Positions 1 through 64,000 of a stretch of DNA of 64,000 bases are shown here, in pieces. How positions within the stretch are numbered: position 1 is the stretch's first letter; each line of letters opens with the position of its first letter. The notes beneath the pieces are model-generated. The model had not been told where the DNA came from and did not search any database. It saw only the letters and a program-made list of their open reading frames with translations. The DNA comes from Peristeroidobacter soli (GTDB lineage: Bacteria > Pseudomonadota > Gammaproteobacteria > Steroidobacterales > Steroidobacteraceae). Made by a program: the position numbers and the translations under genes. The stretch is from positions 780,640-844,639 of the forward strand of contig NZ_ML142848.1 of NCBI RefSeq assembly GCF_004138485.1, written 5' to 3'.

Positions 1-2318
1 TAGATCGGGCTGCCCGAACCGATCCAGCGCGGACCGACAGTGATGCCGGCGAGATCCGTTTCGCGCGTCTCGTAGTTCGGCAGTTCGCTCGAATAGGGAT
101 CGAAGTTGGTCGTCACACCGAACGACATCGCGGCATAGCGCGCCGCCTGCTTTTGCGGCATCACGCCGGTTCGATAACAACAGTCGATGTGACCATGCAT
201 GTCGACCAAGCCCGGCATGATGGTCTTGCCGGCGGCATCGACCACTTTCGCATCGCTGGGAACCGTGACCGAACCGCTCGCGCCGAGGGCAACGATACGA
301 TTGCCGTCGACGACCACGGTGCCCTGCTCGATCACCTCATCGCCCTTCATCGTGATGATGCGTGCGTTGGTGAACGCGAGCTTGCCCGTGGGCACATCGG
401 CCGGCACTTTCAGATCGACCTTGGCGTACGGCTGCGGCAAAGCCGTGGAGCTAGCATCTCCGACACGCGCCCGGTACAACGAAGCGCCGAGCGTCCAGTA
501 CAGCGTCGACGAATCGCTCGACCAGGTCAGCGAATGCCCACCGAGATCGGTCAACGTCCGCACCGGCACCTCGCCGTTGCGAGCGCTGACGGTCAACGGC
601 GCGCCGATTTCCTGAAATGGCATCACGTAGAACTGCTGCGTCTCGCGGAATGCGATCCACCGCAGATCCGGGCTGACGTGCAGATCCAGCGTATCGGCAT
701 TGAGTGTGTGTGCGTGCTCTCGCTTGTCCGTGCCATCGGCCGTCACACTGACCAGGGAGTGCAACAGCTCCCCTTTCACTTTCGATGCCTCGATGTAGTA
801 GATGCGCTGCCCGTCCGGAGAGAACATCGGCAGATCGTCGCCCTCGACAACGAAGCGGCTCTCGCCACCGGCCGCCGGCACGATGTAGATGCCCGGATGC
901 GTGCCATAGCCGCCCATGTTCTTGTCGGCTTCGTCGATGCGGTACACGACGCGCTTGCCATCAGGCGAGAAGGATGGATTACGAATGACGCCGCGGCTGG
1001 TCGCGATCGCGCGTCCGTTTCGGCCGGCGCTATTGGCGACCTTCAGCGTGCTGCCGCGCTCGTCGTCCCACTCGACGTAGGCGAATGAACGGCCATCGCG
1101 CGAGAACGCCGGATCGAATTCGAACCCGGTGCTCTTGGTCAACCGGGCCGGTGCCGCCGACTCCGATTGAGTCCACAGCCGATCGAGCGCGGTGAACACC
1201 AGACGCGTGCCGTCATTCGACGGCGCGAGTTGTCGCAATGATCGAACCGACACCGAGTCCGGCGCCGGGTTCTGTTCGAAATGCGGTGCTTGAACGATGC
1301 GATGCCTGGCGTGCACGCGAAACGGAATTTCGCTTGCCGTACTGGTCTGTGTGTCGACGTTGTACAGCTTGCCCTTGCCCCAGATGGCAATGTGACGATT
1401 GTCCGGAAACCAGTCGAAGCGCGGGTAATACGCGTTCTGCTGCACGAAGTCGGCGTGCAGGTCGCGATCCAGATCGTCGAACACCGGGGTTTGCGTGCGG
1501 GTCGCGACGTCATAGATGAACAGTACGGTCTTTTCCTTGACGCGCCGGATGAACGCAACCTTCTTGCCGTCGTGCGAGACTTCCGGCGTGGTGGCACTGC
1601 CCCAACCACCCATCAACTCCTCGGTCGCGCCCGATTCGAGCTCGCGCCGCTTGATGACGTAGTTGGGATTCATCGCGTTGACGTAGATATTCGGCTCGAT
1701 GATCCGCTGCGTGTAGTAGACGAACTTGCCATCGGGCGTGAAGCTCGGCTCCTGCACATCGCGGCGATTGCCGGGCATCTCCACCAGCACGGCACCCTTG
1801 CCGCCGCGCATATCGAACAGCCGGATCTCCGAGGCCTTCATCAACTGGAAGGTCGAGTAGGCCTGCACGACGGCGACCGACTCGTCGTTCGGCCCCCACG
1901 TCGGTGCGCCCAGCATGTTGACGGCGTCGTGAGTGATCTGCCGCGCATTCGAGCCATCGACGTTGGAGATCCAGGCGTTGTCGTAGCCGCTCTCATCGCT
2001 CTGATACAGCAGCTTGCTGCCATCGGCGCTGAAGCTTGGGAAAATCTGCATGGCCGGTCCTCCATGGACCAGCCGTGCATCGCCACCTTTGACGGGCAAC
2101 ACATAGATGTCGCCGAGCAGATCGAAGGCGAGCGTCGCGCCGTCCGGGCTCACGTCGACGCTCATCCAGGTCCCTTCGTTGACAGTGAACTCGGCGTCGA
2201 CATACGGCTGCCCCGTATCGTTGACGTTCCAGGTTTGCTCACCGGCCAGCGCCGCCGTGCTCAGTAACGCAAAACCGACGGCCAGCCACAGCCGCTCGAG
2301 TCGCCGCTTCTCTGTCAT
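1..2318 (-). CDS. Amidohydrolase with N-terminal PD40/WD40-like beta-propeller (partial)
   Basis: The frame starts at an ATG at 2318 and runs without a stop to the left edge, so the C-terminus is missing. The N-terminus (MTEKRRLERLWLAVGFALLS...ALAG) is a signal peptide, predicting export. Residues about 30-640 hold repeated blades of the type PSFSADG, PSFTPDGKFVYY and PDGKRVVY, typical of TolB-like PD40 propellers. At about residues 700-710 comes IMPGLVDMHGHID, the HxH metal-binding start of an amidohydrolase domain. Such proteins are usually over 1000 residues and act as periplasmic metallo-peptidases or amidases, but the substrate cannot be read from sequence. It is the last gene of a minus-strand unit, 39 bp after the TonB-dependent receptor, with a GGGGGCGAG ribosome site. 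Confidence 0.88.
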   Translation of the reverse strand, partial: MTEKRRLERLWLAVGFALLSTAALAGEQTWNVNDTGQPYVDAEFTVNEGTWMSVDVSPDGATLAFDLLGDIYVLPVKGGDARLVHGGPAMQIFPSFSADGSKLLYQSDESGYDNAWISNVDGSNARQITHDAVNMLGAPTWGPNDESVAVVQAYSTFQLMKASEIRLFDMRGGKGAVLVEMPGNRRDVQEPSFTPDGKFVYYTQRIIEPNIYVNAMNPNYVIKRRELESGATEELMGGWGSATTPEVSHDGKKVAFIRRVKEKTVLFIYDVATRTQTPVFDDLDRDLHADFVQQNAYYPRFDWFPDNRHIAIWGKGKLYNVDTQTSTASEIPFRVHARHRIVQAPHFEQNPAPDSVSVRSLRQLAPSNDGTRLVFTALDRLWTQSESAAPARLTKSTGFEFDPAFSRDGRSFAYVEWDDERGSTLKVANSAGRNGRAIATSRGVIRNPSFSPDGKRVVYRIDEADKNMGGYGTHPGIYIVPAAGGESRFVVEGDDLPMFSPDGQRIYYIEASKVKGELLHSLVSVTADGTDKREHAHTLNADTLDLHVSPDLRWIAFRETQQFYVMPFQEIGAPLTVSARNGEVPVRTLTDLGGHSLTWSSDSSTLYWTLGASLYRARVGDASSTALPQPYAKVDLKVPADVPTGKLAFTNARIITMKGDEVIEQGTVVVDGNRIVALGASGSVTVPSDAKVVDAAGKTIMPGLVDMHGHIDCCYRTGVMPQKQAARYAAMSFGVTTNFDPYSSELPNYETRETDLAGITVGPRWIGSGSPI

Positions 2319-2357
2319 TCACTCGCCCCCAAAAAAATCGTGCTTCACTCAGCCTGC

Positions 2358-4469
2358 CTACCAGCGATAACGGAACGAGCCCCGGATCGACCGTGTCTCA
2401 CCCACCGTGCACAGCACGGAGAAGCGGGTGAAGCAGGACGAGGCGTATTCCTTGTCGGCCAGGTTCTGGATATTCAACGCGACGCGCATGTTATTCCATT
2501 CGTAGTGAACCGCCGCGTCGTACAGCGTGTAGCTCGGGCTCTCCACCGTGTTCAAGTCATCCGAGAATGTCGAGGACTGATAGCGCGCGCCGAAGCCCAC
2601 GCCGAGCGCATCGAGCCCGATGCTCTTGAAGTTGTAGTCCAGCCAGAGCGCCGCCTTGTGCTTGGGAATCTGCGGGAACTGTTTGCCGATCAGCTCGGGC
2701 AGCATGTTCTCCTTCTGCTCCGTGTCCAGGTAGCTGTAGCTGGCGATGTAGCTCAAGCCGTTGTCCATGGCGGTGAACGCTTCGAGCTCCACGCCGCGCG
2801 ACGACGCCTTGCCGGTCTGGAACAGATTGAAGTCGTCGTCGCGATCCACGAAGTTGGTGCGTTCCAGATCGAACAGCGCCAGGGTGAACAGGCCGTTGAA
2901 GCTCTTGGGCTGATACTTCACGCCCACCTCGTACTGCCGGCCGGTTTCTGGATCGAACGGATTGCCTGCCGCATCCACGCCCGAGGACGGCAGGAACGAC
3001 TCGGCGTAGCTCGCGTACGGCGCGAAGCCGCTATCGAATACGTACACCACACCGCCGCGCAGTGACAGCTCGTCGTCGGTCTGATCCTGAGTCTTGCTCT
3101 GGCTCAGTCGCGAGTAGGTGCTGCTGGTCGCACGATCGTAGCGCGCGCCCAGATTGAAGATCAGTTTCTCCTGGATCTTGATCTCATCCTGCAAATAGAC
3201 GCCGAGCTGATCCAGCTCGATATCATCGTCACCCCACGGCGCCGGCCGCGTGATGTTCGCCACGCCGTACACGGGCGCGAAGATGTCGATCGGCGTCAGC
3301 GTGGCGTTGTGATGCTGACGATGCCAGGCGCTCACGTCCTGGTAGTCGACACCTGCCAGCACCTTGTGTTTTACCGCATCGGAGCCGAGTGCCACGTGCA
3401 GCTGGTTGTCGATGGTCAACCCCTCCAGCGTGCCGTAGCTGAAGGCCGCGCGACGGAACACGATACGATCGGCATCGGCCGGATTCTGACTGATGCCCAT
3501 GCTGTACACGGCGATCTCGGTCAGCTTCACATCGTTGTAGCGCGTGTTCTGGAAGAAGCGCACCGAATCGTTGAATCGATGCTCGAACTGATAGCCCACC
3601 GAGAATTCGCTGCGATCGTAGTCGTCCAGCCCCGGCTCGCCGCTGAAGCGGCTGACCGGAATGCGGCCGTTCGGATTCGGCTCGAGCATGCCCAGCGCCG
3701 GCAACGACTGCGACGGCTTGGTCTTGTCCTGCTGATAGGTGCCGAGGAAGGTGAACGAAGTGTCGTCGGAGAGCCGCCAGCGCAGGGATCCGGCGAGGAA
3801 CTGGCGGTCGTCCGGAACGTAATCGATCTGCGTGTCGCTCTCGCGAATCAAGCCGGTCAGCCGGCCGCTCCAGGTGCCCGCGTCATCGAACGAGCTGCCA
3901 ACGTCGAACTGCGCCTGCTTGCGATCGTTGTTGCCGAACTCCAGACCCACTTCGCCGAAGGCCTGGTCCTTGGGCAGCTTGGAAACAAAGTTGATCAGAC
4001 CACCGGGGCTGCCCTGACCGTAAAGCACCGACGCCGGACCGCGCGGCACTTCGACGCGCTCGGCGCCGTACGGCTCGAGGTTGTAGCTCACCGCCCAGCC
4101 TGGATTGATCAGCGCCAGCCCATCGCGAAAGATGCCGGCGGCCGCAGCCGTGAAGCCGCGCATGTTGACGCTGGTAAAGCGTGGCTCGACACCGAACGGC
4201 TCGGCATTCACGCCCGGCGTGTAACGCAAAGCTTCGGTGAGCTTGCTCGCGCCCCACGAATCCAGCAGGTCGCGCGAGATCACCGACAACGATGCCGGCG
4301 TTTCGATCGGCGGCGTATCGCTCTTGGTGCCCGAGCTGTTCACCGGCGGCACGAAGTCCTTGCCGAACACCACCACTTCCTCGACCGTCTCGCTCTGCGC
4401 TAGACAAACCATCGGCTGCGCCAGTGCAGCCAGGGTCAACAACAACGAGCCATGTGATTTTTTAATCAT
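2358..4469 (-). CDS. TonB-dependent siderophore-type outer-membrane receptor
   Basis: A 703-residue protein with a signal peptide (MIKKSHGS...MVCLAQ), a plug domain from about residue 45 to 175 (IETPASLSVISRDLL, LTEALRYTPGV, NMRGF, VEVPRGPASVLYGQGSPGGLINFVSK) and a beta-barrel ending in the aromatic RYRW expected for outer-membrane insertion. These are the hallmarks of the FpvA/FhuA-like TonB-dependent siderophore receptor family, which imports iron chelates or other bulky ligands. No FecI/FecR pair or ABC importer lies beside it. It sits between a serine hydrolase (34 bp upstream) and a propeller amidohydrolase (39 bp downstream), which suggests uptake linked to hydrolysis of a ligand. The ligand is unknown. 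The ATG at 4469 follows a good GGGGAG site. Confidence 0.9.
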   Translation of the reverse strand: MIKKSHGSLLLTLAALAQPMVCLAQSETVEEVVVFGKDFVPPVNSSGTKSDTPPIETPASLSVISRDLLDSWGASKLTEALRYTPGVNAEPFGVEPRFTSVNMRGFTAAAAGIFRDGLALINPGWAVSYNLEPYGAERVEVPRGPASVLYGQGSPGGLINFVSKLPKDQAFGEVGLEFGNNDRKQAQFDVGSSFDDAGTWSGRLTGLIRESDTQIDYVPDDRQFLAGSLRWRLSDDTSFTFLGTYQQDKTKPSQSLPALGMLEPNPNGRIPVSRFSGEPGLDDYDRSEFSVGYQFEHRFNDSVRFFQNTRYNDVKLTEIAVYSMGISQNPADADRIVFRRAAFSYGTLEGLTIDNQLHVALGSDAVKHKVLAGVDYQDVSAWHRQHHNATLTPIDIFAPVYGVANITRPAPWGDDDIELDQLGVYLQDEIKIQEKLIFNLGARYDRATSSTYSRLSQSKTQDQTDDELSLRGGVVYVFDSGFAPYASYAESFLPSSGVDAAGNPFDPETGRQYEVGVKYQPKSFNGLFTLALFDLERTNFVDRDDDFNLFQTGKASSRGVELEAFTAMDNGLSYIASYSYLDTEQKENMLPELIGKQFPQIPKHKAALWLDYNFKSIGLDALGVGFGARYQSSTFSDDLNTVESPSYTLYDAAVHYEWNNMRVALNIQNLADKEYASSCFTRFSVLCTVGETRSIRGSFRYRW

Positions 4470-4503
4470 GATTCACTCCCCAATCTGCAATGACACAAGC
4501 GAA

Positions 4504-5685
4504 CTATCCGCCGAGCGCTTCCACCGCACTGTTGAAGAAATCGTTGTCGGCGATGACTTCGGATCCCTTGGGCTTGGCCCGTGCGCTCAACACCACAATC
4601 ACGAGCTGTCGCGTCGGATTGATATAGATGTACTGACCGAAGATGCCGCGGGCGCTGAACGCACCGTCGGCGAATGAACCGTCGCGCGCGGCGACCGGCC
4701 ACCACATGTAGCCGTAGTCGAGGCGCTTGCCGGCGATGTCGCGGGGCTGAGTGGCTTCGCGCACCCAGCCTTCGGGCAACACGCGGCTCGAGCCGATCAT
4801 CCCGTCGTTCAACATGAACTGACCGAAGCGCGCGTAATCGCGCAACGAAGCGTTGATGCCGCTGCCCGCGACTTCCAGGCCCTGCGGCGATTCGAGCCAC
4901 CACGTGGCATCGAGCTCCATGCCGAGCGGCTGCCACAGCTTCTCGGACAGATAATCGGCGCACCAACGACCGACCGCCGCGCGAATCAGCGCGCCGACCA
5001 CGTGCGTCTCACCGGTGCTGTAATTCCAGATCGTGCCGGGCTCGGCGACGCGCGGCTGCCCGGACAGGAAATTCAGAATCGTCCCCGGCTGCTGGGCAAT
5101 CTGCAGATCCAGCATGACGCGACGTTCCGAGGTCGGATCGGTGTGAGTGTCGTCCCAGCGCACGCCCGACGTCATCTGTAACAAGTGACGAATCGACACG
5201 CCGCCGTAGCCGCCATTCTTCAGCTGCGGCAGATAGCGGGTCAGCGGATCGTCGACGCTGTGGATCAGGCCATCCTGAATCGCCGCGCCCACCAGCGTAG
5301 TGGCAATGGACTTTGCCATGGACATGGAAATCCAACGCGTGCGCGCGTCGTTGCCGAACTCGTAGTGCTCCAGGCAGATCTCGCCCCGATGCATTATCAA
5401 CAGGCCGGCGATGCGATTGCGGGAAATGTAGTCGACCAGGTCGTAGCGGGACGCGTTGGCATGCACGGCCAGGTCTTCGATCTGGCGTTTGGCCCGAGGC
5501 AAGGGTTGGACGTGGCTGCCGCGCTTGATCAACCGGGTGGAGAACACCCAGCTGTCGTCGCGGAACAGGCGCAATTGCCGGTCGGGACGCAACTTGCCCG
5601 CATAGGCATTGCGAGCGTCTTCGTCCTCGAAGCCGTTCTCGAGTGCTTCGAGTGTCGCCGTCATCGTTGTGCTGTCACGCTGCAA
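4504..5685 (-). CDS. Serine hydrolase, class C beta-lactamase-like family
   Basis: A 393-residue protein with the serine-nucleophile tetrad S-M-A-K at residues 122-125 (ISMSMAKSIATT) and a second-motif candidate tyrosine in WNYSTGETH, followed by the conserved PLGM and DYARFGQFML signatures of the beta-lactamase/esterase-B/DD-peptidase fold. Family members hydrolyse esters, amides or D-amino peptides; true beta-lactamase activity is rarely found in this branch. No signal peptide is visible, so it is probably cytoplasmic. It is first in the unit with the TonB-dependent receptor and amidohydrolase. The chosen start is TTG at 5685, preceded by GGGGAGAG; an ATG seven codons inside (5664) has no clear ribosome site. 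Confidence 0.85.
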   Translation of the reverse strand: MQRDSTTMTATLEALENGFEDEDARNAYAGKLRPDRQLRLFRDDSWVFSTRLIKRGSHVQPLPRAKRQIEDLAVHANASRYDLVDYISRNRIAGLLIMHRGEICLEHYEFGNDARTRWISMSMAKSIATTLVGAAIQDGLIHSVDDPLTRYLPQLKNGGYGGVSIRHLLQMTSGVRWDDTHTDPTSERRVMLDLQIAQQPGTILNFLSGQPRVAEPGTIWNYSTGETHVVGALIRAAVGRWCADYLSEKLWQPLGMELDATWWLESPQGLEVAGSGINASLRDYARFGQFMLNDGMIGSSRVLPEGWVREATQPRDIAGKRLDYGYMWWPVAARDGSFADGAFSARGIFGQYIYINPTRQLVIVVLSARAKPKGSEVIADNDFFNSAVEALGG

Positions 5686-5889
5686 GCCCGTCTCTCCCCA
5701 CGCTCATCGTCGCGAGGGTTTTTATAGGCCATTCATGCGCCGGGCTGGGTTGCCTAGCGTGCGCCGGCGGTGAGACCGGGTCACCACTGCCCCCTGGCGG
5801 TGTGCTCTCAACACCACGCTGGTCGCGATATCACCCGGGGTGCCGCGCCCACCCTGCAATAATCCGCGGAAGTTCCAGGAGATCCACGA

Positions 5890-7263
5890 GTGGCAGCACG
5901 TCCCGAGACGAACCCGGTCGATGCATCGGCGCCGGCGATCGCCGCTCCCACTGCGACCTTCGAGGCCAGCAACGGCTATCGACACTATGTGGTGTGGCTG
6001 CTGTTCCTGGTCTACACCTGCAATTTCGTCGACCGGCAGATCCTGTCCATCGTCATCGAGCCCATCAAGCGGGAATTCGGCCTGCATGACTGGCAGCTCG
6101 GCCTGTTGAGCGGGCTGGCGTTCGCGGCGTTCTACTCGACCTTGGGCATCCCGATCGCGCGCCTCGCCGACCGGCGCAGCCGCGTGAACATCATCTCGAT
6201 CTCCATCGTGATCTGGAGCGCCTTCACTGCGGTGACCGGCGTCGCGAAGAACTTCTGGCACCTGTTGATCGCGCGCATCGGCGTCGGTGTCGGCGAAGCG
6301 GGCTGCAGTCCGCCGGCCTACTCGCTCATCAGCGATTACTTCGATCAGAGCAAGCGGGCGACGGCGCTGTCGATCTATTCCATGGGCGTCTACGCCGGCG
6401 GCGCATTGGGCTTCGTCGTGGGCGGACAAATTGCGCACGTTTATGGCTGGCGCGCGGCGTTCTTCGCCGTCGGCTTGCCGGGGCTGATCGTGGCGTTGCT
6501 GGTGAAGCTGACGCTTCGCGAACCGCCTCGAGGTTTCTCGGAGCAGCGGGCCGCCACTACCCATGAACCGGTGGCGTTCAAGAAGCTCGTGACAGAACTG
6601 TGGTCGCGGCGCTCGTTCCGGCATCTATCGCTTGCGGCCGGCCTGCATTCCTTTGCCGCGTATGGCGTGAACAACTTCTATTCGCCGTTCTTCATGCGCA
6701 CGCATGGCATGACGATCGCGGAATTGAGCGCTTGGCTGGCGTTCGTGGTGGCGCTCGGCGGACTGACCGGCACCTATCTCGCCGGCCGGCTATGCGACCG
6801 CTGTTACAATCGCACCGACGATCCACGCTGGTATTTGTGGATTCCAGCCGGCTCGCTGCTGTTCAACACCGCGTTCGGCCAGCTCGCGTACTCGCTCGAC
6901 GATCGTTATCACGCGCTGTATGCGCTCATTCCTTTCGTCGCGATGAGCGCCGCCTATCTCGCGCCCAGCATCGCGGCGACTCATCGGCTGGTGGGATTGC
7001 ACGAGCGTGCCCAGGCCAGCGCGGTGCTGTTGCTGATCCTGAACTTCATCGGCCTCGGCCTGGGGCCGATGTTCACTGGCGTGGTCAGCGACGCGATCAA
7101 CAGTTATCTGGCGAGCCACGGCGTGGCCGAGCAACAGGCTCAGGCGGATGGCCTGCGTTGGGCCATCCGCGTCACCATCATGATCAACCTCTGGTCAGCG
7201 CTGCATTACTTCCTGGCGGCACGCACGCTGCGCGAAGACATCAAGGCGTCGGCGCGGGCTTGA
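5890..7263 (+). CDS. MFS transporter, spinster-like family
   Basis: A 457-residue, 12-helix major facilitator. The first helix region ([23 protein letters not shown]) and the segment [23 protein letters not shown] carry the loop 2-3 motif of the spinster-like subfamily, common in proteobacterial clusters that transport organic acids or lipophilic compounds. The substrate is not predictable. The start is GTG at 5890, with a clear AGGAG site at 5877-5881. It is transcribed divergently from the serine hydrolase unit across a 204-bp gap, and its last 23 bases overlap the 3' end of the convergent Dabb gene. Confidence 0.88.
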
Positions 7264-7675
7264 CGTCATAAACGACCACGCGCTCCCACAGGTGCTCGCA
7301 GTCGGCGACGAACTTCTTGTGGATGGGATGCACCTGGTAGGCGTTCTGGCCGGCCACGTCGTCGAAGAACAGGATTTCCGACGCGCTGTAGCTGGAGTCG
7401 ACCACGCCACGCTGCTCGGTCTCGGCCGGCACGCCGATGTGAATGGCCTTGACGGTCTCGATGCCGCCCAGCGTCCGCAGGCCGGTCAGCAATCGCGCCA
7501 GGTCGTCCTTGGACTTGGGATTCTTGAGCCAGAAGAACACATGATGGACCACCGGCGGAATCGTGGCCTTGCCGGCGGTTCCGGCGTTGCCTGAGGTCGC
7601 GGCTTGCGCCGAGGCACCGACGCCCGCCAGGGCGGCAGCGGCGGTGATGACTTCTCGTCGGCTATGGGTCGTCAT
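7241..7675 (-). CDS. Dabb (stress-responsive A/B barrel) family protein with Tat-like signal
   Basis: A 144-residue protein. The start is ATG 7675 because [25 protein letters not shown] forms a twin-arginine-type signal peptide and an AAAGGA site lies upstream; the open frame extends 25 codons further but without support. The mature part ([33 protein letters not shown]) matches the ferredoxin-like Dabb dimer fold. Members of this fold include small cyclases, but most have unknown roles. It converges on and overlaps the MFS gene by 23 bp and is divergent from glcD. Confidence 0.8.
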
Positions 7676-7686
7676 GCTGAGTCCTT

Positions 7687-7716
7687 TTGCCTGAGTTAAT
7701 CCGGGCCGAGTATAAG
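7687..7716 (+). promoter_or_regulatory. Candidate sigma-70 promoter for glcDEF
   Basis: TTGCCT at 7687-7692 and TATAAG at 7711-7716 are separated by 18 bp, giving 4/6 and 5/6 matches to the -35 and -10 consensus. This would start a transcript near 7723, about 85 nt before the glcD start codon. It lies in the divergent Dabb/glcD gap. Confidence 0.5.
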
Positions 7717-7736
7717 CCGACACTGACAGGACCCCG

Positions 7737-7770
7737 AATGCGGCGGGCATATGAAGGTGCGGGAGCTGCC
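7737..7770 (+). repeat. Dispersed short repeat, copy A
   Basis: This 34-bp stretch (beginning AATGCGGCGGGCATATG and ending GGGAGCTGCC) matches 34517-34550 at 29 of 34 positions, with all five differences transitions. It lies in the leader of glcD. It is read directly from sequence; its function is unknown. Confidence 0.6.
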
Positions 7771-7806
7771 GGGCGGCGGACCCGCCAGTCCTTTATGATT
7801 CGCGCC

Positions 7807-9321
7807 ATGGATAGCGCCACGCCCGCCCCTTCGTCGCCCGCCGAGCGCTCGTTGCCCGTGGATGCGATCCGCCAGCGCAGCCTGGTCGCGGCATTACGCG
7901 CGTTTCTGCCGGAAGACGCGGTGCTGTTTCGTGAAGAAGATACGCGCCCTTACGAGTGCGACGGCCTGACGCTGTTCCGCCAGTTGCCCATGATCGTGGC
8001 GCTGCCGGAGACCGAAGACCAGATCCGGCGCATTCTGCGGCTCTGTCACGAGCACAAGGTGCCCGTCGTCCCGCGGGGCGCCGGCACCGGCCTGTCTGGC
8101 AGCGCTCTGCCCCATCACGCGGGACTGTTGCTGTCGCTGGCGAAACTCAATCGGATCCTGTCCATCGATGCCCGCGCGCGAACGGCCACCGTTCAGCCCG
8201 GGGTGCGCAATCTCGCGATCAGCGAAGCGGCGGCACGTCATCGTCTTTATTACGCCCCCGACCCGTCGAGCCAGATCGCCTGCACCATCGGCGGCAACGT
8301 CGCCGAGAACTCCGGCGGCGTGCACTGTTTGAAGTACGGGCTGACGGTTCACAACGTCTTGCGCGTACGCGGCCTCACCAGCGATGGCGAGCCGGTGGAA
8401 TTTGGGGGCCTGGCGCCGGACGCACCCGGTCTCGACTTGTTGGCGCTGGTCGTCGGTTCGGAAGGCATGCTTGCGGTAGTCACGGAAGTTACGGTGCGAC
8501 TCGTGCCGGTCGCGCAGACCGCCCGATGCATCATGGCCAGCTTCGCGGACATCGGCGAAGCCGGCGATGCGGTCGCCGCGTTGATTGCCGACGGCATCAT
8601 TCCTGCCGGCCTGGAGATGCTCGATCAAGCAGCGAGCCGGCTGGTCGAGCCGTTCGCCAACGCCGGTTACGATCTGGATGCGGCCGCGGTGTTGTTATGC
8701 GAGTCCGACGGCACGCCCGAAGAGGTCGCCGAAGAAATCGAACGCATGTCGGCGGTACTGCTTGCCGCGCGCGCCACGCGCATTCAAGTGTCGAACAGTG
8801 AAGCCGAACGCCTGCGCTTCTGGGCTGGACGAAAGAACGCGTTCCCCGCTGCCGGCAGAGCCTCGCCTGCTTATTACTGCATGGACGGCACGATCCCGAG
8901 GCGTCGGCTCGGCGAAGTATTGAAAGCGATTCAAGCGCTGGAGCCGAAGTACCGACTGCGCTGCCCGAACGTGTTTCATGCAGGCGATGGCAATTTACAT
9001 CCGTTGATTCTGTTCGACGACGCCGATCCGGATTCGGTCGCGCGCGCAGAAGCGTTCGGTGCCGAGATCCTGGAGCTGTGTGTGCAAATGGGCGGCACGG
9101 TGACCGGCGAGCACGGCGTCGGCGTCGAGAAGCTGGATCAAATGTGCTCGCAATTCGGCCGCCCCACGCTCGATGCGTTCCTCGCCGTGAAGGGCGCGTT
9201 CGATCCGGCGGGCTTGCTGAACCCCGGCAAGGTCATTCCGACGCTGCATCGCTGCGCCGAGTATGGTCGCATGCGGGTTCACGGGGGCAAGATTCGATTC
9301 CCTGAGTTGCCGCGCTTCTGA
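7807..9321 (+). CDS. glcD: Glycolate oxidase FAD-binding subunit GlcD
   Basis: A 504-residue FAD-linked oxidase of the PCMH/VAO fold, close to the usual 499. VVPRGAGTGLSG binds FAD pyrophosphate, and YYAPDPSSQIACTIGGNVAENSGG with HCLKYGLTVHNVL is near-identical to the family core; the C-terminal domain carries FHAGDGNLHPL and GTVTGEHGVG. It oxidises glycolate to glyoxylate together with GlcE and GlcF, passing electrons to the membrane quinone pool. ATG 7807 was chosen because it gives family length; ATG 7795 and a long upstream extension are also open. Its stop overlaps the glcE start (TGATG), so the genes are translationally coupled. Confidence 0.95.
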   Translation: MDSATPAPSSPAERSLPVDAIRQRSLVAALRAFLPEDAVLFREEDTRPYECDGLTLFRQLPMIVALPETEDQIRRILRLCHEHKVPVVPRGAGTGLSGSALPHHAGLLLSLAKLNRILSIDARARTATVQPGVRNLAISEAAARHRLYYAPDPSSQIACTIGGNVAENSGGVHCLKYGLTVHNVLRVRGLTSDGEPVEFGGLAPDAPGLDLLALVVGSEGMLAVVTEVTVRLVPVAQTARCIMASFADIGEAGDAVAALIADGIIPAGLEMLDQAASRLVEPFANAGYDLDAAAVLLCESDGTPEEVAEEIERMSAVLLAARATRIQVSNSEAERLRFWAGRKNAFPAAGRASPAYYCMDGTIPRRRLGEVLKAIQALEPKYRLRCPNVFHAGDGNLHPLILFDDADPDSVARAEAFGAEILELCVQMGGTVTGEHGVGVEKLDQMCSQFGRPTLDAFLAVKGAFDPAGLLNPGKVIPTLHRCAEYGRMRVHGGKIRFPELPRF

Positions 9322-10397
9322 TGGATCAGGCACTGAGCCAACTGTGCGAGACCGTGCGCGCCGCATCCGAGTCGCGGACACCGCTGCTCATTCGAGCCGG
9401 TGGCACCAAGGACTTCTACGGCAACACCGCCGAGGGCACATTGCTCGATCCGCGCAGGGTCGCGGGCATTGTTGATTACGAACCCACGGAGCTCGTTGTG
9501 ACGGCGCGCGCCGGCACTTCACTTTCCGAGCTGGAGCAGTTGCTTACCGAGAACGGACAGATGCTCGCCTTCGAGCCACCGCACTTCGGCGCGAACGCGA
9601 CCATCGGCGGCTGCATTGCTGCCGGCTTGTCGGGCCCGCGACGCGTCTCTTTCGGCCCGACGTATGGCGGCGTTCGTGACTTCGTGCTCGGTGCCAGGCT
9701 GGTCGATGGTCGCGGCGAGTTGCTGAGCTTTGGCGGCACGGTCATGAAGAACGTCGCCGGCTACGATGTATCGCGATTGCTCGCCGGCTCGATGGGCATT
9801 CTCGGCGTGATCGCCGAAGTGTCCATCAAAGTGCTGCCGCGCCCGATCTCACATCACACGCTGTGCTTCGAAATGCCTGAAGTCGCGGCCGTGTACAAGC
9901 TCAATGAGTGGGCGGGACGACCGCTGCCCCTGTCGGCGTCGGTTTGGTACGACGGCGCGCTCTATCTGAGACTGGCCGGCGCGTCGGCGGCTGTGAGCGC
10001 CGCACGCCTTCAGCTTGGCGGCGAGGACTTCGACAACCGCCAGGCCGACGCTTTCTGGACCAGCATTCGCGAGCAGACGCATCCGTTCTTCGATGGCGAC
10101 GCGCCACTGTGGCGCATCTCGGTGCCGTCGACTGCTCCTGTCCTGTCGATCGACGAACCCTCGTTGATCGAGTGGAATGGATCGCTCCGCTGGTTGCGTA
10201 CGAATCGGAGCGCCGAACAGGTGCGCGAATGCGCGCGACAAGCTGGCGGCCATGCGACATTGTTTCGAGGCGGCGATCGATCGGCGGGCGCGTTCACGCC
10301 GTTGACGCCGCCGATCGCCGCCATTCATCGTCGACTGAAAACGCAGTTCGATCCCGCGAACATTTTCAATCGCGGCCGGCTGTATCCGGATCTTTGA
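9321..10397 (+). CDS. glcE: Glycolate oxidase FAD-binding subunit GlcE
   Basis: A 358-residue second FAD-binding subunit of glycolate oxidase (typical length 350). The N-terminal half has LIRAGGTKDFYG, the shortened FAD motif characteristic of GlcE, followed by ARAGTSLSELEQLL and GANATIGGCIAAGLSGPRR; the C-terminus ends IFNRGRLYPDL as in the family. It cannot act alone and forms the GlcDEF complex. The start codon overlaps the glcD stop by one base, and glcF follows 10 bp later. Confidence 0.93.
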   Translation: MDQALSQLCETVRAASESRTPLLIRAGGTKDFYGNTAEGTLLDPRRVAGIVDYEPTELVVTARAGTSLSELEQLLTENGQMLAFEPPHFGANATIGGCIAAGLSGPRRVSFGPTYGGVRDFVLGARLVDGRGELLSFGGTVMKNVAGYDVSRLLAGSMGILGVIAEVSIKVLPRPISHHTLCFEMPEVAAVYKLNEWAGRPLPLSASVWYDGALYLRLAGASAAVSAARLQLGGEDFDNRQADAFWTSIREQTHPFFDGDAPLWRISVPSTAPVLSIDEPSLIEWNGSLRWLRTNRSAEQVRECARQAGGHATLFRGGDRSAGAFTPLTPPIAAIHRRLKTQFDPANIFNRGRLYPDL

Positions 10398-10407
10398 GCA
10401 AGGCGCC

Positions 10408-11622
10408 ATGAGAACGCAGCTCGCCGACTTCATCAAAGACGCGCCCGAAGGCAAGGAAGCCGAGGAGATCGTGCGCCGCTGCGTGCACTGTGGCTTCTGC
10501 ACGGCGACCTGCCCTACCTATCAGTTGCTGGGCGACGAGTTGGACGGCCCGCGCGGGCGGATTTATCTGATGAAGCAGGTGCTCGAAGGCGTCGAGCCGA
10601 CACGAAGCACGCAGGTTCATCTGGATCGATGCCTCACCTGCCGCGCCTGTGAGACGACCTGTCCTTCGGGGGTGCAGTATGGCCGGCTGCTGGATATAGG
10701 CCGCGGCATCGTCGAGCAGAAAATCGAACGGCCGTTCAGCGAACAGGTGGCGCGGTCGGCATTGAAACATGGCTTGACCAGCAAGCTGTTCGGCCCGGCC
10801 ATGCGCACGGGCCAGGTCATGCGCTCGTTGCTGCCCGAATCGATTCGCGCGAAGGTTCCGGAACGACGCGATGCCGGCGCGTGGCCGCGGCGATTGCACG
10901 CTCGCAAGATGTTACTGCCGCTTGGCTGTGTGCAGCCGTCGATGTCCCCTGGGATCGACACCGCGACGGCGCGCGTGTTGGATGCGCTCGAGATCGAGGT
11001 GATCACACCGGCCGCGAACTGCTGTGGCGCCATCAAGCATCACTTAAATGACCACGATGCCGCGCTGGCCGAAATCAAAGACAACATCGACGCCTGGTGG
11101 CCGCACGTCGAGGCGGGCGTCGAAGCGATCGTGATGAACGCGTCGGGCTGTGGCGCGATGGTGAAGGAATACGCGCATCTGCTGCGCGACGATCCGCGCT
11201 ATGCAGAGAAGGCCCGTCGGATCGTCGAGCTCACGAAGGATCTGGCCGAGCTGTTGCCGCCGCATGCGGCAACGCTGGCGAGCAAGGTTCGCCAGCAACC
11301 CGAACGCGTGGTGTTTCATCCACCCTGCACCCTTCAGCACGGCCAGAAAATCCGTGGCGCTGTCGAGCAACTGCTCCGCACGCTCGGCGCAGAAGTGCTG
11401 CCGCTGGCCGAGAGTCACTTATGCTGTGGTTCGGCCGGCACCTATTCCGTTTTGCAGCCGGAGCTGAGCAAACAACTGCGCGACCGCAAGCTCGAGGCGT
11501 TACAGGCTCAGCAGCCGGCGGTGATTCTCTCGGCCAATATTGGCTGCATCACCCATCTTGCGAATGGCGCGCAGGCGCCGGTGCGCCACTGGATCGAGTG
11601 GCTCGACGCCCGCCTCGCCTGA
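10408..11622 (+). CDS. glcF: Glycolate oxidase iron-sulfur subunit GlcF
   Basis: A 404-residue subunit with two 4Fe-4S sites, CVHCGFCTATCP and CLTCRACETTCPSG, in the first 90 residues, then two CCG domains (NCCGAIKHH and LCCGSAGTYSVL). It carries electrons from the FAD subunits to quinone. Length matches E. coli GlcF (407). It is third in the glcDEF operon and ends 4 bp from the 3' end of the convergent malate synthase gene, with no room for a separate terminator. Confidence 0.95.
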   Translation: MRTQLADFIKDAPEGKEAEEIVRRCVHCGFCTATCPTYQLLGDELDGPRGRIYLMKQVLEGVEPTRSTQVHLDRCLTCRACETTCPSGVQYGRLLDIGRGIVEQKIERPFSEQVARSALKHGLTSKLFGPAMRTGQVMRSLLPESIRAKVPERRDAGAWPRRLHARKMLLPLGCVQPSMSPGIDTATARVLDALEIEVITPAANCCGAIKHHLNDHDAALAEIKDNIDAWWPHVEAGVEAIVMNASGCGAMVKEYAHLLRDDPRYAEKARRIVELTKDLAELLPPHAATLASKVRQQPERVVFHPPCTLQHGQKIRGAVEQLLRTLGAEVLPLAESHLCCGSAGTYSVLQPELSKQLRDRKLEALQAQQPAVILSANIGCITHLANGAQAPVRHWIEWLDARLA

Positions 11623-11626
11623 TTGC

Positions 11627-13804
11627 TCAGCCCGCTGCCTTCAGCTCGCGGCGGCGCTTGTGCAGAATGTGCTCCGTGTAGCCGTTCGGTTGCTCGCGAC
11701 CGAGGAAGATCAAATCACTCGCGGCCCTGAACGCGATACTGCCATTCAAGTTGCTGGCCATCGGCCGATACGCCGGATCGCCGGCGTTCTGCGCATCGAC
11801 CACTGCAGCCATGCGCTTCAATGTCTCTTTGACACGATCTTCCGTGCACACGCCATGGAGCAGCCAGTTCGCGACATGCTGACTCGAAATGCGCAGCGTG
11901 GCGCGGTCTTCCATCAAGCCCACATCGTGAATGTCCGGCACCTTCGAACAGCCGACGCCTTGATCGATCCAACGCACCACGTAACCGAGAATGCCCTGAA
12001 TGTTGTTGTCCAGCTCGCTCTGAATCTCTTCGGACGTGAAGCCCGACGCCGCGAGCGGCGAGCGCAACAGATCGTCGATGCCGGTCGCTTGGCCTGACTG
12101 AAGCTGACGCTGCAATTCATTCTGAACCGCACGCACATCCACCTGATGATAGTGAAGCGCGTGCAATGTGGCCGCCGTCGGCGACGGCACCCATGCAGTG
12201 TTCGCACCGGCGCGCGGATGACCCGCCTTCGCCGCCAGCATGCCGGCCATCTTGTCCGGCATCGCCCACATGCCTTTGCCGATCTGCGCGCGGCCGCGCA
12301 GGCCGTCGTTCAAACCGATTTCGACGTTGCGCTTCTCATAGGCGACCAGCCAAGGCTGGGTCTTGATGGCGTCCTTGCGCAGCACCGGCCCGCCCTGCAT
12401 GGCGGTGTGAATCTCGTCGCCGGTGCGATCCAGGAAGCCCGTGTTGATGAACACGATGCGATGTTTGACCTTCTCGATGCAGGCACTCAGGTTCAAGCTG
12501 GTGCGACGCTCTTCGTCCATCACACCGATCTTCACCGTGTGTTGCGGCAACCCGAGCGCCTCTTCGACCCAACCAAACAAATCGTTGGCCAGCGCAGCTT
12601 CGTCCGGACCATGCATCTTCGGCTTCACGACGTACACCGAGCCGGTGCGGCTGTTACGGCCGCCGCCACGCAGGTCGTGCAAGGCGATGGCAACAGTGAC
12701 CAGCGCGTCGAGCACCGTCTCGAAAATCTCCTTGCCCTCGTGCAGCACGGCGTCGGTGCGCATGTGATGACCGACGTTACGCACCAGCATCAGACTGCGG
12801 CCGGGCAATGTGAGCTCTTTGTGACCCGGCGCGGTGTAGACGCGGTCCGTGTTGAGCTGGCGGGTCGTCGTGCCCTTGCCCTTCGCGAAGGTCGCTTGCA
12901 GATCGCCTTTCATCAGGCCGAGCCAATTGCTGTAAACGGCGACTTTTTCTTCCGCATCGACAGCGGCAACCGAATCCTCGCAGTCTTGAATGGTCGTGAT
13001 CGCGGACTCCAGCACCACATCCGACACGCCAGCCGCGTCCGTCGCACCGATCGGATGTTTGCGATCGATACAGATTTCCACATGCAGGCCGTGATGACGC
13101 AGCAGGATGCCTTGCGGCTCGGCGCCACTGCCGCGCCAGCCTTCGAGCGTCGCAGGAACAGCCAGTGTCGCGCGCGATCCGTCCTTGAGCGTCACGACCA
13201 ACTTATCGCTTTCGATGGCGTACTTGGTCGCATCTTCGTGCTTGCCGTGCGTGAGCGCGGCGACGTCATCCAGAAGCTTGCGCGCATACGCGATGACTTT
13301 CGCGCCACGCTCAGCGCTGTAGGGCGAGCCGGCGGGCAATGGCGCTTCCAACGCGTCGGTGCCATAGAGTGCATCGTAGAGACTGCCCCAGCGCGCATTC
13401 GCCGCGTTCAATGCATAGCGAGCGTTGCTCAAGGGCACGACGAGCTGCGGCCCGGCGAGATGCGCAATCTCCTTGTCGACGTGCTCGGTGTCGACCTGAA
13501 ACGCGGCGGGCTCGGGAACGAGGTAACCGATGGATTCGAGGAACTGGCGCTGCCTGGCTACGTCGACGGGTTGACCACGCTGCTGTTGCCACCAGCCATC
13601 GATGCGCGCCTGCAGATCGTCACGTTTGGCCAGCAGCGGCTCGTTACGAGCCGAGAATTCTCCGACAATACGTTCCAGGCTGTTCCAGAACGCCGGTTCC
13701 TGCACCCCGGTCCCGGCCAGGGCCCGCTTGACGAAATCGTGCAGCACCGGCGCGATCTCCAGGGACCCCACTTTCACTCTTGCGCTCATCGTTATGTCAC
13801 TCAC
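11627..13804 (-). CDS. glcB: Malate synthase G
   Basis: A 725-residue enzyme, the length of the monomeric G isoform. It condenses glyoxylate with acetyl-CoA to malate. Diagnostic stretches include [16 protein letters not shown]-like [29 protein letters not shown]-like [56 protein letters not shown] and [13 protein letters not shown]. It uses the product of GlcDEF, but here it is encoded convergently rather than as the last gene of the glc operon. ATG 13804 and an internal ATG at 13789 are both possible; a TATAGT box at 13822-13827 on this strand could be its -10 element. Confidence 0.96.
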
Positions 13805-13834
13805 AGCTTCCGACTGCCGTGACTATAAACCGGC

Positions 13835-15286
13835 TCACCAGTCCGGTGCGACCAGCCGCCGTTTGCCGTCGGCCGAGCGCGCGATACCTGGCTGGTCGAG
13901 GCCTGCACGATCCCACAGCTCGCACGTGACTTCGCGATGGCGCTGGTCGAGCGCTTCGCAGTAGTTCGTGTACATACACAGCCGCACATCGGCGCCTCGC
14001 CCGCTCAACACTTTCACGAACCAGTCCGGATCGGCCAGCGCCTGCCGGGCGAAACCCACCACGTCGGCCTGCTCGGAGGCGAGCACTGCTTCGGCGTGCT
14101 GGAAATTATGAATGCCGCCAGCCGTGACCAGCGGTGTCAGGCAACCGTGCGACCGGATCGCGGCCCGGATCAGCTTTGAGGGCGGCAGATTTCGCCCGAA
14201 CGGGCCGATGGCGTCGGAATAGTAGGAAGGCATGCACTCGTAGCCGCTCGGGCCCGTGTATGGATAGGCGGCCTCGCCCACTTTGGGCTGTTTGGCATCG
14301 TCGAACTTGCCGCCGCGCGAGACCGAAATGAAATCCATGCCGGCGGCGGCAAACTGAGTCGCGTACCACACCGCGTCCTCGACGCTGCTGCCACCCTCGA
14401 CGCACTCCTGCGCGAGAAACCGGCAACCGACCGCGAAGTTCTTACTCACTGCCTGGCGGACGACGGCATGAACCTCGAGCGGCAATCGCACTCGTGCTTC
14501 GCGCGAGCCGCCGTAGCCGTCCTTACGACCGTTGGTTGCCGATAGGAACGAAGCCATCGTGTATGCGTGCGCGTAGTGAAGCTCGACGCCATCGAGTCCG
14601 GCGGCTTCGGCACGGGCGGCGGCGGCCGCGAATAGTTTGGGCAAGGTGCCGGGCAGGTTGGCAATGTGCTCCAGCTCCATGTCGGTCACTCGTTCGCGAT
14701 AGCCATGATCGAGCGATTCGAGCTCGCGCGCGGAGAGAACTGATCGCAGTGATTCTTGGTCGAGTGATGCCAATCGTGTGCGGATGTCCGACTCCGATGC
14801 GTCCGGCATCGCCAGCGCTCGTCGATGTGCGTCGGTGATTCGGAGCAAGCGCTCAAAGTACTTCGCTCGCTCGGGGCGGCGGCGCATGGCGAGGAAGTCG
14901 ATGAGTTGAATCAGCAGTCGCGTGTGACCGCCACTCGCACGGCGCACGACTTCAACCAGCTGTCGGATGCCCGGCAGGAATCGATCGTCGCCCAGCCGAA
15001 GCAAGGGGCCGCTGGGCACATCGCGAATACCGGTCGCTTCAATGACGATTGCGCCCGGACGGCCGCGGGCGAAACGCTCGTACCACGCCAGCACGTTCGG
15101 TGAGACGAATCCATCCTCGGTGGCACGCCAGGGCACCATCGCGGGCACCCACGTGCGCTGTTCGAGGCTCAATGGACCGAGCTGGATCGGACTGAACAGA
15201 CGAGATCGCGCGGCCCGCTCGGCGCTCGGCCAGGGACCCGAAGCCGGTTGATAGCGGATGCGCTCCGGCGGCCGCCACATCGACAT
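13835..15286 (-). CDS. NADH:flavin oxidoreductase, old yellow enzyme family
   Basis: A 483-residue FMN TIM-barrel enzyme. LFSPIQLGPLSLEQRTWVPAM is the N-terminal OYE strand, ELHYAHAYTMASFLSATNGRKDGYGGS the catalytic-loop segment and VTAGGIHNFQHAEAVL...DVVGFARQALADPDW the phosphate-binding end. A cysteine-containing tail (LCMYTNYCEALDQRHREVTC) recalls the Fe-S region of 2,4-dienoyl-CoA-reductase-type members but keeps only part of the motif. It is the last gene of the aminobenzoyl-CoA-like operon, overlapping ridA by one base, so it probably reduces a conjugated carbonyl or enoyl intermediate of that route. Exact substrate unknown. Confidence 0.85.
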   Translation of the reverse strand: MSMWRPPERIRYQPASGPWPSAERAARSRLFSPIQLGPLSLEQRTWVPAMVPWRATEDGFVSPNVLAWYERFARGRPGAIVIEATGIRDVPSGPLLRLGDDRFLPGIRQLVEVVRRASGGHTRLLIQLIDFLAMRRRPERAKYFERLLRITDAHRRALAMPDASESDIRTRLASLDQESLRSVLSARELESLDHGYRERVTDMELEHIANLPGTLPKLFAAAAARAEAAGLDGVELHYAHAYTMASFLSATNGRKDGYGGSREARVRLPLEVHAVVRQAVSKNFAVGCRFLAQECVEGGSSVEDAVWYATQFAAAGMDFISVSRGGKFDDAKQPKVGEAAYPYTGPSGYECMPSYYSDAIGPFGRNLPPSKLIRAAIRSHGCLTPLVTAGGIHNFQHAEAVLASEQADVVGFARQALADPDWFVKVLSGRGADVRLCMYTNYCEALDQRHREVTCELWDRAGLDQPGIARSADGKRRLVAPDW

Positions 15287-15708
15287 CAGCGGTTGGCGGT
15301 TAGCGGTTGGCGGTTCGCGGGCACGACCGCAGTGGCTTCGATTTCCACCTTGGCCTTCGTTTCCATCAGCGCGACCACCTGCACTACCGCCATCACAGGA
15401 AAATGACGTCCCATGACCTCGCGATACGCCGCGCCGATCTGCGGCAGCTCAGCGTAATACTCGTCGCGGCTCGTGACGTACCACGTGAAACGAACGATGT
15501 GTTCCGGGCCGGCGTCGGCTTCCTTCAACACGGCGACGATGTTCGTCAACGTCTGGCGAACTTGCTCACCCAGCGTTGCTGGAAACTGCTGCCGTTCGTC
15601 CCAGCCAACCTGTCCTGCCACGAACACTTGACGGCCTTCCGCCACCACGCCGTTTGAATAGCCCTTGGGACGCGGCCAGCCCGCCGGCTGAAGCACTTGC
15701 ATGGTCAT
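15286..15708 (-). CDS. RidA/YjgF family enamine-imine deaminase-like protein
   Basis: A 140-residue protein with the RidA signatures [37 protein letters not shown] and the C-terminal [16 protein letters not shown]. RidA proteins hydrolyse reactive enamines/imines to ketones plus ammonia. Its ATG overlaps the acyl-CoA dehydrogenase stop (ATGA), and its stop overlaps the next gene, so it belongs to the operon. In an aminobenzoyl-CoA pathway the dearomatised product is itself a cyclic enamine, which makes an ammonia-releasing RidA step an attractive inference. Confidence 0.88.
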
Positions 15709-16901
15709 TTCAGAACCTCACGCGCGATGATCAGTTTCTGCACTTCTGTCGCGCCCTCATAGATCCGCAACGCTCGAATGTCGCGATACAGGCGTTCGAC
15801 AACTTCGCCATGCACGACGCCTCGCCCGCCAAACATCTGCACGGCGCGATCGATGACTGTCTGCGCGCTTTCGGTGGCCGTCATCTTCGCCATCGCGGCG
15901 CTCTTGGTCACGGGCTGTCCGGTGTCTCGTTGCCACGCTGCTCGATAAGTGAGCAACGCGGCGGCATCGATGGCCGTCGCCATCTCGGCGATTGCGGCCT
16001 GGGTGAGCTGGAAATCGGCGAGCGTCTTGCCGAACATCGCTCGTTGCCGCGAGTAAGCGACCGCCTCATCCAGCGCTCGTCTCGCGAAGCCCAGCGCGGC
16101 GGCGGCCACTGATGCGCGAAAGATGTCGAGCGTACGCATCGCAATCTTGAACCCGTCGCCTTCGACACCGATGCGCCGGCTCGCAGGAACACGGCAGTTT
16201 GCAAATCGCAACGTTCCGAGCGGATGAGGCGCGATGACGTCGATCCGATCTTCGATGCTGAAGCCTGGATCGCTCGGCTCCACCAGAAATGCAGTGATGC
16301 CTTGCGCGCCGACCGTTCCGTCCGACCGCGTCTGGCCGGGTGTCGTGCGTGCGAATACGCAATACATATCGGCGATACCGCCGTTCGAGATCCAGGTCTT
16401 GGTGCCGTTCAGCACGTAGTGGTCGCCGTCGAGCCGTGCCGATGTTTGCATGGCTGCGACGTCCGAGCCCGCCTCTGGCTCCGACAGAGCAAATGCAGAG
16501 ATTGCCGAGCCGTTCGCGACACGCGGCAGGTACTGCTGCTGCAGCGCTGCGTCGCCGGCGAGCGATAGGGAACCACTACCGAGTCCTTGCATGGCGAATG
16601 CGAAGTCGGCGAGACCATCGTGATAGGCCAGAGTCTCGCGAATCAAACAGATGGCGCGGGAGTCGAATTCTTCTAGCGCCCCGCCATGCTCCGCTCGAAC
16701 GCAGTAACGAGCGATACCCGCCTTGCCGAGCGCCGCAACCAGCCTGCGCGCTTGGGCGTCGACCTCAGGTCGCGACTCTCCATGCGCGTGACCCGTGAGA
16801 TGCTCCACGCTCCACGACGCCACCAAGTCCGCAAGCGCGCGATGTTCCGAGGCAAAGAATGGCCAGCTCAGCCGTTCGCCGAGATCGAACCGCACGCTCA
16901 T
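15705..16901 (-). CDS. Acyl-CoA dehydrogenase
   Basis: A 398-residue flavoenzyme. [19 protein letters not shown] and [14 protein letters not shown] bind FAD, and [34 protein letters not shown] is the C-terminal core with the catalytic-type glutamate in YEGATE. The start is ATG 16901: the frame is open 85 codons further, but that stretch is out-of-frame enoyl-CoA hydratase sequence, and the ATG overlaps the upstream stop (ATGA). It would oxidise a saturated ring or ring-cleaved acyl-CoA in the operon's beta-oxidation-like phase. The substrate is not determined by sequence. Confidence 0.9.
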
Positions 16902-17722
16902 CGGCCGACGAACTCCGGCTTGCGCTTGTGCGCGAACGCTTCGAACGCGCGGCGGAAATCCTCGCTCTGCATACAGATGGCCTGCGCCTGAGCTTCCGCT
17001 TCCAGCGCCTGCTCGATGCTCATGTTCCATTCCTGATTGAGCATGGTCTTGGTCATGCTGTGCGCGAACGTCGGCCCTGCCACGATACCGCGAGCCAGAC
17101 GCGTCGCTTCCGCCAGCAGTTGATCGGCAGCGACCAACTGGTTGAAGAAGCCCCAACGCTCACCTTCTTCCGCCGTCATCGCACGACCGGTAAACATGAG
17201 CTCGGCGGCGCGGCCTTGACCGATCAGCCGCGGCAGAATGGCGCACGCCCCCATGTCACAACCTGCCAGACCGACCCGCGTAAACAGGAATGCCGTCTTC
17301 GCCGCCGGCGTGCCGACCCGCATGTCGGACACCATCGCGATGATGGCCCCGGCGCCGGCGCAGATGCCGTCGACTGCCGAGATCACGACTTGAGGGCAGC
17401 CGCGAATCGCTTTCACCAGATCGCCCGTCATGCGGGTGAACGTCAGCAACTCCGGCATGGTCATGCGCGTGAGCGGACCGATGATGTCGTGCACGTCGCC
17501 ACCGGACGAAAAATTGCCCGCGGCGCCATCGATCACGATGGCTTTGATATCTTTGTCATAGACCAGATTGCGAAACAGATCGCGCAGCTCGGCATAGGAC
17601 GCGAACGTCAGCGGGTTCTTGCGCTCGGGCACGTTGAGCGTCACGTGACCGACGCCCTCCTCGACCCGCCACAGGAAGTGCTGCGCCTGCCAGGTCGACA
17701 GCTGCAATTGAGTGAATGACAT
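16898..17722 (-). CDS. Enoyl-CoA hydratase/isomerase family protein
   Basis: A 274-residue crotonase-fold protein: [12 protein letters not shown] at the N-terminus, the oxyanion-hole segment [14 protein letters not shown], and [19 protein letters not shown] with the downstream [32 protein letters not shown]. It hydrates, isomerises or cleaves a CoA thioester double bond. It lies 12 bp after the SDR gene and overlaps the acyl-CoA dehydrogenase by 4 bp. The position matches the hydratase of the 2-aminobenzoyl-CoA beta-oxidation-like steps. Confidence 0.88.
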
Positions 17723-17734
17723 GCGTCCCCCGAT

Positions 17735-18517
17735 CTACATGACTTCGCCACCGGCGATGGCGATGCTCTGGCCGGTGATGCTCTCGGTGCCCGGTAAGCA
17801 CAGCCACGCGACGGCGTTGGCCACTTCCTCACAGCGAATCAAGCGACGCTGCGGATTGTTGGCGACGAGCACCGCGAGCGCCTCGCTCTCCGAGCGCTGC
17901 GTCTTGGCTTGAATGTTACTGATGGTCTCGCGAACCATGTCGGTATCGGTATAGCCGGGACACACCGCATTCACGGTGATGTTCCGACCGGCCACTTCCA
18001 ACGCCAGCGACCGGGTGAGACCGATCACACCGTGTTTCGCGGCGCTGTACGCGGCCACGTACGGATAACCTTTCAACCCTGCGGTACTCGCGACGTTCAC
18101 GATGCGTCCGAAATTCCGCTGCAGCATCGACGGCAAAGCGTGGCGTATTCCGTAGTAGGTGCCGGTGAGATTGACCGCCAGCATCGTCTGCCACAGCGCA
18201 TCGTCCATCTTATGCACGGGTGCGCTCAGCGCCTGCCCGGCGTTGTTCACGAGAATATCGATCGGACCGAAGCGGTTGCCGGCGTCTTCCATAGCCGACC
18301 GCATTTGATCGCTGTTGCCGACGTCGGCGGCCACGCCGTGGGCGTTCTGCGTACTCAGCTTTATCGCCGCTTCGACCACGGTCTCGAGCTTTCGCCCGAG
18401 CAACGTCACTCTGGCGCCCTCCTCGAGCAGACGTTGAGCGATGGCGACGCCGATTCCCCGGCTCGCGCCGGTCACCAGCGCGTGCTTGCCCGAGAGCGAT
18501 GGCGAGTTCGTGCTCAA
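17735..18517 (-). CDS. SDR family 3-hydroxyacyl-CoA dehydrogenase-like protein
   Basis: A 260-residue classical short-chain dehydrogenase with the nucleotide motif TGASRGIG, the structural NNAG, serine in NVASTAGL, and the catalytic YSAAK. It likely oxidises a 3-hydroxyacyl-CoA to the 3-keto form using NAD(P). The ATG overlaps the end of the monooxygenase/reductase gene by 4 bp, placing it second in the operon. Confidence 0.87.
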
Positions 18518-20796
18518 ACGGCACCGATCATTTGTGAGGCCCGCGCGAGATTGCGCTCCAGCTGACTCTTACCGGAGAGATATGCTTTGGGCCAATGCTG
18601 CTCGGTCCAGTTCTGAGCCGCGGCGGCATGCAATGTCCACGACGGGTCCGCCAGATGCGGACGAGCCAGCGCGCACAGATCGGCACGACCGGCCGCGATG
18701 ATGGAATTCACATGATCCGCTTCGAAGATGTTGCCGACCGCGATGGTCGCGATATCCACGCTATTGCGAAGCAGATCGGAGAACGGCGTTTGATACATGC
18801 GACCGTAGACTGGCTTCTGCCAGGGCACGGTTTGACCGGACGACACGTCGATCAGATCCGCCCCCGCCTCGCGCAGCGCTCGCGCGAACGCCACCAAATC
18901 GTCCTCGCTGAGTCCACCCTCCGCCCAATCGCACGCAGAGACGCGCACTGACATTGGCTTGTCGGCCGGCCACACTGCGCGACACGCTTTGAAGACGGCG
19001 AGCGGGAAACGCATGCGGTTTTCGATGGGACCGCCGAATTCGTCCTCGCGACGGTTCGTCAGCGGCGACAGGAAGCTCGCCAGCAAGTAGCCGTGCGCCA
19101 TGTGCAACTCGAGCATGTCGAACCCCGCCTGCACGCCCAACCGTGCCGCGTGGACGAATTGCTGAGTGACTTGCTCCACGTCTTCCAGCGTCATGGCACG
19201 CGGCGTTTGACTGATGCCGTCGAGATACGGCAGCGGCGACGCGGAGATCAGCTCCCAGTTTCCTTCACGCAACGGATGATCCGCTCGCTCCCAGCCCAAC
19301 TGCGTCGAGCCCTTGCGACCGGAATGGCCCAGCTGCAAGGAGAACTTTGCCGCGGAGTGCGAGTGAACGAATTCGACGATGCGTTGCCAAGCATCGCGTT
19401 GCGCATCGTTCCACAGGCCCGTGCAGCCCGGGCTGATGCGACCGCTCGGCGAGACGCAGGTCATCTCCGTTACAACCAAGCCCGCACCGCCGGCGGCACG
19501 CGAGCCGTAATGCATCAGGTGCCAATCGTTAGGCACACCGTCGACCGCCTGGTATTGCGCCATCGGCGACACGACGACCCGATTCACAAGCTCCATGCCG
19601 CGCAACCTGAATGGCAGAAACATCGGCGGCCGCGGCCCACTGACTCCGGCGCGCCGCGCGAGATCGCGCTCGACGCCTTCGACAAACGCGCCATCGCGCA
19701 CACGCAAGTTGTCATGACCGATGCGCTGGCTGCCGGTCAGCAAGCTATAGGCGAACTGCATCGGCTCGAGATGGACGTAGCGGTCGACGTTCTCGAACCA
19801 TTCCATCCGATTCCGCGCGGCGCTCTGTAACTTCAACGCTTCGAGGCTGCGTTCCGCCTGATAGGACTCGAGCCCGGCCGTTACGTCAGTCGCATGTGCG
19901 ACATGCTTGACGAGTGAAGCGGCGTCTTCCATCGCCAACTTGGTGCCGGAGCCAATGCTGAAGTGCGCGGTGTGCGCAGCGTCGCCGATCAGCACGATGT
20001 TGCCGGTGTGCCAGCGCTTGCAGAGCACGCGACTGAAGTTGAGCCACGCCGAACCGCGCAGATGGTTCGCGTTGCTCATCAGGCTGTGTCCATCGAGATA
20101 GCGACCGAACAGCCGCTCGCAGAACTCGATGCTCTGCTGCGTGTTGAACTGATCCATCCCGTGCGCTTGCCAGGTTTCCTCGCGGGTTTCGACGATGACG
20201 GTCGACAGCTCGTCGCTGAATTGATAGGCATGGATCTGGAACCAGCCGTGCCCGGTCCGTTCGAACGCGAACGTGAACGCCGGAAAACGCTGACGTGTGC
20301 CGAGCCAGATGTATCGGCACTTGCGCACGTCGATGTCGGGCTCGAACACGGCGGCAAACTGCTTGCGGGTACGGCTGTTGACGCCGTCCGCGGCGACGAT
20401 CAGATCGGCGTCGGCGAACTGCGCGGGATCGTCGATGTCGTGCTGGAAGCTTTGCTTTACACCTAAAGCAGTGGCCCGCTCCTGCAATTTGTTGAGCAGC
20501 AGCTTACGGGAGATGCCGCAGAACCCGTGCCCTCCGGAGCGCACCCGCTCGTCCTTGAAGTGCACGTCGATGTCGTCCCAATGATGGAAGTTGCTGACGA
20601 TGGCGTCGTGAGATTCGGGATCGGTGGCGCGGAATCCCTGCAGGGTCTGATCGGAGAAAACCACGCCCCAGCCGAAGGTATCGTCCGGGCGATTGCGCTC
20701 GACCACCTCGACGCTGGCGCCGGGCAGCGCCTTCTTGAACAGAATTCCGGCATACAGGCCGGCCGGCCCGCCGCCCAGACAAACGATGCGCTTCAT
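18514..20796 (-). CDS. Bifunctional FAD monooxygenase/old-yellow-enzyme fusion, 2-aminobenzoyl-CoA monooxygenase/reductase (salicylyl-CoA 5-hydroxylase) family
   Basis: A 760-residue natural fusion. Residues 1-375 are a flavin hydroxylase ([14 protein letters not shown] dinucleotide site, [25 protein letters not shown]). Residues from about 390 are an OYE domain ([58 protein letters not shown]). This architecture is known from 2-aminobenzoyl-CoA monooxygenase/reductase of aerobic anthranilate degradation, which hydroxylates and then reduces the ring on the CoA thioester; salicylyl-CoA 5-hydroxylases share it. ATG 20796 starts directly at the FAD motif; ten upstream codons are open. First gene of a six-gene overlapping operon, under the divergent MarR regulator. 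No CoA ligase is in the window. Confidence 0.88.
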
Positions 20797-20828
20797 GGCA
20801 CTGTGCCGGTCATCCCAAGATGGCATCC

Positions 20829-20858
20829 ATGGTACGGTTGAGATATTTTAAGTGTCAA
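20829..20858 (-). promoter_or_regulatory. Candidate promoter of the aminobenzoyl-CoA-type operon
   Basis: On the minus strand a perfect TTGACA (20853-20858) and TACCAT (20829-20834, 4/6) are separated by 18 bp. The predicted start near 20822 leaves a leader of about 26 nt before ATG 20796. Confidence 0.6.
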
Positions 20859-20859
20859 C
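20837..20859. promoter_or_regulatory. Candidate MarR operator
   Basis: A 23-bp imperfect inverted repeat with exact 5-bp ends GTTGA and TCAAC around an AT-rich centre. It covers the -35 element and part of the spacer of the operon promoter, in the 84-bp gap between the operon and marR. Its place and symmetry suit repression relieved by an aromatic acid or acyl-CoA; the ligand is inferred. Confidence 0.55.
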
Positions 20860-20880
20860 TATCTCCACGGACCTGAGCCG

Positions 20881-21369
20881 ATGCCCACCGCGACCCGCGC
20901 CTTCGCCGAGAAACTCGGCGGCTCTCCGCACAGCAAGACTTCGCTGCGGCTGTGGCTGCGGCTGCTCAGCTGCTCCATGATCATCGAGCGGCGCATCCGG
21001 GCTCGGCTCGAGGAGCAGTTCGAGACCACCCTGCCCCGGTTCGATGTGATGGCGGCGCTCGAACGGGAGCCGGATGGATTGACGATGAGTCAGCTGTCGG
21101 CGGCGCTGCTGGTGTCCAATGGCAATGTCACTGGGATCGTGAACCGGCTGATCGAAGAGCTGCTGGTCGTGCGAACCTCGGAGTCGGACGATCGGCGGAT
21201 CGCGACGGTGCGGCTGACCAGAAAGGGGCGCGAGTCGTTTCAGAAGATGGCGCGGGGGCACGAAGCCTGGGTCGATGAGATGTTTGCTGGGCTGACCGAG
21301 GCGCAGATGGAACAGTTGATGAAATTGCTCGCGTCGGTGCGGCATTCCGTGGACGCCGATCGGGACTAA
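20881..21369 (+). CDS. MarR family transcriptional regulator
   Basis: A 162-residue winged-helix regulator. LTMSQLSAALLVSNGNVTGIVNRLIEELLVVR is the helix-turn-helix and SESDDRRIATVRLTRKGRESF the wing, the standard MarR pattern. It is divergent from the aminobenzoyl-CoA-type operon with 84 bp between, and a palindrome overlapping that operon's promoter lies in the gap, so it very likely represses the operon and possibly itself. The effector is presumably an aryl-CoA or aromatic acid. Confidence 0.9.
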   Translation: MPTATRAFAEKLGGSPHSKTSLRLWLRLLSCSMIIERRIRARLEEQFETTLPRFDVMAALEREPDGLTMSQLSAALLVSNGNVTGIVNRLIEELLVVRTSESDDRRIATVRLTRKGRESFQKMARGHEAWVDEMFAGLTEAQMEQLMKLLASVRHSVDADRD

Positions 21370-21432
21370 AACCGTTGCGCCGGGCGCAGCGAAAGGGGAC
21401 CATGCCGTGTCCTCGCACCCGCCGCGACCCTC

Positions 21433-22002
21433 ATGAAGTTCTGCTCCAATTGTGCCCACCCGGTCAGTCTCAGTGTCCCGCCGGGCGACCATCTGCCCCG
21501 CTTCGTGTGCGCCAACTGCGGCACCATCCATTACGAGAATCCGCGCATCATCGCGGGCTGTGTGATCGAACACGACGGCAAGCTCCTGTTGTGCAAACGG
21601 GCCATCGAGCCGCGGCACGGCTTCTGGACCACGCCCGCCGGCTTCATGGAGAACGGCGAGTCGGTGCAGCAGGCGGCAGCCCGGGAGGCGATGGAGGAGG
21701 CGTTGGCGCACGTGCGGATCGGCTCGATGCTGTCCGTCGTCAACGTGCTGCGCGCCCATCAGGTGCACATCACCTTTCGCGCCACGCTGACGCAGCCTTC
21801 GTTTGGCATTGGGCCCGAGAGCCTGGAGTCACAGCTGTACGCCGAGGAAGAGATTCCGTGGCCCGAGATCGCCTTCCTGAGCGTGGAATTTGCCCTGCGG
21901 CGCTACCTGGACGACCGGGCCAAGGGCCGGGAGCTGCTGCATTTCCGCGATATCGACTGGGTGGACGGCAAAGCGGTCATGACCGACGGCCATTCCCAAT
22001 AA
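21433..22002 (+). CDS. Nudix hydrolase with N-terminal zinc ribbon
   Basis: A 189-residue protein. Residues 1-40 hold two CxxC pairs (FCSNCAHPV and FVCANCGTIHYENPR), a zinc ribbon seen in NADH-pyrophosphatase relatives. The Nudix box follows (GFMENGESVQQAAAREAMEEALA): the catalytic REAMEE is intact, but the usual glycine near the end of the box is alanine. It probably hydrolyses a nucleoside-diphosphate derivative; the substrate is unknown. It lies 63 bp after marR on the same strand and could be co-transcribed. Confidence 0.85.
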   Translation: MKFCSNCAHPVSLSVPPGDHLPRFVCANCGTIHYENPRIIAGCVIEHDGKLLLCKRAIEPRHGFWTTPAGFMENGESVQQAAAREAMEEALAHVRIGSMLSVVNVLRAHQVHITFRATLTQPSFGIGPESLESQLYAEEEIPWPEIAFLSVEFALRRYLDDRAKGRELLHFRDIDWVDGKAVMTDGHSQ

Positions 22003-22126
22003 ACAGGGCTCCATAACGTACTTGCCTCGCATCCCCGCGCCCCCTTTGGCACAATGCGCGGCCTCGAACGGCGTAATCACCTTGTCCACGACGCCGTTGT
22101 AGAGCGATTTTTCGGAGTTCTAGCCG

Positions 22127-22450
22127 ATGACCTTCGTCGTCACTGAAAACTGCATCAAGTGCAAGTACACCGATTGCGTCGAGGTGTGCCCGGTCGACTG
22201 TTTCCATGAAGGTCCGAACTTCCTGGTGATCGACCCGGATGAATGCATCGACTGCACCCTGTGCGAGCCGGAGTGCCCGGCCGAGGCGATTTTCTCCGAG
22301 GAGGAACTGCCCGACGGTCAGCAGCACTTCAAGCAGCTCAATGCCGAGCTGACCAAGTCCTGGCCGGTGATCACGGAAAAGAAGGCGATGCCCGCCGACG
22401 CCAAGGAATGGGACGGCAAGCCGGATAAGTTGAAGCTTTTGGAGCGCTGA
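22127..22450 (+). CDS. fdxA: Seven-iron-type ferredoxin FdxA
   Basis: A 107-residue ferredoxin with the N-terminal cluster ligands [17 protein letters not shown], carrying an extra cysteine arrangement typical of 3Fe-4S plus 4Fe-4S ferredoxins, and a second set [12 protein letters not shown]. The C-terminal tail ([23 protein letters not shown]) is characteristic of the FdxA family of Azotobacter ferredoxin I. It is a small soluble electron carrier. A 10-bp stem hairpin follows the gene. Confidence 0.95.
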
Positions 22451-22470
22451 AACAGCGCTCGGGCTCGATC

Positions 22471-22495
22471 GCTCACCCGCCTTGCGCGGGTGAGC
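22471..22495 (+). terminator. Hairpin terminator between fdxA and dsbC
   Basis: GCTCACCCGC pairs perfectly with GCGGGTGAGC around a CTTGC loop, 20 bp after the fdxA stop and 11 bp before the convergent dsbC stop. There is no strong T-run on either side, so it may serve both strands or rely on helper factors. Confidence 0.6.
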
Positions 22496-22506
22496 TTAAA
22501 CCGCCC

Positions 22507-23274
22507 TTAATTGACGGCGGTACCGTCCAGCTTGCTGACCATCTGGTCCGGCGCCAGGTAGCCGCCGATGTACTCGCCGCTGTCGGTGAAGATGGCCGGC
22601 GTGCCACGCACACCGAGCTGCTCGCCCAACTTGAACTGCTTGGCGATCGGGGTAGCGCATTGCGCGGCCTTGACCGCCTTGCCCGCCTTCGCCTCGGTGA
22701 TCGCTTTCTTACGGTCGGTCGAGCACCACACCGCTTCCATCTTGGCCCAGTCGTCGGTGCCCGGGCCGGCCCGCGGATAGGCCAGGTAGCGCACCTGCAC
22801 GCCACGATCGTTCAACTGCGCGATCTCGCTATGGAGCTTGCGGCAATAACCGCATTCCACGTCGGTGAACACGGTGATCGTGTACTTCACCTTCTGCGGC
22901 TTGAACACGATCATGTCCTTCTCATCGAGCCTGGACAGCGCCGACATGCGGGCCTTCTGCCGGCCGGTCTCGGTGAGATTGGTACGGGAGTCGATTTCGT
23001 ACATGTCGCCCGCGATCAGGAAGCGCCCGTCGCCGCTGACATAGGCCACTTCGCCACCCATCTGGACTTCGTAGATGTCCTTCATGGGCGAAGGACGCAC
23101 TTCGTCGACCTTCATGTCGGGGAATTTCTTGGCGATCACCGCGCGAATGGTCGCGTCGGCGGATTTCTGGTCGCCCGCCTTGGCCGGCGCGGCCGTTTCG
23201 GCGGCGGCCGCGGAAGTGGCCAGCAAGGTCGCCAGCGACAAGTTGGCGAACAGACACAACAACAGCTTTTTCAT
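22507..23274 (-). CDS. dsbC: Thiol:disulfide interchange protein DsbC
   Basis: A 255-residue periplasmic disulfide isomerase. It has a lysine-rich signal peptide (MKKLLLCLFANLSLATLLATSAAAA), an N-terminal dimerisation domain (about 40-110) and a thioredoxin domain with the CGYC active site at residues 141-144 (VFTDVECGYCRKLHSE), and the cis-proline region GVRGTPAIF. It rearranges wrong disulfides in exported proteins. ATG 23274 was chosen because it starts the signal peptide; 18 upstream codons are open but implausible. It follows xerD on the same strand after a 283-bp gap, a neighbourhood common in gammaproteobacteria. Confidence 0.95.
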   Translation of the reverse strand: MKKLLLCLFANLSLATLLATSAAAAETAAPAKAGDQKSADATIRAVIAKKFPDMKVDEVRPSPMKDIYEVQMGGEVAYVSGDGRFLIAGDMYEIDSRTNLTETGRQKARMSALSRLDEKDMIVFKPQKVKYTITVFTDVECGYCRKLHSEIAQLNDRGVQVRYLAYPRAGPGTDDWAKMEAVWCSTDRKKAITEAKAGKAVKAAQCATPIAKQFKLGEQLGVRGTPAIFTDSGEYIGGYLAPDQMVSKLDGTAVN

Positions 23275-23479
23275 GGGAACTCTCGTGACCCTCGCCCGAT
23301 TCGACGCCGCCCGGACGGCGCAGTTCAATGGAATTCGGCTAGAGGAAGCGAACGGAGTCTACCAGGAGCTCCGTCTTGAACGAGAGTACGTTGGGTCAAG
23401 GCGCCAGGACCAGAGGCCCCCAACCGCCGTGCGGCTCGAACACGGCGTCCTGACGACCAGTCGCCGGCTCTGTTGCGAA

Positions 23480-23542
23480 CCGTACGGCTCAGACAAAGGG
23501 CATCGTCGCAATCAGCCGCAGGCTCGGATTCGAGCCGTACGG
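23480..23542. repeat. 11-bp inverted repeat in the xerD-dsbC gap
   Basis: CCGTACGGCTC (23480-23490) and its exact reverse complement GAGCCGTACGG (23532-23542) lie 41 bp apart in the 283-bp gap between xerD and dsbC. The inner CCGTACGG is itself palindromic. A degenerate third copy (CCGTGCGGCTCG) occurs near 23426. No small gene or clear promoter was seen in the rest of the gap. Function unknown. Confidence 0.5.
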
Positions 23543-23557
23543 CGATTGAGGGCTTCT

Positions 23558-24457
23558 TTATCCGCGCGGGTGATGAAGGGCATGCAGCTCCTTCATGCGT
23601 TCCCGGGCGACGTGGGTGTAGATCTGCGTGGTCGACAGGTCGCTATGGCCCAGCAGCATCTGCACGACGCGCAGGTCCGCGCCATGATTCAGCAGATGGG
23701 TCGCAAATGCATGACGCAATGTGTGCGGCGACAACGCCTTCTGCACACCGGCCTTCTGCGCGTAGCGCTTGATGATGTGCCAGAAGGCCTGGCGCGTCAT
23801 GCGGTCGCCACGGCGCGTGGGGAACAGATAGTCGGTCTGGCGCTCCAGCAGGATTTCCAGACGCGGGCCATTCATGAACTTCTGCAGCCAGGACACCGCC
23901 TCGTCGCCGAGCGGGATCAGGCGTTCGCGATCGCCCTTGCCGACGATGCGCAACACGCCCTGATTCATGTTGACCTGACTGGACTTCAGATTCACCAGCT
24001 CGGACACGCGCAGGCCCGTGGCGTACAGCACTTCGAGCATGCAACGGTCGCGATGACCCAGCGGATCTTCGATCGCCGGCGCCTTCAGTAGCGACTCGAC
24101 CTCTTCCTCGGTCAGCGACTTCGGCAGCGAGCGGCCGATCTTGGGCATCGCGATCTGCGCGGTCGGATCTTCTTTGATCGCACCGTCGCGAATCAGGTAA
24201 CGGTAGAATCTGCGAAAGCTGGACAGCTGGCGGGCAGTCGAACGCGGCCGTGCGCCGGCTTCGACCCGATGCGCGATGAACGCGAGCAGGTCGGCCCGCT
24301 TGGCGGCGACACTCGAGGTGCCTCGCGACTGCAGCCAACGATCTAGCGCAGTCAGATCGGCGCGGTAGGCGGACAGTGTGTTGGGCGACAGACCGCGCTC
24401 CATCCACACTGCGTCGAGAAAGCGGTCGATGGCCGCCAATGACGGCGTCTCGGGCAT
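23558..24457 (-). CDS. xerD: Site-specific tyrosine recombinase XerD
   Basis: A 299-residue recombinase, matching the usual 298. The N-terminal SAM-like domain (RGLSPNTLSAYRADL) is followed by the catalytic domain with R150 (ATGLRVSELV), K174, H245 and R248 (PHTLRHAFATHLLNHGADLRVVQMLLGH), H271 and the nucleophile Y280 (TTQIYTHV). With XerC it resolves chromosome dimers at dif. The start MPETPSLAAI at 24457 has GAGG upstream and gives family length; alternative starts exist at 24505 and 24535. Confidence 0.94.
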   Translation of the reverse strand: MPETPSLAAIDRFLDAVWMERGLSPNTLSAYRADLTALDRWLQSRGTSSVAAKRADLLAFIAHRVEAGARPRSTARQLSSFRRFYRYLIRDGAIKEDPTAQIAMPKIGRSLPKSLTEEEVESLLKAPAIEDPLGHRDRCMLEVLYATGLRVSELVNLKSSQVNMNQGVLRIVGKGDRERLIPLGDEAVSWLQKFMNGPRLEILLERQTDYLFPTRRGDRMTRQAFWHIIKRYAQKAGVQKALSPHTLRHAFATHLLNHGADLRVVQMLLGHSDLSTTQIYTHVARERMKELHALHHPRG

Positions 24458-24701
24458 ATCCTCGCCTGACCTCGAGTAAACTGATGCTTTGGTTACGGTG
24501 CTCATCGCCTTTAGGTTTGCGTCGTGATCGCTCACGACAGACCGTTGAATCGATGGCGGTCAGTATGGAGAGCGGGTTTGGCGCCGGGCGTGATTACAAT
24601 CACAGAACCCCGGCAGGGTTTACATAAAGAGACTCAGTTCACAGAATTCGTGTGACCATGCCGGCGCTACATAAAACCCTGGGTGACTTCTGTGTCGAGT
24701 T

Positions 24702-25508
24702 ATGACTGACGCGTGGCTGCGCGCGCCCTGGAACATTGTCCGGACCGCGCTGGAAATCGTTTATGGATTGTATGTACTGGTGGTGTTTCTGGCATTCGGC
24801 CTGACCGCCTTCGTCGCAGTCCTGCTGCCTTTCGGGATCAAGACGCGTCGGCATATCGCCCACTTCGCGGGGCGGGCCTTCTTCGCCGTCGCGGGCCTGA
24901 GGCTGCGAGTGATCGACGAGCACTTGTTGCCCGGTGGCCCGTGCGTGGTGGTCGCCAATCATGCCAGCTACCTGGACGGCATCGTGCTCAAGGCTGCCCT
25001 GCCCGCCCGCTTCTCGTTCGTCATCAAGAAAGAGTTCAGCCGCGTGCCGCTCGCCGGCCTGCTGTTGAGGCGCATCGGCTCGGAGTTCGTGGATCGCTTC
25101 AACCGGCATGCCGGCGGCATGGATGCGAGACGTCTGTTGAAAGCCGCCGATGCCGGTCAGGCGCTCGCCTTCTTTCCGGAGGGCACGTTCCTGGCGGAAC
25201 CGGGGCTCGGCAAATTTCACAGCGGCGCATTCACCATCGCGGCACGCGTCGACCTGCCGGTGGTGCCGCTCGCGATCAAAGGCACGCGGCATGTCTTACC
25301 GTCCGGACGGTTCCTGCCCCGCCCCGGTCGCATCGATATCCACGTGCTGCCGTCGATCGGCCCGATGAGCGACATGAAGGCGTCCGACGCTGTCATCCAT
25401 ACCCGCGATCAGGCGCACGCGCGCATCCTCGCCGAATTGGGCGAACCGGACCTGTCGTCCAACGACGGCATCGCCGCCTTGCAGTCGAAACGAACCCTGG
25501 ACACATAA
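24702..25508 (+). CDS. plsC: 1-acyl-sn-glycerol-3-phosphate acyltransferase
   Basis: A 268-residue membrane acyltransferase that converts lysophosphatidic acid to phosphatidic acid. A hydrophobic N-terminal segment (GLYVLVVFLAFGLTAFVAVLLPFG) precedes the HX4D motif NHASYLD, and the FFPEGTF motif binds glycerophosphate; VVPLAIKGTRHVLPSG completes the family pattern. It is divergent from xerD. The paralogue branch cannot be told from the sequence, so the symbol refers to the activity. Confidence 0.85.
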   Translation: MTDAWLRAPWNIVRTALEIVYGLYVLVVFLAFGLTAFVAVLLPFGIKTRRHIAHFAGRAFFAVAGLRLRVIDEHLLPGGPCVVVANHASYLDGIVLKAALPARFSFVIKKEFSRVPLAGLLLRRIGSEFVDRFNRHAGGMDARRLLKAADAGQALAFFPEGTFLAEPGLGKFHSGAFTIAARVDLPVVPLAIKGTRHVLPSGRFLPRPGRIDIHVLPSIGPMSDMKASDAVIHTRDQAHARILAELGEPDLSSNDGIAALQSKRTLDT

Positions 25509-25515
25509 CCCCGCC

Positions 25516-25521
25516 TATAAT
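25516..25521 (+). promoter_or_regulatory. Candidate -10 box upstream of leucine dehydrogenase
   Basis: A perfect TATAAT lies 8 bp after the plsC stop and 28 bp before the leucine dehydrogenase ATG. No good -35 hexamer was found at 16-18 bp, so this is only a partial promoter call. Confidence 0.35.
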
Positions 25522-25549
25522 CGTCGCCTGCGGTTTTCGAGGGACGGCG

Positions 25550-26620
25550 ATGAACCTGTTCGAAGCGGTCGGCCGGCTCGGTCACGAGCAAGTAGTGTTC
25601 TTTCATCATCGCGAAAGCGGCCTGCGCTGCGTAATCGCGATTCACAACACCGCGCTGGGCCCGGGGCTCGGCGGTCTGCGCATGTGGCCGTACGCGAATG
25701 AAGCGGACGCCGTGCGCGACGTGCTCAAGCACTCCGCCGACATGACTCACAAAGCCGCCATCGCCGGCCTCAATCTCGGCGGCGCCAAAGGCGTGCTGAT
25801 CGGCAATCCCGAAACCGACAAGAGCGAAGCGCTGTTTCGCGCGCTGGGCCGCTTCATTCAATCGCTCGGCGGACGCTACATCACGACCGAAGATGTCGGC
25901 ACCAATGCCGACGACATGGAGCTCATTCGCCAGGAAACGAAACACGTGGTCGGTGTGCCCCAATTGCTGGGCGGCAGTGGCGAGCCTTCCCGCTTCACCG
26001 CGCTGGGCACCTTGCATGGCATTCGCGCTTGTATGGAATTCAAGCTCGGTCACTCGGACCTGCGCCGCACCAGCTTCGCCGTGCAAGGCGCCGGTCAGGT
26101 CGGATATCACCTGGCGAAGTCGCTGCGCGCGGCCGGCGCGAAAGTATTCATCACCGATATCAACGAAGAACGCATCGAGCACGCCGTCGCTGAGTTCGGC
26201 GCCGAAGCGGTGCCGATGTCACATATCTACGATGTGGACGCGGATGTGTTCTCGCCTTGCGCGCTCAGTGCGGTGATCAACGAAGACACCTTGCCTCGAC
26301 TGCGTTGTCGCATCGTCGCCGGTGGCGCCAACAATCAACTCGAATCCGAAGAGCTGGGCACGGAGCTGGATCGTCGCGGCATTCTTTACGCGCCCGACTA
26401 CGCCATCAATGCCGGCGGTCTGATGAACAGCGCGATCGAGCTCGAGGGCTACAACGAGGATCGCGCCTTGCGCAGCGTGGCGCGCATTCACAATATCATC
26501 AGCCGAATACTCACCCTCGCCGCCCGCAGCAACATTCCCACCTGGCAAGCGGCCCGACGCCTGGCGGAAGAGCGGATTGCCGCGCTCAGCCGCATAAAAA
26601 TGCCTTACACCGGCCATTAG
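25550..26620 (+). CDS. Leucine dehydrogenase (Glu/Leu/Phe/Val dehydrogenase family)
   Basis: A 356-residue NAD-dependent amino acid dehydrogenase that interconverts branched-chain amino acids and 2-oxo acids. GPGLGGLRMWPYANEADAVRDVL with K68 and the catalytic K80 (GLNLGGAKGVLIG) is the substrate/catalytic region, TTEDVGTNADDMELI follows, and GAGQVGYHLAKSL is the NAD site. The ATG at 25550 is the family start; the same frame is open far upstream through plsC but out of its coding frame. It opens the branched-chain catabolic region by deamination. Confidence 0.9.
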   Translation: MNLFEAVGRLGHEQVVFFHHRESGLRCVIAIHNTALGPGLGGLRMWPYANEADAVRDVLKHSADMTHKAAIAGLNLGGAKGVLIGNPETDKSEALFRALGRFIQSLGGRYITTEDVGTNADDMELIRQETKHVVGVPQLLGGSGEPSRFTALGTLHGIRACMEFKLGHSDLRRTSFAVQGAGQVGYHLAKSLRAAGAKVFITDINEERIEHAVAEFGAEAVPMSHIYDVDADVFSPCALSAVINEDTLPRLRCRIVAGGANNQLESEELGTELDRRGILYAPDYAINAGGLMNSAIELEGYNEDRALRSVARIHNIISRILTLAARSNIPTWQAARRLAEERIAALSRIKMPYTGH

Positions 26621-26684
26621 AGATAACAGATTGCCAACTGCAAGGCGCTGTGTTGCACTGCATACAAACTCGGCGTAGGCTGGG

Positions 26685-26696
26685 TACTTGCAAGTA
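26685..26696. promoter_or_regulatory. 12-bp perfect palindrome upstream of thiolase gene
   Basis: TACTTGCAAGTA reads identically on both strands. It lies in the 179-bp gap between leucine dehydrogenase and the thiolase, 104 bp before the thiolase start. It could be an operator; the cognate regulator is unknown and chance cannot be excluded. Nothing else was recognised in this gap. Confidence 0.3.
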
Positions 26697-26799
26697 AGTT
26701 AAGGCGCCGCCATAACTGGCCGGAGCCTGCTTGCGTGGCGTCCGGGGGTTTTGTACAAGGCCGCCCTTCACTGAATCGAATCACCAGTCGAGCATTGCC

Positions 26800-27978
26800 A
26801 TGAGCGAACCGGTTTATATCGTTGCCGCCCGCCGTACTCCCATCGGCGCCTTCCAGGGGGCGCTCAGCCCGTTGACCGCTCCCCAGCTCGGCGCCGCCGC
26901 CGTGCAGGCCGCGATCAAGGATTCGGGCCTGTCGGCCGAACAGATCGACGAAACCATTCTGGGTTGCGTGCTGATGGCCGGCATCGGTCAGGCGCCTGGC
27001 CGTCAGGCCGCGCTGGCCGGCGGCGTGCCGCAGAAAGTGCCGGCCACGACCATCAACAAGATGTGCGGCTCCGGCTTGAAGGCCGTGATGATGGCCGCCG
27101 ATCAGATTCGCGCCGGTTCGGCGAATGTGGTGCTCGCCGGTGGCATCGAGTCGATGACCAACGCGCCGTATCTGATTCCGAAAGCGCGTGGCGGCCTGCG
27201 CATGGGTCATTCGGAAATTCTGGATCACATGTTCTTCGACGGTCTGCAGAGCCCGTTCGACGGCAAGATGATGGGCACGTTCGCCGAAGCGACTGCCGCC
27301 AAGTATGGTTTCACTCGTCAGCAGCAGGATGAGTTCGCCGCCGAGTCGGTGCGTCGCGCGCTCGCCGCTGTCGAAGGCAATCACTTCAACAACGAAGTGG
27401 CGCCAGTCACCGTGAAGGATCGCAAGGGCGAGCGCGTCGTCGCGAAAGACGAAACGCCGTTCACTTGTGACATCAGCAAGATTCCGAGCCTGAAGCCCGC
27501 TTTCGCGAAAGACGGCACCGTCACCGCGGCGAGCTCTTCTTCGATCTCCGACGGCGCCTCGGCCCTGCTCATCGCCAGTGCCGCCGCCGTTCGTCAGCAC
27601 AACCTGAAGCCGCTGGCCCGCATCGTCGGTTACACCAGCCACGCGCAGGCGCCGGAGTGGTTCACGACTGCGCCGGTCGGTGCGATTCAGTCGTTGCTCA
27701 CCAAGACCGGCTGGTCCGCGGGCGATGTCGACTTGTATGAAATCAACGAAGCGTTCGCTGTCGTGACCATGGCCGCGATCAAGGATGTCGGCCTCGATCA
27801 TGCGAAGGTCAACATCAACGGCGGCGCTTGCGCGCTCGGCCATCCGATCGGCGCCACCGGCGCTCGCATCCTGACCACGCTGGTCCACGCGCTGCGCAAT
27901 CGCAATCTGAAGCGCGGTGTCGCGTCGCTGTGCATCGGCGGCGGCGAAGCGACGGCGCTGGCGGTCGAAATCGTCTGA
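26800..27978 (+). CDS. Acetyl-CoA C-acyltransferase (thiolase)
   Basis: A 392-residue thiolase, full family length. The nucleophile C89 lies in [14 protein letters not shown]348 in [14 protein letters not shown] and the acid/base C378 in [15 protein letters not shown], so all catalytic residues are present. [10 protein letters not shown] is the conserved NEAF motif. It cleaves 3-ketoacyl-CoA to acetyl-CoA and a shortened acyl-CoA, or makes acetoacetyl-CoA in reverse. ATG 26800 was chosen since it begins the family N-terminus [16 protein letters not shown] strong terminator follows. Confidence 0.92.
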
Positions 27979-27992
27979 TTCGAGTGTGTGTA

Positions 27993-28032
27993 CGGGGCAA
28001 CGAGTCGCAAGGCTCGTTGCCCCGTTTTTTTT
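27993..28032 (+). terminator. Strong intrinsic terminator after thiolase
   Basis: CGGGGCAACGAG (27993-28004) pairs perfectly over 12 bp with CTCGTTGCCCCG (28013-28024) around an 8-nt loop and runs straight into eight T residues (28025-28032). This is the clearest terminator in the window. Confidence 0.93.
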
Positions 28033-28087
28033 GGACTATTGACCAGGCAACCAGCCAAGCCTCCGACGACTCGAATCTCTCCGGGCC

Positions 28088-28903
28088 CTACACCGAGATC
28101 GGCGTATCCGGCGAAATCCCCGCGACCTCATAACCGCGCTTGAAGTCACGCACGTGCTTCGACATCCACTTCCTCGCCTCCTCCGCGTTCTTGTCGCGCA
28201 CGGCATTGATGATGCGCTTCTGTGCGTCTGTGATACGGGCGCGGGCTTGAGGCACGGTATCGATCATTCGAGCGAGTGACGGGGCCAGCGCCTGGGCGAG
28301 CGATTGTTTCGCGAGCACCAGCACCTGATTGCGGGAAGCCGCGCCGAGTTGCTCGAAGAACAGCGCGACGATGTTCACGGAGTCCGGGTCGCCTTCCGGC
28401 GAATCGCGAAAGGCTTCGCTGGTCTGAGTCAGCGTGACCAGATCCGCCTGAGTCCGGCGCATGGCGGCCAGTGCCGCGACTTCGGGCTCGATCACCATCA
28501 TCGCTTCCCAAACATCGACGAACGACACCTCGTGCAGCACCAGCGCGTGACGCATTCCGGAAGCAACCTTCGCCGCTTCAGGCCGGCTGACGATCATCCG
28601 CTTGGCCCCAGGCGGCCGCGTCACCAAGCCGGCACTTTCCAGCTGCCTCAGCGCTTCCCGCACCGTGGAGCGATGCACGCGGAATTGCTGTGCGAGCTCC
28701 AGCTCGGCCGGCAGGACATCGCCGCCGCGCAGGGCCCGCGACATGATTTTATGTTCGATCGCGGAGGACACTTTGGTGTACGCGGGCGCGCGCTCGACCG
28801 GGTCGAACATCGAGGCGCTGTCGGTGGATTCAGGAATGGCCGTCGTGGCAGCGCCCGCACGACGCGGCCTGGCGGCGGATATCGTCTTTTTTTTCATGAC
28901 CAT
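28088..28903 (-). CDS. GntR-family regulator, FCD (FadR-like) subclass
   Basis: A 271-residue regulator. After a basic N-terminal tail ([15 protein letters not shown]) comes the winged helix ([36 protein letters not shown]), the GntR signature, then an all-helical FCD domain with [19 protein letters not shown] domains bind organic acids, often through a metal. It is divergent from isovaleryl-CoA dehydrogenase with 110 bp between; a candidate operator sits inside that gene's promoter. It probably controls the branched-chain operon. Start 28903 or 28897 are both possible, neither with a good ribosome site. Confidence 0.9.
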
Positions 28904-28927
28904 GGTGGCGGGAAGCGAAAGCGGTTA

Positions 28928-28955
28928 TTGACTAAAAGACGGACTGTCGGACAAT
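28928..28955 (+). promoter_or_regulatory. Candidate promoter of the isovaleryl-CoA dehydrogenase operon
   Basis: TTGACT (28928-28933, 5/6) and GACAAT (28950-28955, 4/6) are separated by 16 bp. The transcript would start near 28962, about 50 nt before the GTG start codon. Confidence 0.55.
28944..28954. promoter_or_regulatory. Candidate FCD/GntR operator
   Basis: CTGTCGGACAA (on the other strand TTGTCCGACAG) fits the TNGTNNNACNA type of half-site pair used by FadR-like regulators, departing from perfect symmetry at the outer base only. It overlaps the spacer and -10 of the promoter, so binding would block transcription. Confidence 0.5.
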
Positions 28956-29013
28956 AGGGCAATTCGAGGTCGGGCGCCATCCGCCTGACCGGCACACATG
29001 ACCGGGGGCCGCC

Positions 29014-30171
29014 GTGGAAGATTTCGATTTCGGGTTGGGTGAAGATCTGGACGCATTGCGTGCCACGGTAGCGAAGTTTGCGAGCGAACGCATCGCTCCC
29101 ATCGCCGCCGACGTGGACCGCCAGAACAAGTTCCCGCGCGAGCTGTGGCCCGAGCTGGGCGACCTGGGCCTGCTGGGCATCACCGTCGAGGACGAATACG
29201 GCGGCAGCGGCCTGGGCTACCTGGCGCACGTTCTCGCCATGGAAGAGATCAGCCGCGCCTCGGCGTCGGTGGGCCTGTCGTACGGGGCGCATTCGAATCT
29301 GTGCGTCAACCAGCTGCGTCGCTGGGGCACGCCGGCACAGAAGGAGAAGTACCTGCCCCGCCTGATCACCGGCGAGCACCTGGGCGCGCTGGCGATGAGC
29401 GAGCCGGGCGCCGGCTCCGACGTGGTCGGCATGGGCACGCGCGCCGTGAAGAAGGGCGACAAGTACGTCCTGAACGGCAACAAGATGTGGATCACCAACG
29501 GCCCCACCGCCGACACCCTGGTGGTGTACGCGACGCTCGATCCGGAGCTCAGCGCCCGAGGCATCACGGCGTTCATCATCGAACGCGGCATGAAAGGTTT
29601 CTCCAGCGCCCAGAAGCTCGACAAGCTCGGCATGCGCGGCTCCGACACGTGCGAATTGGTGTTCCAGGACTGCGAAGTGCCCGCCGAAAACGTGCTGCAT
29701 CAGGAAGGTAAAGGCGTGCAGGTGTTGATGAGCGGTCTGGATTACGAGCGGGTGGTGCTGGCCGGCGGTCCGCTCGGCATCATGCGGGCTTGCCTGGATG
29801 TTGTCATTCCCTATGTGCACGAGCGTCGTCAGTTCGGACGGGCCATCGGCACGTTCCAGCTCATGCAGGGCAAGATCGCCGACATGTACACCACCATGAA
29901 CGCCTGCCGCGCTTATGTTTATTCCGTGGCCGCCGCCTGCGATCGCGGCAAGGTCACGCGTTTCGACGCGGCGGGCTGCATTCTGCAGGCCTCCGAGAAG
30001 GCGACGTGGATGGCGCTGGAAGCGATTCAATCGCTCGGCGGCAACGGCTACATCAACGACTACACCACCGGTCGCCTGCTGCGCGACGCGAAGCTGTACG
30101 AGATCGGCGCCGGCACCAGTGAAATCCGCCGCATGTTGATCGGCCGCGAGATCTTCGAAGCGACCGCCTGA
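29014..30171 (+). CDS. liuA: Isovaleryl-CoA dehydrogenase
   Basis: A 385-residue acyl-CoA dehydrogenase that closely follows the isovaleryl-CoA dehydrogenase pattern: [47 protein letters not shown] and [17 protein letters not shown], where E245 occupies the isovaleryl-specific catalytic base position rather than the position near the C-terminus used by other acyl-CoA dehydrogenases. It oxidises isovaleryl-CoA to 3-methylcrotonyl-CoA in leucine catabolism, passing electrons to ETF. The start is GTG 29014. First gene of a plus-strand operon next to its probable FCD regulator. Confidence 0.92.
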
Positions 30172-30185
30172 TGCCAGACGAGTGT

Positions 30186-30210
30186 CGCATGCAGTCATGC
30201 ATTGCATGCG
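30186..30210 (+). repeat. 8-bp inverted repeat before the LiuC-like gene
   Basis: CGCATGCA and TGCATGCG flank a 9-nt centre (GTCATGCAT) between liuA and the next hydratase gene. It could form a small mRNA hairpin about 30 nt before the start codon. Its role is unknown. Confidence 0.45.
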
Positions 30211-30239
30211 ACCTCTGCCCTAACGTATTTAAGTCAGTC

Positions 30240-31028
30240 ATGAACACCGTCACCACCAGCATCGATTCTCGCGGCGTCGCGACGCTGACACTCAACCGCC
30301 CGGAAAAGCACAACGCGCTCGACGGCGCGACCATGGGCGAAATGTATGAGGCGCTGACCCGGCTCGGCAGCGATCCCAACGTGCGCGTCGTCGTGCTCAC
30401 GGGCGCGGGCGCCAGCTTCTGCGCCGGCGCGGACATCGGCCACATGCGCTCGATGTTGAACTTTACCGAAGAGCAGAACGTCGCCGACGCACAGGTGCTT
30501 GCGAAACTGCTGCGCAAACTCGATGAATTCGAGCTGCCGCTGATCGTACGCGTGAATGGCAACACGTTCGGCGGCGGCGTCGGCCTGGTCGCCTGCGCGG
30601 ACATCGCGATCGGTGCAGCCTCGGCGAAATTCGCGCTGACCGAAGTGCGGCTCGGCATCGTGCCCGCGGCGATCTCGCCTTATGTCGTCGAGGCGATCGG
30701 TAGTCGTCAGGCGCGACGTTTGTTTCTCACGGCGGCACCGTTCACCGCTGACGAAGCCCAAAGCCTGGGATTACTGCATTTCACGACGGCGCCGGAGCAG
30801 CTCGATCAACTCGTCAACGAGCAGGTCGATCATTTGCTACGCGGCGGGCCGCAGGCCGTGCGTGCGGCGAAACAGCTGGTGAAGCGGGTCGCGCACTTCC
30901 ATGATCGAGATGTGCTCGGCGATGAGACCGCCCGGCTCCTGGCACGGTTGCGCGTGAGCCCGGAAGGGAAGGAAGGCCTATCGGCGTTCCTGGAACGGCG
31001 TAAGGCGGGCTGGGTCCCGCAGGACTAG
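30240..31028 (+). CDS. Enoyl-CoA hydratase, LiuC-like (methylglutaconyl-CoA hydratase candidate)
   Basis: A 262-residue crotonase-fold enzyme. SRGVATLTLNRPEKHNALD, ASFCAGADIGHMRSM and GNTFGGGVGLVACADIAIG with FALTEVRLGIVPAAISPYVVEAIG resemble the LiuC hydratases of leucine/isovalerate utilisation. LiuC hydrates methylglutaconyl-CoA to HMG-CoA. The start ATG 30240 gives the family length; the frame is open back to the liuA stop. Position after liuA supports the role, but the intervening carboxylase genes of a usual liu operon are absent. Confidence 0.8.
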   Translation: MNTVTTSIDSRGVATLTLNRPEKHNALDGATMGEMYEALTRLGSDPNVRVVVLTGAGASFCAGADIGHMRSMLNFTEEQNVADAQVLAKLLRKLDEFELPLIVRVNGNTFGGGVGLVACADIAIGAASAKFALTEVRLGIVPAAISPYVVEAIGSRQARRLFLTAAPFTADEAQSLGLLHFTTAPEQLDQLVNEQVDHLLRGGPQAVRAAKQLVKRVAHFHDRDVLGDETARLLARLRVSPEGKEGLSAFLERRKAGWVPQD

Positions 31029-31102
31029 TTGACCACCGTTGTCGTTATGAAACCGGGCTTGGGCACGGATGCCTGGGGCGCCGGACTTGCCCACCGTTGT
31101 CG
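31029..31102 (+). repeat. Near-identical 16-bp direct repeats around dispersed-repeat copy C
   Basis: TTGACCACCGTTGTCG (31029-31044) and TTGCCCACCGTTGTCG (31087-31102) differ at one position. Between them lies GGCTTGGGCACGGA (31056-31069), identical to 34497-34510. The arrangement looks like a short insert between repeated ends, in the 145-bp gap before the SDR gene. Read directly from sequence; origin is inferred. Confidence 0.55.
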
Positions 31103-31173
31103 CGAAATACCCCCTTCTTGCAACGCAAAATACCGGGTAACATCCGACGCCTTCGTAGCGCCTGGGGAGCCCA

Positions 31174-31935
31174 ATGCAGCTGGACGGAAAGCTTGTCACC
31201 ATCACTGGCAGCGGCCGCGGCATTGGCCGTGCAATGGCGTTGGCATTCGCGCAGAAGCGCGCCAACCTCGCCCTCATCGATCTGAGCGCCGAACACCTCG
31301 CGCAGACCAAAGCGCTCTGCGAAGCAGAAGGCGTTCGCGCTGTCACCTATCTTTGTAACGTCACGAGCGAGCAGGAAGTCGAACGCACGCTCGACCAGGT
31401 GGTCGGCGATTTCGGCCGCCTCGATGTGATGATCAACAATGCCGGCATCACCAAAGATGCGCTGCTGGTCAAAGTCCAGGACGGCAAGGTGGTCAACAAG
31501 ATGTCCATGGATCAATGGCGCGCCGTCGTCGATGTAAATCTAACAGGCGTGTTTCTTGGCGCGCGCGAAGCTGCCGCCCGCATGATTGCGTTGGGCAATG
31601 GCGGCGTGATCATCAGCACTTCGAGCATTTCCCGCGCGGGCAACATGGGCCAGTCGAACTACTCCGCCACCAAGGCCGGCGTGGTATCGATGTCCGTCGT
31701 GTGGGCGAAAGAGCTCGCGCGGTACGGAATTCGCACCGGCGCGATCGCTCCGGGCTTTACGCGCACCGAAATTCTCGACACGATGAAACCCGAGATGATC
31801 GAGCGCGCCGTCAGCGCAGTGCCACTGCGTCGCATGGCGGAACCGGCTGAAATGGCGCACGCCGCCCTCTTCATCGCCGAGAACGATTACTTTTCAGGCC
31901 GCGTCATCGAAGTGGACGGCGGTCAGCGACTATGA
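31174..31935 (+). CDS. SDR family oxidoreductase, FabG-like
   Basis: A 253-residue classical short-chain dehydrogenase: TGSGRGIGRAMA (NAD(P) site), NNAGITKDALL, serine in STSSISRAG, catalytic YSATK, and the PGFTRTEI segment. The architecture matches 3-oxoacyl-ACP reductase-like or 3-hydroxyacyl-CoA dehydrogenase-like enzymes. It lies 145 bp after the LiuC-like gene and 102 bp before a second SDR; the shared acyl-CoA context suggests oxidation of a hydroxyacyl-CoA. Substrate not determined. Confidence 0.85.
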   Translation: MQLDGKLVTITGSGRGIGRAMALAFAQKRANLALIDLSAEHLAQTKALCEAEGVRAVTYLCNVTSEQEVERTLDQVVGDFGRLDVMINNAGITKDALLVKVQDGKVVNKMSMDQWRAVVDVNLTGVFLGAREAAARMIALGNGGVIISTSSISRAGNMGQSNYSATKAGVVSMSVVWAKELARYGIRTGAIAPGFTRTEILDTMKPEMIERAVSAVPLRRMAEPAEMAHAALFIAENDYFSGRVIEVDGGQRL

Positions 31936-32037
31936 CGTCAGAATCGCCGCCGGGCGTATCGACTACCCTGAGCGCAATGAACTGATGGTCGCGAGACCCA
32001 GTGGATTCGAAGATCTGAGATTGAGGGGTACAACACC

Positions 32038-32805
32038 ATGAAGTTGAATGAAGTGCGGGCCGTCATCACGGGCGGCGCCTCGGGCCTCGGTCATGCAGTT
32101 GCGCAGCGGCTGATCGCCGCCGGCGCCAAAGTCACATTGCTGGATTTGAACGAAGCCGCCGGCCAGGAAGCCGCCAAAGCTCTGGGCGGCAGCGCGTTCT
32201 TCGCGAAAGTGGATGTGAGCGACGAAGCCGCCGTCGACGCCGCCATCGCCAAAGCCAAGAGCGACATGGGTGGCTTGAACCTCGCCGTGAATTGCGCCGG
32301 CGTCGCGACGCCCCGTCGTCTGGTCAACAAGGAAGGCGCCATGCCCGGCGACTACTTCCGCAAGATCGTCGGCATCAACCTGGTCGGCACGCTGCTGGTC
32401 TCCAAGGCCGCCGCCGCCGCCATGAGCCTCAACACGCCGAATGAAGAAGGCGAGCGGGGCGCGATCATCATGACCGCGTCGGTCGCCGCGTTCGACGGCC
32501 AGATCGGCCAGGTCGCCTACTCCGCTTCCAAGGCCGGCGTGGTCGGCATGACGCTGCCGATGGCGCGCGATCTTTCGACCGCCGGCATCCGCGTCATGAC
32601 CATCGCCCCGGGCATCTTCAAGACGCCGATGATGGCGTCGTTGCCGCAGGAAGCGCAGGATTCGCTCGGCCGGCAGGTTCCGTTCCCGCCGCGCCTGGGT
32701 CGCCCCGAGGAATACGCCGCGCTGGTCACGCACATTTGCGAGAACACGATGTTGAACGGTGAAGTCATCCGTTTGGACGGTGCGATCCGCATGTCGCCGA
32801 AGTAA
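32038..32805 (+). CDS. 3-hydroxyacyl-CoA dehydrogenase type 2-like (HSD10 family SDR)
   Basis: A 255-residue SDR with [25 protein letters not shown], the family-specific inserts around [25 protein letters not shown], and catalytic serine and YSASK ([19 protein letters not shown]). These features are characteristic of HSD10/type 2 hydroxyacyl-CoA dehydrogenases, whose physiological substrate in other organisms is 2-methyl-3-hydroxybutyryl-CoA of isoleucine degradation. With the upstream thiolase, this would complete an isoleucine-type spiral beside the leucine-type enzymes. Confidence 0.87.
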
Positions 32806-32874
32806 TACCCTTCGACAGACAACGATTAAGAATCGACAAGACGCGAGCGGACACAGCCAACGAGACTGCAAGCC

Positions 32875-34488
32875 ATGACCGAACGTGAAGTGATGGAATA
32901 TGACGTCGTGATCGTCGGCGCCGGCCCTGCTGGGCTGGCGTGCGCGATCCGACTCAAACAGCTCAAGCCCGATCTGAACATCTGCGTGCTGGAAAAGGCT
33001 TCGGCCGTGGGCGCGCACTCGCTGTCGGGCGCTGTGCTCGAATCCGGCCCGCTCGAGCAGTTGCTGCCGAACTGGCGCACCGACTACACCGGCATGAAAG
33101 TGCCGGCGGTGGAAGACGACGTGCGCCTGATGACGCGCACCGGCTCGTTCAAGCTGCCGAACTGGGCGGTGAATCTGTCGCCCATGAACAATCATGGCAA
33201 CTTCATCATTTCGCTCGGCCAGCTGACGCCGTGGATGGCCTCGCAGGCCGAAGCGCTCGGCATCGACATCTTCCCGGGCTTCTCCGCCGCTGAAGCCGTG
33301 TTCGACGAGAACGGCGCCGTCAAAGGCGTGCGCATCGGCGACATGGGGCTCGAGAAGAACGGCGAGCCCGGCCCGAACTACACACCGGGCGTGGAGATTC
33401 ACGCCGCCACGACCGTGCTGGCCGAAGGCTCGCGTGGCTCGATCTCCAAACAACTCATCGCCAAATACAATTTGCGCGACGGCATCGATCCGCCGACGTT
33501 CGGCTTGGGCTTCAAGGAACTGTGGCAATTGCCACCGGGCCGCGTTAAGCCGGGCCGCATCGAGCACGCATTCGGCTGGCCGCTCGATACCGCGACGTAT
33601 GGCGGCAGCTTCCTGTATCACCTCGACAACGATCGCGTGTATGTCGGCTACGTCGTCGGCCTGAACTACAAGGATCCGCGGCTGAAGCCGTTCGAAGCGT
33701 TCCAGCAGTTCAAGAATCATCCGCGCATCAAGCCGTTGCTGGAAGGCGGCGAGATCCTCGCGGCCGGTGCCCGCACGATCGCGGCCGGTGGCTATCAGTC
33801 GTTGCCGCGACTCGACATGCCGGGCGCGATGCTGATCGGCGATGCCGGCGGCACCCTCAACGTCTTCAAGATCAAAGGCATCCATCAGGCCATCCGTTCG
33901 GGCGCACTGGCAGCCGAGCACCTGGCCGAGCAAGGCAAGAGTGCGGGTTTCGATACACGCTGGCGGAACTCGCCCGGCCACCAGGAATTGCACTCGGTGC
34001 GCAACTTCAAGCCGGCGTTCAAACGCGGCCTGTATTTTGCGATGGCCAATGCCGGCATCGAATCGCTGCTGAAAGGCAAAGTGCCCTGGACCCTGCGCAA
34101 TACCGCGGACTGGTCGGCACTGGAGAAGCTGGGCGACTACGCTTCCCCCGATCGCGGTTGGAGCGATCGCAGCTTGCCGCCGCGCGATCGCCTGGCGTCG
34201 GTGTTTTTCGCCGGCAACGTGCATGACGAAGCGCAACCGGTGCACCTGAAGGTGCTGGACACATCGATCTGCGTGACCCGCTGTACCAAGGAATATGGCA
34301 ACCCTTGTCAGAACTTCTGCCCGGCCGGCGTGTATGAAATGGTCGATGACGGCCAGGGCAGCAAGCGCCTGCAGATCAACGCCGCCAACTGCGTTCATTG
34401 CAAAGCGTGCGACATCAAGGATCCGTACGAGATCATCAACTGGACCACGCCGGAAGGCGGCTCGGGTCCGAACTACCAGAATATGTAG
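32875..34488 (+). CDS. Electron transfer flavoprotein-ubiquinone oxidoreductase
   Basis: A 537-residue inner-membrane-associated flavoprotein that moves electrons from reduced ETF (fed by acyl-CoA dehydrogenases) to ubiquinone. The N-terminal YDVVIVGAGPAGLACAIRL binds FAD, AGGYQSLPRLDMPGAMLIGDAGGTLNVFKIKGIHQAI is the conserved core, and the C-terminal CTKEYGNPCQNFCPAGVYE with CVHCKACDIKDP ligates the 4Fe-4S cluster. It belongs functionally with isovaleryl-CoA dehydrogenase. Length matches the family. Confidence 0.95.
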   Translation: MTEREVMEYDVVIVGAGPAGLACAIRLKQLKPDLNICVLEKASAVGAHSLSGAVLESGPLEQLLPNWRTDYTGMKVPAVEDDVRLMTRTGSFKLPNWAVNLSPMNNHGNFIISLGQLTPWMASQAEALGIDIFPGFSAAEAVFDENGAVKGVRIGDMGLEKNGEPGPNYTPGVEIHAATTVLAEGSRGSISKQLIAKYNLRDGIDPPTFGLGFKELWQLPPGRVKPGRIEHAFGWPLDTATYGGSFLYHLDNDRVYVGYVVGLNYKDPRLKPFEAFQQFKNHPRIKPLLEGGEILAAGARTIAAGGYQSLPRLDMPGAMLIGDAGGTLNVFKIKGIHQAIRSGALAAEHLAEQGKSAGFDTRWRNSPGHQELHSVRNFKPAFKRGLYFAMANAGIESLLKGKVPWTLRNTADWSALEKLGDYASPDRGWSDRSLPPRDRLASVFFAGNVHDEAQPVHLKVLDTSICVTRCTKEYGNPCQNFCPAGVYEMVDDGQGSKRLQINAANCVHCKACDIKDPYEIINWTTPEGGSGPNYQNM

Positions 34489-34496
34489 TCTCGAGT

Positions 34497-34550
34497 GGCT
34501 TGGGCACGGACGCCCTGATGCAGCGGGCACATGGAGGTGCAGGAGCTGCC
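34497..34550 (+). repeat. Dispersed short repeat, copy B (longest)
   Basis: The segment carries both modules of the repeat: GGCTTGGGCACGGA (34497-34510), shared exactly with 31056-31069, and the 34-bp GATGCAGCGGGCACATGG...AGGAGCTGCC (34517-34550), shared at 29/34 with 7737-7770. It fills most of the gap between the ETF oxidoreductase and the next gene. GGGC/GCCC complementary ends suggest a hairpin-forming element. Confidence 0.6.
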
Positions 34551-34565
34551 CGAAGGGCCGCTGAC

Positions 34566-36119
34566 ATGGAGCCCGCCGCGCAACCGATCTGGACTCCCTC
34601 CCCCGAGCGCGCCCGCAACGCTGCGCTCACCCGCTTCTCTCATTACGTGCAAGAGCGCTACAAGGCGCCGGTGCACGACTACGCCTCGCTGCATCGCTGG
34701 TCGGTCGAGTTTCCCGAGCACTTCTGGAATGCGGTATGGGACTTCTGTGAGATCCGCAGCTCGCAGAACGCACAGCTGACGATCGAAGACGGCGCGCGCA
34801 TGCCCGGCGCCAAATGGTTCGTCGGCGCGCTGCTGAACTACGCCGAGAATTTGATTCCGGTCAGTGACGATTCGATTGCCATCATCTTTCGCAACGAGGC
34901 GGGCCAGCGCCGCGAACTGACCCGCCGCGAGCTACGCAGCGAGGTCGCGCGCGTCGCGGACGGTTTGAAGCAGGCCGGCGTGAAGATGGGCGACCGCGTC
35001 GCCGGTTATCTACCAAACATTCCAGAAGCCGTCATTGCGATGCTGGCCACCACCAGTATCGGCGCCATCTGGTCTTCGTGCCCGGCGGAATTCGACGTCA
35101 GCGCGGTGACGGATCGGTTCGGCCAGATCGAGCCGCGCGTATTGTTTGCTACTGACTCCCTGCCGAGCGTCGCGGCCATGTGCAAACAAATCTCCAGCAT
35201 CGAGCGTGTCGTGCTCGTGCCTTATCTGAATACCGATGCGAAGGCGGATCAGGTCCCACACGGCGTGCTGTTCAGTGAGTTCGGCAGGCCCGACCAGCCA
35301 TTGACCTTCACGCAACTGCCGTTCGAACAGCCGGCATTCATCGTGTATTCGTCCGGCAAGACCGGCGCGCCCAAGTGCATCGTGCACAGCGCTGGCGGCG
35401 CACTGATTCAGCAGAAGAAAGAAAACATGCTGCATTCGGACCTGGGCGCCGAAGACCGATATTTGCATGTCACGACCTGCGGCTCGGCGATGTGGAATAC
35501 GCTTGCGAGCGGACTGGCGACCGGCGCCACCATCGTGCTGTTCGATGGCACGCCATCGCAGTCGGATCCCAAGATTCTGTGGCGCATGGCGGCCGAAGAG
35601 CGCGTGACCATTTTCGGCACGGACCCGGAATTTCTCACGACCTGCGAGCAGCTGGGTTTGCGACCGCGCGAAGAGTTCGACTTGAGCGCGCTGCGGACGG
35701 TGCTATTGACCGGCGCGCCGCCGGGCCCGACTCACTATCGATACGTTTACCGGGACGTGCATCCGGACATCCACCTCGCATCCCTGTCGGACAGCACAGA
35801 CCTCATGACCTGCCTGGGCACGGGCTGCCCGACCCTGCCGGTGTACGAAGGCGAGATGCAGGCACTCGGCCTGGGAATGAAAGTGCAAGTGTTCGACGCT
35901 GCGGGTAAAGCGCTGATCGGCCAGCAGGGCGAATTGGTGTGCAGCCAGCCGTTCCCGTCCCTGCCGGAAGGCTTCTGGGGCGATGCGCCGACCGACGCTC
36001 TGGTGACCACTTATTTCTCGCGCTACCCGAATGTCTGGTGGCACGGCGAGCTGGCCACCATCACGCCCCGGGGTGGCCTGATCGTGCATGATCGCCCGGA
36101 ATCGCCCGGCCGGAACTGA
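34566..36119 (+). CDS. Truncated, motif-degenerate acetoacetyl-CoA synthetase-like protein
   Basis: A 517-residue relative of acetoacetyl-CoA synthetase (about 650 residues). The N-terminal domain is clear: SLHRWSVEFPEHFWNAVWDF, GAKWFVGALLNYAENL, YLPNIPEAVIAMLATTSIGAIWSSC. But the phosphate-loop SGTTG is SGKTG (263-267), the SGGTD motif is SDSTD (408-412), and the ribose-binding HGD is HGE (493-495). The protein stops at HDRPESPGRN, where functional enzymes read through the GRSDATL hinge into the C-terminal domain with the catalytic lysine, which is missing. Activity as a CoA ligase is therefore unlikely. The frame is otherwise uninterrupted over 1.5 kb, so it may be an old pseudogene in progress or a repurposed protein. 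Its ribosome site is weak. Confidence 0.8.
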   Translation: MEPAAQPIWTPSPERARNAALTRFSHYVQERYKAPVHDYASLHRWSVEFPEHFWNAVWDFCEIRSSQNAQLTIEDGARMPGAKWFVGALLNYAENLIPVSDDSIAIIFRNEAGQRRELTRRELRSEVARVADGLKQAGVKMGDRVAGYLPNIPEAVIAMLATTSIGAIWSSCPAEFDVSAVTDRFGQIEPRVLFATDSLPSVAAMCKQISSIERVVLVPYLNTDAKADQVPHGVLFSEFGRPDQPLTFTQLPFEQPAFIVYSSGKTGAPKCIVHSAGGALIQQKKENMLHSDLGAEDRYLHVTTCGSAMWNTLASGLATGATIVLFDGTPSQSDPKILWRMAAEERVTIFGTDPEFLTTCEQLGLRPREEFDLSALRTVLLTGAPPGPTHYRYVYRDVHPDIHLASLSDSTDLMTCLGTGCPTLPVYEGEMQALGLGMKVQVFDAAGKALIGQQGELVCSQPFPSLPEGFWGDAPTDALVTTYFSRYPNVWWHGELATITPRGGLIVHDRPESPGRN

Positions 36120-36166
36120 AGCTCGGTTACTATGGGCGCCGACAGGATCTCGCGAAAGCTTCAGCA

Positions 36167-37276
36167 GTGCCCGACCACCTTACGCCCGCCACCACCGTCG
36201 CCGCCCTCTACCAACGCGAATGCGCCCGCCTCGGGTATCAACGTGATCCCGTGCAGGAGCGCGTCGTCGCCTTGCTGGACAATCTGCGGGAGCGGCTGAT
36301 CGCTCCACAGCCCAAGGGAGGCCTGCTCAAAGGCCTGTTGTCGCGCAAGGAACATCGGCTGCAAAAGGGTCTGTACCTCTGGGGCGGCGTCGGTCGCGGC
36401 AAGACCTGGCTGATGGACCTGTTCTATCAGAGCCTGCCGTTCAAGGAGCGCCAGCGCAGCCATTTCCACCGTTTCATGCAGTCGGTGCACGACGAGCTGA
36501 AGAAACATCAGGACCGCGCCGATCCGCTGGAACTGATCGCCGAGAAGATCGCGAAGAAGACTCGCATCATCTGTTTCGATGAGTTCTTTGTCTCCGACAT
36601 CGCGGACGCGATGTTGCTCGGCACGTTGTTTGGCGCGCTGTTCCAGCGCGGTGTCACGTTGGTGGCAACGTCGAACGTGGAGCCCGACAATCTCTACAAG
36701 GAAGGTCTGCAGCGCGCCCGCTTCGTGCCAGCGATCAAGTTGTTGAAAGAGCACACCCAGGTCGTGCACGTCGACAGCAAGACCGACTATCGCCTGCGCC
36801 TGCTGGAACGAGCGACGACGTGGTTCGATTCGCAGGATGCGAAAACCACCCCGGCACTGGTGAACCTGTTCGAAGCGATGGCAGGTGAACCCGGAGCGGC
36901 CGATGCGACGCTGACGTTGAATCATCGCCGCCTGCACGCCCGGCGCCATGCGGGCGATGTCATCTGGTTCACGTTCAAGGAACTCTGTGACGGCCCGCGC
37001 GGCCAGGCGGACTACATCGAGATCGCCCGTTGTTATCACACGGTGTTCGTCAGCGACATTCCGGCGCTCGGCGTGGAATCGGAGAATCAGACGCGACGGT
37101 TCATCACGATGGTCGATGAGTTCTACGACCGCGCCGTCAAACTGATCATCTCAGCCGAGAAGCCGGTGATCGATCTGTATCACGGCGCGAAGCTGAAGTT
37201 TGAATTCGAGCGTACGCAGAGCCGGCTGATCGAGATGCAGTCGCAGGAATACCTGGCGCGGCCGCATCAGCCCTGA
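36167..37276 (+). CDS. zapE: Cell division protein ZapE (AFG1-like ATPase)
   Basis: A 369-residue P-loop ATPase. Walker A GGVGRGKT is at residues 73-80 (GLYLWGGVGRGKTWLMDLF), Walker B is IICFDEFFVSDIADAM and the sensor region TLVATSNVEPDNLY follows; the C-terminal AFG1 signature includes RFITMVDEFYDRAVKL. In E. coli ZapE associates with the Z-ring under stress. Start GTG 36167. It converges on the TPR gene over a 117-bp gap that holds no clear terminator. Confidence 0.95.
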   Translation: MPDHLTPATTVAALYQRECARLGYQRDPVQERVVALLDNLRERLIAPQPKGGLLKGLLSRKEHRLQKGLYLWGGVGRGKTWLMDLFYQSLPFKERQRSHFHRFMQSVHDELKKHQDRADPLELIAEKIAKKTRIICFDEFFVSDIADAMLLGTLFGALFQRGVTLVATSNVEPDNLYKEGLQRARFVPAIKLLKEHTQVVHVDSKTDYRLRLLERATTWFDSQDAKTTPALVNLFEAMAGEPGAADATLTLNHRRLHARRHAGDVIWFTFKELCDGPRGQADYIEIARCYHTVFVSDIPALGVESENQTRRFITMVDEFYDRAVKLIISAEKPVIDLYHGAKLKFEFERTQSRLIEMQSQEYLARPHQP

Positions 37277-37393
37277 GCCTCCAAACCACGCCGCCGGCCC
37301 AAGCGCCAACGGCTGCTCAAAGACCGAATTATCTCGAACCTGAAGGCCCGATCCTTCAGAGCGCCCCTGAGTCAAAGCGCTTCGCGAGGATAA

Positions 37394-38812
37394 TCAGCCC
37401 GACAGCGCCATCGTCCGCTGCGGCATGAACTGCGCCTTGCGACGAGTCTCCGCGCTCTCCATCGCGCGGGTCGCGGCACTCGTATCGCCACCCAACTGCA
37501 TCACTCGCGCGGTCAGCTGCCAATTCGACGGGCTCGACGGCTTCAACTGAGTCCGCTCGGCGATCAGCGCACGCGCCAGCCGGATCTGATCCGACCGCAG
37601 CGCCGCCTCGACCAACGTGAGATGAATCAGATCGCGTTGCGCATTGCTGCCCCCGAAGCGGTTCGCAATGGTTCGAATCGCCAGCAGTCGGCGTACCACA
37701 TCGGAATATCGGCGATCCGAGAATGACACCAGCGCCTTGGCAAGCGGCAAGCCCACCTCGCGAGTCATCATGGCGTTGGTATCCGTACCCGTGCACTTCT
37801 GCTCCATCGCCGCGATCGTCCGTTGCGCCAGATCCGTTCGCTCCGCTCCGACGAATGCCATGACGGCATGCGCGTCATTGAACGCGTAATACGCATGATC
37901 GACGAACGGCTCCCAGGTACTGGCCAGGGCGCCCCAGCGATTGCCTACGTCGACCCCGCGCAACTGCAGCCGCCAGAGCATCGCCGACGCGTCGATCATT
38001 TCCAGCGGCACCTGCGACGGCGCCGGACGAATGCGACGGTCATAGAGATCCAGCACCTGAGCGACGTTGCCCGCGTCGAGATGAAACAACCCGAGATGCC
38101 ACCAGTTGTGGAACGCCAGGCCGTTGTTGTCCGCCCAGTCCCGCTCACGCGAGGTGAGGAAATCGATGCCTTCGCGAATGCGGCCTTGCATCTCCATCAC
38201 ATGAGTGACGGCGTGCACGCCCCACGCATCGACCGGATTGATCTCCAGGGCACGGCGACCGATGTCTTCGGCGCGCGAATACAACCCGGTTTCCTCCAGT
38301 CCAAACGCATACATTCCGAGTACATAGTTATAACCCGGCGCGCTCGTGTCCCATTCGGGCAACACTTGAGCCACGCGATCGCGCAGCATGGTGCTGGAGC
38401 CCATAAAGAAATCGCCGACGTGCGCTACCTGTAGTGCCAGCAGGTCCCGCGGATATTCCAACAGGATGTCGCCGTACCGACGGATCGAGCCGGCGAAATC
38501 GCCATGCAGCCAGGAGCGTGCCGCGGCGGCGTGGGCCCGCTCACGATCGTTAGCTCGCCGGCCCAACGATTCGATGGCTTCGATACTTTCCGTCAGCAGT
38601 GGCACCCCCATGCGATCGGTGGCCATGATCATCAGCCCGGCCCGCAGACAATGTCCCATGGCGAAGCCCGGATCGGCCTCGAGCGCGGCCTGGATGCTGG
38701 CCAGCGGGTCGAGCCGGTAGCTCACCGACAGCCCCAGCGCCTGCTCGAACTGTTGCAGCGATGCAGTACTGCGGGTCGAAACCGGGCAACCGCGTGAATC
38801 TCGAAGCGACAT
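37394..38812 (-). CDS. Tetratricopeptide-repeat protein, TTC38-like
   Basis: A 472-residue soluble helical-repeat protein. The pattern AWGVHAVTHVMEMQGRIREGIDFL followed by NNGLAFHNWWHLGLFHLDAG resembles the TTC38 family, whose biochemical role is not known. No catalytic motif is evident. The start is ATG 38812, preceded by an AGGAGGAAGG ribosome site; the frame is open 49 codons further upstream but without support. It is divergent from the large BTAD regulator with 173 bp between, so the regulator may control it. Confidence 0.75.
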   Translation of the reverse strand: MSLRDSRGCPVSTRSTASLQQFEQALGLSVSYRLDPLASIQAALEADPGFAMGHCLRAGLMIMATDRMGVPLLTESIEAIESLGRRANDRERAHAAAARSWLHGDFAGSIRRYGDILLEYPRDLLALQVAHVGDFFMGSSTMLRDRVAQVLPEWDTSAPGYNYVLGMYAFGLEETGLYSRAEDIGRRALEINPVDAWGVHAVTHVMEMQGRIREGIDFLTSRERDWADNNGLAFHNWWHLGLFHLDAGNVAQVLDLYDRRIRPAPSQVPLEMIDASAMLWRLQLRGVDVGNRWGALASTWEPFVDHAYYAFNDAHAVMAFVGAERTDLAQRTIAAMEQKCTGTDTNAMMTREVGLPLAKALVSFSDRRYSDVVRRLLAIRTIANRFGGSNAQRDLIHLTLVEAALRSDQIRLARALIAERTQLKPSSPSNWQLTARVMQLGGDTSAATRAMESAETRRKAQFMPQRTMALSG

Positions 38813-38881
38813 GACCTTCCTCCTGGGGTAAGTACTTGGGGGCGCCCCTTCATGGGGCCTATTTGTACCGAGCCCTCGTGA

Positions 38882-38918
38882 GTCGAAGGTCTCGACAGCC
38901 GTGAAAAAAGCGTGAAAA
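38882..38918. promoter_or_regulatory. Candidate BTAD-regulator binding region in the divergent gap
   Basis: Two identical heptamers GTGAAAA (38901-38907 and 38912-38918) are spaced by 4 bp, an 11-bp period as known for SARP-type regulators. Just beside them is an inverted repeat GTCGA-N5-TCGAC (38882-38896). Both lie between the TPR gene and the BTAD regulator. No good -10 box is placed relative to them, so the call is tentative. Confidence 0.35.
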
Positions 38919-38985
38919 TGTCGCCCCCGGCCCGCCGATTCCGATTGGTACAGCGTCACAACCAGAATTCAGCGCCAGATCCGTC

Positions 38986-41900
38986 GTGAGTGAACTAACG
39001 TTACAAGTGCTCGGGTCATTTCACGTCCGCGACGCGAGCGGCGGCGAAGTCCGCATTGCCTCCCGCAAAGGTCGCGCCCTGCTCGCCTATCTGGCCCTGC
39101 GTCCCGGTGAATCTCACAGCCGCGACCGCCTGGCCACGTTGCTTTGGGAAGATGCCGACGAGGAGCTGGCACGCACCAGCTTGCGTCAGGCACTGGCCGC
39201 GCTTCGAAAATCACTGCCGTCCGGGGCGCAGGCGGCGTTGCTGGCCGATACTGAGACCGTAGGCGTCGATGCCGGATTGCTACAAAGTGACATCGGCGCC
39301 TTCCGCGACTCCCTGCTCGCCGGCACGCGCACTTCGTTACAAGACGCGATCAATCACTATCGCGGCGATTTGTTGGATGGCTTCGACGCGCGCTCCACTG
39401 CCTTCGATGAATGGCTGAGCAGCGAGCGCAGCGCTCTGCGCAAACAGATGAGTGAGGCCCTGCAGCGGCTCACCGATCTGTGCGTGGCATCGGAAGACAA
39501 CGACGGCGCGCTGACCGCATCCATCAAGCTCGTCTCTCTGGAGCCCCTGAACGAAGCCGCTCACCGGCGCATCATGGAGCTGCAGGCAAGGCGCAACTCC
39601 TACGCTGAAGCGCTCCGACAGTACCGCGTGTGCCGCGATGTGCTGCGCCGGGAACTGGATGTTTCTCCCGAGGCGGCCACCGACCAGTTGTATCGAGAAC
39701 TGATGCGTAAACGTCGCGCGGCGGTTTCTGAGCCCGTGGACGGCGAGTCGTTCATCGATGAGCCGGCTGAAGCAGCGCCGGCACCGGCAGCGCGCCAGGA
39801 ACTCCGCCCCAGCCTGCGTGACGCGACGATCTTCGTCGCCCGCCTCGAAGGCTTACTGGAAACAGAGGCTCGACTCGATCCCGAAGAAGCGCATTTGCTG
39901 TCGAATGAGTTTCAGTGCCGAGTGCAGAGTGCGGTCCGGGAATTCGGCGGGCTGGCGGATCGACGCGTCGGCTCGAACGTCATGGCGGCCTTCGGCATTC
40001 CTCATTCCTACGGAAACGAAGCTGAACGCGCCGCACGAGCCGCGCTGATGTTACGTGACATGGTGAACGCGAAGCCGTGGCCTGTGCCCGGCTCGATGGC
40101 ACTGCGCATCGGCATCGCTCAGGGACAAATCCTCTGCGGCACCGAAGTGTTTCCTCTGAGCGGACGGCCCACGCACGAAGCGCACATTCTTGCCGCTCAA
40201 GCCCAGGACGGCGAAGTACTGATTTCGGAGGACATTCGCCAGTCGCTGGGTGAGCGCGTCAGCACTCAACGCGTCGGAGCGGCGATGCAAGCCCATTCCG
40301 AACCGGTGAATGCCTGGGCATTGAATGCCATCGGCGCCGAAAGCGGCACGACTGCACAGCCGTTTGTGGGTCGCCGCCCCGAGCTGGCGATGATTCTCGC
40401 ATCGCTGGATCGATGCATGTCGAGCCGACATGGCCGTGCCATCGTGGTGCGCGGTGAAGCGGGTATCGGCAAGACGCGACTGGTCGATGCGGTCCGCAGT
40501 ACCGCCGTCGAGCGCGGCGTCGGCGTGCACTCGGCACAGATCTTCGATTTCGGCCAGTCTCCGGGCCGGCGCCCGATCACCATGCTCGCTCTGAGTCTGC
40601 TCGGCATTCGTGCCGACGCGCCCGCTACCGAACGCAAGGCGGCCGTGCAACGAATGGCGGCATCGCGAGGCGGCAATATCGATCAAATCATTTTCCTGAG
40701 CGACCTGATCGATGCGCCGCTGGATCCGGAGCTGGCGGCACTGGAAAAAGCGATGGAAGTCGCCACGCGTCAGCGAGGCCGCACGCTTGCACTCGCGCAG
40801 ATCATTGAAACGGCAGCACAGCGCTCGCCACAATTGCTGATCGTCGAAGATGTGCACTGGGCGGACACCGATGAGCTGGCGCGACTCGGAGAGATCGCAG
40901 CCGTGGTCGCGAACTGCCAGATTCTGTTCATCATGACGACGCGCCCCGAAGGCGATCCGATCAGCGCGAGCTGGCGCGCTCGTGCGCGCGGTTGCCCGGT
41001 AACGACGGTCGACCTCGCTCCGCTGGCAGAAGACGAAGCCCAGGAGCTGGCCGCACACTATCCCGAGCTGTCGAGCGAGACGATCCAGGAATGTATCGTG
41101 CGCGCCGAGGGCTATCCGTTGTTTCTGGATCAGCTGTTGCGCTCGGCCAGTGCCGGCCAGCATGCATTGCCAGGATCGGTGCGTTCGTTGGTGCTGTCGC
41201 GTGCGGACAGCTTATCTCCGCTGGATCACCTGGCGCTCGAAGCCGCGGCCGTGCTCGGCCAGCGCACCGAACTGGCGATCATTCGCCGCATGATCGAAGA
41301 CGAGAGTTACGAGCCGGAGAAGCTGATCGCCACCACGCTGGTTCGCAGTGATGGCGTCGAGCTGGAGTTTGCTCACGCGCTGTTCCGTGACGCGATTTAT
41401 GAGTCGACGCTGAAATCGCAGCGACGCGCCCTGCATCGAGTCGCAGCCGCCTGGTTCGGATCACGCGATCTCTCGTTACACGCGGAGCACCTGGCAGCTG
41501 CCGATGACGACGGCGCCGCCGAGGCTTACCTAAGAGCTGCCGAGGCCGAGCGTACGTTGCTTCGTTACGAACGAGCGCTCAACCTTGCGAACAAGGCCAG
41601 CGCCGTCGCGCGCGAGCCGATGATGCTGCACAGGACGAGCGTGCTGCTCGGCGAACTGCTCCTGCATCTGGGCCGGACTCACGATGCTCTAGCGGCATTC
41701 CGGGAGGCGCTGGACTTCGCCATCGACCAGAGCGGTCATGGCGCCGCGTGGCTCGGCATTTCCTCCGCTCTGCGCATCATGGACCGCTACGAAGAGGCGC
41801 TCGAAGCATTGGAGCGCGCGCAGAACATCTTCGGCGACACCACCGATGCGCGGACCCGGGCTCGCATGAGCACGCTCCAGGGCAATCTTTATTTTCCGTT

Positions 41901-42864
41901 GGGTCGCTTCGATGCGTGCCTGCAGGCACACCAGAAGGCCTATCAATTTGCCCAGGAAGCAAACTCCCCGGACGAACTGGCGCGAGCGCTCGGCGGCCTG
42001 GGCGACGCTCACTATCAACGCGGCAACTTGCTGACGGCGCGCAAACATTTCGTACAGTGCGTGAAGGAAGCGCGTGAGCACGGCTTGATCGGCGTGCTGC
42101 TCGCGAACTTGCCCATGGTCGGCATTACCCAGGTCTATTGCGGCGAAGTCGCCGCCGGCCGCTCTGCCTTGCAGGAATGCCGGGAGATCGCATGCCGCGT
42201 CGGCGACCTGCGCAGCGAAATGATTTCGGTGTTGTGCCTAACCTCCGGCTTGATCCTGCAAGGTAAGAACGAGGAACGCGCCAACCTGGCCAGACAGGCG
42301 CTGCAACTGGCCAAACAGCTCGGGGCGCGCCGCTTCCATGCCGAGTGTCTGGGCATCCTCGCCAGCTGCATGAGCGAGCCGGAGAGTCGCAACGAGGCTT
42401 TGCAACTGGTCGAGGAAGGACTGCAACTCAGCCGCGAAATGGGCATGTCCTACTGTGGCGCTTCCTTGCTCGGCATATTGGCCCGACTGACGTCCGATCC
42501 GGCGCAACGCGCGGCGGCGCTGGCGGAAGGGGAAACGGTGCTGGCGTCAGGCTGCGTCAGTCACAGCTATTTCGAGTTCTACCATCACGCGATGGAAGTG
42601 AGCATCGAGCAGAGCGCCTGGCAGGCCGCGCGCCGTTACGCAAACGACCTCGCCACTTATACGGCGGCTGAGCCGCTGGCGCCGACGGATCTGCAGAGCG
42701 CGCGGGCACGCCTGTTGGCGGACGTGGGCGAGAACGTCATCACGTCACAAACGCTGCCCGAGCTCGAATCGCTCAAGCAGCGCTGTCATCACATGGACGC
42801 AGTGGCGCTCATCCCGGCGATCGACGCGGCGATCACACTGGTTGGACGAGCGCCGACAGCCTGA
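38986..42864 (+). CDS. Giant BTAD/SARP-type regulator with degenerate cyclase, AAA ATPase and TPR domains
   Basis: A 1292-residue multidomain protein. Residues 1-100 form an OmpR/SARP-like winged helix (LTLQVLGSFHVRDASGGEVRI...KGRALLAYLALRPG...RDRLATLLW), and 100-245 a BTAD domain (ALRQYRVCRDVLRRELDVSPE). Residues 278-430 are a class III cyclase-like domain in which both metal-binding aspartates are replaced (R286 in TIFVARLEGLL, S330 in RRVGSNVMAAFG). A STAND-type ATPase follows, Walker A GEAGIGKT (490-497) and Walker B LLIVEDVHWAD (617-627), then TPR-like repeats to the end. Such proteins sense an unknown signal and control transcription. Start GTG 38986 lacks a strong ribosome site. Divergent from a TPR protein gene. 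Confidence 0.88.
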   Translation: MSELTLQVLGSFHVRDASGGEVRIASRKGRALLAYLALRPGESHSRDRLATLLWEDADEELARTSLRQALAALRKSLPSGAQAALLADTETVGVDAGLLQSDIGAFRDSLLAGTRTSLQDAINHYRGDLLDGFDARSTAFDEWLSSERSALRKQMSEALQRLTDLCVASEDNDGALTASIKLVSLEPLNEAAHRRIMELQARRNSYAEALRQYRVCRDVLRRELDVSPEAATDQLYRELMRKRRAAVSEPVDGESFIDEPAEAAPAPAARQELRPSLRDATIFVARLEGLLETEARLDPEEAHLLSNEFQCRVQSAVREFGGLADRRVGSNVMAAFGIPHSYGNEAERAARAALMLRDMVNAKPWPVPGSMALRIGIAQGQILCGTEVFPLSGRPTHEAHILAAQAQDGEVLISEDIRQSLGERVSTQRVGAAMQAHSEPVNAWALNAIGAESGTTAQPFVGRRPELAMILASLDRCMSSRHGRAIVVRGEAGIGKTRLVDAVRSTAVERGVGVHSAQIFDFGQSPGRRPITMLALSLLGIRADAPATERKAAVQRMAASRGGNIDQIIFLSDLIDAPLDPELAALEKAMEVATRQRGRTLALAQIIETAAQRSPQLLIVEDVHWADTDELARLGEIAAVVANCQILFIMTTRPEGDPISASWRARARGCPVTTVDLAPLAEDEAQELAAHYPELSSETIQECIVRAEGYPLFLDQLLRSASAGQHALPGSVRSLVLSRADSLSPLDHLALEAAAVLGQRTELAIIRRMIEDESYEPEKLIATTLVRSDGVELEFAHALFRDAIYESTLKSQRRALHRVAAAWFGSRDLSLHAEHLAAADDDGAAEAYLRAAEAERTLLRYERALNLANKASAVAREPMMLHRTSVLLGELLLHLGRTHDALAAFREALDFAIDQSGHGAAWLGISSALRIMDRYEEALEALERAQNIFGDTTDARTRARMSTLQGNLYFPLGRFDACLQAHQKAYQFAQEANSPDELARALGGLGDAHYQRGNLLTARKHFVQCVKEAREHGLIGVLLANLPMVGITQVYCGEVAAGRSALQECREIACRVGDLRSEMISVLCLTSGLILQGKNEERANLARQALQLAKQLGARRFHAECLGILASCMSEPESRNEALQLVEEGLQLSREMGMSYCGASLLGILARLTSDPAQRAAALAEGETVLASGCVSHSYFEFYHHAMEVSIEQSAWQAARRYANDLATYTAAEPLAPTDLQSARARLLADVGENVITSQTLPELESLKQRCHHMDAVALIPAIDAAITLVGRAPTA

Positions 42865-42873
42865 CGCGGCCGA

Positions 42874-46593
<3,720 letters not shown>

Positions 46594-46605
46594 GTTTCTT
46601 GTTCC

Positions 46606-47526
46606 TCAACCTGCGGCGGCCTGCGCCAGCACCGGCCGCACGCCGAGCGCATGACAAATGGCATAACTCAGCTCGGCACGATTCAGCGTATAGAAATGGA
46701 ATTCTTCGACGCCGTGCTTCTGCAGCTCCTGCACCTGCTCGATCGCGACGGCTGCAGCGATGAGTCGGCGCGTATCGGCGTCATCATCGAGACCGTCGAA
46801 GCGGTGCGCCAGCCAATCCGGCACGCTGGCTCCGCAACGCTGCGCCATGCGTAGCATCTGCGGGAAACGCGTGATGGGGAGAATGCCGGGGACGATACTG
46901 GCATTGATACCGGCCGCCGCGCATTGATCGCGGAAGCGCAGGAACAGACTCGTATCGAAGAAGAATTGAGTGATCGCGCGATCGGCGCCGGCGTCGATCT
47001 TCGACTTCAGATTGGTCAGCTCGAATTCCGCGCTCGGCGATTCAGGATGCGGCTCCGGATAGGTGGCCACCGAGATCTCGAAGTTGGCGACCGACTTCAA
47101 GCCCTTCACCAGATCGACCGCGTACGGAAAACCCTCCGGGTGCGGAACGTACTTCGTCGCGCCCTGCGGCGGATCACCGCGCAACGCCACGATGTGACGA
47201 ATGCCGTTGGCCCAGTAGTCACGGGCGATATCCAGAATCTCTTCGCGGGGCGCGCCGATGCAGGTCAGATGCGGAGCTGCGGTCAGCGCCGTGTTCTTCT
47301 GAACTTTCGTGACGATGTTGTGTGTACGAGCGCGCGTCGAGCCGTCCGCGCCGTATGTCACGGACACAAACCGCGGCTGCAACGGCGCGAGGCGCTCCAC
47401 GGACTCCCACAACGTCTGCTCCATCGCCTCGTCCTTCGGCGGGAAGAACTCGAACGACACCGTGGGTCGGCCCCGCAGCTTGCTCAAGCTGTTGGCGACC
47501 TGGTCCTTGAGCTTTTCGACTGACAT
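46606..47526 (-). CDS. metF: 5,10-methylenetetrahydrofolate reductase
   Basis: A 306-residue FAD TIM-barrel enzyme that makes the 5-methyl-THF used by MetH. VSFEFFPPKDEAMEQTLW carries the catalytic-type glutamate, FVSVTYGADGSTR and RHIVALRGDPPQG are family motifs, and DRAITQFFFDTSLFLRFRDQC closes the barrel. ATG 47526 with GAGGAAAG upstream was chosen; an in-frame extension of 41 codons overlaps the upstream gene and is rejected. Confidence 0.96.
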   Translation of the reverse strand: MSVEKLKDQVANSLSKLRGRPTVSFEFFPPKDEAMEQTLWESVERLAPLQPRFVSVTYGADGSTRARTHNIVTKVQKNTALTAAPHLTCIGAPREEILDIARDYWANGIRHIVALRGDPPQGATKYVPHPEGFPYAVDLVKGLKSVANFEISVATYPEPHPESPSAEFELTNLKSKIDAGADRAITQFFFDTSLFLRFRDQCAAAGINASIVPGILPITRFPQMLRMAQRCGASVPDWLAHRFDGLDDDADTRRLIAAAVAIEQVQELQKHGVEEFHFYTLNRAELSYAICHALGVRPVLAQAAAG

Positions 47527-47566
47527 GTTTCTTTCCTCAGTTCCTTTCAGTGACTCAGGCGCAGCT

Positions 47567-48478
47567 TCATGCCGCCGCCGTACTGCGTGCCACGCGCCGA
47601 CCGATGGCCACCAGCAGATGCCCTGCTTCGGTGTCCACGGGGCGCACACGGGAAACTTCCAACCCTGCTTTGGTAAACCATTCGCGCAGAGTGGCGATGG
47701 GATTCGCGGAGGACACCGAGCTCAGCGAATCGAAGTCTTCGATGACCACGGCGCGTCCGCCGTGCTTCAGTGTTCGTGTGATTTCCGCCAGCGCCACCAG
47801 CGGACGCTCCGCGCTAGCCAGCACTCGCTCGGCGACGACGGTGTCGAACAGCGGCGCGGCGAACGGCAGGTCGTACATGTCGCCTCGCTGCAGCTCGCAA
47901 TGACTCAAGCCCGCGCCGTGCACTTTCGTGCGCGCGAGTTTCAGTGCTTCGCTGGAAATGTCGACGCCTACCGCGCGGGTCGCCTTGGCGCCGAGGAGCT
48001 TGAGCATGTGACCGGAGCCGGTGCCTACATCGAGCAGCGCCCCGATCGGCTCACTCGCCAGTTCTTCGACGACGGTGGCGTCGACCAGATCCGAGCTCTT
48101 CTCGAGCGAGTCTTCGACGGCGAGATGATCCGCCGCGCGGCGGCCGCGCTCGGCGATGACTTCTTCCATCCGACGACGGTCTCGTCGGAGCACGTCATCT
48201 TCTTCGTCCACCAACGCCAGCAGCTGCCAAACCGTGTCTCGCGCCTCACCGGAGGCGGGCGCGCGGTAGTACACCCACAGCTGCTCTCGGAACCGATCCA
48301 GCAGTCCAGCGTCGCAGAGGAGTTTCAGATGCCGCGACACTCGCGGCTGACTTTGCCCGATCACCTCGCCGATCTCTCCCACCGTCAGCTCCGCCCGCGC
48401 CAATAGCGCAAGCAGCCGCAGCCGGGTGGGTTCGGCAGCAGCTCTCAGAGCAGAAACGGCAGATAAGAAGCTCGGCAT
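47567..48478 (-). CDS. ArsR-family regulator fused to SAM-methyltransferase-like domain (SahR-like)
   Basis: A 303-residue fusion. Residues 10-95 are an ArsR winged helix (AEPTRLRLLALLARAELTVGEIGEVIGQSQPRVSRHLKLLCDAGLL), and 140-300 a Rossmann methyltransferase fold with motif I LLDVGTGSGHMLKLLG and GVDISSEALKLAR. Proteins of this architecture beside met genes are the SahR type, which respond to S-adenosylhomocysteine and repress methionine-cycle genes. It heads the operon with metF and metH; a perfect 20-bp palindrome sits 22 bp upstream of its start, consistent with autoregulation. The effector is inferred from family and context. Confidence 0.87.
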   Translation of the reverse strand: MPSFLSAVSALRAAAEPTRLRLLALLARAELTVGEIGEVIGQSQPRVSRHLKLLCDAGLLDRFREQLWVYYRAPASGEARDTVWQLLALVDEEDDVLRRDRRRMEEVIAERGRRAADHLAVEDSLEKSSDLVDATVVEELASEPIGALLDVGTGSGHMLKLLGAKATRAVGVDISSEALKLARTKVHGAGLSHCELQRGDMYDLPFAAPLFDTVVAERVLASAERPLVALAEITRTLKHGGRAVVIEDFDSLSSVSSANPIATLREWFTKAGLEVSRVRPVDTEAGHLLVAIGRRVARSTAAA

Positions 48479-48500
48479 TCGGGGTGTCGGCGACTTAAGG

Positions 48501-48520
48501 ATATAAAGATATCTTTATAT
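48501..48520. promoter_or_regulatory. Perfect 20-bp palindromic operator of the sahR-like/metF/metH operon
   Basis: ATATAAAGAT followed by its exact reverse complement ATCTTTATAT, an AT-rich island in GC-rich DNA. It lies 22 bp before the regulator start and directly downstream of the predicted transcription start, a roadblock position. The AT-rich form resembles what I recall of SahR sites. Confidence 0.85.
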
Positions 48521-48531
48521 GGACGCGCAGC

Positions 48532-48561
48532 ACTATACGCGAGCTCGCCCGCCAATGTCAC
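48532..48561 (-). promoter_or_regulatory. Candidate promoter of the met operon
   Basis: On the minus strand GTGACA (48556-48561, 5/6) and TATAGT (48532-48537, 5/6) are separated by 18 bp. The predicted start near 48525 places the palindrome at about +5 to +24. The rest of the 267-bp gap up to 48745 holds only the hairpin at 48692-48716 and no gene. Confidence 0.6.
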
Positions 48562-48691
48562 GCTCCCAGCTCACACCTCCGCGAAGAACGCCCCACAGAC
48601 CCAGCCTGAACAATGACTTAGCTCGCCCCTGAGCTGCCACGCCGGGCGTACTATCCTGGAGTAATTGGATTTTTCAGGACCCCAAAACGCC

Positions 48692-48716
48692 AGAAGCCGC
48701 GACCCGCGCGGCTTCT
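48692..48716 (-). terminator. Terminator after the small membrane-protein pair
   Basis: AGAAGCCGCG pairs perfectly with CGCGGCTTCT around a 5-nt loop, 30 bp past the stop of the 53-residue gene. On the minus strand GGCGTTTT follows. It probably ends the two-gene transcript. Confidence 0.7.
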
Positions 48717-48745
48717 CTTCAGCTCGAATCCGACGAAAGGCTTTT

Positions 48746-48907
48746 TTAGGGCAACCGGCGGGTGGGATCGAAGTCCGCAACCCGGGGCGTGTTGACGAAC
48801 GCCACCACCACGGTGACGACGGACAGCAGAGCCAGCAGAATTCCCTTCGACAGTTTCAGGCTGCCCTGAAACCCTTCGATGAAGGGTTGTACAACGTTCT
48901 GAATCAT
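48746..48907 (-). CDS. Small single-span membrane protein (53 aa)
   Basis: A 53-residue gene starting at ATG 48907, whose ATGA overlaps the stop of the upstream 96-residue membrane-protein gene; a GGAGGTGCG ribosome site precedes it. The protein begins MIQNVVQPFIEGFQGSLKLSK, then one hydrophobic helix (ILLALLSVVTVVVAFV), and a short polar tail NTPRVADFDPTRRLP. A perfect-stem terminator follows. The coupling, ribosome site, single clean transmembrane helix and terminator support a real gene. I do not recognise the family. Confidence 0.7.
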   Translation of the reverse strand: MIQNVVQPFIEGFQGSLKLSKGILLALLSVVTVVVAFVNTPRVADFDPTRRLP

Positions 48908-49194
48908 CGACGCACCTCCAAGACTTGCCTGCAGAAATGCACCATCCCGCCAATCAACACCACAGCGCTGAACGCGGCGTCAGCATAAACCAAGTACAGC
49001 TCCAGCTCGGTGATCAATTTGAAGATCTCATCTGGAAAAGGGTGGTGACGATGCAGCGCATGTAACACCACGGAGACCAGCCACCCCGTAGCAAACAATG
49101 CCGTAAAGATGAAGGCCGCTCCAACCAGGTGCCCGACCAGGGCCATCACAGACCACCAATAGCCGACTCGTCGCTCCCTCGCTCCCCAGTACAA
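48904..49194 (-). CDS. Hypothetical small membrane protein
   Basis: A 96-residue protein with two or three hydrophobic segments: WWSVMALVGHLVGAAFIFTALFATGWLVSVVLHAL and, after the soluble stretch HRHHPFPDEIFKLITELELYL, a second span VYADAAFSAVVLIGGMVHF. The longest start is TTG 49194 with an upstream GGAGAGGGCGAG; ATG 49146 is an alternative that loses 16 residues. It is translationally coupled to the 53-residue gene by ATGA. I do not recognise the family. Both lie alone between the met operon and an alcohol dehydrogenase. Confidence 0.65.
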   Translation of the reverse strand: MYWGARERRVGYWWSVMALVGHLVGAAFIFTALFATGWLVSVVLHALHRHHPFPDEIFKLITELELYLVYADAAFSAVVLIGGMVHFCRQVLEVRR

Positions 49195-49272
49195 CTCGCC
49201 CTCTCCTCGGCTTGTTTTGAGACCTCTCGATGGCCCCAGCCTACCCCCGATTTGAGTGGCATCTCGACGCGT

Positions 49273-50313
<1,041 letters not shown>

Positions 50314-50324
50314 GGAAAATCGAC

Positions 50325-51299
50325 TCAGTGCCGCCGATCGGGTGCGTCAGTGGTGGGCGTGGCCGTGCCGGCAAACAGCTGTTCGACGTCGACCGAATCG
50401 AATCGATACGCCCGATTGCAGAAGTCGCAGCGCACTTCGACGTGCCCCTGCTCCGCCAGCACCGAGCGCACCTCTTCCGCCCCCAACGCCTTGAGCATGC
50501 CGACGACGCGTTCTCGAGAGCAGCGGCACTTGAAGAACACCGGCGCGGACTCGAACATGCGCACATCGTCTTCGGCGAACAACCGGCGCAGGATGTTTCG
50601 ATCGCTCAGGGTCTGCAGCTCTTCGGGCTTCAACGTGTCGCCGAGCATTTGCACCCGATTCCACGCGTCGTCGATCTCCGCCCGATTCATTTCATGCGCC
50701 CGCGAACCCACGGTGCGTGACTTCACAGAGTCATCCGACAGTCGCTGCAACAGCAGCCCGGACGCGCCATTCTCATCCGCATGCAGCCACAGCCGCGTGG
50801 GCAACTGCTCGGACGTCTCGAAATAATTGCGCAAGCAATCGGACAGACGCTCGCCCGTCAACGGCACGATGCCCTGATAGCGCTGCGAGAGGTCCTCGTT
50901 CTCGACCGTGACAGTCATGGTGCCTTCGCCGGACAGCGCGGCGAGATCGGGCTGGAATTCGGCGTCCTTGTAGCGGGCCACCGCCCGCACCCCCAGCGCA
51001 TCGGAGCATTGCGCCAGCATCAGATGCATCGGCCCCTGCCCCTTCAACTGCAGGCTCAGGGTGCCATCGAACTTCATGGTGGCAGCGAGCAGTACCGAGG
51101 CTGCGACCGCTTCGCCCAGCGTGTCGCGAATGACAGGCGGATATTCCCGATGCTCGAGCAGCGCGCGCCACGAGGCGTCCAGGTGGACGATGTGGCCGCG
51201 AATCGGATAGTGCTCGAACAGGAATCTGTGCAGGCAATCGCGATCGTGCATGACAGGGACTTCGGCCGGGGTGACGGGAAGGCGGATGATGGTACTCAT
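50325..51299 (-). CDS. hslO: Redox-regulated chaperone Hsp33
   Basis: A 324-residue holdase that is switched on by oxidation. The N-terminal domain ([44 protein letters not shown]) is diagnostic. The C-terminal zinc switch has the CxC and CxxC pairs intact at C258/C260 ([10 protein letters not shown]) and C291/C294 (RCDFCNRAY). It is about 30 residues longer than E. coli Hsp33, with extensions at both ends. Confidence 0.95.
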
Positions 51300-51362
51300 C
51301 CGCCGTTACATTAGCCCGCCCCGTTCATTTTCAACAGGCCGGTCGCGCTCGAAAAAATCGCC

Positions 51363-52817
51363 CTAGCCGGCCAGCTTCTTTTTCAACAGCTCATTGACCT
51401 GGGCCGGATCGGCCTTGCCACCGGTGACCTTCATCACCTGGCCGACAAAGAAGCCGAACAGCTTGTCCTTGCCGGAGCGATAGTCCGCCAGCTGCTTGGG
51501 ATTGGCCGCCATGACCTCGTCGATGGTCTTTTCGATGGCGCCGGTGTCGGTGATTACCTTCAGCCCCTTGGCCTCGATGATGGCATCGGCGTCCACGCCG
51601 TCCGACCACATCGCCTCGAACACTTCCTTGGCGATCTTGCCGGAGATGGTCTTGTCGGCAATTCTCGCCAGCAGGCCCGCGAGGCGCGCGGCATCGATGC
51701 GCGTCCCGGTGATCTCGACACCGTCCTTGTTGAGCGCCGCCGACAGCTCGCCCATCGTCCAGTTCGCCGCGAGCTTCTCGTTGCCTTCGAGATTCTTCGA
51801 CTTCAGCGACGCGAGCACCGCCTCGTAGAAATCGCCCATCTCGCGGCTCGCGGTCAGCACGCCCGCGTCATACGCGGACAGGCCGAACTTCTCGACGTAA
51901 CGACCCGCCTTCTGATCCGGCAGCTCGGGCAGCGTGCCGCGCACACCCTCGATGAAGTCCTTCTCGATCACCACCGGCAGCAGGTCCGGATCCGGGAAGT
52001 AACGATAGTCGTTGGCTTCTTCCTTGGAACGCAGCGAGCGCGTCTCGCCCTTGTCGGGATCGAACAGACGCGTTTCCTGTTTGATGCTGCGACCGGCCTC
52101 GATCTCTTCGATCTGGCGCGCCACTTCGTAGTTGATGGCCTTTTCGATATACCGGAACGAGTTCAGGTTCTTGATCTCGCAGCGGGTGCCGAACTTCTCC
52201 TGGCCCTGCGGGCGCACCGAGACGTTGGCGTCACAGCGGAACGAGCCTTCCTGCATGTTGCCGTCGCAGATCTCCAGGTAGCGCACCAGCGTATGAATCT
52301 TCTTCAGGTACGCGACCGCTTCTTTGGCCGAGCGCATATCGGGCTCGGAGACGATTTCCAGCAACGGCGTGCCGGCGCGATTCAGGTCGATACCCGAAGC
52401 GCCCTGGAAATCCTCGTGCAACGACTTGCCGGCATCTTCTTCCAGATGCGCGCGCGTGATGCCGATGACCTTGACCGAGCCGTCCTCGAGCAGGATCTGC
52501 ATCGAGCCCTTCTCGACCACCGGCTTTTCGTACTGGCTGATCTGATAGCCCTTCGGCAGGTCGGGATAGAAATAGTTCTTGCGCGCGAAAATGGAACGCG
52601 GCGAGATCTGCGCGCCGATTGCGAGACCGAACTTCACGGCCATGCGCACGGCTTCGCGATTCAACACCGGCAGCACGCCGGGGTAGCCCAGATCGACCAG
52701 ATTCGCCTGTGCATTCGGCGCGGCGCCGTAGGCGGTCGCGGCACTGGAGAAGATCTTGCTGCGCGTGGCCAGCTGCGCGTGGATTTCCAAACCGATGACG
52801 GTTTCCCAGCTCATCAT
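51363..52817 (-). CDS. gatB: Asp-tRNA(Asn)/Glu-tRNA(Gln) amidotransferase subunit B
   Basis: A 484-residue subunit carrying the kinase site of the GatCAB amidotransferase. The start [22 protein letters not shown] and [20 protein letters not shown] are near-universal GatB stretches, [13 protein letters not shown] and [13 protein letters not shown] follow, and the C-terminal YqeY-like tail ends the protein. It activates misacylated tRNA. Two adjacent ATG codons (52817 and 52814) both overlap the gatA stop, so the genes are coupled. Confidence 0.97.
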
Positions 52818-54277
52818 GCGTAACCCTTAGGAATGTCTCTGTGCCACAGCGTCTCGTTCTGGTAGCCGTGCGCGACGTTGAGCAATTTAGCCTCGGCGAA
52901 GTGCGGACCGATGATCTGCAATCCCACCGGCAGGCCGCCCACCGTGCCGCACGGAATCGACATGGCCGGCAGGCCCGCCAGGTTGGCACCGATGGTGTAG
53001 ATGTCGTTCAAGTACATGGTGATGGGATCGTCGACCTTGGCGCCGATGTCGAACGCCGGCGTCGGCGAGGTCGGCCCCATCAGCACATCGACTTGCTGGA
53101 AGGCGCGAGCGAAGTCGTCCGTGATCAGGCGGCGAACCTTCTGCGCGCGCAGGTAATACGCGTCGTAGTAACCCGCCGAGAGCACATAGGTGCCGGTCAT
53201 GATGCGACGTTTGACCTCGGCACCGAAGCCCTCGCCACGCGAGCGCATGTAAAGATCTTCGAGGCCCTGCGGATTCTCGCAGCGATAGCCGAAGCGCACG
53301 CCGTCGAAACGTGACAGGTTCGACGAACACTCCGCCGGCGCGACCACATAATAGGTAGGCACGGACAGCGGCAGATTCGGCAAGCTCACTTCGATCAGCT
53401 TCGCGCCGAGGCGCTCGTACACCTGCAGCGCCTCGCGGATCAGCTTGGCCGTCGACTCTTCCAAGCCGCTTTCGAAGAACTCCTTCAGCAGGCCGATCTT
53501 CAAACCGGCGAGCGGCCGATCGAGGCCGGCGACGTAGTCGGGCACCGGCGTGTCGACACTGGTCGAATCCCGCGGGTCGAAGCCGGCCATGTCACGCAGA
53601 ACCATCGCCGCGTCCTTCGCGGTGATGGTCATCGTGCCGGCCTGATCGAGGCTGGAGGCGAACGCGATCATTCCGTACCGGGATACGCGTCCATACGTGG
53701 GCTTCAGGCCGGTCAGACCGGTGAGCGCCGCGGGCTGACGGATCGAGCCGCCGGTATCGGTCGCGGTTGCCACGGGCGCGAGTCGCGCGGCGACCGACGC
53801 CGCCGATCCGCCCGACGAGCCGCCCGGTACTTTTTTCAGGTCCCAGGGGTTTTTCACCGGACCGTAAAAGCTGGTTTCGTTCGAGGAGCCCATCGCGAAC
53901 TCATCCATGTTCGCCTTGCCCAGCATGACGACGCCAGATTGCGACAACTTCTCCACGATGGTGGCGTCGTATGGCGCGACGAAGTTGGACAGCATGCGCG
54001 AGCCGCACGTGGTCAATACACCGTCGGTGCAGAAGATGTCTTTGTGAATCAGCGGCAAGCCGGCCAATGCGCCCGCCTCGCCCGAGGCCAGCAGCTCATC
54101 AGCCCGCCGCGCCGCGGCCAGCGCGTACTCCGGAGTGACCGTGATGAGCGCGTTCAGCGCCGGGTTCAAGCGCTCGATTCGCGCCAGAAAATGCCGGGCG
54201 AGCTCGACGCTGGAAAAGCGGCGCGCCCGCAATCCTTCGTTGAGCTCCGCCAACGTCAGGTGATGCAGTTCAGTCAT
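52814..54277 (-). CDS. gatA: Asp-tRNA(Asn)/Glu-tRNA(Gln) amidotransferase subunit A
   Basis: A 487-residue amidase-signature enzyme that frees ammonia from glutamine. The catalytic triad is K79 (LPLIHKDIF), S154 ([15 protein letters not shown]) and S178 ([11 protein letters not shown]), at the canonical positions. It overlaps gatB and lies 3 bp after gatC, forming the gatCAB operon. Its presence implies at least one tRNA amide is made by transamidation. Confidence 0.97.
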
Positions 54278-54280
54278 GGG

Positions 54281-54571
54281 TCACTCGATCACTTTGGGCA
54301 CGAGATACAGATCCGCTTCGACGCGGGGCGCGTTGCGCTGATATTTGGCGTGCTGGTCGGTATCCAGCACTTCGTCCGGGCGCATCCTTTGCACCTGATC
54401 CGCGAGCGGATGCGCCATCGGCTCGACCGCCGCGGTATCCGCGGCGTTGAGCTGCGCGACGAAGTCGAAGATCTTCGACAGGCTGTCCACATACACTGGC
54501 AGCTGCTCATCGCTGAGCTTCAGGCGCGCCAGCTTGGCGATGTTCTTCACATCGTTATCGGTAAGACTCAT
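54281..54571 (-). CDS. gatC: Asp-tRNA(Asn)/Glu-tRNA(Gln) amidotransferase subunit C
   Basis: A 96-residue scaffold subunit that joins GatA and GatB. NIAKLARLKLSDEQLPVYVDSLSKIFDFVAQLNAADT and MRPDEVLDTDQHAKYQRNAPRVEADLYLVPKVIE are typical. It is first in the minus-strand gatCAB operon and is divergent from mreB across 241 bp. The gap contains the mreB promoter; its other part shows nothing further. Confidence 0.95.
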   Translation of the reverse strand: MSLTDNDVKNIAKLARLKLSDEQLPVYVDSLSKIFDFVAQLNAADTAAVEPMAHPLADQVQRMRPDEVLDTDQHAKYQRNAPRVEADLYLVPKVIE

Positions 54572-54718
54572 GGGCCGAAACTTCCGCTGAAAGACAGATG
54601 AGAAATCGCGGCCAGTGAGACCTCACGCTCGCCGCGACCTCAGGCGAAAGCGTAGCGAGGAGCAAAAAAGACCGCAAAAATCCCTGGAAAATTGCGGCGT
54701 AATCATACACCTGAAAGC

Positions 54719-55856
<1,138 letters not shown>

Positions 55857-55898
55857 CGGTGTCGGCGAACTAGCAGAGGGTTCGCCTGCGCATAACCA

Positions 55899-56927
55899 AT
55901 GGTCACGCTGAGCTCCGATAGCCGGAACATCATTGGCCGAGGCCCGCCGCTCGGCGCCGGCTTGTTTTTCCTCGGAATTGTCTCGGTCGGCATGATGATG
56001 CTCGACCATCGCAGCAACTATCTGGAGACCGTGCGCCAATGGCTCGGCGCGGCGGCCTCGCCGGTCTATGCCGTCGTGCAGACGCCCGGCCAGGCGTGGG
56101 ACTGGCTGACTGGCAGTTTCGCGGACCGCGGCCGGTTGCGCACCGAGAACAGCGAGCTTTCTGAACAGCTGCGCGAAGCACGCGTCAAGCTGCTGCAATT
56201 CGATTCGTTGCGTGAAGAGAATGTCCGTCTGCGGGCCGTGCGCGAAGCCTCGGCCGGCGTCGGCGGTCGGACCATGATCGCGGAGATCATGCGGGTCGAT
56301 GTCGATCCATTCCGTCACCGCGTGCGAATCAATAAGGGCGCCGACGACGGCGTGTTCAAGAATCAGCCGGTGCTGGACGCGTTCGGCATCGTCGGCCAGG
56401 TCGTTCAGGTGGACAAGTACACCTCGACCATCATTCTGATCAGCGACGCCGAGCACGCCATTCCCGTTCAGGTGAATCGCAACGGCATCCGTTCCATCGC
56501 GGTCGGCGCGGGCGATCTGGGCAAGCTCAGCCTGCCCTACATGACCGTGGAATCGGATGTGAAGGTCGAGGACCTGCTGGTGTCCTCGGGTCTGGACGGC
56601 ATTTTCCCGGCCGGTTATCCGGTCGCCCGCGTGAGCAAAGTGGAGCGCAATCCAGCCGATACGTTCGCGCTGGTGGAAGCCAAGCCGCTGGCCCAGCTCG
56701 ATCGCGATCGCGAAGTACTGCTGTTGTGGGACGACACGCCGCAGGTGGAAGCACCGGGCGCGAAGCCGAAACCGGCTACAGAATCGAAGCCCGCAGCCGA
56801 AGCATCGACTGCGCCCACGCCCCCCGCGCAAGCGACGTCGGGGCAGCCGGCGCCCGCGGCTCAAGCACCGGCGCCAACGCCGGGCGCGCAGCCGCTGCCG
56901 CAGCCACAACCACCGACCGAAGACTAA
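55899..56927 (+). CDS. mreC: Rod-shape-determining protein MreC
   Basis: A 342-residue bitopic inner-membrane protein: a short cytoplasmic start, one helix (GAGLFFLGIVSVGMMML), a periplasmic coiled coil at about residues 70-110 (RTENSELSEQLREARVKLLQFDSLREEN) and the beta domain (INKGADDGVFKNQPVLDAFGIVGQV, DKYTSTIILISD). The last 70 residues are a Pro/Ala-rich low-complexity tail (from about residue 272), absent from short MreC proteins. It links MreB to PBP2. Confidence 0.94.
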   Translation: MVTLSSDSRNIIGRGPPLGAGLFFLGIVSVGMMMLDHRSNYLETVRQWLGAAASPVYAVVQTPGQAWDWLTGSFADRGRLRTENSELSEQLREARVKLLQFDSLREENVRLRAVREASAGVGGRTMIAEIMRVDVDPFRHRVRINKGADDGVFKNQPVLDAFGIVGQVVQVDKYTSTIILISDAEHAIPVQVNRNGIRSIAVGAGDLGKLSLPYMTVESDVKVEDLLVSSGLDGIFPAGYPVARVSKVERNPADTFALVEAKPLAQLDRDREVLLLWDDTPQVEAPGAKPKPATESKPAAEASTAPTPPAQATSGQPAPAAQAPAPTPGAQPLPQPQPPTED

Positions 56928-56967
56928 ATGACGCCCTTCTCTGCACTCGGGGCCCGGACCAACCATC

Positions 56968-57447
56968 GTGAGTGACGGTCGTATCAGTCGCCTGCGCGTC
57001 ACTTTCACGGTGATCCTGGCGATCATTTTCGCGGTGCTGCCGCTGCCCGAGCCGATCAACGCGGCCCGGCCCGACCTGCTGTTGCTGCTGGTGATCTACT
57101 GGTCGCTGAGCGCGCCACGCATCGCCGGCCTGCTGTTCGCCTGGTTCTGCGGCCTGTCCATCGACGTGCTCAAAGGCATCATTCTCGGCCAGCACGCGCT
57201 GGCGTTTCTGGTGGTGGCCTACTTCACCCACAAGTTTCAGCTGCGCATCCGTATCTTTCCGCTCTCCCAGCAGACGCTCACCGTGTTTGCATTCCTGGCG
57301 CTCTATCAGTTCATCGTGTTCTGGCTGGATGGCATCATAGGCCAGCCGGTCACGACCTGGATGCGCTGGCTGCCGGTGATCAGCGGCGCGATTCTGTGGC
57401 CCATCCTGGTCGCCGGTCTGGATACCTGGAACCGGCGGAACCGTTAG
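56968..57447 (+). CDS. mreD: Rod-shape-determining protein MreD
   Basis: A 159-residue multispan membrane protein with about five helices, for example TFTVILAIIFAVLPLPEPI and RPDLLLLLVIYWSLS, and the motif GLLFAWFCGLSIDVLKGIILGQHAL typical of MreD. The start is GTG 56968. It lies between mreC (40 bp) and mrdA (19 bp). Confidence 0.92.
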   Translation: MSDGRISRLRVTFTVILAIIFAVLPLPEPINAARPDLLLLLVIYWSLSAPRIAGLLFAWFCGLSIDVLKGIILGQHALAFLVVAYFTHKFQLRIRIFPLSQQTLTVFAFLALYQFIVFWLDGIIGQPVTTWMRWLPVISGAILWPILVAGLDTWNRRNR

Positions 57448-57466
57448 CGCCCGTCCCCCTTCAGTC

Positions 57467-59425
57467 ATGGCTCGCGCAGTCCGCATCAAGGATCATCACG
57501 CCGAAAGCCAGCTGTTCGAACAGCGGGCCATCATCGCGGCCGTGCTCATGGTCATCGCCATGGGCCTGGTGATCTCGCGTCTGGTGTGGCTGCAGGTCGT
57601 GAAATACGACTACTTCGCCGATCTGTCGCAAGGTAACCGGATCCGCATCGAGCCGATTCCGCCGAACCGAGGCCTGATCCTGGATCGCAACGGCGTACCG
57701 CTCGCGACCAACGCGCCGTCCTATCAATTGGAATTGACCAAGGAGCAGGTCCAGGACATCGACGCCACCCTGAACGGCATCGCCGAGGTGGGGCTGATCG
57801 ACAAGGACAACATTCCCACCATCAAGCGCGACCTGCGCGGCCGGCGCAGCTTCGACGCGGTGCCGATCAAGCTGCAGCTCACCGAGGTCGAGGTGGCGCG
57901 TTTCGCGGCCCGGCGCCATCAGTTTCCGGGTGTCGAGATCCGCCCGCGCCTGACCCGCTATTACCCGCTGGCCGAAAGCAGCGTGCACGCCATCGGCTAT
58001 GTCGGCGCGATCAGCGAAGACGACAAGAAACGTCTGAACATCGACGAGTACGCCGGCACCACGCTGACCGGCAAGAACGGCGTCGAGTACGCGTACGAAG
58101 CTCAGTTGCACGGCAAAGCGGGCATGCAACAGCTCCTGGTGAATGCCCAGGGCCGCAGCGTCGAGCGCATCGGTAACGAAGCCGCCAAACTCGAGCGCAA
58201 GGAGCCGGTGTCGGGCAACGACCTGTTCCTGACCATCGACATGCGCACCCAGCAGGCGGCGGAAGAAGCGCTGCGCGGTCAGCGCGCGTCGGCCGTGGCG
58301 ATCGATCCCAACAACGGCGACGTGCTCGCGTTCGTCAGCACGCCGGCCTTCGATCCGAATTTGTTCGCTCGCGGCCTGACGCGTCCCGAGTACCTGGCGC
58401 TGACCGAAAATCCGGATCGGCCGATGTTCGACCGCGTGATCCGCGGCGTGTATCCGCCCGGCTCGACCGTCAAACCCATGATGGCACTGGCGGCGCTCGA
58501 CAAGGGCGTCGTGACTCCGGAGAACACGGTTTACTGCCGTGGCGCCTATCGCATGCCCGGCGTCAGCCGACCGTGGCGCGACTGGAAGCCCGGCGGTCAC
58601 GGCCCGGTCGACATGCGCAAGGCCATCGCCACCTCGTGCGACGTTTATTTCTATGGCATCGCCAACGAAATGGGCGTGGATCACATCCACGACTATCTGT
58701 CGCAGTTCGGCATGGGCACCCTCACCGGCATCGATATCCCGGGTGAAAAGATCGGCCTGCTGCCCTCGACGGAATGGAAGAAGAAGGCATTCCGTCGCAA
58801 GGAAGCGCAGATGTGGTTCCCCGGCGATACGATCAGTATCGGCATCGGCCAGGGCTACATGAACGCGACGCCGCTGCAGCTGGCGCATGCCACTGCGACG
58901 ATCGCGAGCCGCGGTCATCGCTTCAAACCTCGGCTGGTGCGCGCCATTCGCAACGTGACGACTGGTGAAGTCAGCGAGCTCAAGCCGGCGGAGCTGCCCT
59001 CCCCGCACGTCCAGGATCCGCGCGCGTGGGACATCGCGATCGGTGGCATGTACGACGTCGCGAACGCTCCTTACGGTACCGCTCGTGGCGCGACAGCCAA
59101 CGCGCTCTACAAGATCGCGGGCAAGAGCGGCACGGCTCAGGTGTTCACCGTTGCTGCCAACGAAAAAATGCGTAAGGCCGGCGATCTCGCCGAGCATCTG
59201 CGCGACCACGCCTTGTTCGTGGCATTCGCCCCCGTTGAAGCGCCGCGCATCGCCGTCGCCATCGTCGTCGAAAACGCTCCGGGCGGTGGCTCGGCGTTCG
59301 CCGCCCCGATCGCCCGCCGCATCCTGGACACCTATTTGCTGACGCCCGAACAGTTGGCGGAACAGGAAGCGAAAAAGAAGCCCGCCCCAGCCGCAGCGCC
59401 CCCACCGCGTCGAGGTGAGGAATGA
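57467..59425 (+). CDS. mrdA: Penicillin-binding protein 2 (elongation transpeptidase)
   Basis: A 652-residue class B penicillin-binding protein. One N-terminal helix (AIIAAVLMVIAMGLVISRLVWLQVV) is followed by the pedestal domain (RGLILDRNGVPLATNAPSY) and the transpeptidase domain with S333-T-V-K336 (YPPGSTVKPMM), the SCD form of the SxN motif (ATSCDVYFYG) and K553-S-G-T (AGKSGTAQVF). It cross-links septum-independent peptidoglycan with RodA. Its stop overlaps rodA (ATGA). Confidence 0.97.
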   Translation: MARAVRIKDHHAESQLFEQRAIIAAVLMVIAMGLVISRLVWLQVVKYDYFADLSQGNRIRIEPIPPNRGLILDRNGVPLATNAPSYQLELTKEQVQDIDATLNGIAEVGLIDKDNIPTIKRDLRGRRSFDAVPIKLQLTEVEVARFAARRHQFPGVEIRPRLTRYYPLAESSVHAIGYVGAISEDDKKRLNIDEYAGTTLTGKNGVEYAYEAQLHGKAGMQQLLVNAQGRSVERIGNEAAKLERKEPVSGNDLFLTIDMRTQQAAEEALRGQRASAVAIDPNNGDVLAFVSTPAFDPNLFARGLTRPEYLALTENPDRPMFDRVIRGVYPPGSTVKPMMALAALDKGVVTPENTVYCRGAYRMPGVSRPWRDWKPGGHGPVDMRKAIATSCDVYFYGIANEMGVDHIHDYLSQFGMGTLTGIDIPGEKIGLLPSTEWKKKAFRRKEAQMWFPGDTISIGIGQGYMNATPLQLAHATATIASRGHRFKPRLVRAIRNVTTGEVSELKPAELPSPHVQDPRAWDIAIGGMYDVANAPYGTARGATANALYKIAGKSGTAQVFTVAANEKMRKAGDLAEHLRDHALFVAFAPVEAPRIAVAIVVENAPGGGSAFAAPIARRILDTYLLTPEQLAEQEAKKKPAPAAAPPPRRGEE

Positions 59426-60561
59426 GCATCGATACCATCGATTCATCACGCACTCAGCGCACACTGACCGGCACCGCGCAGCTCTTGCTGGCGTTGCATC
59501 TCGACGGTCCGCTGTTCATCGCACTGTGCATGGTCGGCGCGGTTGGCAGCATCGTGCTGTTCAGCGCCTCGGGCAGCAGTCTCGACATGCTCGAAGCGCA
59601 GTTGATGCGTTTCGCGCTCGGTCTGATCGCGATGATCATGCTGGCTCAAGTGCCGCCTCGAATCATTCGTAATGCCGCGCCGGTGGCCTGGGTGCTCGGC
59701 CTGCTCCTGTTGCTGGCCGTGATGTTCCAAGGCGATATCGCGATGGGCGCGCAGCGCTGGCTCGATCTGGGCTTCGTGCGTTTCCAGCCTTCCGAAATCA
59801 TGAAGCTGGCGGTGCCACTGGCCTGCGCGTGGTTTCTGCATGAGCGGCCCTTGCCGCCGAGCTTCACATCGTTGCTGGTGCTGGCGCTCGGCATCGGCAT
59901 TCCGACGTTGATCATCGCCGAGCAACCGGACCTGGGCACATCGCTGCTGGTCGCCGCGGGCGGCGGCATGGTCGTGCTGCTCGCCGGTCTGCAGTTCAAA
60001 TACATCCTTTCCGTGGTCGGCCTGCTCGTGCCGGTCGCCATCGGCTCGTGGCATTTCCTGCTACACGACTATCAGAAACAACGCGTGCTCACGTTCCTGG
60101 ATCCGCAAAGCGATCCGCTGGGCTCGGGCTATCACATCATTCAATCGCAGATTGCGATCGGCTCGGGCGGCGTGTTCGGCAAGGGCTATCTCAACGGCAG
60201 TCAGGCGCAGCTGGAGTTCCTGCCCGAGCGTTCCACCGACTTCATTTTCGCCGTGGTCGGCGAGGAATGGGGCCTGATCGGCCTGGTGACCATCATTCTG
60301 CTGTTCATGTTCGTCATCGGCCGGGCGCTGTATCTGGCCGCGACGGCGCACGACACGTTCTCGCGGCTGGCCTCGGGCAGCCTGGCGCTGACGTTCTGCG
60401 TGTATGTTTTCGTCAATACCGGCATGGTCACCGGCCTGCTTCCGGTGGTCGGCGTGCCGCTGCCATTCGTCAGCTATGGCGGTACTGCAATGGTGACCCT
60501 CATGGCCGGTTTCGGTATTCTCATGTCCTTGTGCGCGAAGCGGAAACTGGTGAGCCGTTGA
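59422..60561 (+). CDS. rodA: Rod-shape SEDS glycosyltransferase RodA
   Basis: A 379-residue polytopic SEDS polymerase. Signatures include GAQRWLDLGFVRFQPSEIMKLAVPL, the catalytic-region WHFLLHDYQKQRVLTFLDPQSDPLGSGYHIIQSQIAIGSGG, LPERSTDFIFAVVGEEWG and GVPLPFVSYGG. It polymerises lipid II in complex with PBP2. It overlaps mrdA by 4 bp and the mltB start by TTGA. Confidence 0.97.
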   Translation: MSIDTIDSSRTQRTLTGTAQLLLALHLDGPLFIALCMVGAVGSIVLFSASGSSLDMLEAQLMRFALGLIAMIMLAQVPPRIIRNAAPVAWVLGLLLLLAVMFQGDIAMGAQRWLDLGFVRFQPSEIMKLAVPLACAWFLHERPLPPSFTSLLVLALGIGIPTLIIAEQPDLGTSLLVAAGGGMVVLLAGLQFKYILSVVGLLVPVAIGSWHFLLHDYQKQRVLTFLDPQSDPLGSGYHIIQSQIAIGSGGVFGKGYLNGSQAQLEFLPERSTDFIFAVVGEEWGLIGLVTIILLFMFVIGRALYLAATAHDTFSRLASGSLALTFCVYVFVNTGMVTGLLPVVGVPLPFVSYGGTAMVTLMAGFGILMSLCAKRKLVSR

Positions 60562-61541
60562 GATTGAATCTGCTATCCCTTGCGCCCTTGGTCCTGTCCG
60601 CTGTTGCGTCGCCTGCGCTCGCCTTCGATATCAAGCGCCCGGAAGTCCGCTCCTTCATCGACACCATGACGCGCGAGCACGGCTTCGACAAAGCCAGGCT
60701 CGAAGCGCTGCTGAAGACCGCTGAGACCAAGCAACCCATTCTGGATGCCATCAGCCGCCCCGCCGAGCGCGTGGTGCCGTGGTGGGAATATCGCGAGCGT
60801 TTCCTCACCGACAAACGCATCAACCAGGGCGCCGACTTCTGGGTCGGCCATGGCGAGAAACTCAAGCAAATTCCCGATCCGCAGCTGGCCAACACCGTGG
60901 TCGGCATTCTCGGCGTGGAGACCTCGTTCGGTCGCATCACCGGCCGCTACAAAGTGCTCGATGCGCTGGTGACATTGGGTTTCGATTACCCGCCGCGGGG
61001 TGAGTTCTTCCTCGGCGAGCTGAAGGAATTCCTGTTGTTGTCGCGCGAAGAGAAGGTCGACCCGGCGACCGTGCTCGGCTCCTACGCCGGCGCCATGGGC
61101 GCGGCGCAGTTCATCTCCTCCAGCTACCGCAAGTGGGCGGTGGACGGCGATGGCGACGGGCATCGCGACCTGTGGCACAGCTGGGACGACGTGATCGGCT
61201 CGATCGCGAATTATCTGGTCGAGAACGGCTGGGTGAACGGCCAGCCGGTAGCGGTCGACGCCACGCTCGGCAACCCCGACCTGTCGCGGTTTGACATCAA
61301 GTTGGCTTTGAACGAAACCGTGCAATCATTACGCGACAAGGGCGTGAAGTTCGAGACCAGTCTGCCGCCGGACGCTCCGGCCATGCTGGTCGTGGGTCAG
61401 GGCAAGGACGGGCCGCTGTATCGGGTCGGCTTCAACAACTTCTACGCCATCACGCGGTATAACCGCAGTCCGATGTATGCCATGGCGGTACACGACTTGG
61501 GCGAGGCCATTCAGAACTTCATGAGGGATACCGAGAGATGA
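60558..61541 (+). CDS. mltB: Lytic murein transglycosylase B
   Basis: A 327-residue exported muramidase. With the TTG start at 60558 (overlapping the rodA stop as TTGA), the protein begins MRLNLLSLAPLVLSAVASPALA, a signal peptide without a lipobox cysteine. The catalytic glutamate is E121 in LGVETSFGRITGRY, and AGAMGAAQFISSSYRKWAVDGDGDGHRDLW is a conserved MltB core. No better ATG exists near the signal peptide; the long upstream open frame is antisense-like rodA sequence. It trims peptidoglycan as the wall grows. Confidence 0.92.
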   Translation: MRLNLLSLAPLVLSAVASPALAFDIKRPEVRSFIDTMTREHGFDKARLEALLKTAETKQPILDAISRPAERVVPWWEYRERFLTDKRINQGADFWVGHGEKLKQIPDPQLANTVVGILGVETSFGRITGRYKVLDALVTLGFDYPPRGEFFLGELKEFLLLSREEKVDPATVLGSYAGAMGAAQFISSSYRKWAVDGDGDGHRDLWHSWDDVIGSIANYLVENGWVNGQPVAVDATLGNPDLSRFDIKLALNETVQSLRDKGVKFETSLPPDAPAMLVVGQGKDGPLYRVGFNNFYAITRYNRSPMYAMAVHDLGEAIQNFMRDTER

Positions 61542-62362
61542 AGACGCGGGCCTGGCGACCCTCAACGTCTCATCGGCTTCCTTTCCTGCTGGCTCTGATC
61601 GTTGCCGGCTGCAGCACGCCGCCTTCGGTCATCAGTCCGCCCAAACATCCGCCGTTGCCCTCGCCCGGCCCCATACCGGCAGACATAGAAAACATTCCTG
61701 ATCCCGTGCCTCGCGCCGAGCCCCGCTCGGCTCGCGGCAATCCGCCGTTCTACGATGTGCTCGGCAAGCGCTATTTCGTGCTCAACACCGCCGAAGGTTA
61801 CCTGGAGCGCGGTGTCGCGTCCTGGTACGGCCCGGGCTTTCACGCCGCCAACACCTCCAACGGCGAAAGTTACGACATGTACGCCATGACCGGGGCCCAC
61901 AAGACCCTGCCGCTGCCCGCGTATGTCCAGGTCACGAACTTGAGCAACGGCAAGCACGTGGTCGTGCGCTTGAACGATCGCGGACCGTTCAAGGAAGGTC
62001 GGATCATCGATCTTTCCTACACCGCCGCCGCCAAGCTCGACATGCTCAAGGCCGGCACGACGTTCGTCGAAGTGCGTGCCCTCACGCCGATGCAAAAGTC
62101 CGCACCGCCGCCGGCGCCGGCCGCCACCTCGGACTTGTATGTGCAGGCGGGCGCGTTCGGCACCGAAGCCAACGCCACCAAACTGCTCGGACAACTGCGT
62201 GCCAAAGGCATCGACAACGCGTTCGTGCGTGAGGACCAGGTCGATGGCAAGGCGCTGTACCGCGTGCGTGTCGGGCCGATTCCGAGCGTCAACGAATTCG
62301 ATAAAGTGGTGAAGCGCCTGCGCATGCTGGGCTTCCCCGACGCCCGCCTCGCTGCCAATTGA
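61538..62362 (+). CDS. rlpA: Septal ring lytic transglycosylase RlpA
   Basis: A 274-residue lipoprotein. The signal peptide ends with the lipobox LIVAGCS (C25). The central double-psi barrel has GVASWYGPGFHAANTSNGESYD and VVVRLNDRGPF with the catalytic aspartate and downstream RIIDLSYTAA, and the C-terminus is a SPOR domain (YVQAGAFGTEANATKLLGQLR) that binds denuded septal peptidoglycan. It overlaps mltB by 4 bp. Confidence 0.94.
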   Translation: MKTRAWRPSTSHRLPFLLALIVAGCSTPPSVISPPKHPPLPSPGPIPADIENIPDPVPRAEPRSARGNPPFYDVLGKRYFVLNTAEGYLERGVASWYGPGFHAANTSNGESYDMYAMTGAHKTLPLPAYVQVTNLSNGKHVVVRLNDRGPFKEGRIIDLSYTAAAKLDMLKAGTTFVEVRALTPMQKSAPPPAPAATSDLYVQAGAFGTEANATKLLGQLRAKGIDNAFVREDQVDGKALYRVRVGPIPSVNEFDKVVKRLRMLGFPDARLAAN

Positions 62363-62375
62363 CATGAACTGATCC

Positions 62376-63257
62376 ATGCCCGATCCGCTATCGCAGTGCT
62401 ACCTCAATGGCGAGTATGTAGCGCTGCGTGATGCTCGAATCTCGCCGCTCGACCGGGGATTCCTGTTCGGCGACAGCGTGTATGAAGTGCTGCCGGTGTT
62501 CGGCGGGCGGATGTTTCTATTCCGCGAGCACTTCGACCGGCTGGCCCGCAGCCTGCGCGAGATCCGCATCGAGAATCCGCACACTCACGAACAGTGGCGC
62601 GGCATTCTCGAGCAACTGATCGCTCGCAATGGCAGCAGCGATTGTTACGTTTATGTGCAGGTGAGTCGCGGCGCCGAGTTCGGGCGCAATCATGCGTTCC
62701 CGGTCGTGGCGGTCCCGCCCACCGTGTTCGCGATGGCCTCGCCTCTGCCTGTGTTCACCGATGCTCAGCGTGCGGCAGGGGTATCCGCGATCACTGTCGA
62801 AGACTTTCGCTGGGGCCGATGTGACATCAAGAGCACGGCGCTGCTCGCCAACGTGCTGATGAAACAGCAAGCGCTCGACGCGGGCGCCAACGAAGCGATC
62901 ATCGTGCGCGACGGCGAAGTCATGGAAGGCTCATCGACCAGCGTGTTCGTCGTGAAGAGCGGCGTGGTCGCCACGCCGCCGAACAGTCACCGCATTCTTC
63001 CGGGCACGACGCGCGATGCCGCGCTGTCGCTCGCAAACAATGTCATGCCGGCGGAGATTCGCAGGATCTCCACCGATGAACTGCGCTCAGCCGATGAGGT
63101 CTGGATTTCCGCCGCGACTCGCGATGTGCTGCCGGTGACCAGTATCGACGGCGCACCGGTCGGCAGCGGTCGCCCGGGCCCTGCGTGGCTGCGTATGGCG
63201 GATTCGTTCGTCAAGCTCCGCCAGGACCTGGCCGGCACCCCCGCCTACACGCCCTGA
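62376..63257 (+). CDS. D-amino acid aminotransferase-like, class IV PLP enzyme
   Basis: A 293-residue fold-type IV aminotransferase. DRGFLFGDSVYEVLP is the typical N-terminal motif, K152 (DIKSTALLANVL) holds PLP and EGSSTSVFVVK with PGTTRDAAL completes the site. Placed in the peptidoglycan cluster 13 bp after rlpA, it probably interconverts D-alanine and D-glutamate for wall precursors. Aminodeoxychorismate lyase or a branched-chain aminotransferase are less likely alternatives. Confidence 0.88.
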   Translation: MPDPLSQCYLNGEYVALRDARISPLDRGFLFGDSVYEVLPVFGGRMFLFREHFDRLARSLREIRIENPHTHEQWRGILEQLIARNGSSDCYVYVQVSRGAEFGRNHAFPVVAVPPTVFAMASPLPVFTDAQRAAGVSAITVEDFRWGRCDIKSTALLANVLMKQQALDAGANEAIIVRDGEVMEGSSTSVFVVKSGVVATPPNSHRILPGTTRDAALSLANNVMPAEIRRISTDELRSADEVWISAATRDVLPVTSIDGAPVGSGRPGPAWLRMADSFVKLRQDLAGTPAYTP

Positions 63258-63308
63258 GCGGTGAATTGCGGCTTGACTTGACGCCTTTCAGGCCGCATAT
63301 CGGGCGCC

Positions 63309-63581
63309 ATGACCGAAACCAGCAAAGACACCCTGTTCGAGTTCCCCTGTGACTTTCCCCTGAAAGTCATGGGCCGGCATACGGACGACTTCCGCAGCAT
63401 CGTGCTGGGCATCGTGCAGAAGCACGCCGGCCCCATCGAGGCCTCCAACATCGAAGAGCGGCCCAGCAGCAGCGGCAGCTATCTGAGCCTCACCTGCACG
63501 TTCACGGCGCAGAGCAAACAACAGTTGGACGAACTGTACCGCGAGCTCACGGCGCACGAGCGCGTGATGGTGGTTCTGTAA
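63309..63581 (+). CDS. ybeD: YbeD/DUF493 family protein
   Basis: A 90-residue alpha-beta protein beginning LFEFPCDFPLKVMGRHTDDFRS and ending SYLSLTCTFTAQSKQQLDELYRELTAHERVMVVL, matching YbeD. In many gammaproteobacteria it lies between the dacA/rlpA cluster and lipB. Its biochemical role is unsettled. It is the last plus-strand gene of the cluster. Confidence 0.92.
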   Translation: MTETSKDTLFEFPCDFPLKVMGRHTDDFRSIVLGIVQKHAGPIEASNIEERPSSSGSYLSLTCTFTAQSKQQLDELYRELTAHERVMVVL

Positions 63582-63589
63582 GCCGATCG

Positions 63590-64000
63590 TCAGTCGGCCG
63601 CGACGCGAATGACGACCTTGCCGGTCGAGCGCCGGGTGTTGAGCATGTCGAGCGCTTCGGTGAAGCGTTCCAGGCCCTCGAGCTCGGTGACGTGCGGCTT
63701 GATCTTGCCGCTCTCGAACAACTCGAACAGCGCTTTCAAGTTGGCTGCATGAAGCGCCGGTTCTTTGCGAGTGTGCGCGCCCCAGAAGACGCCGACGAGT
63801 GAGCATCCCTTGAGCAAGGCCAGGTTCAGAGGGATTGCCGGAATCTTGCCGCCGGCGAAGCCGATGACCAGATAACGCCCGTTCCAGGCCATCGAGCGAA
63901 CGACCTGCTCGGCGAAGTCCGCGCCGACCGGATCGTAGGCCACATCGATGCCGCGATCGCCGGTGAATTCCATCACCTTCGCTTTGATCGTGTCCTGTGT
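63590..64000 (-). CDS. NADPH:quinone oxidoreductase/zinc-binding dehydrogenase (partial)
   Basis: The last 136 residues of a medium-chain dehydrogenase; the N-terminus lies beyond the right edge. GIDVAYDPVGADFAEQVVRSMAWNGRYLVIGFAGGKIPAIPLNLALLKGCSLVGVFWGAHTRKEP and the closing RSTGKVVIRVAAD are typical of quinone oxidoreductase-like enzymes. It converges on ybeD with 8 bp between. Confidence 0.9.
   Translation of the reverse strand, partial: TQDTIKAKVMEFTGDRGIDVAYDPVGADFAEQVVRSMAWNGRYLVIGFAGGKIPAIPLNLALLKGCSLVGVFWGAHTRKEPALHAANLKALFELFESGKIKPHVTELEGLERFTEALDMLNTRRSTGKVVIRVAAD

Follow-up and report, generated by a model that had tools for sequence, protein, structure and literature searches.

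An acetoacetyl-CoA synthetase gene of Peristeroidobacter soli, probably in recent decay, with an undecayed first third

Is the shortened acetoacetyl-CoA synthetase (AACS) frame in the 64,000-nucleotide stretch of DNA analysed here (the window) a gene in decay, or does it encode a truncated protein kept for a role other than catalysis? The source genome comprises 9.37 Mb in 17 contigs, and the locus lies on a 2-Mb contig (C1). As the initial annotation stated, the frame is uninterrupted over 517 codons, running from an ATG at 34566 to a TGA at 36117-36119 without a stop. It is placed between two conserved genes as follows.

34566-36119, plus strand: AACS remnant, 517-codon open frame, assigned from the frame and a match to TIGR01217
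32875-34488, plus strand: ETF-QO (name from the initial annotation), conserved upstream neighbour, 95.5% identical to its counterpart in congener G001
36167-37276, plus strand: zapE, conserved downstream neighbour, assigned from synteny and a profile match

The remnant scores 562 bits against the acetoacetate--CoA ligase profile TIGR01217, above the cut-off of 521, so that annotation pipelines may label it a working ligase; against PRK03584 it reaches 620.5 bits, under the cut-off of 639. Functional AACS requires full-length N- and C-terminal domains, and the TIGR01217 match covers only positions 3 to 522 of 652. Pfam searches find ACAS_N and AMP-binding in the remnant and no match to AMP-binding_C, a domain that is likewise not matched in a second, distant AACS of this genome (on contig C5, described below) and stays below the cut-off in the G001 protein. 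The intact G001 orthologue, which begins at the same ATG, has 650 amino acids, and its alignment with the remnant ends near residue 523 (513 remnant residues in 523 columns). Because the match stops there, approximately 127 amino acids are missing from the C-terminal end, in agreement with the domain loss proposed from the sequence alone. The deleted region corresponds to that which carries, in the C-terminal domain of homologues, a GK motif whose lysine we take to be the catalytic lysine.

Matches to AACS at E 1e-60 occur in nine of the 14 genomes of the genus, this one included, and a contig scan with peptide patterns, which detects close relatives only, yielded five loci and gave Steroidobacter agaridevorans, Peristeroidobacter agariperforans and Steroidobacter gossypii as the best matches of the remnant gene. 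Five congeners (G001, G011, G010, G005 and G007) have a full-length orthologue followed by zapE. The order IVD-ECH-SDR-SDR-ETFQO-AACS-zapE, with AACS intact, is common to G001, G011 and G010; G007 has ETFQO-AACS-zapE, and G005 has AACS-zapE on a contig that starts within the last 26 residues of ETF-QO. In a tree of homologues the remnant groups with G001 and G011 (98/95), its end branch measuring 0.19 as against 0.016 and 0.05 for these two. Identity to the G001 counterpart is 88-97% for six neighbouring proteins and 79% for the remnant. Synteny, the tree and the deletion scar at the 3′ end together show that an intact orthologue was disrupted in this lineage.

No other genome was found to share this form. 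Among the 60 relatives searched, 40 (again counting this genome) match at E 1e-60, and no homologue with the truncation of the remnant appears among the matches listed. Beyond the window, these AACS matches all have frames open over at least 646 codons, save one of 484 codons in G038. That frame was rejected as a truncation, as a run of N breaks it and the C-terminal part follows; a family of homologues sharing the truncation was rejected with it. The search of plasmid records (636 records) gave identities below 60% throughout, and none of the titles listed in literature searches on AACS pseudogenes, Steroidobacter genomes and AACS structure concerns this gene.

Two deletions account for the difference in length between the remnant and its orthologues, and their positions follow from the alignments.

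36096-36121, plus strand: scar of the approximately 370-bp 3′ deletion, from alignment with G001 and G011
35154-35159, plus strand: site of the internal 30-bp deletion; two GAC triplets flank the missing stretch in G001

The first of these took away about 370 bp close to the 3′ end of the coding part; by alignment to G001 the net loss is 364 bp, a length not divisible by three. Immediately ahead of its stop the remnant has 16 bases identical to the G001 and G011 codons for the C-terminal residues RPELK, read in another frame, and the TGA itself consists of old C-terminal codons in the shifted frame. Because the junction is out of frame with these codons, the end of the remnant is a deletion scar; the hinge at which the frame had been thought to end is rejected as a domain boundary. 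The accompanying statement that no frameshift is present holds for the body of the gene, where neither a stop nor a frameshift occurs upstream of the junction, but fails at the 3′ end. The second deletion, at residue 198, is in frame and replaces GYQYAGKRIDC with S. A C-terminal domain split off and kept elsewhere was also considered and rejected: a search of the genome with the C-terminal part of a congener found other ligases only and no piece of the lost domain, the best match besides the remnant being the other AACS, at 41%.

Conserved motifs are altered as well, at the following places, each established by comparison with homologues.

35346-35366, plus strand: YSSGTTG changed to YSSGKTG
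35784-35801, plus strand: ISGGTD changed to LSDSTD
36042-36050, plus strand: HGD changed to HGE
35079-35099, plus strand: conserved CSPDFGA changed to CPAEFDV
35472-35498, plus strand: TTCGWVMWN changed to TTCGSAMWN (CGW to CGS)

Functional AACS requires SGTTG, SGGTD and HGD, in place of which the remnant has SGKTG at residues 263-267, SDSTD at 408-412 and HGE at 493-495. The three substitutions, read correctly by the initial annotation, are confirmed: all 25 reference homologues retain SGTTG and GGTD, and 22 of them the literal string HGD, whose D column is invariant in all 25. (Loci L038, L039 and L040 entered the motif check only; L039 is without the string HGD.) Among the other invariant residues altered in the adenylation core are L386, now P, and W307, now S. 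The CSPDFGA and CGW changes, like the 30-bp deletion and the out-of-frame 3′ junction, had not been listed before.

That these alterations exceed normal divergence is shown by codon likelihoods computed for four taxa with a purpose-written program. The branch leading to the remnant has a dN/dS of 0.239, compared with 0.066 elsewhere (p = 4e-6), and over the whole branch the value is also below 1 (p = 6e-4). Of six neighbouring genes, one has a raised dN/dS on the same branch: SDR2 (32038-32805), two places upstream, with 0.133 versus 0.038 (p = 0.002). Columns that are invariant in 25 homologues changed on the remnant branch in 16 of 100 cases and on the G010 branch in two of 100; two of the 16 changes, at residues 145 and 504, are back to the residue typical of the family. 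With 22 homologues the counts are 16 and two of 114. Three of the 29 homologue loci, L023, L033 and L036, fell to a motif filter and are absent from the 22-homologue count, the tree and the column classes; they were added back for the 25-homologue count with a like result. L002 and L037, being distant, do not belong to the reference set.

Within residues 163-510 the remnant changed at 20 of 144 conserved, 17 of 86 intermediate and 14 of 118 variable columns, whereas the G010 branch has three, seven and 20 changes in the same classes. Because conserved columns changed at about the rate of variable ones, site-specific constraint is lost in this part of the gene. These column counts use the 58 changes for which an ancestral residue could be assigned by agreement of G010 with G001 or G011; the clustering and change-point analyses use 74, accepting also residues for which G007 supports G001 and G011.

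The first third of the gene has escaped this fate.

34566-35051, plus strand: residues 1-162, spared part, with seven changes in 161 columns versus 51 in 348 for residues 163-510

Over the first 138 codon columns (to residue 144) dN/dS is 0.080 against a background of 0.095, and over the rest of the gene it is 0.307 against 0.056, still below 1 (LRT 6.09). Columns 138-260 have a poorly determined dN/dS of 12, with a dS of 0.008, which is not different from 1 (LRT 0.37). Amino-acid changes number six in the first 138 columns and 68 in the other 369 (p = 1.8e-5, for a boundary chosen post hoc); a change-point test corrected for the choice of boundary gives p = 0.0005 with the best point at residue 65, and the changes are clustered both overall (p = 0.0006) and after the change-point (p = 0.0065). 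Because the first 144 or so residues are under normal constraint, uniform simple decay is not the full explanation. A dN/dS below 1 fits a branch that was neutral only in its last part, and it also fits a mere weakening of constraint. Three explanations offer themselves: recombination that brought in an intact 5′ part, continuing selection on the 5′ part, or a weakening of constraint short of its loss.

Other features also sit uneasily with simple decay. No nonsense changes are seen, versus approximately three (1.7 to 4.3) expected under neutrality; the probability of no stop is about 0.05 for the 14 informative changes observed, and 0.18 to 0.014 if 8 to 20 are assumed. Indels at an assumed 5-10% of substitutions would number five to nine, and those seen are the internal deletion and the 3′ deletion. 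The changes in residues 163-510 are milder than neutral ones would be, with a mean BLOSUM62 score of 0.02 (s.e. 0.21) against −0.57.

The loss of this gene need not have deprived the cell of acetoacetate activation. A second intact AACS, for which the initial annotation had advised a search, is present on contig C5, adjoining a TonB-dependent receptor: its 702-codon frame (stop to stop) is 37% identical to the remnant and has all motifs intact. The C5 protein has matches at E 1e-100 in eight of the 13 other genomes of the genus, and because all eight are at 40-48% identity, none looks like a close orthologue. A CoA-transferase pair, the sole such pair in this genome, lies beside a thiolase on contig C3. 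G001, G011, G010 and G007 have such a pair 6.7 to 8.1 kb from their AACS gene, 87-99% identical to that of G001, and none was found in G005. In G001 the pair is flanked by a large regulator gene and metH, which in the window are nine bases apart.

42865-42873, no strand: deletion point of the CoA-transferase pair, nine bases, where G001 has approximately 1.6 kb including the pair

The regulator, a 1292-codon frame (38986-42864) conserved in G001, has BTAD, AAA and TPR domains as well as a weak guanylate-cyclase-like stretch below the cut-off. With AACS broken and the CoA-transferase pair missing between regulator and metH, two enzymes of this locus that could activate acetoacetate have been lost in this lineage, through three deletions within 8 kb, two in the AACS gene and one of the transferase pair. 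Judging from their families, the CoA-transferases would act on acetoacetate, and the C5 and C3 genes may stand in for those lost.

The remnant had been described as following ETF-QO in a branched-chain cluster that ends in acetoacetate. An acyl-CoA catabolic cluster is indeed present; acetoacetate as its end product is unsupported, because the HMG-CoA lyases lie on other contigs. Five matches exceed the cut-off in this genome, on C5, C8, C9 and C10, and none is on C1. Each of the four congeners searched has one or two such matches.

Taken together, the evidence makes it probable that the remnant is a recently inactivated, decaying AACS gene, dispensable through redundancy. A full-length orthologue, at the place that it occupies in congeners, would have been inactivated in this lineage and would now be decaying. 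Most of the C-terminal domain, lysine motif included, went with the deletion of about 370 bp, which left a tail read out of frame; the 30-bp deletion and missense changes altered invariant sites of the adenylation core, and AACS activity is presumably absent. The loss would have been tolerated because the distant C5 enzyme, with its intact motifs, and the C3 transferase pair were kept. That the frame is still open may reflect the small number of neutral changes accrued, about 50-130. The locus would then be a gene loss caught early, apparently redundant and with its frame open though the active site is gone. Of the two readings initially offered, decay is supported for residues 163-517 by the loss of site-specific constraint, the frameshifting 3′ deletion, the internal deletion and the second AACS elsewhere in the genome; as uniform decay it does not account for the normally constrained first 144 or so residues.

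The spared first third of such a pseudogene could have come from an intact allele by recombination, or the N-terminal part could still be under some selection. Replacement of the 5′ third from an intact allele of the population, counted here within the decay reading, is a tentative possibility that would make the decay uneven. In its favour, the 5′ and 3′ parts differ in their rates of change, and parsimony assigns synonymous changes to 10 of 85 determined columns in the 5′ part and 52 of 247 in the 3′ part as raw counts, but maximum-likelihood dS is equal in the two parts (0.303 and 0.306).

It is unlikely that the truncated protein is instead still made and selected in a non-catalytic form, with an N-terminal role in folding, binding or complex formation and a nucleotide site free to change. 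Normal constraint on the first 138 codon columns, a frame free of stops, an internal deletion that is in frame, and changes that are clustered and rather mild would all fit such a protein. However, the adenylation core changes regardless of conservation (L386 to P and W307 to S, for example), the last codons are an out-of-frame scar, and no second genome with the same form was found among those searched. Residues 1-162 of AACS are not known to be a domain that stands alone. The initial suggestion that a nucleotide- or substrate-binding domain was kept is not supported, in that constraint was lost in the very half that carries the nucleotide-site motifs. More doubtful still is a new use, adopted once the C-terminal domain was gone, for a catalytically dead AACS fragment, which might serve the distant AACS as a partner or regulator; selection would maintain its N-terminal third and leave what was the ATP-binding core to change, freely or adaptively. 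A sequencing or assembly error is very improbable, given that this one gene has two deletions and between 58 and 74 assigned amino-acid changes and that its neighbours on the same 2-Mb contig are mostly normal.

Compared with acetoacetate--CoA ligase as defined by TIGR01217 and PRK03584, and with the solved structure 4WD1, to which it aligns with 410 bits, the remnant is orthologous and alignable over the N-terminal and AMP-binding parts, but differs from the full-length enzyme in having no C-terminal domain, three altered motifs and 10 fewer internal residues. Young bacterial pseudogenes whose frames are truncated yet open are a known kind, and the remnant resembles them in its deletion scar, raised dN/dS, lost site-specific constraint and possible genomic substitute. 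It departs from them in a first third that has not decayed and in the absence of an internal stop. For the most part this is gene loss of an ordinary sort, its puzzle being the undecayed first third; should sister strains show the same unevenness, it would deserve an explanation.
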